Source: Zoogloea dura (GTDB taxonomy: Bacteria; Pseudomonadota; Gammaproteobacteria; Burkholderiales; Rhodocyclaceae). From it: a stretch of DNA of 35,103 nucleotides. The translations under genes were made by a program, and so were the position numbers. Under the pieces are notes generated by a model. It saw only the letters and a list, made by a program, of their open reading frames with translations, was not told where the DNA came from and searched no databases. This document shows positions 1-35,103 of this stretch, piece by piece. The stretch covers positions 1-35,103 of the forward strand of contig NZ_JABBGA010000035.1 in assembly GCF_012927165.1 (NCBI RefSeq), written 5' to 3'. Numbering within the stretch: position 1 is the stretch's first letter; every line of letters begins with the position of its first letter.

Positions 1-2351
1 CACACCCGGTCGCCGATGGAGGCCTTCTGGTACAGGCCCGCATCCACGCTCAGGTCGCTTTCGCCCGCGCTCAGGTTGACCACCCCGGTCTTGCCCGTCA
101 GGGGGTCGAAGTCGCTGTCGGTCGCATCATTGCCACCCAGGTCCTTGCCGCTCAGGAAGTAGCCGGTCGGCGCCACCACCTGGGCCGAGTAGTCGCCCGG
201 TGCCAGGTTGTTGAACAGGTAGCTGCCATCCGCCCCGGTGGTGGTGGTACCGACCACATTGCCGCTGGCGTCGATCAGCTTGACGGTCACCCCGGCCAGA
301 CCGGCTTCACCAGCGTCCTGCACGCCGTTGGCGTTCTTGTCCAGCCACACCTTGTCGCCGAGGGCGGCGGTGCGCTCGTCCACGAAGTCGTTGCCGGTGC
401 TGGTGCCCCCTGCCGGCACGGTCACGGCGATCACGTTGGGATTGCCGCCGTCCTTGTCGGAGACGTCGAGGTAGCCCGGCTTGTTGGTTTCCTCCACCGT
501 GTAGTTACCGGCAGGGACGTTATTGAAGCTGTAGTTGCCGCTGGTATCGGTCGTGGTGCTGGCCACGATGTTCCCGGCGCTGTCCTTCAGCACCACGGTC
601 ACGCCGGCGATCGGCGCGTCGCCCGTGTTGTTGTTGTCCAGGTCCTCGCGCACGGTGCCGGTGATGGCGCCGGGCGTGGCGACGATGCCCGCATCCCAGC
701 TGCGATCGGATTCGCCGGACTGCAGGACGGTCTGGATCGTCCTGCCGGTGGCCGCGTCGGCATCGCTGTCGCTGGCGTCGGTGGCCGCCGCTGCGTCCCG
801 GGTGGTGAAGGCATAGCCGGCCGGCAGCGTGGCCTTGTCGAACTGGACGCTGTAGGTGCCGGGCTTCAGCCCGCTGAACAGGTAGTTGCCCGCAGCATCG
901 GTGTTCTGGCTGCTCACCACGTTGCCCGCGGCATCCAGCAGGGACACCCTGACGCCCTGCACGCCGGCTTCAGCCGCATCCTGCACGCCATTGGCGTTGC
1001 TGTCGTACCAGACCTTGTCGCCCAACTCGGCCAGCTTGTAGAGGCCGGCATCCACGTCCGGGTTGTTCTGCCCTGACACCAGGCTGACCAGCCCGCTCTG
1101 CCCCGCCGCGTTGATGTCACTGTCGATGGCCTCAACGCCCCCCAGGTCCTGGCCGCTGATTTCATAGCCCGCCGGCTTGACCACGGCCACCGAGTAGGTG
1201 CCGGGCGTCACGCTGAAGCTGTACTGGCCATCCGCCCCCGTGGTGGTGCTCTGCACCACCGCGCCCGTGGCATCCCGCAGCTGCACCACGACATTGGCAA
1301 TGCCCGCCTCGCCCGCGTCCTGCACGCCGTTGGCGTTGGTGTCCTCCCACACCCGGTCTCCGAGAATGGCCGGGCGCTCGTCCACGAAGTTGTTGCCGGT
1401 ACTGGTGGCGCCGGAAACCACACTCACCGCAATCACGTTGAGATCGCCGCCATCCTTGTCGGAGACGTCCAGGTAGGTCGGCTTGTTGGTCTCCACCACC
1501 GTGTAGCTACCCGGGGGCAGGCCGTTGAAGACGTAGTTGCCGCTGCCGTCTGTAGTGGTGGTGGCCACCACCTTGCCGCTGCTGTCCAGCAGGGTGACGG
1601 TCACGCCTGGGATCGGCGTGTCGCCGATGTCATCGTTATTGCTGTCTTCCAGCACGGTGCCGGATATGGCGCCCGGAACGGGCACGGCGAAGGTGATGGT
1701 ATTCGGTGTGACGTCGAGGTCGGCGCCACCACAGCCAGCGGTCCCGCCGTCGTCACGCACCTGGAAGGTGAAGGACTGGGCCCCGCCGGCATCGACCGGT
1801 GCCAGGTAACTCAGCTTGCCGGCAGCGATATCGGACGCCAGGATCTCCTGCCCGGCCACCACGGCGACACCATCCAGGCGCAGCACGCCGCTGGCCGGCA
1901 CCGAATCGATCACCACCGACTTGAAGCCGTTGCCCTCCACCGCATCGACAAAGCCGAAGTCGCCGAGCCCGAGTACGTAGACATCGCCGTTGGCCAGCGC
2001 CACCCCCTCGTCCGCGCCGGTGGGGGCGTCATTGACCGGCGTAACCTGGACCGTCAGGTCGAGGATGAAGCCGCTGCCCGTACTGTCGGTACCCAGCACG
2101 CTCACTTCCAGTTGGCCGTTGAAGTTGGGCAGCGAGCTCATGTCCAGGCTCAGGGTGTCCTTGTCGACGGCGGTGAAATAGCCGGCCGTGACCTCCTGGT
2201 ACACCCCATCCACCTTTACATACAGCCTGATCTTCTCGGGATTGATCGCCGAATAGTTTGAATCCGCCAGCTTGAGCAGGTCGAACAACTCAAAAGTCTT
2301 GCTGGTGTCTTCACAAAGGGAAATGCTTGTTGCGTAACGCGGCAGTGCCAT
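1..2351 (-). CDS. Giant SdrD-B-like repeat surface protein, partial (C-terminus beyond left edge)
   Basis: One uninterrupted frame runs from an ATG at 2351 (GGAG about 7 nt upstream) to the window edge, giving about 783 residues. There is no N-terminal signal peptide, as expected for a type I secretion substrate whose signal is C-terminal. Residues about 1-110 are unassigned and end in a VNDAPT segment typical of cadherin/VCBS-like adhesins; about 115-225 form one further adhesin-like beta domain. From about 226 onward come successive SdrD-B-like (Cna-B-type) domains starting near 226, 329, 440, 557, 661 and 778. They share D-x-N-x-N-G (calcium-loop-like) openings, a GxVWxDxNANGVQDAGEAG-type signature and a YxFxxLxPGxYxV close. 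The role is probably a secreted or cell-surface adhesin exported by the divergent operon at 3053-8351. That partnership is inferred from position; no RTX repeats or secretion signal are visible because the C-terminus is missing. Confidence 0.9.
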   Translation of the reverse strand, partial: MALPRYATSISLCEDTSKTFELFDLLKLADSNYSAINPEKIRLYVKVDGVYQEVTAGYFTAVDKDTLSLDMSSLPNFNGQLEVSVLGTDSTGSGFILDLTVQVTPVNDAPTGADEGVALANGDVYVLGLGDFGFVDAVEGNGFKSVVIDSVPASGVLRLDGVAVVAGQEILASDIAAGKLSYLAPVDAGGAQSFTFQVRDDGGTAGCGGADLDVTPNTITFAVPVPGAISGTVLEDSNNDDIGDTPIPGVTVTLLDSSGKVVATTTTDGSGNYVFNGLPPGSYTVVETNKPTYLDVSDKDGGDLNVIAVSVVSGATSTGNNFVDERPAILGDRVWEDTNANGVQDAGEAGIANVVVQLRDATGAVVQSTTTGADGQYSFSVTPGTYSVAVVKPAGYEISGQDLGGVEAIDSDINAAGQSGLVSLVSGQNNPDVDAGLYKLAELGDKVWYDSNANGVQDAAEAGVQGVRVSLLDAAGNVVSSQNTDAAGNYLFSGLKPGTYSVQFDKATLPAGYAFTTRDAAAATDASDSDADAATGRTIQTVLQSGESDRSWDAGIVATPGAITGTVREDLDNNNTGDAPIAGVTVVLKDSAGNIVASTTTDTSGNYSFNNVPAGNYTVEETNKPGYLDVSDKDGGNPNVIAVTVPAGGTSTGNDFVDERTAALGDKVWLDKNANGVQDAGEAGLAGVTVKLIDASGNVVGTTTTGADGSYLFNNLAPGDYSAQVVAPTGYFLSGKDLGGNDATDSDFDPLTGKTGVVNLSAGESDLSVDAGLYQKASIGDRV

Positions 2352-3052
2352 GACCAATCTCCATCGCTGTGTTTTTCGTTTCGACCCCGAGATAAAGAGG
2401 GAGCGAGCCGTGAAATCAGGGATGAAAAGGCAATTAGCGCGCCAACGACCCGCATAAATTTGTCAAAAACGATATTTTCAAATCACCTCAATTACTTATA
2501 CAAAAAGAAAAGCTTATTAACAAATATTAAAAACGGCACATCAAACCTGCTGTAAGAAATCCCGACACCCATATATGAAAAATCAGGTAAATCCGCGGCA
2601 ACACATCCTCTTCTTTCTCATAAAAAACAGCAAAAATCAAAACCAAAGCACTGTTTTAAATGAAATTTTTAAAAACAAAACACCCACAAAAAAACAAGCC
2701 TCCCCTTCCACCCTCTACCCAGAAATCACTCAAACCCCCATAAAATTCTTCGACAGGCATTTATTCACAACACCACCTCACCATGCGACATTTCCTTTAA
2801 AACCAAAAACCACAAAAAAATACTAATCACCCAACCAAAAGAAACAAAATGTTGTTAAAAATAAGACACGATTTTCAACCCCACCCTCTTTCCCCATAAA
2901 AAGTCACATAAAAATTGAAAACAAAACCCCATTAAAAGAGTTCGTGATTTTTTGACATTTTTCCACCTCCGCTCCTGTGGCACCATCGGCAGCCTGAAAA
3001 CAGGGAAACCGGATTACGGCTTCCAGCGAATCGCCCTACCGAGTTCATTCCC
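2352..3052. other. Long AT-rich, G-depleted divergent intergenic region
   Basis: This 701-bp gap separates the adhesin gene from the secretion operon. The core from about 2460 to 2945 is AT-rich and full of A-tracts, unlike the GC-rich flanks. By hand count 2641-2940 holds about 19 G against 87 C, so the plus strand is mostly A and C. It must carry both divergent promoters. I found no convincing -35/-10 pair for either gene: TTGACA at 2952-2957 lacks a -10 partner, and TTGAAA (minus, 2481-2476) has only a weak -10 17 nt on. The short open frame inside (2575-2826) is low-complexity and looks non-coding. Nucleoid-protein silencing or a long unstructured leader are plausible inferences. Confidence 0.7.
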
Positions 3053-5224
3053 ATGCCTGAATCCCCCACCTTCATTCCGGGCTCGGCCCCGGTCGATGGC
3101 ATCATCGACCAACTGATGTTCCTGGCCCATTTCTTCGGAAAGCGTGCCGACCCCGTCCAGTTGCTGGCCGACACGCCAATTCAATCGGGCCGCATCGGCG
3201 AATCACATATCCATGAATGCGCCCAGCGTGGCGGCCTCCACCTCAGCCGCACGGACAAGCAGCCCGAGGCCTTCCGGCCCTCGGAACTGCCGGCCCTGAT
3301 CGTGGTTGCAAACGGTGAACCGCTGGTGGTGCTGAAACAGGAGGGGGCCCAATTTGAATGCGTGCAGGCGGGCATCTGCGGCAGCGTCCGCCTTGATGCC
3401 GCCGCCATCGCCCAGGACTACCCAGGGGTCGCCTACTTCGTCCGGCCACGGGTGTTCTTCGACAGCCGCAGCCTGCTCTATCACCTGCCCCGCCCGCGGC
3501 GCTGGTTCTGGGACACCCTGCTGGCCAACCGCAGCATCTACGGCTGGGCCCTGCTGGCCACCGTGATGAGCAACCTGTTCGCGGCAGTCATCCCCTTCTA
3601 CACAATGTCGGTCTACGACCGGGTCATTCCCAACAACGCCCTCGAGAGCCTGTGGGTCCTTACCGCCGCGGTGGGGCTGGTCATCGTCTTCGACCTGGTC
3701 ATCAAGCTGCTGCGCAGCTACCTGCTCGAGTCGGCGGCGCGCAAGGCCGACATCGCCATGTCGGCGCACGTCTTTGCCCACGCCCTGCGCCTGCGGGCGG
3801 CGCACCGGCCCGCCTCGGGCGGCGTGCTCGCCAACATCGTGCGGGACTTCGAATCGGTGCGGGAATTCGTCACCTCATCAACCCTCACGGTGCTCGGCGA
3901 CCTGCCCTTCATGCTGTTCTTCCTGGTCCTGATCGCCCTCGTCGGCAACTGGCTGGTGCTGGTCCCGGCACTCATCATTCCGCTGACCATCGGCGTCTCG
4001 GTGCTGATCCGCCGGCCGCTGACCCGCCTGCTCGGCGCGAGCATGCAGGAGTCGGCCCAGCGCACCGCCCACCTGTTCGAAACGATGCACGGAGTGGACA
4101 CCCTCAAATGCCTGGGCGCCGAAGCCTGGGCCCGGCGCAAGTGGGAGATGCTGACCGTCAAGATCTCGGAAAACGCCGTGCAGATGCGGGAATGGACAGC
4201 CTTCGGCAGCTATGCCTCGCTGCTCCTGACCAGCGTGGCGACGGTGCTGATCGTCATGTTCGGCGCCCTGCTGATCGCCGAAGGGCAACTGACCATGGGC
4301 CAGCTGATCGCCGTGTCGATGCTGGCCGCCCGCGCCATCACGCCGGCAACCCAGATCGCCGCGCTGGTCGTCCGCTACGAGCAGACCCGCCAGGCACTGC
4401 AGGCCCTCGACAAGGTGATGGAATCGCCCACCGACGAGGCCGGCGACAGCCTGCACCTGCCACGCCTCCAGGGCCGCATCGACTTCCGGGATGTGCACTT
4501 TGCCTACCCGGCCTCGCCGCCCCTGCTGAAAGGCCTCAGCCTGAGCATCCGCCCCGGCGAGAAGGTCGGCTTCATCGGCCGCATCGGCTCGGGCAAGAGC
4601 ACCCTGTGCCGCCTCCTCCTCAACCTGTACGCCCCGGACCAGGGGGCCGTGCTGGTGGATGGCCTGTCGGTCGGCCAGTTGGAGCCCCAGAGCCTGCGCC
4701 GCCAGGTGGGCTACGTCCCGCAGGACGTCGTGCTGTTCCACGGCGACATCCGCGAGAACATCCTGCTCGGCAACAGCCAGGCAAGCGATGCCCAGCTCCT
4801 GGAGGCCCTGCGGATGTCCTGCCTCGACGAAACCCTGGCGCAGATGCCCAACGGCCTCGGCACCCAGGTCGGCGAGCGCGGCGAACGCCTGTCCGGCGGC
4901 CAGCGCCAGGCCGTCTCCATCGCCCGGGCGCTGGTCCAGCAACCACGTCTGCTGCTCCTCGACGAGCCCTCGAGCATGATGGACCCCGGCACCGAAGCCC
5001 GCCTGATCGAGAACCTGCACAGTCTCAAGGACACCACCCTGCTGCTGGTCACGCACCGGATGGCCATGTTGCCTCTGGTGGATCGTCTGGTCGTCCTCGA
5101 CCAGGGCCGGGTCGTCCTCGACGGCCCCCGCGCCGACGTGCTGCGCAAGCTGCAAGGAGCCCCCGGCAGCAACGCCACCAGTGCCGCCAGCACCGGAGCC
5201 CCCCCCAAGGAGTTCGCCGCATGA
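3053..5224 (+). CDS. Type I secretion ABC transporter/ATPase (LapB-like)
   Basis: This 723-residue protein is the inner-membrane permease-ATPase of a type I secretion system. Residues about 1-130 form a C39-peptidase-like domain without the catalytic cysteine, which in LapB/HlyB-type exporters binds rather than cleaves substrate. A membrane domain follows (about 155-440). The nucleotide-binding domain has Walker A GRIGSGKST at 509-517, signature LSGGQ at 613-617, Walker B LLLLDEP at 633-639 and an H-loop histidine at 668. Length and order fit the LapB family. The start at 3053 has only a poor ribosome site, so a slightly different start is possible. It overlaps the next gene by ATGA, indicating translational coupling. 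The likely substrate is the divergent repeat protein (inference from adjacency). Confidence 0.95.
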   Translation: MPESPTFIPGSAPVDGIIDQLMFLAHFFGKRADPVQLLADTPIQSGRIGESHIHECAQRGGLHLSRTDKQPEAFRPSELPALIVVANGEPLVVLKQEGAQFECVQAGICGSVRLDAAAIAQDYPGVAYFVRPRVFFDSRSLLYHLPRPRRWFWDTLLANRSIYGWALLATVMSNLFAAVIPFYTMSVYDRVIPNNALESLWVLTAAVGLVIVFDLVIKLLRSYLLESAARKADIAMSAHVFAHALRLRAAHRPASGGVLANIVRDFESVREFVTSSTLTVLGDLPFMLFFLVLIALVGNWLVLVPALIIPLTIGVSVLIRRPLTRLLGASMQESAQRTAHLFETMHGVDTLKCLGAEAWARRKWEMLTVKISENAVQMREWTAFGSYASLLLTSVATVLIVMFGALLIAEGQLTMGQLIAVSMLAARAITPATQIAALVVRYEQTRQALQALDKVMESPTDEAGDSLHLPRLQGRIDFRDVHFAYPASPPLLKGLSLSIRPGEKVGFIGRIGSGKSTLCRLLLNLYAPDQGAVLVDGLSVGQLEPQSLRRQVGYVPQDVVLFHGDIRENILLGNSQASDAQLLEALRMSCLDETLAQMPNGLGTQVGERGERLSGGQRQAVSIARALVQQPRLLLLDEPSSMMDPGTEARLIENLHSLKDTTLLLVTHRMAMLPLVDRLVVLDQGRVVLDGPRADVLRKLQGAPGSNATSAASTGAPPKEFAA

Positions 5225-6549
5225 ATGCCCCGATTCCCCCGCGCCTCGACAGCCAACCCCTCGGGCCCCATCCCGACTTCGACCGGGGCCCCCGTCGCGC
5301 CGCGCTGCTCCTCCTCGGCACCACGACCCTGTTCTTCGTCCTGCTTTTCGCCTGGATGAGCCTGGCCCGCCTGGACATCTCGGTGAACGCCAGCGGCGCC
5401 GTCGTGCCCTCCAGCCGGACCCAGCAGATCCAGAGCATGGAGGGTGGCATCCTCACGCTTCTGAATGCCCGGGAAGGCAGCGTGGTCCGCCAGGGCGACG
5501 TCCTCGCCGTGGTGCAGAACCTGCAATTCAACGCCGACATGGGCGAGTCGCAGCAAGCCCTGTGGGGCGCCCGCGCCGCCCTGATCCGCCTCGAAGCCGA
5601 AGCCCGCGGCACCTCGCCGCTCTTCCCGCCCGAACTGGAAGGCCAGGCCCCCGAGCTGGTGCGGGAACAACGCACCCTGTGGCAGAGCCGCCGCCAGGAG
5701 CGCCAGAACACCCTGGAAACCCTCTCACGCCAGCTGGCCCAGCGCCAGCAAGAACTGGCCGAGGCGCGGACCCGCCACCAGACCCTTTCCGAAAGCATCG
5801 GGCCGGCCCGCGAAGCCCTCGCCATTGAGGAAAAGCTGGGCGCCGCCGGCGCCGGTGCACGGGCCGACCTGCTTGCCGCGCAGCAACGCTACAGCAGCCA
5901 GAAGGGCGACCTGGAAGCCACCCGCATCACCATCGGACGCACCGAGGCCGCCGTGGCCGAAGCCCAGTCGCGCCTGTCGGAAACCCGCGCGCGCTTCCTC
6001 ACCGAAACCAGCAAGGAAAAAAACGAACTGGAACTGCGCGCCGCCACCCTCACCGAACAACTGGCGGGCCGCAGCGACAAGGTCGCCCGGCGGGAGCTGC
6101 GCGCGCCCCTCGACGGAGTGGTCAACCGCCTCCTGGTCAACACCCTGGGCGGCGTGGTGAAACCCGGCGAGAGCATCATGGAAGTGATTCCCGCCGACGA
6201 TCGTCTCCTCGTGTCGGCCCGCGTCAAGCCCGCGGACATCGCCTTCATCAAGGCCGGCCAGGCCGCCCGGGTGCGTATCAGCGCCTACGACTCGTCCATC
6301 TTTGGCACCCTCGAGGCCGAGGTGGTCCGGGTCGGTGCCGACGCCATCGTGGATGCGGAACGCAAGGAGACCTACTTCGACGTCTTCCTGGCCACCCGCC
6401 GCAATTACCTGGGCGAGGCCGCCGAGCACCTTGCCATCTCCCCCGGCATGGCCGCCGACACCAGTATCCGGACCGGCCAGCGCACGCTGATGGAGTATCT
6501 GCTCAAACCCCTGGTCAAGACCCTCGACAAGTCCCTGCGGGAACGCTGA
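5221..6549 (+). CDS. HlyD-family type I secretion membrane-fusion protein (LapC-like)
   Basis: The periplasmic adaptor of the secretion system, 442 residues. A short cytoplasmic N-terminus precedes one membrane helix (about 27-47), then a lipoyl/barrel half-motif, a long alpha-helical coiled-coil hairpin rich in Glu, Gln, Arg and Ala (about 110-290), and the second lipoyl/beta-barrel half including RAPLDGVVNRLLV. That order is diagnostic of HlyD-type adaptors, which bridge the ABC transporter and the outer-membrane channel. The ATG at 5221 overlaps the stop of the transporter gene (ATGA), and its own stop overlaps the next start (TGATG). A much longer frame extends upstream, but that part is out-of-frame shadow of the transporter gene. 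Confidence 0.95.
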   Translation: MNAPIPPRLDSQPLGPHPDFDRGPRRAALLLLGTTTLFFVLLFAWMSLARLDISVNASGAVVPSSRTQQIQSMEGGILTLLNAREGSVVRQGDVLAVVQNLQFNADMGESQQALWGARAALIRLEAEARGTSPLFPPELEGQAPELVREQRTLWQSRRQERQNTLETLSRQLAQRQQELAEARTRHQTLSESIGPAREALAIEEKLGAAGAGARADLLAAQQRYSSQKGDLEATRITIGRTEAAVAEAQSRLSETRARFLTETSKEKNELELRAATLTEQLAGRSDKVARRELRAPLDGVVNRLLVNTLGGVVKPGESIMEVIPADDRLLVSARVKPADIAFIKAGQAARVRISAYDSSIFGTLEAEVVRVGADAIVDAERKETYFDVFLATRRNYLGEAAEHLAISPGMAADTSIRTGQRTLMEYLLKPLVKTLDKSLRER

Positions 6550-8351
6550 TGAAAACCCCTTGCCCGGCCCACCGGCCGATCCTCGCCCTAGTCCTCGCCC
6601 TTGCCGCCATGGCCACCCAGGCCGCCCCCCTGCCGACGGTGGTGGACAAGGTCCTGCTGCTGCAGCCCGGGGTGCGTTCCGCCCAGGCCCTGCTGCGCGC
6701 CGCCGAGGCTCAGATCACCCAGGCCCGCTCCGATTTTGCACCGACCCTGGGATTGAGCTACCGCAACACCGACTCCCGCGACGAAACCCAGGGAAACCCT
6801 GTGGATCGGCGGCTCCGCCGCAACGATGCCAGCCTGCGCTGGAACATCTTCAACGGGGCAGCCGACACCCACCGACTGCGCTCGGCGGCCTTCGGACGGG
6901 ATGCCGCCGAAGCCGACCTGGACAACGTCCTCGAACAACTCACCTACGAGATCACCGAGGCCTACACCGACGTGGTCCGTCTGCGCCAGACCATGGACAG
7001 CCTGCGGGCCACCCTCGAACGCCAGGAACAGGTAGCAGCCAATGTGGCCCGGCGGGTCGAGGCCGGCCGCATCCCGTCCGCCGAGCTCGACCTGATCCAC
7101 GTCCGCCAGATCCAGAACCAGGCCCTGCTCGGCCAGTTGCGCGCCCAGCTGGGCACCGCCGAGTACCGCTACCGCCTGCTCGCTGGCGAAGCCCCCGAGG
7201 CACTGGTCACGCCCTCGCTCCGGACCGACGCCAAGGCTGGCGACCTGGATGCCCTGGTGGAGCGCATCCGCGAACGCAGCCCCCGGCTGCGCGCCGCGCT
7301 CCAGCGCAGTGCAGCCCGCCAGGCCGACATCGGCGTCGCCCGCGGCAGCTTCTTCCCGTCGGTGGACCTGTCCTTCAGCAAGCGCCTGGACAACCACAGC
7401 AATCCCGTGCCGGTCACCGACACCGACCGCTCGACCCAGCTGCAGGTCAGCATCGACATTCCGCTCGGCGGCAAGAACCTTGGACGCCATACCGAGGCCG
7501 TGGCGCGCCACCAGGCCGCCCAGGCCGATGCCGATAAGCTGCTCTTGAAGGTATCCCGCGAGCTCACCGACCTGCACCACCAGTACCTGGAAGCCTCCGG
7601 CATCGCCCCCCGGCTGGAACAGCGGGTGATGGCGGCGCAACGGGTCGCCGCCGCCTATGCGCTGCATTTCGAGGCAGGCCGGCGCAGCCTCAACGATCTC
7701 TCCATCGCGCAGGACGAACTCTTCAGCGGCCAGCGTGCCTTGATCGAGAACCGGGCCCAGCAGATCACCCTGCAAGCCCAGCTGCTGAGCCTCGCCGGCG
7801 AACTGCGGGAGGCCCTGCGGACGCGCTACCAGGCGGCTCCCATCACCCCAGAGCTGCTCGGCACGGAGCCTTACAGCCCGGCATTCGCCGCGGCGCCGCT
7901 GCCGGTCATCGAAGCCCCGCCGGCACCGCGCATGGATCTGGATGAAGCAGCTACCTCACCAACCGCCACGGCGGGCCTGCCGCCAGCCCGGCAGATCCAG
8001 GCCTGGGCCACCGCCTGGTCGGCCGGCGACTACACCGCCTACCGCAGCTTCTATGCCGAAGACTTCAGGCCGGGTCGCGGACGCAGCCTGGCCGGCTGGG
8101 AAGAAGAGCGCCGCCGGCGTCTGGCCGAGGCCCGTTCGCCGCAGATTCTCATCGAGGATGTGCAAGTCCGCAGCACTGGCGCGGAGCGGGTCAGCCTGCG
8201 CTTCGTACAGCGCTACAGCGCTGGCCACTACCAGGACGTGGTACGCAAGCAACTCGACTGGGCACGCCAGGACGGGCGCTGGAAGATAGTCGCAGAAACG
8301 GTCCTGGCCGCGCCGGCCAAGGCCACGGCAGAAGTCACCCCGGAGCCCTGA
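6549..8351 (+). CDS. TolC-family outer-membrane channel with C-terminal NTF2-like domain
   Basis: A 600-residue outer-membrane protein with a signal peptide ending near residue 25. Residues about 30-425 form a TolC/LapE-like efflux domain: two internally related halves rich in long amphipathic helices, with AEYRYRLLAGEAPEAL at the end of the first half. A Pro/Ala-rich linker (about 440-475) leads to residues about 478-592. That tail, with AWATAWSAGDYTAYRSFYA, a basic EEERRRRL stretch and a terminal DGRWKIVAET strand, looks like an NTF2/SnoaL-type domain of the kind found on some periplasmic L,D-transpeptidase-like proteins. It is the third cistron of the secretion operon and supplies the exit channel. 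The extra domain is not part of a normal TolC; its role is unknown, perhaps cell-wall anchoring or binding of an envelope ligand. Confidence 0.9.
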   Translation: MKTPCPAHRPILALVLALAAMATQAAPLPTVVDKVLLLQPGVRSAQALLRAAEAQITQARSDFAPTLGLSYRNTDSRDETQGNPVDRRLRRNDASLRWNIFNGAADTHRLRSAAFGRDAAEADLDNVLEQLTYEITEAYTDVVRLRQTMDSLRATLERQEQVAANVARRVEAGRIPSAELDLIHVRQIQNQALLGQLRAQLGTAEYRYRLLAGEAPEALVTPSLRTDAKAGDLDALVERIRERSPRLRAALQRSAARQADIGVARGSFFPSVDLSFSKRLDNHSNPVPVTDTDRSTQLQVSIDIPLGGKNLGRHTEAVARHQAAQADADKLLLKVSRELTDLHHQYLEASGIAPRLEQRVMAAQRVAAAYALHFEAGRRSLNDLSIAQDELFSGQRALIENRAQQITLQAQLLSLAGELREALRTRYQAAPITPELLGTEPYSPAFAAAPLPVIEAPPAPRMDLDEAATSPTATAGLPPARQIQAWATAWSAGDYTAYRSFYAEDFRPGRGRSLAGWEEERRRRLAEARSPQILIEDVQVRSTGAERVSLRFVQRYSAGHYQDVVRKQLDWARQDGRWKIVAETVLAAPAKATAEVTPEP

Positions 8352-8366
8352 GCACAGACTGCGGGC

Positions 8367-9839
8367 TTACAGCCCCAGCTCGCCCCACATCTCGTCCACC
8401 CGCTTCTTCACTGCCGGGTCCATGGTGATCGGCGTGCCCCATTCCCGGCTGGTCTCGCCGGGCCACTTGTTGGTGGCGTCCAGGCCCATCTTGGAACCCA
8501 GCCCGGCCACCGGGCTGGCGAAATCCAGGTAATCGATGGGCGTGTTGTCCACCAGGGTGGTGTCGCGGGTGGCATCCATGCGGGTGGTCAGGGCCCAGAT
8601 CACTTCCTTCCAGTCGCGGATGTTCACATCCTCGTCCACCACGATGATGAACTTGGTGTACATGAACTGGCGCAGGAAGCTCCAGATGCCGAACATCACC
8701 CGTTTGGCATGCCCCGGATACTGCTTGCGGATGCTCACCACCGCCAGCCGGTAGGAGCAGCCCTCCGGCGGCAGGTAGAAGTCCACGATCTCGGTGAACT
8801 GCTTCTGCAGCAGCGGCACGAAGACCTCGTTGAGCGCCAGGCCCAGCATGGCCGGCTCGTCGGGTGGCTTGCCGGTGTAGGTGCTGTGGTAGATCGGATC
8901 GCGGCGGCTGGTGATGCGCTCGATGGTGAACACCGGGAACTCGGCCTGCTCGTTGTAATAGCCCGTGTGGTCCCCGTAGGGCCCTTCCATGGCCACTTCA
9001 CCGGGATGGATCACCCCCTCGAGCACGATCTCGGCGGAGGCAGGCACCTGCAGATCCGAGCCCAGGCACTTCACCAGTTCGGTCTTGGCGCCGCGCAGGA
9101 GGCCGGCAAACTGGTATTCCGACAAGCTGTCGGGCACCGGGGTGACCGCCCCCAGGATGGTCGCCGGATCGCAACCGAGCACGACCGCCACCGGAAAGGG
9201 CTTACCGGGATTGGCCAGCTGGTGGTCGCGGAAATCCAGGGCACCGCCCCGGTGAGCCAGCCAGCGCATGATGACCTTGTTGGAGCCCAGCACCTGCTGG
9301 CGGTAGATGCCCAGGTTCTGGCGGGTCTTGCTGGGGCCGCGGGTGACCACCAGGCCCCAGGTGATCAGGGGCGCGGCATCGCCGGGCCAGCAGTGCTGGA
9401 TGGGCAGGCTCGCCAGATCCACGTCCTTGCCCTCCTTGACCACCTCCTGGCAGGCCGCCGAGGACACGACCTTAGGCGACATGTTGAGGACCTGGCGGAA
9501 CACCGGCAGCCTGTCCCAGGCATCCTTGAGCCCCCTGGGCGGCTCCGGCTCCTTGAGGAAAGCCAGCAGCTTGCCGACCTCGCGCAGGGCGCTCTGCCAG
9601 TCCTCACCACTTTCCCCCATGCCGAGGGCGACCCGCTGGGGGGTGCCGAACAGGTTGGCGAGCACCGGCACGCTGTGCCCGCGCGGCTTTTCAAAGAGGA
9701 TCGCCGGACCACCGGCCCGCAGCACGCGGTCGCAGATCTCGGTCATTTCCAGGTGGGGATCGACGGGGACGCTGATCCGCTTGAGTTCGCCGAGGCGCTC
9801 CAGCTGGAAGATGAAGTCACGAAGGTCGGAATAGCGCAT
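8367..9839 (-). CDS. ubiD: 4-hydroxy-3-polyprenylbenzoate decarboxylase UbiD
   Basis: This 490-residue protein decarboxylates 4-hydroxy-3-polyprenylbenzoate in ubiquinone synthesis, using the prenylated flavin cofactor made by UbiX (not in this window). Length matches proteobacterial UbiD (about 490). Recognisable family segments include the N-terminal [14 protein letters not shown] start, [11 protein letters not shown] in the cofactor/substrate region, [13 protein letters not shown], and a C-terminal DATNKWPGE segment. It starts at the ATG at 9839. It converges with the secretion operon, leaving only 15 bp between stop codons with no obvious terminator hairpin. The minus-strand tolC cluster lies upstream but ends in a hairpin before ubiD, so ubiD is probably transcribed on its own. 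Confidence 0.97.
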
Positions 9840-9872
9840 GGCAAACAGGCCAACTGGAAAAGAATGAACGGA

Positions 9873-9894
9873 AACGGCCGCAAAGGCGGCCGTT
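9873..9894 (-). terminator. Probable rho-independent terminator of tolC
   Basis: A perfect 9-bp stem (9873-9881 pairing with 9886-9894) closes a 4-nt loop, about 22 nt beyond the tolC stop. Read on the minus strand it is followed by a moderately U-rich stretch rather than a pure U-run. It separates tolC from ubiD. Confidence 0.6.
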
Positions 9895-9915
9895 CTCTAA
9901 CTGGCAGGGCTGGAC

Positions 9916-11256
9916 TCAGTCAAGCAGGGCATTGATGGCCCGGATATCCTCGTCACCGAGGCTGCCGGCCGCAGCCTTGAGCTTGAGCTGGGCCATCAGG
10001 GTGTCATAACGGGCCTTGGCCAGCTTCTGCTGGGTGTCATACAGCTGGCTCTGGGCATTGAGCACGTCGATGTTGATGCGCACCCCCACGTCGTAGCCAA
10101 GCTTGTTGGCGTCCAGGGCCGAGGTGGACGACACCTGGGCCGCCTCGTAGGCCTTCACCTGGGCAAGCCCGCTGGTGACCCCCAGATAGGCCTGGCGGGC
10201 ATTCTGAGCGGCGGTACGACGCGCCACATCGAGATCGGCCGCGGCCTTGTCACGCAACGAGGCGGCCTCGCGCACGCGGGAATTGACGGCGCCGCCCTGG
10301 AACAGCGGCATGGACAGCTGCACGCCGATCACCGCGGTGTCGGTATCGGTACGGACCGGCGTGGCGAGGCCGCTGAAAGTCGCCGTGGAGCCCACCGAGT
10401 TGCCGTAGCTGGCCACCAGGTCGAGGGTCGGCAGATGGGCGGCACGGTTGCGCTCGACCTCGCGGCCGGAAATCTCGCCAACCACCTGAGCCGCCTGAAC
10501 GGACAGGTTGCCACCTTCGGCCGCGCTCACCCAGGACTGGATGTCGGCCGGTTCGGGCCGGCTCAGGGCCACGCCCTTGCGCAGGCCCTTGAGGGCCTCC
10601 GGCGCCTTGGCGGTGAGCACCTGGAGGGCATTCCGCTTGACCTCGAGATCGCTCTCGGCAGCCAGCATCTGAGCCGACGAGAGGTCGGAGCGGGACTGGG
10701 CCTCGTGCACGTCGGTGATGGTCACGGTGCCCACCTCGAAGCTCTTGCGGGCCAGGGCCAGTTGCTGCCCGTTGGCCTCGTTGAGCGCGGTGGCGGCGGC
10801 CAGCACATCCTGCGCGGCGAGCACATCGAAATAGGCCTGGGCCGCGCGCAGGGTCAGGTCCTGGCGGGCCAGCTGGTACTGGGCTTCGGCCAGGGTGCCC
10901 TGGAGTTCGCCCTGCTTGTACTGGACCCAGTTCTGCCAGCGGAACAGCGGCTGGGCAAGCTGCACCTGCCAGCCGTTGGAGTTGTACTTGCGTGTGACGG
11001 GAACATGGTTGAGATCGGCGTTGTTCCAGTTGCTGTTGCCGCTCAGGCTAACTGACGGCAGCAGCCCGGCACGTGCCTGGGGCAGCTTTTCGAGCCCGGC
11101 GTCGCGGGACGCCAGGGCCCCCGCCAGCGTGGCATCGTTGGCGAGGGCCTCGCGATAGATCTGTTCCAGGTCGGCCGCACCGGCACTGGCGCCCGCCAAA
11201 CCCACCACCATCGCAATCGCCGCACCACCAAGCCGTCTCATCATGTTTTCCGTCAT
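9916..11256 (-). CDS. tolC: Outer-membrane efflux channel TolC
   Basis: A TolC-family outer-membrane protein (TIGR01844-like) of 446 residues with the preferred ATG at 11256. An alternative start at 11244 gives MMRRLGG and fits the signal peptide equally well; neither start has a strong ribosome site. The signal peptide ends near ...AGASAGA, followed by DLEQIYREALANDATLAGA, the usual TolC opening. The two halves are each about 200 residues of helix-barrel repeats, and the end KLKAAAGSLGDEDIRAINALL is typical. It gives a shared exit duct for tripartite pumps. It lies downstream of pcm and rhodanese in the same direction, and 1.2 kb beyond an RND pump operon that lacks its own channel gene, so it may serve that pump (inference). 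The open frame extends further upstream, but that stretch is GC-rich and not protein-like. Confidence 0.95.
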   Translation of the reverse strand: MTENMMRRLGGAAIAMVVGLAGASAGAADLEQIYREALANDATLAGALASRDAGLEKLPQARAGLLPSVSLSGNSNWNNADLNHVPVTRKYNSNGWQVQLAQPLFRWQNWVQYKQGELQGTLAEAQYQLARQDLTLRAAQAYFDVLAAQDVLAAATALNEANGQQLALARKSFEVGTVTITDVHEAQSRSDLSSAQMLAAESDLEVKRNALQVLTAKAPEALKGLRKGVALSRPEPADIQSWVSAAEGGNLSVQAAQVVGEISGREVERNRAAHLPTLDLVASYGNSVGSTATFSGLATPVRTDTDTAVIGVQLSMPLFQGGAVNSRVREAASLRDKAAADLDVARRTAAQNARQAYLGVTSGLAQVKAYEAAQVSSTSALDANKLGYDVGVRINIDVLNAQSQLYDTQQKLAKARYDTLMAQLKLKAAAGSLGDEDIRAINALLD

Positions 11257-11354
11257 CCTGTTGTTGTGAAGATCCTCTCCAGAAAACGCTGGGCCGCCCC
11301 AAGTTTTCTTGCCCCCTCGGGGGTGGGCGGGGCGGAGCCCTGCCCTGGGGGCAC
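11257..11354. other. GC-rich hairpin-forming spacer between rhodanese gene and tolC
   Basis: This 98-bp spacer contains several short inverted repeats: CAAG-TTTT-CTTG (11300-11311), CCCCC-TC-GGGGG (11312-11323), and further GGGC/GCCC pairings to about 11350. No U-run follows in either direction, so it is not a standard terminator. It may be a dispersed palindromic element or a structured leader of tolC. Only one copy is visible here. Confidence 0.35.
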
Positions 11355-11678
11355 TCAGTAACGGGGCATGGCTGGATCCACCTGGAGCGCCCACTGATCA
11401 ACCCCGCCTGCGAGGTTGATCATGTGGGAGAACCCCCGGCTCTCCAGGAACATCACCACCTGCATGCTGCGTCCGCCGTGGTGGCAGATGGCGACGATCT
11501 CGGTGTCCGGGTCCAGCTCTTCGGAACGGGACGGCACCGTGGCCATCGGCATGTGCACCGAGCCCGGGATGGCGCAGTACTGAAATTCGTTGGGCTCGCG
11601 CACATCGAGCAGGACCGGGGCCGGACGGGCCGGGTCCTGCAGCCATGCGGCCAGTTCGCTCGGGGTGATCTGCTTCAT
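11355..11678 (-). CDS. Single-domain rhodanese-like protein
   Basis: A 107-residue cytoplasmic rhodanese (sulfurtransferase) domain. It shows VLLDVREPNEF, a GSVHMPM segment, and an active-site loop CHHGGRS with the catalytic cysteine at residue 65, followed by GGVDQWA near the end. Such proteins carry a persulfide on the loop cysteine; the actual acceptor is unknown. It follows the pcm gene by 12 bp and precedes tolC in the same direction. The pcm-rhodanese-tolC order is one I recall from other betaproteobacteria, so co-transcription is likely, although no functional link between the three is established by the sequence. Confidence 0.93.
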   Translation of the reverse strand: MKQITPSELAAWLQDPARPAPVLLDVREPNEFQYCAIPGSVHMPMATVPSRSEELDPDTEIVAICHHGGRSMQVVMFLESRGFSHMINLAGGVDQWALQVDPAMPRY

Positions 11679-11690
11679 GGCCTTGATCGC

Positions 11691-12344
11691 TCAGAACTTG
11701 AACTGGCTCTTGCGCGGGGCGTTGCGCATCATCGGCACGCCGTTCTCGAAGAGCGACTCGGTGCGGTACTGGCCTTCGGCCACGCAGGTCACCAACTGAG
11801 CCGTGGCCAGGCGCTCATCGCCGACGAAGGCGAACAGGCGGCCACCCACCTTGACCTGCTGGAGCAGGGATTCGGGGATCTGAGGCACGCCGCCGGACAC
11901 CACGATCAGGTCGTAGGGGGCGTTGCTGGGCCAGCCGCAGATGGCATCGCCTTCCTCGACGATGACGTTCTCGACGCCATAGCGCTTGAGGTTCTCGTGG
12001 GCCATGTTGACCAGGGCCGGTTCGATATCGACGGTACGCACCCAATCAGCCTTGGCGGCCAGCAGCGCCGCGAAGTAGCCGGAGCCGGCGCCCACCTCGA
12101 GGACCTTGTCGGAACGCTTGACCTGGATGGCCTGGAGGATCTTGCCCTCGATGACCGGCACCAGCATGCTGCCGCCGTGGCCCAGGGGAATCTGCGCCTC
12201 GGACAGGGCCAGGGCCTTGCAGGCCTCCGGCACGAACTCTTCGCGGCGAACGCTCATCAGCAGGTCGAGCACGCCAAAGTCCAGCACCTCCCAGGGGCGG
12301 ATCTGTTGCTCGACCATGTTGTACCGTGCTTGCTCGAAATTCAT
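11691..12344 (-). CDS. pcm: Protein-L-isoaspartate O-methyltransferase family protein
   Basis: A 217-residue SAM-dependent methyltransferase of the PCMT family. The N-terminal MVEQQIRPWEV and REEFVP segments and motif I VLEVGAGSGY at 81-90 (SAM binding) are clear, followed by an acidic residue in VDIEP, motif II-like PYDLIVVSGG, and a VGGRLFAFVG strand. The activity would be methylation of isoaspartyl residues for repair. This branch is somewhat divergent from enteric Pcm, notably SGG where canonical enzymes often have TAA, so substrate preference is uncertain. Translation starts at 12344 with GGGAG 7 nt upstream. It is first in the likely pcm-rhodanese-tolC unit, with a palindrome over the probable promoter. 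Confidence 0.88.
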   Translation of the reverse strand: MNFEQARYNMVEQQIRPWEVLDFGVLDLLMSVRREEFVPEACKALALSEAQIPLGHGGSMLVPVIEGKILQAIQVKRSDKVLEVGAGSGYFAALLAAKADWVRTVDIEPALVNMAHENLKRYGVENVIVEEGDAICGWPSNAPYDLIVVSGGVPQIPESLLQQVKVGGRLFAFVGDERLATAQLVTCVAEGQYRTESLFENGVPMMRNAPRKSQFKF

Positions 12345-12362
12345 TATGTGACTCCCGGATAT

Positions 12363-12382
12363 ATATTAGCACAAGCTAATAT
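12363..12382 (-). promoter_or_regulatory. 20-bp perfect palindrome over likely pcm promoter (candidate operator)
   Basis: Two perfect 8-bp half-sites, ATATTAGC and GCTAATAT, flank a 4-nt spacer. On the minus strand the right part contains TAATAT (12368-12363), a plausible -10 box 19 nt before the start codon of pcm, with the ribosome site between. No good -35 accompanies it, which would fit an activated or repressed promoter. The half-site TTAGC/GCTAA recalls MarR/SlyA-type operators, but with a longer spacer. The regulator is unknown. Confidence 0.5.
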
Positions 12383-12404
12383 TTATGATCTGCATGCCTG
12401 AAAC

Positions 12405-12422
12405 TTCGCAAAAACCTGCGAA
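12405..12422 (-). terminator. Weak hairpin just after the RND pump gene
   Basis: A 6-bp perfect stem TTCGCA/TGCGAA with a 6-nt loop starts 3 nt beyond the stop of the efflux pump gene. Read on the minus strand it is followed by GTTTC only; on the plus strand it is followed by TTTT. It may end the efflux operon before the pcm promoter, but the stem is short. Confidence 0.4.
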
Positions 12423-12424
12423 TT

Positions 12425-15400
12425 TTAGCTTACTTGAGCAGGACTTAGATCATCGGCAGCACTCTTCACGCCCGGCTCCCGGCGTACCCGGTACCAGGCT
12501 GCATACAGCGCGGGTACGAACAGCAGGGTCAACAGGGTGGCCACGATCAGACCGCCCATGATCGCCACCGCCATCGGCCCGAAGAAGGCGCTGCGGGTCA
12601 GCGGGATCATCGCCAGCACGGCGGCTGCAGCGGTCAGCGCAATGGGGCGCAGGCGGCGCACGGCGGACTCGACGATGGCCTCCCACAGGCTCAGGCCCTT
12701 TTCCACGTCCTGCTCGATCTGGTCCACCAGGATCACCGAGTTGCGCATGATCATGCCGAACAGGGCGATCGTGCCGAGCATGGCGACAAAGCCGAAGGGT
12801 TTGTTGAAGAGCAGCAGGAACAGCACCACCCCGATCAGGCCCAGGGGTGCCGTGAGCACCACCATGGTGGTCCGCGAGAAGCTGCCCAGCTGAACCATCA
12901 GCACCGTGAACACCACCGCGAAGAACAGCGGGAAACCGGCGTTGACCGAACTCTGCCCCTTGCCGCTCTCCTCTACCGCGCCGCCGGTCTCGATGCGGTA
13001 GCCCGCCGGCAGGCGCGCACGGATCGGCTCCAGCAGCGGCTCCACCTGGGCGGTCACGGTCGGCGCCTGAATCCGGCTGTCGTAGATCTGCCCGCGCACG
13101 GTGATGCTGGGCTCGCGGTTGCGGCGCCAGATCAGGCCCTGCTCGTAGGCATAGCTGACGGTTGCCACCTGTCCGAGGGGCACCGGCTTGCCGGCGCGGG
13201 TCGGGATGGACAGCTCGCCCACCAGCGACAGCTTGTCCCGCTCGAGCGCATCGGCCCGCAGGATCACGTCGATGGACTCGATGCCCTCCCGGTAGCTGGT
13301 GGCGGCCAGGCCACGCAGGGAGGTGTTGAGGAAGTTGGCCACGTCCTGGGTGGTCAGCCCCACCAGGCGCGCCTTGTACTGGTCCACGTCGACCCGCAGC
13401 ACCTTGGACTGCTCATCCCAGTCGAGCTGCACATCCGACAGGCTGGGGTTGGCACGCATCACATCGGCCATCTCCGCGGCATGGCGGCGCACCGTGGGGA
13501 TGTCCGGCCCGCTGATCCGGAACTGCACCGGAAAGCCCACCGGCGGGCCGTTCTCGAGGCGGGTGATGTTGGCACGCAGGTTGGTGAAGTCGTGCTTGAA
13601 CAGCTCGATCATGCGATCACGCAGCGCCTCCCGGGCCGGGATGCTGTCGGTCAGGATGACGAACTGGGCAAAGTTGGCCGCCGGCAGCTGCTGGTCGAGG
13701 GGCAGGTAGAAGCGGGGGCTGCCGGTGCCCACGTAGGCCACGTAGTTGCGGATGCCCTCTTCCTTGGCCAGCACCTTCTCCAGCTTCTCGGCCTCGGCCT
13801 GGGTGGCGCGCAGGCTGGCCCCTTCGGGCAGGCGCAGGTCGATCAGCAGCTCCAGCCGGGTCGAGCTGGGGAAGAACTGCTGCTGCACGGCACCGAACCC
13901 GACCATCGCCACGACGAAGATGCCCAGAGTGGCGCCGATCACCGTCCAGCGGTGGCCCACGCACCAATTCACCACGGCGCGGAAACGGTTGTAGAAGGGC
14001 GTCCGGAAAACCGCGTCCTCCTCCCCCTCGAAATGCGGGTCACCCAGGCCGATGCGTTCCTTGAAAGCCTCCAGGCGCGGAAAGCGGCGGGCCAGCCACG
14101 ACGCCTTGCGCGGCGCCCGCGGGTCGGGCAGCAGCTTGTAGCCCAGGTAGGGCACCACGATCACCGCCGCCAGCCAGGAGGCCAGCAGGGCGATGGCGTT
14201 CACCTGGAAGATCGAGCGGGTGTACTCGCCGGTGGACGACTGGGCGGTGGCGATCGGCAGGAAGCCGGCCACCGTCACCAGGGTCCCCGACAGCATCGGG
14301 CCGGCGGTGCTGGTGTAGGCAAAGGCCGCGGCGCGGGAGCGCTCCCAGCCCTGCTCCATCTTCACCAGCATCATCTCGACGGCGATGATCGCATCATCCA
14401 CCAGCAGGCCGAGGGCCAGGATCAATGCGCCCAGCGAGATCTTGTGCAGGCCCACGTCGAACAGACGCATGCCGAAGAAGGTCACCGCCAGCACCAGCGG
14501 GATCGACAACGCCACCACCAGGCCGGTACGCAGGCCCAGCGAGAAGAAGCACACCACCAGCACGATGATCACCGCCTCGGCCAGCGACTTGACGAACTCG
14601 TCGATGGAGCGGGTCACCGCCTCGGGCTGGCTGGCCACTTCGGCCAGGTCCAGGCCGACCGGCAGGGCCGCCTGGATGTTCGCAGTCGCGCTCTTGAGAT
14701 TGCGCCCCAGGGCGATGATGTCGCCGCCCTTGGCCATCGACACGCCGAGGCCCAGGGCGTTCTGCCCCTGGTAACGGAAGCCGGGCGCCGGCGGCTCGAC
14801 GAAGCCCCGCGCCACCGTGGCGATGTCGCCGATGCGGAGCTCGCGCCCGCCGGCCTGGATGCGCGTCTCGCGGATCGCCTCGACCGTGTCGTAGGCCCCG
14901 CTGGGGCGCAGGTAGATGCGCTCGTCCTTGGTCTCGAAATACCCGCCCGGCGCCACCCCGTTCTGGCGCGCCAGTGCATCGGTGACCGTCTGCACATCGA
15001 GCCCGAGGGTCGCCAGCTTGGTGTTGGACAGCTCCACGTAGATGCGCTGTTCCTGCTCGCCGATCAGGTCCACCTTGGCCACGCCGGGCACCCGCAGCAG
15101 CTCGCCGCGGATCCGGTCGGCCTCGGACTTCAGGCGGGCGTAGTCGAAGCCGTCGCCGGTCAGCGCATAGATGTTGCCAAAGACGTCGCCGAACTCGTCG
15201 TTGAAATAGGGGCCGCGGATACCCGTCGGCAAGGTGCCGCGGATATCGCCGATCTTCTTGCGGACCTGGTAGAAGACGTCCTGCACGTCCTTCGCCGGCG
15301 TTGAGTCCTTGGCCACGAACAGCACCACCGACTCACCGGGGCGGGAATAGCTGCGGATGTTGTCCACGTAGGGGACTTCCTGCAGCTTCTTCTCGATGCG

Positions 15401-15604
15401 GTCGGTAAGCTGCTCCTCCACCTCCCGCGCCGAAGCGCCGGGCCATTCGGAACGCACCACCATCACCTTGAAGGTGAAGGGCGGATCCTCGGACTGGCCG
15501 AGGTTCTGATAGGAGATCACGCCGATCAGGGCCAGCGCCACGATCAGGTAACGGACCAGCGGCTGGTGGTGCAACGCCCACTCGGAAAGGTTGAAGCGCT
15601 TCAC
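12425..15604 (-). CDS. RND efflux transporter permease subunit (AcrB-type)
   Basis: A 1059-residue inner-membrane proton-driven pump of the resistance-nodulation-division superfamily. The chosen start is the GTG at 15604, two bases after the adaptor stop, giving MKRFNLSEWALHHQPL and a first membrane helix. Twelve membrane segments and two large periplasmic loops are evident. Proton-relay aspartates D403-D404 in LGLLVDDAII correspond to AcrB D407/D408, and a basic residue occupies the TM10 position (MIMRNSVILVDQ). The frame is open further upstream but that part lies inside the adaptor gene and is not membrane-protein-like. Substrates cannot be told from sequence. It is the last gene of the TetR-MFP-RND operon; no outer-membrane channel gene follows, so TolC at 9916-11256 is a candidate partner. 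Confidence 0.95.
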   Translation of the reverse strand: MKRFNLSEWALHHQPLVRYLIVALALIGVISYQNLGQSEDPPFTFKVMVVRSEWPGASAREVEEQLTDRIEKKLQEVPYVDNIRSYSRPGESVVLFVAKDSTPAKDVQDVFYQVRKKIGDIRGTLPTGIRGPYFNDEFGDVFGNIYALTGDGFDYARLKSEADRIRGELLRVPGVAKVDLIGEQEQRIYVELSNTKLATLGLDVQTVTDALARQNGVAPGGYFETKDERIYLRPSGAYDTVEAIRETRIQAGGRELRIGDIATVARGFVEPPAPGFRYQGQNALGLGVSMAKGGDIIALGRNLKSATANIQAALPVGLDLAEVASQPEAVTRSIDEFVKSLAEAVIIVLVVCFFSLGLRTGLVVALSIPLVLAVTFFGMRLFDVGLHKISLGALILALGLLVDDAIIAVEMMLVKMEQGWERSRAAAFAYTSTAGPMLSGTLVTVAGFLPIATAQSSTGEYTRSIFQVNAIALLASWLAAVIVVPYLGYKLLPDPRAPRKASWLARRFPRLEAFKERIGLGDPHFEGEEDAVFRTPFYNRFRAVVNWCVGHRWTVIGATLGIFVVAMVGFGAVQQQFFPSSTRLELLIDLRLPEGASLRATQAEAEKLEKVLAKEEGIRNYVAYVGTGSPRFYLPLDQQLPAANFAQFVILTDSIPAREALRDRMIELFKHDFTNLRANITRLENGPPVGFPVQFRISGPDIPTVRRHAAEMADVMRANPSLSDVQLDWDEQSKVLRVDVDQYKARLVGLTTQDVANFLNTSLRGLAATSYREGIESIDVILRADALERDKLSLVGELSIPTRAGKPVPLGQVATVSYAYEQGLIWRRNREPSITVRGQIYDSRIQAPTVTAQVEPLLEPIRARLPAGYRIETGGAVEESGKGQSSVNAGFPLFFAVVFTVLMVQLGSFSRTTMVVLTAPLGLIGVVLFLLLFNKPFGFVAMLGTIALFGMIMRNSVILVDQIEQDVEKGLSLWEAIVESAVRRLRPIALTAAAAVLAMIPLTRSAFFGPMAVAIMGGLIVATLLTLLFVPALYAAWYRVRREPGVKSAADDLSPAQVS

Positions 15605-15606
15605 GC

Positions 15607-16731
15607 TCAGCCCCCCGCCTTGACGGCCACCGGCAGCGCCGCCGCCGCGGGCTTGCCTTCGGCCACCGGCTTCAAGGCCTGGCCGGCCACGATCTTGTGC
15701 ACACCGGCCACGGCGATGGTCTCGCCCGCCTTGACGCCACCGCCCAGCAACACGCCATCCTCCCGGTACTGCACGACGCTCACGCTGCGTAGCACGGGCT
15801 TGACCAGCTCGCCCTCTGCCTGCATCACCCACACGGCGCTGCCACCCTGGTGCTCGAACACCGCGCTGGCCGGCACCAGCAACGCGCCGTCACGCCCGGA
15901 GTCGGACGGCAGGATGACGTTGGCGGTCATGCCCAGCTGCACATCCGGCGTCGAATCAACGATGGAGATCCGCACGGCGTAGGTGCGCGTCGCCGCGTCT
16001 GCCGCCGGCGCGATCTCGCGCACCCGCCCCTTGAGGCTGGCATCGGGCCGGGCCCACAGGCGTACCAGCACCTGCCCGGACTTGCGCAGGTCGGCGATGC
16101 GGCTCTCGGGCACCCCGATCAACACTTCCCGCTCCCCTTCCCGGGCCAGGCGCAGCACCGGCGTGCCATCCTTGACCACCTGCCCGACCTCACCGCTCAC
16201 CGCCGTGATGACGCCGGCCTGATCGGCCACCAGGCTCGTGTAGCCGGCCTGGTTGCCAGCCACGGTAGCCTGGGCCTGGGCCTGCTCGACCCGTGCAGCG
16301 GCAGACTTGTAGGTGGCCTCCTTGGCCTCCAGCACGCTGCGGCTGACGAAGTTGCGCCCCACCAGATCGCGGTAGCGCTCCATCTCTGCCTTGGCAAACA
16401 CATATTCATTGCGGGCCGCCGCCAGCTGGGCCCGGGCCGCCTCCGCCGACAGCCCGGCGTCGGTGGGATCGAGCCGCGCCAGCACCTGGCCGGGCTTCAC
16501 CACGCTGCCCACATCCACCTTGCGCTCGACGATCTTGCCGGCGATGCGGAAGGACAGATCGGATTCGTAGCGCGCCCGCACCTCGCCGGAATACACCGCA
16601 CCACCAGCCACGGGCGCCCCCGCCAACACCTTTACCAGCACCGGACGCGGCGCCTCAGCCACCGGCTCGGGATGGGAACATGCGGCCAGCAACGCCAGGG
16701 CGAGCACACCGGGAACAAACTTGTTGATCAT
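15607..16731 (-). CDS. RND efflux membrane-fusion (periplasmic adaptor) lipoprotein
   Basis: A 374-residue HlyD/AcrA-type adaptor. A lipobox LLAAC places the lipidated cysteine at residue 18 after a short hydrophobic signal. Then come a lipoyl half-motif (VGSVVKPGQVLARLDPTDA), an alpha-hairpin with Ala/Gln/Glu-rich heptads, the second lipoyl half (ITAVSGEVGQVVKDG) and beta-barrel and membrane-proximal domains. It anchors in the inner membrane and links the pump to an outer channel. The ATG at 16731 overlaps the TetR stop (ATGA), and its stop is two bases before the pump start, so the three genes are tightly coupled. Confidence 0.95.
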   Translation of the reverse strand: MINKFVPGVLALALLAACSHPEPVAEAPRPVLVKVLAGAPVAGGAVYSGEVRARYESDLSFRIAGKIVERKVDVGSVVKPGQVLARLDPTDAGLSAEAARAQLAAARNEYVFAKAEMERYRDLVGRNFVSRSVLEAKEATYKSAAARVEQAQAQATVAGNQAGYTSLVADQAGVITAVSGEVGQVVKDGTPVLRLAREGEREVLIGVPESRIADLRKSGQVLVRLWARPDASLKGRVREIAPAADAATRTYAVRISIVDSTPDVQLGMTANVILPSDSGRDGALLVPASAVFEHQGGSAVWVMQAEGELVKPVLRSVSVVQYREDGVLLGGGVKAGETIAVAGVHKIVAGQALKPVAEGKPAAAALPVAVKAGG

Positions 16732-17390
16732 GCGGAAAGCTCCGGAGGGGCGACCAGCAGGCCGCGGAAGATCATGTCGAAATAGGTGTCGAAATAGGTC
16801 GGCGAGATCGGATTCGCCGCGGCAGAACAGGCCGCCGCACAACCTGCAATGGAGTGCTTCCAGACCGACAGCATCAGCAGCGGGAAGAACACCAGCTGGC
16901 GCAGGGTTTCCACGTCCAGGGCACGGAAGACGCCCTGCTCCACGCCGGTCTGGATGACCTTGCCGAGCAGGCTCATCCAGCGCTGGATCACAGCTTCATT
17001 GTGATACGCCGCCACTTCGGGAAAGTTGCGGGCCTCGGAGATGATCAGCTTGGAGATTCCACCCAGCTCGGTGGCCCCCACGTGGGTCCACCAGTCCAGC
17101 AGGATCTCCTTGAGCAGGCGCTCGGGATCGTCCTTGAGAGTATCCAGCTTGGCTTCCATCTGCTCGAACAAGGGCACCAGGCCCTCCTCGATCACGGCCC
17201 GGAACAAGGCTTCCTTACTGTCGAAATACAGATACAGGGTGCCCTTGGACACCCCGGCGCGCGCCGCCACCTCATCGAGACGCGTGGCGGCGAAGCCCTT
17301 TTCGATGAACAGGGACAGGGCGGCCGCGGCCAGCTCGGCGGGACGTGCCTCCTTGCGGCGCTGGCGACGGGGAAGATCGGGCTCGATCAT
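16728..17390 (-). CDS. TetR/AcrR-family transcriptional repressor
   Basis: A 220-residue repressor heading the efflux operon. The N-terminal helix-turn-helix is clear: ELAAAALSLFIEKGFAATRL, then VAARAGVSKGTLYLYFDSKE with the usual Y-x-YF-x-SKE. The C-terminal ligand and dimer domain resembles the AcrR_C-type group. The first ATG is at 17390; a TTG three codons upstream is a less likely start. Neither has a Shine-Dalgarno sequence, because a palindromic operator occupies the DNA directly upstream, so a leaderless or very short-leader message is likely. Its stop overlaps the adaptor start. Autoregulation by the adjacent operator and relief by a pump substrate is the normal arrangement and is inferred here. 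Confidence 0.93.
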   Translation of the reverse strand: MIEPDLPRRQRRKEARPAELAAAALSLFIEKGFAATRLDEVAARAGVSKGTLYLYFDSKEALFRAVIEEGLVPLFEQMEAKLDTLKDDPERLLKEILLDWWTHVGATELGGISKLIISEARNFPEVAAYHNEAVIQRWMSLLGKVIQTGVEQGVFRALDVETLRQLVFFPLLMLSVWKHSIAGCAAACSAAANPISPTYFDTYFDMIFRGLLVAPPELSA

Positions 17391-17397
17391 GAAAAAC

Positions 17398-17425
17398 AAA
17401 TTAGTGACTGACCAGTCAGTAATTT
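17398..17425. promoter_or_regulatory. Palindromic TetR operator
   Basis: Two 13-bp arms (17398-17410 and 17413-17425) around a 2-bp centre match at 12 of 13 positions. The core TGACTG-AC-CAGTCA resembles operators of TetR repressors that control RND pumps. It ends 7 bp before the repressor ATG, so a bound dimer would block the promoter of the whole TetR-MFP-RND operon. Confidence 0.8.
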
Positions 17426-17472
17426 AAGTGAGCTTCCTCCACTTGTAAAGATGAAATTCAGCCCCCTCCGCC

Positions 17473-17928
17473 TCAGCGCATGCTCACCCGCGTACCGACC
17501 GGCACGAGAAAGGCCGCGCCCACCACGGCTTCGTAGCGCCCCGCGGCGGCCCAAACCACCGGCCGGCCCCGGCCCGGCACCTCCAGACCTTCCAGGCGCA
17601 CCCCGTCCGGGCCGTCCCAATGGGCCAGCACTCGCCCGTTGTAGGCATCGTGCACATCCAGCCCGCGCTCACCGAGCACCCACACCCGGCGCCCCTCCTG
17701 CTGCAGGTGTGCAGCCACCACCGGCCCCCGGCCGCGGCTGCGCAGCGTCGCCAGGGGCGTGATCGCCCCCCGGCTCAGATCCAGCACCCGCAGCTCGGCG
17801 CTGCCGGCCGGCGCCAGCAGCACCCAGCCCAGTTCAGGCACCCGCAGCTCCACGCCGGCCGCGGCCGCCACACCGGAGAACAGCGCGAAGGCACAGGCGG
17901 AGAAAACTCGGAAGAACACACCGGACAT
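17473..17928 (-). CDS. Small secreted protein of unknown function
   Basis: A 151-residue protein that I do not recognise. The ATG at 17928 is preceded by a GGGGG-containing ribosome site about 7 nt away; an earlier in-frame start 13 codons upstream lacks one. Residues 1-24 form a signal peptide (hydrophobic core, then GVAAAAG). The rest is beta-rich with short repeating strands of the form VWVLGERGLDVHDAYNGRVLAHWDG and VVWAAAGRYEAVVGA, reminiscent of one or two blades of a WD40/PQQ-like propeller, but too short for a full propeller. It is probably periplasmic. It is divergent from the MocR-type regulator at 18083 with 154 bp between, and upstream of, but separated by an operator from, the TetR gene. 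Confidence 0.7.
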   Translation of the reverse strand: MSGVFFRVFSACAFALFSGVAAAAGVELRVPELGWVLLAPAGSAELRVLDLSRGAITPLATLRSRGRGPVVAAHLQQEGRRVWVLGERGLDVHDAYNGRVLAHWDGPDGVRLEGLEVPGRGRPVVWAAAGRYEAVVGAAFLVPVGTRVSMR

Positions 17929-18082
17929 GTCTGGCCCCCTGCTGATCGATTGAAGTCGACCTGACAATACCGAACACTTTCAGGGCCACACAGATACACT
18001 ATTCGCACAAAACAGCGGGCTGTACCGGCGCCTTCGCTCAGATTGGCCCGGCGCTCCGACCAACACACCTGCCTTCCCGCCG

Positions 18083-19546
18083 ATGCTGCAGATCACCCTA
18101 TCCCCCGACCTCCCCACACCGCTGGTGGACCAGATCGTCCAGGCCATCCGCAACCGCATCGACGACCGCGTGCTGCGGCCCGGCGCGCGCCTGCCGCCGA
18201 TCCGGCAGTTCGCCGAGCAATATGGTGTATCGCGCTTCACGGTGGTCGAGGCCTATGACCGGCTGGTCGCCCTGGGCCACCTGCAGTCACGCCGCGGCTC
18301 GGGCTTCTACGTGGCGAGTCGCGCCCTGCCGGCGCCCTCGGCGCGGCCGGGCGACGTGATCGAGCGGGCCATCGACGCCACCTGGCTGATGCGGGAGATG
18401 GCCGTGGACGGCCCCGATCGGATCCTCGCCGGGGCCGGCAGCCTGCCCGCCGAGTGGCTCGACGAGGCCGGGGTGTTGCGTGCCCTGCGCGCCCTGACCC
18501 GGCGCAAGGACCTGCGGCCGGTGAGCTATGGCTCCCCCCAGGGCTATGCGCCCCTGCGCGCGCAACTGCAGGTGCGGCTGGCGGAGATCGGCATCGGCGC
18601 CACCGCCGGGCAGATCGTCCTGACCTACGGCATCCACCAGGCGCTCGACATCGTCTGCCGCTACTTCCTCAAGCCGGGCGACTGCGTGCTGGTGGACGAC
18701 CCGGGTTACTGGAACCTGTTCGGCAACCTGCGCCTGTACGGAGTAGCCCTGGTGGGCGTCCCGCGTACCCCCGAGGGGCCCGACGTCCGCGCCCTCGAGG
18801 CCTTGCTCGCCGAGCACCAGCCACGCCTGTTCTTCACCCATTCGGTACTGCACAACCCAACCGGCTGCAACCTGTCTCCCGCCAACGCCTTCCGCATCCT
18901 GCAACTGGCCGAGAAGCACGACTTCATGGTGGTGGAGGACGACATCTACGGCGACCTCGCCCCCAACGCCGCCACCCGCCTGGCCAGCCTCGACCAGTTG
19001 TCGCGGGTGATCTACACCGGCAGCTTCTCCAAGACTCTCTCCGGCAACCTGCGGGTCGGCTTCCTGGCCTGCCGGCCAGATCTGGCTCACCTGCTCACCG
19101 ACGTGAAGATCGTGTCGATGATGTCGTCCGCGGAGCTGTCGGAACAACTGATCCACCAGCTCCTTACTGACGGTCCCTACCGCAAGCTGCTGGAGCGCCT
19201 CAAGGGACGCCTGGTGGAGGCCACCGGCCGCAGCCTGCGGATGCTCGAACGGGTCGGGCTGCAGGCCGACCCGGAGCCCGCCGGCGGCGTCTTCGTATGG
19301 GCCCGCATACCGGGGCTCACCGACAGCTCGGAGCTGGCCCGACTGGCTGCCCGGGAGAACATCGTGCTGGCGCCGGGCAGCGTCTTCCGCCCCCAGGGCC
19401 AGCCCTCCGGCTACCTGCGCTTCAACGTCGGCTTCAGCGACGACCCGCGGCTGGAGCGCTTCCTGGCCCGGGCCCTGGATGCCGGCCTGACGGCGAATGG
19501 CGGCGAAGTGCCAACTCAGTCACACCCGCCGGCACAGCCGGGGTAA
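18083..19546 (+). CDS. MocR/PdxR-type GntR regulator with aminotransferase domain
   Basis: A 487-residue fusion of a GntR winged helix (residues about 8-75, with LVDQIVQAIRNRI and GARLPPIRQFAEQYGVSRFTV) and a fold-type I PLP-dependent aminotransferase-like domain (about 110-470). The cofactor lysine is K317 in GSFSKTLSGNLRVG. Other aminotransferase marks are HNPTGCNLS and EDDIYGDL. Members such as GabR, PdxR and TauR sense amino compounds or PLP and usually control divergent or adjacent genes. Its neighbours do not reveal a target: the divergent gene is the small secreted unknown. The ATG at 18083 lacks an obvious ribosome site. No promoter is convincing in the 154-bp divergent gap. Confidence 0.93.
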   Translation: MLQITLSPDLPTPLVDQIVQAIRNRIDDRVLRPGARLPPIRQFAEQYGVSRFTVVEAYDRLVALGHLQSRRGSGFYVASRALPAPSARPGDVIERAIDATWLMREMAVDGPDRILAGAGSLPAEWLDEAGVLRALRALTRRKDLRPVSYGSPQGYAPLRAQLQVRLAEIGIGATAGQIVLTYGIHQALDIVCRYFLKPGDCVLVDDPGYWNLFGNLRLYGVALVGVPRTPEGPDVRALEALLAEHQPRLFFTHSVLHNPTGCNLSPANAFRILQLAEKHDFMVVEDDIYGDLAPNAATRLASLDQLSRVIYTGSFSKTLSGNLRVGFLACRPDLAHLLTDVKIVSMMSSAELSEQLIHQLLTDGPYRKLLERLKGRLVEATGRSLRMLERVGLQADPEPAGGVFVWARIPGLTDSSELARLAARENIVLAPGSVFRPQGQPSGYLRFNVGFSDDPRLERFLARALDAGLTANGGEVPTQSHPPAQPG

Positions 19547-19624
19547 AGATCGCCGCCACGGCACCGTTAGCTGTATCCGTGCCTTGAAGACGCAGCCCGC
19601 GCCCGACTGCCGCCGGAGACTTTA

Positions 19625-20005
19625 GTGACAGACAACCCGCTTACCACGCCCCTCACCGGAACCCTGGTCGACTGGCAAGCCCTCGAAGCCCAGTTCAAGG
19701 GCAAGACCCGCTTTGTCACAGGCCTGGCCGAAAAGGCCCTCAAGCAATACCGCAGCAGCGCCGAACAATTGCATGCCATGGCCGCCGGCTCCGGCGACTA
19801 TCCCGAGATCTCGTTCCTGGCCCACAGCATCAAGGGCACCGCCGGCACCCTCAAGGCCGACCTCGTTCACAACCAGGCCTCCGAGACCGACCTTGCCGCC
19901 CGCGCCGCGCGCCCCGAGTGCCGCAACATGGCCGGCGACCTGGCCGAGCTGCTGGAAGCCTTGATGGTCGAGCTCGAAGCCAGGATCCGCAACCAGCCGG
20001 CCTGA
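19625..20005 (+). CDS. Stand-alone HPt (histidine phosphotransfer) protein
   Basis: A 126-residue protein starting at a GTG (19625) with CGGAG six bases upstream. The helical HPt core carries the phosphoacceptor motif AHSIKGTAGTL with histidine 67, matching the H-x-x-K-G-x-x-x family pattern. Such proteins relay phosphate between a hybrid histidine kinase and a response regulator. No kinase or full receiver lies nearby, so its partners are elsewhere; it is an orphan in context. It follows the MocR-type gene by 78 bp and is closed by a strong terminator. Confidence 0.9.
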   Translation: MTDNPLTTPLTGTLVDWQALEAQFKGKTRFVTGLAEKALKQYRSSAEQLHAMAAGSGDYPEISFLAHSIKGTAGTLKADLVHNQASETDLAARAARPECRNMAGDLAELLEALMVELEARIRNQPA

Positions 20006-20028
20006 ACCTCGCCGCACATCACACAAAC

Positions 20029-20059
20029 ATAAGGGGCGACCTCGACGGTCGCCCCTTAT
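20029..20059. terminator. Strong bidirectional terminator
   Basis: A perfect 13-bp stem (20029-20041 with 20047-20059) with a 5-nt loop sits between the convergent HPt and carbonic anhydrase genes. A/T pairs at the stem base and T-rich flanks on both sides suit termination in both directions, though neither U-run is pure. Confidence 0.85.
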
Positions 20060-20095
20060 TCCATCCAGGACCGGCGGGCCCCGGGCCCGCCCGCC

Positions 20096-21568
20096 TCAGC
20101 GTGATTCCTTGATCAAACGCCCGCGCACCGACTGCACCGGCCGCGCGTTCATGGGATACAGGCGCGAGAAGATGGCGATCTGCTCGGCCGAAAGCTGGGC
20201 CGGCTGCTTCATCACCATCCACAACACACCTTCGCTGCAGGGCGGCGTCGTCAGCGAGCCCATATAGGTGTAATAGGCCCGGTTGTCCGGCAGCAACTGG
20301 TTCAGATCGATGGCTACGCCCTCGGGGGAATAATCCACGTTCTTCTCCAGGGGCAGGTTGTTCCACAGCGTCTGCACCAAGGCATGGGCCTGCCCGCGCT
20401 CCAGCAATACCGCAACCACCGCCAGACGCCCGTCCAGATCCTTGTGCACCAGGTGCACCACCATGTCGAAACCGCGGCCGTTGATGCGCTCTTCGGACGG
20501 GCGATGGAAGTGGAACTGCACCAGGTCGTACATCCGCCCCATCACCGCCATGGTGTTGCCCTGGCCCAGGTTGACCTGGACGGTGTGGCCATTGTCGATG
20601 ATGCGGAAATTGGACAGCTTGTAATCGAAGCGGATCGGCTCCAGCTCAACCTTGATCCCCTCGCGGATATCGATCGGCGACTGCCGCTCACCCACATTGC
20701 ACAGCTGCCACTCCGGCTTGAGCGTGCCCCAGTTGGGCGGCCCGCTCTCGCCATCGTAGGTCCAGTGGATGTCGTGATGGGCCAGGGGCGTTCCCGCAGC
20801 CGCCCCGCCGTGACCCACACCGGTGGCCACGGCCACCGAAGGAGAACGGTAGACCCGCGGCCTGGGCCGCGGCGGAGGGATGTAGGCAGGAACCCGGCTG
20901 ACTTCCGGTGGTGCCACTTCAACCCGCGGCGCGGGCTTCTCGGCCGGCTCCGCCTTGGGCGGCGGCGCTGGCTTGTCGATGAAATTCTTGCGGATCGGAA
21001 TGGAGGCCTGCTCCTCGGCGGCCTGCCCCTTGCCTTCGGACACGCGGGTCACCGCGGCCTTGTCGGCGCCCTTGGCCGGGCGGTAATCCGCCGCCCGCAG
21101 ATCGGCTTTGACCTGGGCGTTCTGGGCCGCCTTCGAGGCATTCCTGGCGAGCTGCGAGATATCCGCCGGCGCCCCTCCGGCGGGCTTGCAGACATCGCGC
21201 CAGAGCTTCTCGTCCACGCTGCCCGGCGCCACCGCCACGTCCTTCTCGACCTTGACCTTCTCGTCCTTGAGCACCGCCGAATCCGCATCCAGGTACACCC
21301 GCTTGATGGTCGCGAAGGTCTGGTTGCGGCAGTCGTAGCGGTTGAGGGCCTTCACCGTGGTGTAGCCCGCCGTCTCGGCCTCGGACTCGGACAGCACGAT
21401 GCGGCCCCAGGCCACCTTGGTGCCGGGGTCGGACTGCAGGACACTGGCCCGATCGAGCTCGATGGTGCGCTTCTTGTCGGACGCAACGGTCTGCCAGTCG
21501 GCCGCGAACACGGAAGTCGTGCCGGCCAGCAACAAGAGCGCGGCAACGGGTCGCATGCTTGAACGCAT
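20096..21568 (-). CDS. Periplasmic alpha-carbonic anhydrase with N-terminal adhesin-E-like domain
   Basis: A 490-residue exported protein. The ATG at 21568 has GGAG about 8 nt upstream; the signal peptide ends near residue 22 (SVFA-ADW). Residues about 23-125 resemble the surface-adhesin E-like domain (WQTVASDKKRTIELDRASV, YDCRNQTFATIKRVYLDADS). A charged, Pro/Ala-rich linker (about 140-265) leads to an alpha-type carbonic anhydrase domain: HWTYDGESGPPNWG, QSPIDI, and zinc ligands H353, H355 and H372, whose 2/17 spacing fits bacterial alpha enzymes. TTPPCSEGV is also conserved. It should hydrate CO2 in the periplasm. The fusion and long linker suggest tethering to the envelope; that is inference. 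The gene is monocistronic, convergent with HPt. Confidence 0.93.
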   Translation of the reverse strand: MRSSMRPVAALLLLAGTTSVFAADWQTVASDKKRTIELDRASVLQSDPGTKVAWGRIVLSESEAETAGYTTVKALNRYDCRNQTFATIKRVYLDADSAVLKDEKVKVEKDVAVAPGSVDEKLWRDVCKPAGGAPADISQLARNASKAAQNAQVKADLRAADYRPAKGADKAAVTRVSEGKGQAAEEQASIPIRKNFIDKPAPPPKAEPAEKPAPRVEVAPPEVSRVPAYIPPPRPRPRVYRSPSVAVATGVGHGGAAAGTPLAHHDIHWTYDGESGPPNWGTLKPEWQLCNVGERQSPIDIREGIKVELEPIRFDYKLSNFRIIDNGHTVQVNLGQGNTMAVMGRMYDLVQFHFHRPSEERINGRGFDMVVHLVHKDLDGRLAVVAVLLERGQAHALVQTLWNNLPLEKNVDYSPEGVAIDLNQLLPDNRAYYTYMGSLTTPPCSEGVLWMVMKQPAQLSAEQIAIFSRLYPMNARPVQSVRGRLIKESR

Positions 21569-21677
21569 GTTTTCTTCTCCGGAAGAGTGCAGGGCCATGC
21601 AAGGCCCGAATGCCAACCATTTCGGCATCACAGACCAAAAGCTTTAGCCGACGCCCTTCTCAAGTGCCAGCCCCTTC

Positions 21678-21697
21678 TTTGAAAAGGGTTTTTCAAA
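21678..21697. promoter_or_regulatory. AT-rich 8-4-8 palindrome between carbonic anhydrase gene and thiC
   Basis: Perfect arms TTTGAAAA and TTTTCAAA flank a 4-nt GGGT spacer in the divergent region. It is about 110 bp upstream of the carbonic anhydrase ATG and about 70 bp upstream of the TPP riboswitch. It could be an operator for either gene. No matching regulator is recognised. Confidence 0.35.
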
Positions 21698-21767
21698 ATG
21701 TGGCAAACCACAAAAATCCCCGAAGAATCTTGCGTTTAGGATGCGCTTCCAGTAATTTGCGGGCCAT

Positions 21768-23819
<2,052 letters not shown>

Positions 23820-23873
23820 GCCTGGGGGGATCTTCGTCCTTCGCCCTTTCGTCCCTTCCCTGCTCGATACAGA

Positions 23874-23914
23874 AGAACCCCCGCCGGCTCAGGCCCGCGG
23901 GGGTTCTGCTTTTT
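23874..23914 (+). terminator. Rho-independent terminator of thiC
   Basis: An 11-bp perfect stem, AGAACCCCCGC (23874-23884) with GCGGGGGTTCT (23897-23907), has a 12-nt loop and is followed by GCTTTTT. It lies 54 bp after the thiC stop. Confidence 0.93.
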
Positions 23915-23949
23915 GAGGTGCGCCTGTGCACACCCCGCTCAAGGGATGG

Positions 23950-24114
23950 CGGATGTCACTGCCGGGCGCGCGGATCGGGCTCACGTCCCGGCGGAATTGA
24001 GTTCCGCCATGCCGGAATTCAATTCCGTGACCCCGGATGTCAAATCCGCAGCGCGAGATGTCAAATCCGCGGGGCGACTCACTTCCGCACGGCCTGAAGT
24101 GACTTAAGCGGGGG
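23950..24114. repeat. Tandem array of ~8 degenerate 21-bp palindromic repeats
   Basis: Units begin at 23950, 23971, 23992, 24013, 24034, 24055, 24076 (18 bp, three bases shorter) and 24094. The shared core is CGGAnnTnAAnTCCG, itself an interrupted palindrome, followed by about 6 variable bases. The third and fourth units are the most symmetrical (CGGAATTCAATTCCG). The period is a multiple of three, so every frame reads as a heptapeptide repeat, but no ribosome site or homologous protein is evident. The array fills the gap between the thiC terminator and the stop of the exporter gene. Function unknown; protein-binding sites or a mobile palindromic repeat family are possible. Confidence 0.8.
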
Positions 24115-24120
24115 CGTGAC

Positions 24121-24900
24121 TCAGTTCACCATCTCCCACGCCAGCTTGGCGATCAGTACCGAGACCACCACCAGGAAGGCCTGCCGCACAAAGGCCGTGC
24201 CGCGGCGCAGAGCCAGCCAGGTGCCGACGTGGGCGCCTGCCAGATTGCAGGCTGCCATCACCAGGCCCACGGTCCACAGCAAGGGGCCGTGACTGGCAAA
24301 GAAGCCGATGGCCGACAGGTTGGTGGCCACATTGATCAGCTTGGCGCTGGCCGAGGCACGCAGGAAGTCCATGCCGAAAAGGCGCACGAAACCGAAGATC
24401 AGGAAGCTGCCCGTCCCGGGCCCGAAGAAGCCGTCGTAGAACCCGATGACCGCACCGAAGGCCACCGCGCGCCAGCGATCGGCAGCGGTGAGCTCACGCG
24501 TTTCCGCATGCCCGAAATCCTTGCGGCGGAAGGTGTAGATGGCGACCGCCAGCATCAGCACCAGCACCAGCGGGCGCATTGCCTCGCGGGGCAGCCAGGC
24601 GACCACGGCAGCCCCCACCCAGGCGCCGGCCAACGCAGCCAGCGCTGCCGGCACCACCACCTTCCAGGGAATCTGCACGGAGCGGGCGTAGCGCCACAGG
24701 GCCGCGCTGGTGCCGGCGATGCTGGCCAGCTTGTTGGTGCCGAACAAGGTCGGAATGGCCACTTGAGGGTAGTGGCCGAGCAGCACGGGGATCTGGATCA
24801 GGCCGCCACCGCCGACCACGGCATCGACCATGCCGGCAAAGAAGGCGACAGCGCCAAGAAAAATGAAATCGAGAGGCATGGCAAGCAGACTGGAAGACAT
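24121..24900 (-). CDS. TauE/SafE-family (TSUP) membrane exporter
   Basis: A 259-residue integral membrane protein with about eight helices. It shows the family's two repeat signatures: the N-terminal GMVDAVVGGGGLIQIPVLL with GTNKLASIAGT, and the second-half GFYDGFFGPGTGSFLIF with AKLINVATNLSA. Members export sulfite, sulfoacetate or related organosulfur anions; the exact substrate is not set by sequence. The start at 24900 shares bases with the stop of the upstream regulator gene (TGATG), so the two are translationally coupled; a second ATG at 24879 is possible. The frame continues far upstream inside the regulator gene as shadow. It ends beside the 21-bp repeat array. Confidence 0.92.
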   Translation of the reverse strand: MSSSLLAMPLDFIFLGAVAFFAGMVDAVVGGGGLIQIPVLLGHYPQVAIPTLFGTNKLASIAGTSAALWRYARSVQIPWKVVVPAALAALAGAWVGAAVVAWLPREAMRPLVLVLMLAVAIYTFRRKDFGHAETRELTAADRWRAVAFGAVIGFYDGFFGPGTGSFLIFGFVRLFGMDFLRASASAKLINVATNLSAIGFFASHGPLLWTVGLVMAACNLAGAHVGTWLALRRGTAFVRQAFLVVVSVLIAKLAWEMVN

Positions 24901-25592
24901 CAAACCGGGCGCCGTGCGGCGACCGCCAGCGGCGCCCCCCAGGCCTGCCCGCAGACCAGGTCGAGAGGACCGGAGTCCTCGTCCACCAGATCGGCATATT
25001 GCCGCACCAGCTGGGCCAGGGAGTCCGTCTCCAGCTTGCAGGCGAGGCGGGCCCGGTGGACCTCCACCGTGCGGGGCGACACCGCCAGGGCACGGGCGAT
25101 CTCCTTGTTGGTGAGCCCCGCAACCACCAGGCCCAGCACCTCCCGCTCCCGCTCGGAGAGACGGGTATAGAGGCTGCGGGCATGGCGGGAGCGTTGCTGC
25201 CGCTGGCGCTCGAGCACATGCTGGCCCACGGCCTTGCGCAGGATATCGGGGAGGCTGTCTTCCGCGGCGGACAGGGGCAGAAACTCGCGCGCCCCCGCCT
25301 TGAAGGCCCGCCGGCACAGATCGACAGTGGCATCGCGGGCCAGCACGATCACGGGCATATCCACGCCCAACGGGCCCAGCCGGTCCAGCAGTGCCAGTTC
25401 GGGACCGGAACCGGCAACCTCTACGAGGAGGGCGCCGGTGGCATCGGGGTCGAGTGCGGACAGAAAGCCGTCGGCATCACGCCACGCCTGGAAACCGAAG
25501 CTCAGGCCACTTGCCAGAAGGACGACGTTCCCGCAGGCGGCGGCGTCCCGTGTGACGAGATGGATGCAGGGCATGGGCACGGAACAAATCAT
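24900..25592 (-). CDS. LuxR/FixJ-type regulator with degenerate receiver domain
   Basis: A 230-residue DNA-binding protein. The C-terminal LuxR helix-turn-helix (about 145-200) has LSEREREVLGLVVAGLTNKE and VSPRTVEVHRARL. The N-terminal 120 residues have the receiver layout but lack key residues: no acidic pair after beta-1, glutamate (E58) where the phosphoacceptor aspartate is expected, alanine in place of the beta-4 Thr/Ser, and no conserved lysine near FLPLSA. It is probably phosphorylation-independent. The ATG at 25592 with AAGGGA 7 nt upstream is preferred over an earlier frame opening. It overlaps the TauE-like gene by one base and probably controls it. No partner kinase is nearby. Confidence 0.88.
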   Translation of the reverse strand: MICSVPMPCIHLVTRDAAACGNVVLLASGLSFGFQAWRDADGFLSALDPDATGALLVEVAGSGPELALLDRLGPLGVDMPVIVLARDATVDLCRRAFKAGAREFLPLSAAEDSLPDILRKAVGQHVLERQRQQRSRHARSLYTRLSEREREVLGLVVAGLTNKEIARALAVSPRTVEVHRARLACKLETDSLAQLVRQYADLVDEDSGPLDLVCGQAWGAPLAVAARRPV

Positions 25593-25675
25593 GAGGTATT
25601 CCCTTGTTGCGGTTTGAGAGCGAGGGACAGCAACACAAAGAAACATTCACTCCATTGGCATGGAGAAGAGATCTG

Positions 25676-25706
25676 AAAAAAAGGCCCGATCCATGATGGA
25701 TCGGGC
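25676..25706 (-). terminator. Rho-independent terminator of the aspA-symporter operon
   Basis: A perfect 9-bp stem (25684-25692 with 25698-25706) and 5-nt loop is followed on the minus strand by seven consecutive T residues. It lies about 45 bp beyond the symporter stop and insulates the downstream LuxR-type gene. Confidence 0.95.
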
Positions 25707-25749
25707 AGACCTGCCTCCCCCAACAACGGGAAGGCACAGGCGGGGATGC

Positions 25750-27057
25750 TCAGGCCGTTGCCTCTGCAGGCACGGCTCCATCTGCCACGGGCAGCGCTTC
25801 GTCGACATCGTCCAGTCTCGGATCGACAGGGTCAATGGCGTTTTCCCACTTGGCCACGGCAGTGGTGGCGATGGCGTTGCCGAGCACGTTGGTGGCGGTG
25901 CGGCCCATGTCCAGGAAGTGGTCGATGCCCATGATCAGCAGCAGACCGGCCTCCGGCAGGTGGAACATGGGCAGCACGGCCGCCACCACCACCAGGGACG
26001 AACGGGGTACGCCGGCCACGCCCTTGCTCGAGATCATCAGCACCAGCAGCATGGTGACCTGCTCGCCGAGGGACATGGGGATGCCATAGGCCTGGGCCAC
26101 GAACAGGGCCGCAAAGCCGGTGTAGAGCATCGAGCCATCCAGGTTGAAGGAGTAGCCGAGGGGCAGCACGAAGCCGGTGACGCGGTTCTGCACGCCGAAC
26201 TTCTCGAGCTGCTCCATCAGCTTGGGGTAGGCCGACTCGCTGCTGGCGGTGGAGAAGCCGAGCAGCATGGGGCTGCGCACCAGCTTGATGAGGCGGAACA
26301 CCTCCTTGCCCAGCACCATGTAGCCGGCGCCGATGAGCACCACCCACAGCACGAGGAGCGCCAGGTAGAAGCTGGCCAGCAGCTTGCCGAACACCGCCAG
26401 CATGCCGACGCCCTGGGTCGTCACCACCGCGGCAACGGCCGCGAAGACACCCAGCGGGGCAAAGCGCATCACGTAGTCGGTGACCTTGAGCATCACATGG
26501 ACGACTTCATCCATGGTCTGCACCAGGCTGCGGGCGGCCTGGCTGTGCAGGTTGCCGAGGGCCAGGCCGAAGAACACCGAGAACACCAGGATCTGCAGCA
26601 CCGAGTTACCCGCCATCGCCTCGACGATGCTCTTCGGGAAGACCTGGGTGATGAAGTCCTTCAGGTTGAGGGCCCCGGTCTTCAGGTTGGTGGCGGTGCC
26701 GGCTTCCGGCAGCGGCATGTTCAGCGCGTGGCCCGGCTGCAGCAGGTTGGCAAAGACCAGCCCGATCAGCAGTGAGGCGAGCGAGGCCGCAATGAACCAG
26801 CCCAGGGCCTTGGTGCCGATGCGCCCGACAGTCTTGGAGTCGCCGATGTTGGCGAGGCCGGACACCAGGGTGGCGAAGACCAGCGGCGCGATGATCATCT
26901 TGATCAGGCGCAGGAAGATGTCGGTGACGATGCCGAAGTAGCCGGCGATCTCCTTGGCCGCCTCGGGCGTCGGCGCGGCCTGGTTGCAGGCGTAGCCCAC
27001 GATGATGCCGAGGACCAGCGCGACAAGGATCAGCAGGGAGGATTTGTTGGCTTTCAT
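25750..27057 (-). CDS. Dicarboxylate/amino-acid:cation symporter (DAACS family)
   Basis: A 435-residue inner-membrane symporter of the glutamate/C4-dicarboxylate family. It has the re-entrant-loop serine motif STASSESAYPK, the NLDGS segment, the SSKGVAGVPRSS hairpin and the late substrate motif DHFLDMGRTATNVLGN. The DMGRT-NV arrangement is closer to glutamate/aspartate carriers (GltP-like) than to DctA, so acidic amino acids are the likely cargo, with C4-dicarboxylates as an alternative. It starts at 27057 with GGAG 8 nt upstream, 23 bp after the aspA stop, and is co-transcribed with aspA. Together they would import aspartate and deaminate it. A strong terminator follows. Confidence 0.93.
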   Translation of the reverse strand: MKANKSSLLILVALVLGIIVGYACNQAAPTPEAAKEIAGYFGIVTDIFLRLIKMIIAPLVFATLVSGLANIGDSKTVGRIGTKALGWFIAASLASLLIGLVFANLLQPGHALNMPLPEAGTATNLKTGALNLKDFITQVFPKSIVEAMAGNSVLQILVFSVFFGLALGNLHSQAARSLVQTMDEVVHVMLKVTDYVMRFAPLGVFAAVAAVVTTQGVGMLAVFGKLLASFYLALLVLWVVLIGAGYMVLGKEVFRLIKLVRSPMLLGFSTASSESAYPKLMEQLEKFGVQNRVTGFVLPLGYSFNLDGSMLYTGFAALFVAQAYGIPMSLGEQVTMLLVLMISSKGVAGVPRSSLVVVAAVLPMFHLPEAGLLLIMGIDHFLDMGRTATNVLGNAIATTAVAKWENAIDPVDPRLDDVDEALPVADGAVPAEATA

Positions 27058-27080
27058 GATCGGGCTCCGTGAATGGAAGA

Positions 27081-28508
27081 TCAGGCGCCGGCCGGGCGTA
27101 CCGGCAGGGCACGCGGGCGGGTCAGCACTTCAGGACGCAGCACCTCGGCCAGGGCCTCGGCGGTCATCAGCCCGCGCTCCAGCACGATCTCGGCCACACC
27201 GCGGCCGCTGGCATGAGCTTCCGCCGCCACGTCGGTGGCATGGGCGTAGCCGATATAGGGGTTGAGGGCGGTGACGATGCCGATGGAGCGCTCGACGCTG
27301 GCCCGCAGCGCATCCCGGTTGGCGGTGATGCCATCCACACAGCGGTCGGCCAGCACCACGCAGCCCTTGGTCAGGTGCAGCACGCTCTTGAACAGGCTGT
27401 GGGCGATGATCGGCTCGAAGGCGTTGAGCTGGAGCTGGCCGGCCTCGGCGGCGAAGGTGACGGTCATGTCATTGCCGATGACCTCGAAGGCGATCTGGTT
27501 CACCACCTCGGGGATCACCGGGTTCACCTTGCCCGGCATGATCGACGAACCGGCCTGGCGCGGCGGCAGGTTGATCTCGCAAAAGCCGGCGCGGGGGCCG
27601 GAGGACAGCAGGCGCAGGTCGTTGCAGACCTTGGAGAGCTTGGCCGCCACCCGCTTGAGCACCCCGGAGAGCTGGATGAAGGAACCGCAGTCCTGGGTGG
27701 CCTCGATCAGGTTGGGGGCGGTGACGACCGGGATGCCGGTGATCTCGGCCAGGCGGCGGCACACCAGACCGGCGTAGTCGGGGTGGGCGTTGATGCCGGT
27801 GCCGATGGCGGTGGCGCCGAGGTTGATCTCGCGGATCAGCAGGGCGGCTTCCTTCAGGCGCTCTTCGTCCTCGCCGAGCATGGTGGCGTAGGTGGAGAAC
27901 TCCTGGCCGAGGGTCATCGGCACCGCGTCCTGCAGCTGGGTACGGCCCATCTTCAGCACGTCGGCAAACTCTTCGGCCTTGCGCTCGAAGGCGGCGCGCA
28001 GGTAGGCCATGGCGTCCACCAGGCGGAAGATGCCCACGTAGGTGGCCAGCTTCAAGGCGGTGGGATACACGTCATTGGTGGACTGGCTCATGTTGACGTG
28101 TTCGTTGGGGTGCAGGAAGCCGTATTCGCCCCGCGCGTGGCCCATGATCTCCAGGGCCCGGTTGGCGATGACTTCGTTGGCATTCATGTTGGTGGAGGTG
28201 CCGGCTCCACCCTGGATCACATCCACCACGAACTGATCGTGCAGGCGCCCCGCCACCAGCTCGTCACAGGCCGCGACGATGGCATTCATGCGCTCCCGCT
28301 CGAGCAGGCCCAGCTCGCAGTTGGCCTGGGCGGCGGCACGCTTGATCTGGGCCAGGGCGCGCACCAGGTCCGGGTAGACCGCGATGGTGATGCCGGTGAT
28401 CGGGAAGTTCTCCAGGGCGCGCAGGGTGTGCACGCCGTAGTAGGCAGTGGTCGGGACTTCCTTGTCGCCGAGCAGGTCGTGTTCCAGGCGGTGGGTGGCG
28501 GTGGTCAT
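27081..28508 (-). CDS. aspA: Aspartate ammonia-lyase (aspartase)
   Basis: This 475-residue enzyme of the fumarase/aspartase superfamily splits L-aspartate into fumarate and ammonium. Diagnostic segments are GGAGTSTNMNANEV, the NMSQSTNDVYPTALK block, and the catalytic loop GSSIMPGKVNP at 320-330, with a neighbouring serine pair supplying the base. Length matches AspA. The ATG at 28508 follows GGAG by 7 nt; the frame extends upstream but that stretch is leader. Upstream lie a sigma-54 promoter, an IHF site and paired activator-type sites, so the operon is probably induced by acidic amino acids through an enhancer-binding protein. The symporter gene follows in the same transcript. Confidence 0.97.
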   Translation of the reverse strand: MTTATHRLEHDLLGDKEVPTTAYYGVHTLRALENFPITGITIAVYPDLVRALAQIKRAAAQANCELGLLERERMNAIVAACDELVAGRLHDQFVVDVIQGGAGTSTNMNANEVIANRALEIMGHARGEYGFLHPNEHVNMSQSTNDVYPTALKLATYVGIFRLVDAMAYLRAAFERKAEEFADVLKMGRTQLQDAVPMTLGQEFSTYATMLGEDEERLKEAALLIREINLGATAIGTGINAHPDYAGLVCRRLAEITGIPVVTAPNLIEATQDCGSFIQLSGVLKRVAAKLSKVCNDLRLLSSGPRAGFCEINLPPRQAGSSIMPGKVNPVIPEVVNQIAFEVIGNDMTVTFAAEAGQLQLNAFEPIIAHSLFKSVLHLTKGCVVLADRCVDGITANRDALRASVERSIGIVTALNPYIGYAHATDVAAEAHASGRGVAEIVLERGLMTAEALAEVLRPEVLTRPRALPVRPAGA

Positions 28509-28574
28509 GTCTTGTCTCCTGATGTGTGATCCGGTGACCGGTGCGGCGAGGCGCCGGTCGGGCCCTCTTTCCAT

Positions 28575-28590
28575 TGCACAGGCCGTGCCA
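28575..28590 (-). promoter_or_regulatory. Sigma-54 (-24/-12) promoter of aspA operon
   Basis: On the minus strand the sequence TGGCACG-GCCT-GTGCA fits the consensus TGGCACG-N4-TTGCA, with GG and GC exactly 10 bp apart. Transcription would begin near 28564, giving a leader of about 56 nt before aspA. Confidence 0.85.
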
Positions 28591-28616
28591 CCCGGGAATA
28601 CGCCCAGGAGAAAACG

Positions 28617-28629
28617 CAAGACATTGATA
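28617..28629 (-). promoter_or_regulatory. IHF-binding site in aspA promoter
   Basis: TATCAATGTCTTG on the minus strand is a perfect match to the IHF consensus WATCAANNNNTTR. It is centred 34.5 bp upstream of the -24 GG, between promoter and activator sites, where IHF bends DNA for sigma-54 activators. Confidence 0.75.
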
Positions 28630-28664
28630 AACAAGGATTCGTAAAAACGGCGGTGCCCGATTCA

Positions 28665-28678
28665 TCCGGTTTTCCGAA
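28665..28678. promoter_or_regulatory. AauR-like activator site, promoter-proximal (aspA)
   Basis: TCCGG-TTTT-CCGAA differs by one base from TTCGG-N4-CCGAA, the site I recall for the Pseudomonas acidic-amino-acid activator AauR. It is centred 83 bp upstream of the -24 GG, a normal enhancer position. Confidence 0.7.
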
Positions 28679-28696
28679 CGAACAGGGCTCCGCCCG

Positions 28697-28710
28697 TCTG
28701 GAGATCCGAA
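28697..28710. promoter_or_regulatory. AauR-like activator site, distal (aspA)
   Basis: TCTGG-AGAT-CCGAA is a degenerate second copy exactly 32 bp (about three helical turns) upstream of the first. The same 32-bp offset occurs before gltI. Confidence 0.55.
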
Positions 28711-28862
28711 CGGCGCTCAGGCCTCCCCCCGGCCGTGCCTCTGGCAGGCCCCAACGGCGGCACCGCCTGTGGGGCGTCCTGCCGGGCCGGATCGAGCCCG
28801 GCGTCACAACCCAAGCCGAGCAGTGTTAACATCCTGTCATCGCCCTGCTCCGGACCGCCCCG

Positions 28863-29246
28863 ATGAACCTCGAGAAAGTCGTCTTCGGTTTTTTCATTGT
28901 CTTTGCCGCCACCCTCAACTTCGGTTTCTTCATCGGGGATCTCGACAATCCGGTCCATCACGACATCTACGAGCTGTTCGCGGCCATCGTGGTCAACCTG
29001 ATCGCCACGGTGCTCAAGTTCGGTGACCGCACCCAGATCGGCGCCATCCACCTGGCCACCAGCCTGGTGGCGGACCTGCAGTTGCTCGCCGCGGCCATGG
29101 TGTGGGGTTATGCCGTGCATGTGGCCGGCACCGGCCTGACCGCAGGCGCCATGTCCAGCATCGTGTCCCTGTCGGGCGGCGCCCTTTTCGCCAACGTGGT
29201 ATCGGTCGTCATCCTGATCGCCGAGACCATCATGCAGCGGCGCTGA
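28863..29246 (+). CDS. Small conserved membrane protein (DUF6394-like)
   Basis: A 127-residue protein with about four hydrophobic helices: VFGFFIVFAATLNFGFFIG, a second around YELFAAIVVNLIATVL, a third around LVADLQLLAAAMVWGYAV, and a fourth near the end (FANVVSVVILIAETI). It resembles a small uncharacterised family I recall as DUF6394; that assignment is from memory. The start at 28863 lacks a strong ribosome site. The downstream potassium-channel gene follows after 10 bp in the same direction, so a role as an accessory subunit or regulator of that channel is a reasonable inference. The 354-bp upstream gap is shared with the aspA enhancer region; a weak extended -10 (TGTTAACAT, 28824-28832) may serve this gene. 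Confidence 0.8.
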   Translation: MNLEKVVFGFFIVFAATLNFGFFIGDLDNPVHHDIYELFAAIVVNLIATVLKFGDRTQIGAIHLATSLVADLQLLAAAMVWGYAVHVAGTGLTAGAMSSIVSLSGGALFANVVSVVILIAETIMQRR

Positions 29247-29256
29247 GGCCGTCACC

Positions 29257-30975
29257 GTGGGCAGCAGCACTCCCACCAGCACCATCTTCCTGGTCCTGCG
29301 GCGGCTGCGCACGCCGCTGATCGTCCTCATCACGATCTTCGCCATCTCGGTGCTGGGGCTCACCCTGGTGCCCGGCCCCAGCGGCCCCGACGGTGCGCTG
29401 CCGCGCCTGAGCTTCTTCCACGCGGTGTATTTCTTCAGCTACACCGCCACCACCATCGGCTTCGGCGAGATCCCCTACGCCTTCTCCGAGCAGCAGCGGT
29501 TGTGGGTCACCGTGTGCATCTACCTGTCGGTGATCGGCTGGGCCTATACGCTGGGCACGGTGTTCGCGATGCTGCAGGACAAGAACTTCCTCAACGCCGT
29601 GGCGGTGCAGCGCTTCGCCCGCCAGGTGAAGCGGCTGCGCGAGCACTTCTTCCTGGTGTGCGGCTACGGCGAGACCGGCCGCCTGATCTGCCAGGCCCTT
29701 GACGAAATGGGCTACCGGGCCGTGGTGATCGAGAGGGACGAAGCGAAGGTGGGCGACCTGGAACTGCAGAGCTATTCTGCCGACATGCCGGCTCTGTGTG
29801 CCGACGCGGGGCAGCCCGACACCCTGCTGTTTGCCGGCCTCACCAGCAAGTACTGCCGCGGCGTGATCACCCTCACCAACGACGACAACACAAACCTGGC
29901 GGTGGCCATTGCGGCCCGCCTGCTGGCACCGTCCCTGCCAGCCCTGTGCCGGGCCGAGCATGCCGAGACGGTGGCCAACATGGCCTCCTTTGGCACTCGC
30001 CACATCATCAACCCCTTCGAGAAATTCGGTGAATACATGGCCTTGGCCCTGCATTCACCCGCGGCGTATCACCTGCTGCTGTGGCTCACCGGCCTGCCCG
30101 GCACCACCGTCACGCGCCACCGCGACCCGCCTGGCGGCCGCTGGGTGCTGTGCGGCTACGGCACCTTCGGGCGGGTCATGACCGGCGCCCTGGAGAACGC
30201 GGGCCTGCCCGTCACCATCATCGACCGGGCGCCGCCAGCCGACCCGGCCCACATCTGGGTGAAGGGCGACGGCACCGGCCACGAGGCGCTGCAGGCGGCC
30301 GGCATCCACGACGCGGTCGGCATCGTCGCGGCCACCGGGCACGACGTGAACAACCTGTCCATCGTGGTCACCGCGCGCCAGATGAACCCGGGCCTGTTCA
30401 CCGTGCTGCGCCAGAACCAGGTCGCCAACCGCGCCTTGTTCGACGCCTTCGAATCCGACTTCACCATGGTGCCGAGCGAGATCGTCTCGCACGAATGCCT
30501 GGCCATCCTCACCACCCCGCTGCTCGCCCCCTTCCTCGACGCCGTCCGGAAAAGCGACGAGCCCTGGGCCTGCGGCCTCCTGGACGATCTCACCGGGCGC
30601 TTCGGCTGGGATGTCCCCGCGGTGTGGAGCGTCACCCTCAACCTGGCCCAGGCCCCCTCGGTGTATCGCCTGTTGATGCGTGGCGCGACCCGCCCCAGCC
30701 TGGACGAGCTGCTGCGCGCGCCGGTCACCGACCGGCCGGCGCTGGCCTGCCGCCCGCTGCTCCTGATGCGCGACGGGCGCCGCCCCAGCCTGCTGCCGGC
30801 AGGCCACGAGACGCTCCAGCTGGGCGACCAGATCCTCTTCGTCGGCACCGAGCAGGCGCGCAAGGAGCTGGGCCTGACCCTTTTCAACGGCCACACCCTG
30901 CAGTACGTGCTGACCGGCAAGGACTCGCCCGGCGGGCTGGTCTGGGAATGGCTGGCGCGGCGCCGCGCCGGATAG
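29257..30975 (+). CDS. Two-RCK potassium channel / TrkA-N domain protein
   Basis: A 572-residue ion-channel protein with a GTG start at 29257 and GAGG 7 nt upstream. Residues about 15-35 form the first helix, the pore loop carries TATTIGFGE at 63-71 (a variant of the potassium filter TVGYGD), and a second helix follows at about 85-107. Two Rossmann (RCK/TrkA-N) domains come next, with nucleotide loops GYGETG at 136-141 and GYGTFG at 300-305, then a TrkA-C-like tail with LQLGDQILFVG. The design is a calcium- or nucleotide-gated channel in which both RCK domains are on one chain. It is co-transcribed with the small membrane protein before it. Ion selectivity is inferred from the filter and the fold. 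Confidence 0.93.
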   Translation: MGSSTPTSTIFLVLRRLRTPLIVLITIFAISVLGLTLVPGPSGPDGALPRLSFFHAVYFFSYTATTIGFGEIPYAFSEQQRLWVTVCIYLSVIGWAYTLGTVFAMLQDKNFLNAVAVQRFARQVKRLREHFFLVCGYGETGRLICQALDEMGYRAVVIERDEAKVGDLELQSYSADMPALCADAGQPDTLLFAGLTSKYCRGVITLTNDDNTNLAVAIAARLLAPSLPALCRAEHAETVANMASFGTRHIINPFEKFGEYMALALHSPAAYHLLLWLTGLPGTTVTRHRDPPGGRWVLCGYGTFGRVMTGALENAGLPVTIIDRAPPADPAHIWVKGDGTGHEALQAAGIHDAVGIVAATGHDVNNLSIVVTARQMNPGLFTVLRQNQVANRALFDAFESDFTMVPSEIVSHECLAILTTPLLAPFLDAVRKSDEPWACGLLDDLTGRFGWDVPAVWSVTLNLAQAPSVYRLLMRGATRPSLDELLRAPVTDRPALACRPLLLMRDGRRPSLLPAGHETLQLGDQILFVGTEQARKELGLTLFNGHTLQYVLTGKDSPGGLVWEWLARRRAG

Positions 30976-31011
30976 GCAGGGCTGGCGCCCGGGCCGCCCG
31001 CCCCGGCTCAG

Positions 31012-32388
31012 TCAGCCGCCCAGGTAGCGGGCGAACTTCTTGTCCTCGACCAGGATGTGGTCGGTGAGCCAGTTGCGGAGATAGCGGGAGATCTCTTCGC
31101 CCAGGGCCGGCGTGAAGTTGTTGCGGAGCTTGTCACGCAGGGCGATCACCTCCTCTGCCATGCGCCGGTGGACCTTTTTGTGGGCATCCAGGTGCGGGTA
31201 GCCGTTGCGTTCGAGCAGGCGCTCCTCCCGGCCGAAATGCGACAAGGTATAGCCGACCAGCTCATCCACCACGAACTCCACCGCGCTCGGATCGTGGCAG
31301 TTGGCCTCGAGGGATATCTGGTTGATGAGGGTCAGCAGCACGGCGTGGTCGTGATCGACCACCGGATCGTTCAGGCTCATCAGCGCCGACCACTGGATGT
31401 TGCTGGCCCGCTCGCGGACCTCCAGGACCTTGCCGAGGGCCGCGACGACCCGCGGGTCGAACTGGGTGCCGGCCGACTCGCGCATGTAGGCCTCGACCTT
31501 GTCGAGGGGCCAGGCCGGCTTGTAGGGGCGCTCCGATGACAGGGCGTCGAAGACATCCGCCACCGAGGTGATGCGGGCCGACAGTGGAATCTGCTCGCCG
31601 GCCAGCTGGCTGGGATAGCCCTTGCCATCCCAGCGCTCGTGATGGGAGAAGGCAATCTCCGCGGCCAGCCGGAAATGCAGGCTCTCCGGCAGCAGGCGGC
31701 TGGCCTTCTTCAGGATGCTGCCGCCATCCTCGGCATGGCGCTCGATCTGGGCCCGCTCTTCCGCTTCGAGCTTGCCCTTCTTGAGCAGGATGCTGTCGGG
31801 CACGCCGACCTTGCCGATGTCGTGCAGCATGCTGGCCGTGCCCAGGTGCGACAGGAAGTCGGCGCTCAGCTCTTCCGCCGGATAGCCCACGCCCACCAGC
31901 TCGCGGGCGATCTCATGGGTCAGCCGGGCCACCCGCAGCACGTGCTCGCTGGTATCGGTATCGCGGTATTCGGCGAGATCGGCGAGGGTCGACACCGCCA
32001 CCTTCATCACGCTCTCGAGCTTGACCGTCGAACGCCTCTCCAGGGTGATGTCGCGCACCTGCAACAGCAGCGTGCCGCTTTCGGTGGCACGGGCCACCAC
32101 GAAGAGATGGCGCCCCCGCTCGCCGACGAGCTCGACCTGCCGCTCATCCCCAGCCACCAGCGCCTCGCGCAGCACCGACAGCCGGCGGCGCAGATCATCC
32201 CCCTGCCCGACGCCCTGGGCAGCCAGGCAATCGAGGATCAGGGCCAGGCCCGAGCCTTCCCTGAATGGCGTGCGCCCTGGAGCCACCATGGCAACAAAAG
32301 GAGCGTTCTGGTAAACCAGCCGGTGGTGTGCATCGAAGATGGCCACCCCTTGGTCAAGGAGATCGAGGGCATCGAGCGGGATATTCAT
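31012..32388 (-). CDS. PAS / HD-GYP / hemerythrin signalling protein
   Basis: A 458-residue cytoplasmic protein in three parts. Residues about 1-125 form a PAS-like sensor (LLDQGVAIFDAHHRLVYQN, ending LLLQVRDITLERR). Residues about 130-320 form an HD-GYP phosphodiesterase with H149, H189-D190 and GYP at 257-259, preceded by FSHHERWDGK, so the metal and substrate residues for c-di-GMP hydrolysis are present. Residues about 335-457 form a bacteriohemerythrin di-iron O2-binding domain: DHDHAVLL, SHFGREERLLE, HLDAHKKVH and LTDHILVEDKKF. Oxygen or redox state at the di-iron site probably tunes c-di-GMP turnover (inference, by analogy with a Vibrio hemerythrin/HD-GYP protein). The start has a weak ribosome site. 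Confidence 0.93.
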   Translation of the reverse strand: MNIPLDALDLLDQGVAIFDAHHRLVYQNAPFVAMVAPGRTPFREGSGLALILDCLAAQGVGQGDDLRRRLSVLREALVAGDERQVELVGERGRHLFVVARATESGTLLLQVRDITLERRSTVKLESVMKVAVSTLADLAEYRDTDTSEHVLRVARLTHEIARELVGVGYPAEELSADFLSHLGTASMLHDIGKVGVPDSILLKKGKLEAEERAQIERHAEDGGSILKKASRLLPESLHFRLAAEIAFSHHERWDGKGYPSQLAGEQIPLSARITSVADVFDALSSERPYKPAWPLDKVEAYMRESAGTQFDPRVVAALGKVLEVRERASNIQWSALMSLNDPVVDHDHAVLLTLINQISLEANCHDPSAVEFVVDELVGYTLSHFGREERLLERNGYPHLDAHKKVHRRMAEEVIALRDKLRNNFTPALGEEISRYLRNWLTDHILVEDKKFARYLGG

Positions 32389-32550
32389 TGGACACTGGCA
32401 GCAAGACCCGGCACAGCGCCGGACTCTTCATGATGCACGATGGATGCTGCAGTGCGATATGAACAATCACCAGCGCCTGCCGTGACTTCATCAACCAGGC
32501 CGCAAGCACATCCGTGCAGCACGATCCGCCCGGGGGCATGCCACGAAGGC

Positions 32551-32556
32551 TAGAAT
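32551..32556 (+). promoter_or_regulatory. Putative -10 box for VanZ-like gene
   Basis: TAGAAT lies 27 bp before the ATG at 32584 in a GGCTAGAATGCGG context that I associate with betaproteobacterial promoters. No good -35 is visible at 17 bp. The remainder of the 195-bp gap shows nothing else. Confidence 0.35.
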
Positions 32557-32583
32557 GCGGCGACGCAACACACCGAGCCTCCG

Positions 32584-32958
32584 ATGCCCCTCTCCCTGCC
32601 CCACTCCCTGCCCCTTGTCCGCAGCGTATTCGTGATCGCCCTCATCGGCATCTTCATCCTGGCGATGATTCCCCTGCCGGAAGCCATCACGGTGTTCTCC
32701 TTCCAGGACAAGGTCGAGCACACCGGCGCCTTCCTGGTGTTGATGCTGCTTGGCGGAAAGGGCTGGCCGACCGGGCTGGCGGCGCTGTTCCTCGGCCTGG
32801 TGGCCTATGGTCTGGGCATCGAGTTGTGCCAGCATTTCTTCACCGCCAACCGGGTGGGCGACCCCTGGGATCTGCTGGCGGATGCGCTGGGCGCGGCGGC
32901 GGGCTACGGCTTGCTGTGCAGCGGCATGGGCCGCCGCATCATTCGTCGGCAGGCCTGA
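32584..32958 (+). CDS. VanZ-like family membrane protein
   Basis: A 124-residue protein with about four membrane helices. The VanZ signatures are visible: DKVEHTGAF after the first helix, then GIELCQHFF and a GDPWDLLADALGAAAGYG segment. Members are named for a teicoplanin-resistance protein, but most, like this one, have no known role. It is convergent with the lipoprotein gene and overlaps its 3' end by 20 bp. Confidence 0.85.
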   Translation: MPLSLPHSLPLVRSVFVIALIGIFILAMIPLPEAITVFSFQDKVEHTGAFLVLMLLGGKGWPTGLAALFLGLVAYGLGIELCQHFFTANRVGDPWDLLADALGAAAGYGLLCSGMGRRIIRRQA

Positions 32959-33391
32959 TGGGTTTGGCGGGGGAATCCGCCGACAGGAACTCGAGCCGGT
33001 CGTTCTTGCGCGAGAACGTCCCCACCAGGCGGCCGGGGGGCTCCTCCGGCGGCTCGGTCCAGCGCTGGAACTCGCACTTCTCGGTGCTCGCCAGATACCA
33101 GCTCTTGCCCTGCTTGAGGGCCCACAGGCTGCTCCCCGCCTCGTAGACCTCCATCTTCACCGTTCCCGCCACGCCCGACTTGATGTCGTAGCGGCGCATG
33201 CAGGTGGGCATCCGCGACACCACGATGGCCTGGTTCACATCACTGCTCCAGAACCAGGTCTGCTCGCGCACCAGGCTGATGTTCTCATCCTTGTTGCCAT
33301 TGATGATGAAGGCGGCCCCTTCGTATTCGCAGGCCGTCAACATGGGGAGCACGGCCAGGACCAGCAGGGGCTTGATAAAGGTGAGGCGCAT
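32939..33391 (-). CDS. Hypothetical lipoprotein
   Basis: A 150-residue protein I cannot assign to a family. A hydrophobic signal ends in the lipobox LTAC with the lipidated cysteine at residue 21. The mature part is polar with several aromatic residues and three further cysteines or near neighbours (PTCMRRYD, EKCEFQRW), then a Pro/Glu-rich bend and a basic stretch (GTFSRKNDRLEF). It is probably anchored in the outer membrane facing the periplasm. It starts at 33391 and its last 20 bp overlap the convergent VanZ-like gene. The gene lies 43 bp downstream of pyrC in the same direction and could be co-transcribed. Confidence 0.75.
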   Translation of the reverse strand: MRLTFIKPLLVLAVLPMLTACEYEGAAFIINGNKDENISLVREQTWFWSSDVNQAIVVSRMPTCMRRYDIKSGVAGTVKMEVYEAGSSLWALKQGKSWYLASTEKCEFQRWTEPPEEPPGRLVGTFSRKNDRLEFLSADSPAKPIRPADE

Positions 33392-33434
33392 CTTCGATCG
33401 GATCGGAGGGAGGGGTCAGGGGTCAGCTCAGGGA

Positions 33435-34475
33435 TCAGGCCAGCTTCCAGCCGATGGTCTCGCCGGCGCGCAGCGGCACCAGCGGATCTCCCGGCAGGTA
33501 GTCGAGGCCGGCGGGCACGTTCCAGTCTTCCTTCACCAGGGTGATGGTGTCGGCGTTGCGCGGCAGGCGGTAGAAGTCCGGGCCGTTGAAGCTGGCGAAG
33601 GCTTCGAGCTTGTCCAGCGCACCGGCCTGCTCGAAGGCCTCGGCGTACAGCTCGATGCCGGCGTGGGCGGTGTAGCAGCCGGCGCAGCCGCAAGCGGCTT
33701 CCTTGGTGGTCTTGGCGTGGGGCGCCGAATCGGTGCCCAGGAAAAACTTGGTGCTGCCGGAGGTGGCCGCCTTCACCAGGGCCTCCCGGTGGGTCTCGCG
33801 CTTGAGCACCGGCAGGCAATAGTGGTGCGGGCGGATGCCGCCAGCAAAGATCGCATTGCGGTTGAGCAGCAGGTGGTGGGCCGTGATGGTGGCGCCCACG
33901 TTGGCCCCGCTGTCGTTCACAAACTGCGCCGCGTCGGCCGTCGTGATGTGCTCGAAGACAATGCGCAGGGTCGGGTAGCGCGCTGCAAGCGGCGCCAGTA
34001 CGCGATCGATAAAGACACGCTCGCGATCAAAGATATCCACGTCAGCATGGGTCACCTCTCCATGAACACACAGGGCCAGGCCCGTTTCCGCCATCCGTTC
34101 GAGAACGGGATACACCTTGGCGATGTCAGTGACGCCCGCGTCCGAGTTGGTCGTCGCGCCTGCCGGGTAGAGCTTGGCGGCGGGGATGAAGCCGCTGGCG
34201 GCGGCCTTGTCGATCTCTTCGGGCTTGAGGCTGTCAGTCAGATACAACGTCATCAGCGGATCGAACTTGAGCCCTGCCGGCACCGCCGCCCGGATGCGCG
34301 CCCGATAGGCGTCGGCCTGCTCCACGCTGGTCACCGGCGGCTTGAGGTTGGGCATGATCAGCGCCCGGCCGAAGCGGCGGGCGGTATCGGGCACCACGGC
34401 AGCCAGGGCGGCGCCATCGCGCACGTGCAGGTGCCAGTCGTCGGGGCGGACAAGGGTGAGCAGGGTCTGGGTCAT
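33435..34475 (-). CDS. pyrC: Dihydroorotase PyrC
   Basis: A 346-residue class II dihydroorotase, the length of E. coli PyrC (about 348). It cyclises carbamoyl aspartate to dihydroorotate in pyrimidine synthesis. Zinc and substrate motifs are all present: [10 protein letters not shown] near the N-terminus, the carboxylated lysine in [32 protein letters not shown] and GTDSAPHAK. The ATG at 34475 gives the family's normal N-terminus ([17 protein letters not shown]); the frame continues 20 codons upstream without homology. No strong ribosome site precedes it. It is divergent from gltI. Confidence 0.97.
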
Positions 34476-34554
34476 GGCAGTTCGTTGAGCCGATCGAAAG
34501 TCTGAGGCCCGCATTTTAACAGCCTCGCGGGGCACGGCCCTGCCCGGAGTTCCG

Positions 34555-34568
34555 GACGGAAATCCGGG
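34555..34568. promoter_or_regulatory. AauR-like activator site, distal (gltI)
   Basis: GACGG-AAAT-CCGGG keeps only the CGG-N4-CCG core. It is exactly 32 bp upstream of the better site at 34587, the same offset as before aspA. Confidence 0.5.
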
Positions 34569-34586
34569 CGCCCGCAGCGGGGCTCA

Positions 34587-34600
34587 TCCGGAAATCCGAA
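34587..34600. promoter_or_regulatory. AauR-like activator site, promoter-proximal (gltI)
   Basis: TCCGG-AAAT-CCGAA has the same arms as the aspA site at 28665-28678. It is centred 84 bp upstream of the -24 GG of the gltI promoter. Confidence 0.7.
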
Positions 34601-34636
34601 CAGAAGGCCCCCAGCCTCCACGCCCCCTTCATTAAA

Positions 34637-34649
34637 AATCAATGACTTG
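34637..34649 (+). promoter_or_regulatory. IHF-binding site in gltI promoter
   Basis: AATCAATGACTTG is a perfect WATCAANNNNTTR match, centred 34.5 bp upstream of the -24 GG, the same distance and orientation as in the aspA promoter. Confidence 0.75.
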
Positions 34650-34675
34650 AAATTGATTCCAGCCCTCCCGCGGGC

Positions 34676-34691
34676 TGGCACGCGCTCTGCA
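34676..34691 (+). promoter_or_regulatory. Sigma-54 (-24/-12) promoter of gltI
   Basis: TGGCACG-CGCT-CTGCA matches the -24/-12 consensus with the required 10 bp between GG (34677-34678) and GC (34689-34690). Transcription would start near 34702, leaving a leader of about 52 nt. Confidence 0.88.
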
Positions 34692-34753
34692 ATGTAAAGG
34701 ACAGCCGACGCCCAGGCACCCAACGTCCTCAACCCTTGCAGGAGTCCAGCACC

Positions 34754-35103
34754 ATGCGTACCCCGTTCAAGCTCGCAGCCACCTGTCTGATCCTCGCCGG
34801 TCTTGCCCAGCCGGCGCTGGCGCAGGAATCCCCCACCCTCAAGAAGATCAAGGACAGCGGCACCATCGCCCTGGGCCACCGCGAATCCTCCATCCCCTTC
34901 TCCTACTACGACGACAAGCAGCAGGTCGTCGGCTACTCCCAGGAGCTCATGCTCAAGGTCGTCGACGCCGTCAAGGCCGAGCTCAAGCTGCCCGCCCTGG
35001 CCGTCAAGCTCACCCCCGTCACCTCCCAGAACCGCATCCCCCTCGTGCAGAACGGCACCGTCGACATCGAGTGCGGCTCCACCACCCACAACGCCGAGCG
35101 GGC
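34754..35103 (+). CDS. gltI: Glutamate/aspartate ABC transporter substrate-binding protein GltI, partial (3' end beyond window)
   Basis: The first 116 codons of a periplasmic amino-acid-binding protein. The ATG at 34754 follows AGGAG by about 9 nt. A signal peptide ends at ALAQ, then LKKIKDSGTIALGHRESSIP, FSYYDDKQQVVGYSQEL and the C-terminal visible segment LVQNGTVDIECGSTTHNAER, a hallmark of the GltI/DEBP group that captures glutamate and aspartate for an ABC importer. The permease and ATPase genes are expected just outside the window. Expression should be sigma-54-dependent through the promoter at 34676-34691. Confidence 0.94.
   Translation, partial: MRTPFKLAATCLILAGLAQPALAQESPTLKKIKDSGTIALGHRESSIPFSYYDDKQQVVGYSQELMLKVVDAVKAELKLPALAVKLTPVTSQNRIPLVQNGTVDIECGSTTHNAER

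Follow-up and report, generated by a model that had tools for sequence, protein, structure and literature searches.

The stretch of DNA analysed here, hereafter the window, comprises 35,103 nucleotides of Zoogloea dura (contig NZ_JABBGA010000035.1 of RefSeq assembly GCF_012927165.1). It carries on the minus strand aspA, encoding aspartate ammonia-lyase, followed by genes for an SDF-family symporter and a TauE/SafE-family permease, and it ends within gltI (Table 1). AspA scores 721.8 bits against NCBIfam TIGR00839 (cutoff 681.2) with the frame scored from a start further upstream. The symporter scores best against DctA models, staying under the cutoffs of the NCBIfam DctA and GltP models alike, and its gene comes after aspA in relatives too. 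Between the symporter gene and tauE lies a gene for a LuxR/GerE-type regulator (window 24900-25574), likewise present in three congeners (G125, G134 and G137) and not seen at this place in the remaining congeners read.

Table 1 Genes and promoter elements of the aspA and gltI loci in the window.
Feature	Coordinates	Strand	Remarks
TauE/SafE-family permease gene	24121..24879	-	Pfam TauE 174 bits; order aspA-symporter-tauE conserved
SDF-family dicarboxylate/glutamate-type symporter gene	25750..27057	-	Pfam SDF 386 bits; 23 bp past aspA stop
aspA, aspartate ammonia-lyase, 475 aa	27081..28508	-	ATG at 28508; NCBIfam TIGR00839
aspA -24/-12 (sigma-54) element, putative, TGGCACGGCCTGTGC	28576..28590 (28590..28576 as read)	-	Sequence reading; 9/9 close AspA loci, 15/15 readable genus loci
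aspA IHF consensus TATCAATGTCTTG	28617..28629	-	0 mismatches to WATCAANNNNTTR; 40 bp before GG; between enhancer and promoter
aspA inner AauR-like site TTCGGAAAACCGGA	28665..28678	-	TTCGG-AAAA-CCGGA (9/10)
aspA outer AauR-like site TTCGGATCTCCAGA	28697..28710	-	TTCGG-ATCT-CCAGA (8/10); 32 bp from inner site
gltI outer weak CGG-N4-CCG site	34555..34568	+	GACGG-N4-CCGGG; 6/10 fixed bases of TTCGG-N4-CCGAA
gltI inner AauR-like site TCCGGAAATCCGAA	34587..34600	+	TCCGG-AAAT-CCGAA (9/10)
gltI IHF consensus AATCAATGACTTG	34637..34649	+	0 mismatches; 40 bp before GG
gltI -24/-12 element TGGCACGCGCTCTGC	34676..34690	+	
gltI, 5' part	34754..35103	+	Pfam SBP_bac_3; runs off contig end at 35103

A gap of 354 bp separates the aspA start at 28508 from a divergent gene at 28863 and holds, along aspA transcription, an outer site, an inner site, an IHF consensus and a -24/-12 element, the first three beginning 121, 89 and 40 bp before the GG of the last (counted from the start of each 14-mer or of the IHF match). 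The GG and GC at -24/-12 spacing, together with an rpoN gene in the genome, mark a putative sigma-54 promoter with a transcript start predicted at about 28564; no sigma-70-like promoter was found in 28450-28900. The initial annotation had described these elements, and all are found where it placed them, although its pair of CGG-N4-CCG sites holds for the inner one alone; the outer reads CGG-N4-CCA, a degeneracy that it had missed. It had also likened the arms to the AauR motif of Pseudomonas, rightly in view of the TTCGG-N4-CCGAA printed in the available part of PMC7962211, and the two near-matches upstream of the -24/-12 element are candidate AauR sites. The damaged right arm of the outer site counts against control by AauR; the CCAGA arm recurs in 6 of the 15 readable genus loci, that of Z. 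dura included.

In the gltI promoter the corresponding distances are 122, 90 and 40 bp, each within 1 bp of its counterpart at aspA, an agreement of spacing that had been noted before. The outer gltI site is weak in Z. dura; at the matching offset, a congener (G036) has an 8/10 site.

An AspA search gave matches in 83 of 121 family genomes, and the scan covered the 30 best loci. Each of the nine close loci (identity at least 84%) carries a -24/-12 element with one or two AauR-like sites; among the 21 distant ones (identity at most 78%), a single locus (G041) gave a weak match under a loose rule. A search of 23 genomes of the genus yielded aspA in 16 (E 1e-200 or better), and 15 of these offer enough upstream sequence, G129 being left out because its contig begins too near aspA. 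The module (TGGCA-N8-GC with at least 7/10 site bases) is present in 15/15, with the inner site alone seen in G133. The IHF match is poorly conserved in G094, G132 and G124 (3 mismatches), which counts against the AauR model.

The genome encodes an AauR-type enhancer-binding protein (EBP), as had been proposed should be sought: a 445-residue protein (C20:61296-62630) with Response_reg, Sigma54_activat and HTH_8 matches, that is, a receiver, a sigma-54 AAA+ domain and a Fis-type HTH. Directly before its gene lies that of an AauS-type kinase of 613 residues with Cache, HisKA and HATPase matches, those to Cache and HisKA scoring below the Pfam cutoff. At E 1e-120 or better, with 68 of 134 candidates scored, AauR is the sole AauR/DctD-group protein seen in this genome and no DctD-type EBP was seen; further matches at this level occur in 8 of 24 other genomes. 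The expected neighbourhood with glt genes also exists, in that the end of contig C20 reads GltL C-terminus, marC, aauS and aauR in order. A 3-kb contig (C64) carries the gltI 3' end, a porin gene, an asparaginase gene and gltJ; porin, asparaginase and MarC were named by eye. Contig breaks separate both contigs from the window gltI, with which they may form one cluster. Porin-like and asparaginase-like genes between gltI and gltJ (G094: and aauS) were observed at L327 (G000:C64) 3-3003 and L321 13111-15694, and their place in the gltI cluster fits amide as well as acidic amino acid use.

Across the family, AauR is found at E 1e-195 or better in 25 of 121 genomes (with scoring of 14 candidates in almost all genomes listed), and in 20 of these 25 the module precedes aspA, gltI or the symporter gene. 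It was not found where looked for in G024, G074, G079, G089 (contig cut) and G105, which counts against the model. GltI was sought in 25 genomes and matched in 22; among 30 gltI-type loci scanned, paralogs included, ten have the promoter, all from AauR-bearing genomes, and none of the five scanned loci from AauR-less genomes has it. The gltI of G026 also has the promoter. The regulator genes themselves lie in an aspA-symporter-tauE-aauS-aauR cluster in seven genomes (G020, G030, G042, G062, G081, G123 and G135) and in a gltIJKL-aspA-aauS-aauR cluster in G031 and G106.

The sites, their geometry and conservation, the presence and uniqueness of the regulator, its co-occurrence with the module and the gene clustering are observed features, and on this sequence evidence it is highly probable that the aspA-symporter(-tauE) promoter is sigma-54-dependent and AauR-activated, and that one AauSR regulon joins glutamate/aspartate uptake to aspartase. 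Binding, phosphorylation, ligand and induction we infer as follows. The membrane kinase AauS would sense external acidic amino acids through its Cache domain and phosphorylate AauR, oligomers of which would occupy the tandem pair of TTCGG-N4-CCGAA-like sites, spaced by 32 bp; IHF would bend the DNA such that AauR contacts RNA polymerase-sigma-54 at -24/-12 and opens the promoter using ATP. The same AauSR, encoded beside glt transporter genes, would act on gltI, and we propose that uptake and aspartase are thereby induced together. The acidic-amino-acid regulon predicted by the initial annotation thus gains support from the AauR-type EBP, its glt adjacency, the genome scan described below and rpoN; what that annotation overlooked is a second, aspA-linked AauSR in relatives. 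The outcome is a testable candidate acidic-amino-acid regulon outside Pseudomonas, with uptake and aspartase under one sensor.

A system of this kind is already known from Pseudomonas. AauSR/aatJQMP (gltIJKL; P. putida, P. aeruginosa and P. syringae) likewise combines a response regulator-EBP, an adjacent kinase and transporter, TTCGG-N4-CCGAA and a -24/-12 element. Among the best 80 loci, P. inefficax, P. frederiksbergensis and P. viridiflava show gltIJKL-aauS-aauR with AauR 59-61% identical, and their gltI (aatJ) promoters have TGGCACG-N4-ATGC, preceded at 122-123 and 91-92 bp by two sites with an offset of 31-32 bp. Over the 50 C-terminal columns compared, AauR of Z. dura is 46-48% identical to Pseudomonas AauR, and in view of this low value the identity of the motif is drawn from the sites. 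The available part of PMC7962211 places two motifs 233-278 bp upstream of aatJ in PAO1, a span of 46 bp that fits the 32-bp offset; for P. putida it also describes a putative AauR site before gltP, and lists gltP, ppsA, ansB and dsbC as further AauR targets there. The available part of PMC7386598 names hrpRS as an AauR target in P. syringae and includes AauR binding tests. aspA is absent among the AauR targets named in these parts of the two papers, the available parts of PMC8281045 and PMC11722255 hold nothing bearing on aspA, and no report of aspA under AauR was found in the literature searched (titles and beginnings of abstracts, for part of the matches), where the regulator hand-over discussed below did not appear either. 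Unlike in the Pseudomonas system, the operon controlled here would start with aspA, and the betaproteobacterial relatives have two AauR clades; new are the proposed targeting of an aspartase operon, the split of the regulator into two clades and the merger proposed below.

The DctBD/dctA and TRAP dicarboxylate systems also consist of a kinase, an EBP, tandem sites, IHF and sigma-54, and they share with the aspA promoter both this architecture and similar CGG-N4-CCG cores (L205 and L323). It is conceivable, if unlikely, that the aspA promoter is sigma-54-dependent and driven by another EBP such as a DctD-type dicarboxylate regulator: the genome has 26 strong matches to sigma-54 activators (and 3 weak ones), and the best scores of the symporter are to DctA models. 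In Cupriavidus, moreover, a dctA-like gene next to that of a DctD-type EBP has TTCGG-N4-CCGAA sites in similar geometry upstream. The motif thus also occurs outside AauR systems, which counts against our model. Set against this alternative are the single AauR/DctD-group match in the genome at the threshold and scope given above, the co-occurrence of the module with AauR and the AauSR genes within the aspA cluster of relatives. When the 26 EBPs are compared with the AauR/DctD set, AauR alone is close, the next seven listed being only 36-46% identical to their best row. Unlike a DctD-type regulator, the AauR of Z. dura groups with aat-linked Pseudomonas AauR in a 29-row clade (support 96/98, first inner fork drawn open). 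The rows taken as DctD-type, assigned by identity or by a neighbouring dctA-like gene and 47-58% identical over the alignment, fall outside it. Activation by AauR is the preferred reading. Genes beside DctD-type regulators have tandem sites 31 bp apart (L323 1183 upstream; L205 6538 upstream), reading TGCGG-N4-CCGGA in G020, and TTCGG-N4-CCGAA and TCCGG-N4-CCGGA in Cupriavidus; one or two bases in the arms may be all that distinguishes AauR sites from DctD sites.

AauR itself falls into an asp-linked clade (FastTree 0.973; IQ-TREE 100/96, 10 rows) and a glt-linked clade (FastTree 1.0; IQ-TREE 99/99); the IQ-TREE alignment included two run-on proteins, which were dropped with three outgroup rows for later trees. 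As read from the sequences, this split tracks which promoter bears the candidate sites. All ten genomes examined with the glt type only have the gltI promoter (G000, that is Z. dura, G026, G031, G036, G044, G053, G086, G090, G094 and G106; G079 is outside this count), compared with none of five examined with the asp type only (G020, G030, G042, G085 and G098). Conversely, of 14 asp-type genomes, 12 carry the module before aspA or the symporter gene (none in G105; contig cut in G089), and the aspA module is absent from all seven glt-only genomes examined outside the genus. In G031, G090 and G106, however, aspA comes immediately after gltIJKL and may be served by the same promoter. G062 has both AauR types and both promoters, and the exceptions are Z. 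dura and G094, each with a single glt-type AauR and both promoters. G062 has its two AauR types in tail-to-tail arrangement (L106 / L113), and each is accompanied by a kinase and a gene cluster of its own.

The surroundings of aspA, read in 12 genus genomes (Z. dura, G094 and ten others), contain an asp-type aauS-aauR pair behind tauE in two (G123 and G135). In eight of the 12 the pair is not in the stretch read, as checked by tblastn on the DNA; in the remaining two, G094 and G134, contig ends cut the stretch. On a genome-wide scale, the absence of asp-type AauR is shown for Z. dura, G094 and G036 alone, the last being without this aspA. The two loci that keep the pair have their sites 110/78 bp from -24, and in the remaining 13 readable genus loci they lie at 119-122 and 87-90 bp (G133 inner only). 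This longer geometry places the sites about one helical turn further out, as in the three genus gltI promoters that were read. IHF mostly lies 39-42 bp before the GG in the longer-geometry loci, compared with 29 bp in G123; the two distance classes are blurred by G133, where a perfect match lies at 42 bp, and by G135, where the best one (2 mismatches) lies at 46 bp. Outside the genus, G020, G030 and G081 pair asp-type AauR with the longer geometry, which is therefore not strictly tied to regulator type.

From these loci we infer that the AauSR pair was ancestral and then lost, rather than gained repeatedly, and the best reading of the sequences is that the regulon would have formed when the aspA operon lost its own regulator. 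In detail we offer the following history tentatively, as one that falls somewhat short of probable: aspA-symporter-tauE ancestrally had its own AauSR, which was lost in the branch of Z. dura, the glt-type AauSR took over the promoter, the sites shifted by about one helical turn, and the outer site became the conserved TTCGG-N4-CCAGA in part of the branch. The loss could instead have left a relic, with the remaining glt-type AauR inactive on aspA; the asp-type pair is indeed absent from Z. dura and present behind tauE in G123 and G135, and the outer site is degenerate. We consider this very unlikely, as the module stands in 15/15 readable genus loci, including eight genomes without aauSR behind tauE (G133 with the inner site only), the CCAGA arm is itself shared by 6/15, and the inner site and IHF agree with the geometry of the gltI promoter. 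The natural series of genomes with their own regulator kept, with it lost and with both regulators would be a model for a target promoter changing hands between paralogous two-component systems.

IHF matches were sought in 27 promoters, and spacing was compared across the 22 with a usable one. Left out were G094 aspA, G044 gltI, G109 symporter and G026 gltI (at least 3 mismatches), as well as P. inefficax gltI, where the best match, with 2 mismatches, is at 55 bp and contradicts the pattern. In the 22, the distance from IHF to the GG is 28-31 or 39-40 bp and that from the outer site to IHF 79-83 or 89-92 bp, as if whole helical turns had been gained or lost; the IHF of the G062 gltI row is a two-mismatch minus-strand match. 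Helical-phase p-values are too small, because related promoters were treated as independent. The genus loci offer material on whole-helical-turn moves of enhancer, IHF site and promoter. Among the same 27, IHF matches are perfect in 7 (0.01 expected from Markov shuffles) and have one mismatch in 6 (0.9 expected).

Chance was further gauged by pattern scans. Scanned on both strands, the window and 56 fetched loci, which include the real promoters, gave 3562 stretches of 540 bp, 25 of them with a composite. In the 5.83-Mb genome of Z. dura, TCGG-N4-CCG...TGGCAC-N6-TGC matches once, at aspA (1 for the reversed-pattern control), and the CCGG composite three times (control 1), at gltI and within two predicted genes (C3 and C45), which were set aside; the extragenic matches of the scan that had been suggested are thus aspA and gltI only. 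Shorter patterns were discarded: TCCGG-N4-CCGAA alone has 31 matches genome-wide against 30 for its control and is uninformative by itself, and TTCGG-N4-CCG has 392, below the 528 of its control. A tally for all 25 genomes with AauR gave 12 matches to the TCGG pattern (control 9) and 34 to the CCGG pattern (control 18), which counts against the model; as the composites, which miss sites with A or G before CGG, are noisy over 121 genomes, they were used for the Z. dura genome only and position-anchored scans were relied on. CGG-N4-CCG is frequent in this GC-rich genome, yet the elements are conserved together in relatives with their spacing unchanged, and this, along with the excess of IHF matches over shuffles, makes a chance resemblance, with aspA expressed from another promoter, extremely improbable.

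The start of gltI occurs twice in the genome: window 34805-35103 is identical over 299 bp to C20 1-299, both copies lying at contig ends, and the contigs of G036 and G094 likewise break within two gltI copies. A promoter shared by the second copy (C20:3-368) was considered and rejected, none being found upstream of it. As a side reading, the pair would be a recent or gene-converted duplication with the AauR-type promoter on one copy only. In G053, three gltI-type binding-protein genes stand within one glt-aspA-aauSR cluster (L102 9991-16297).
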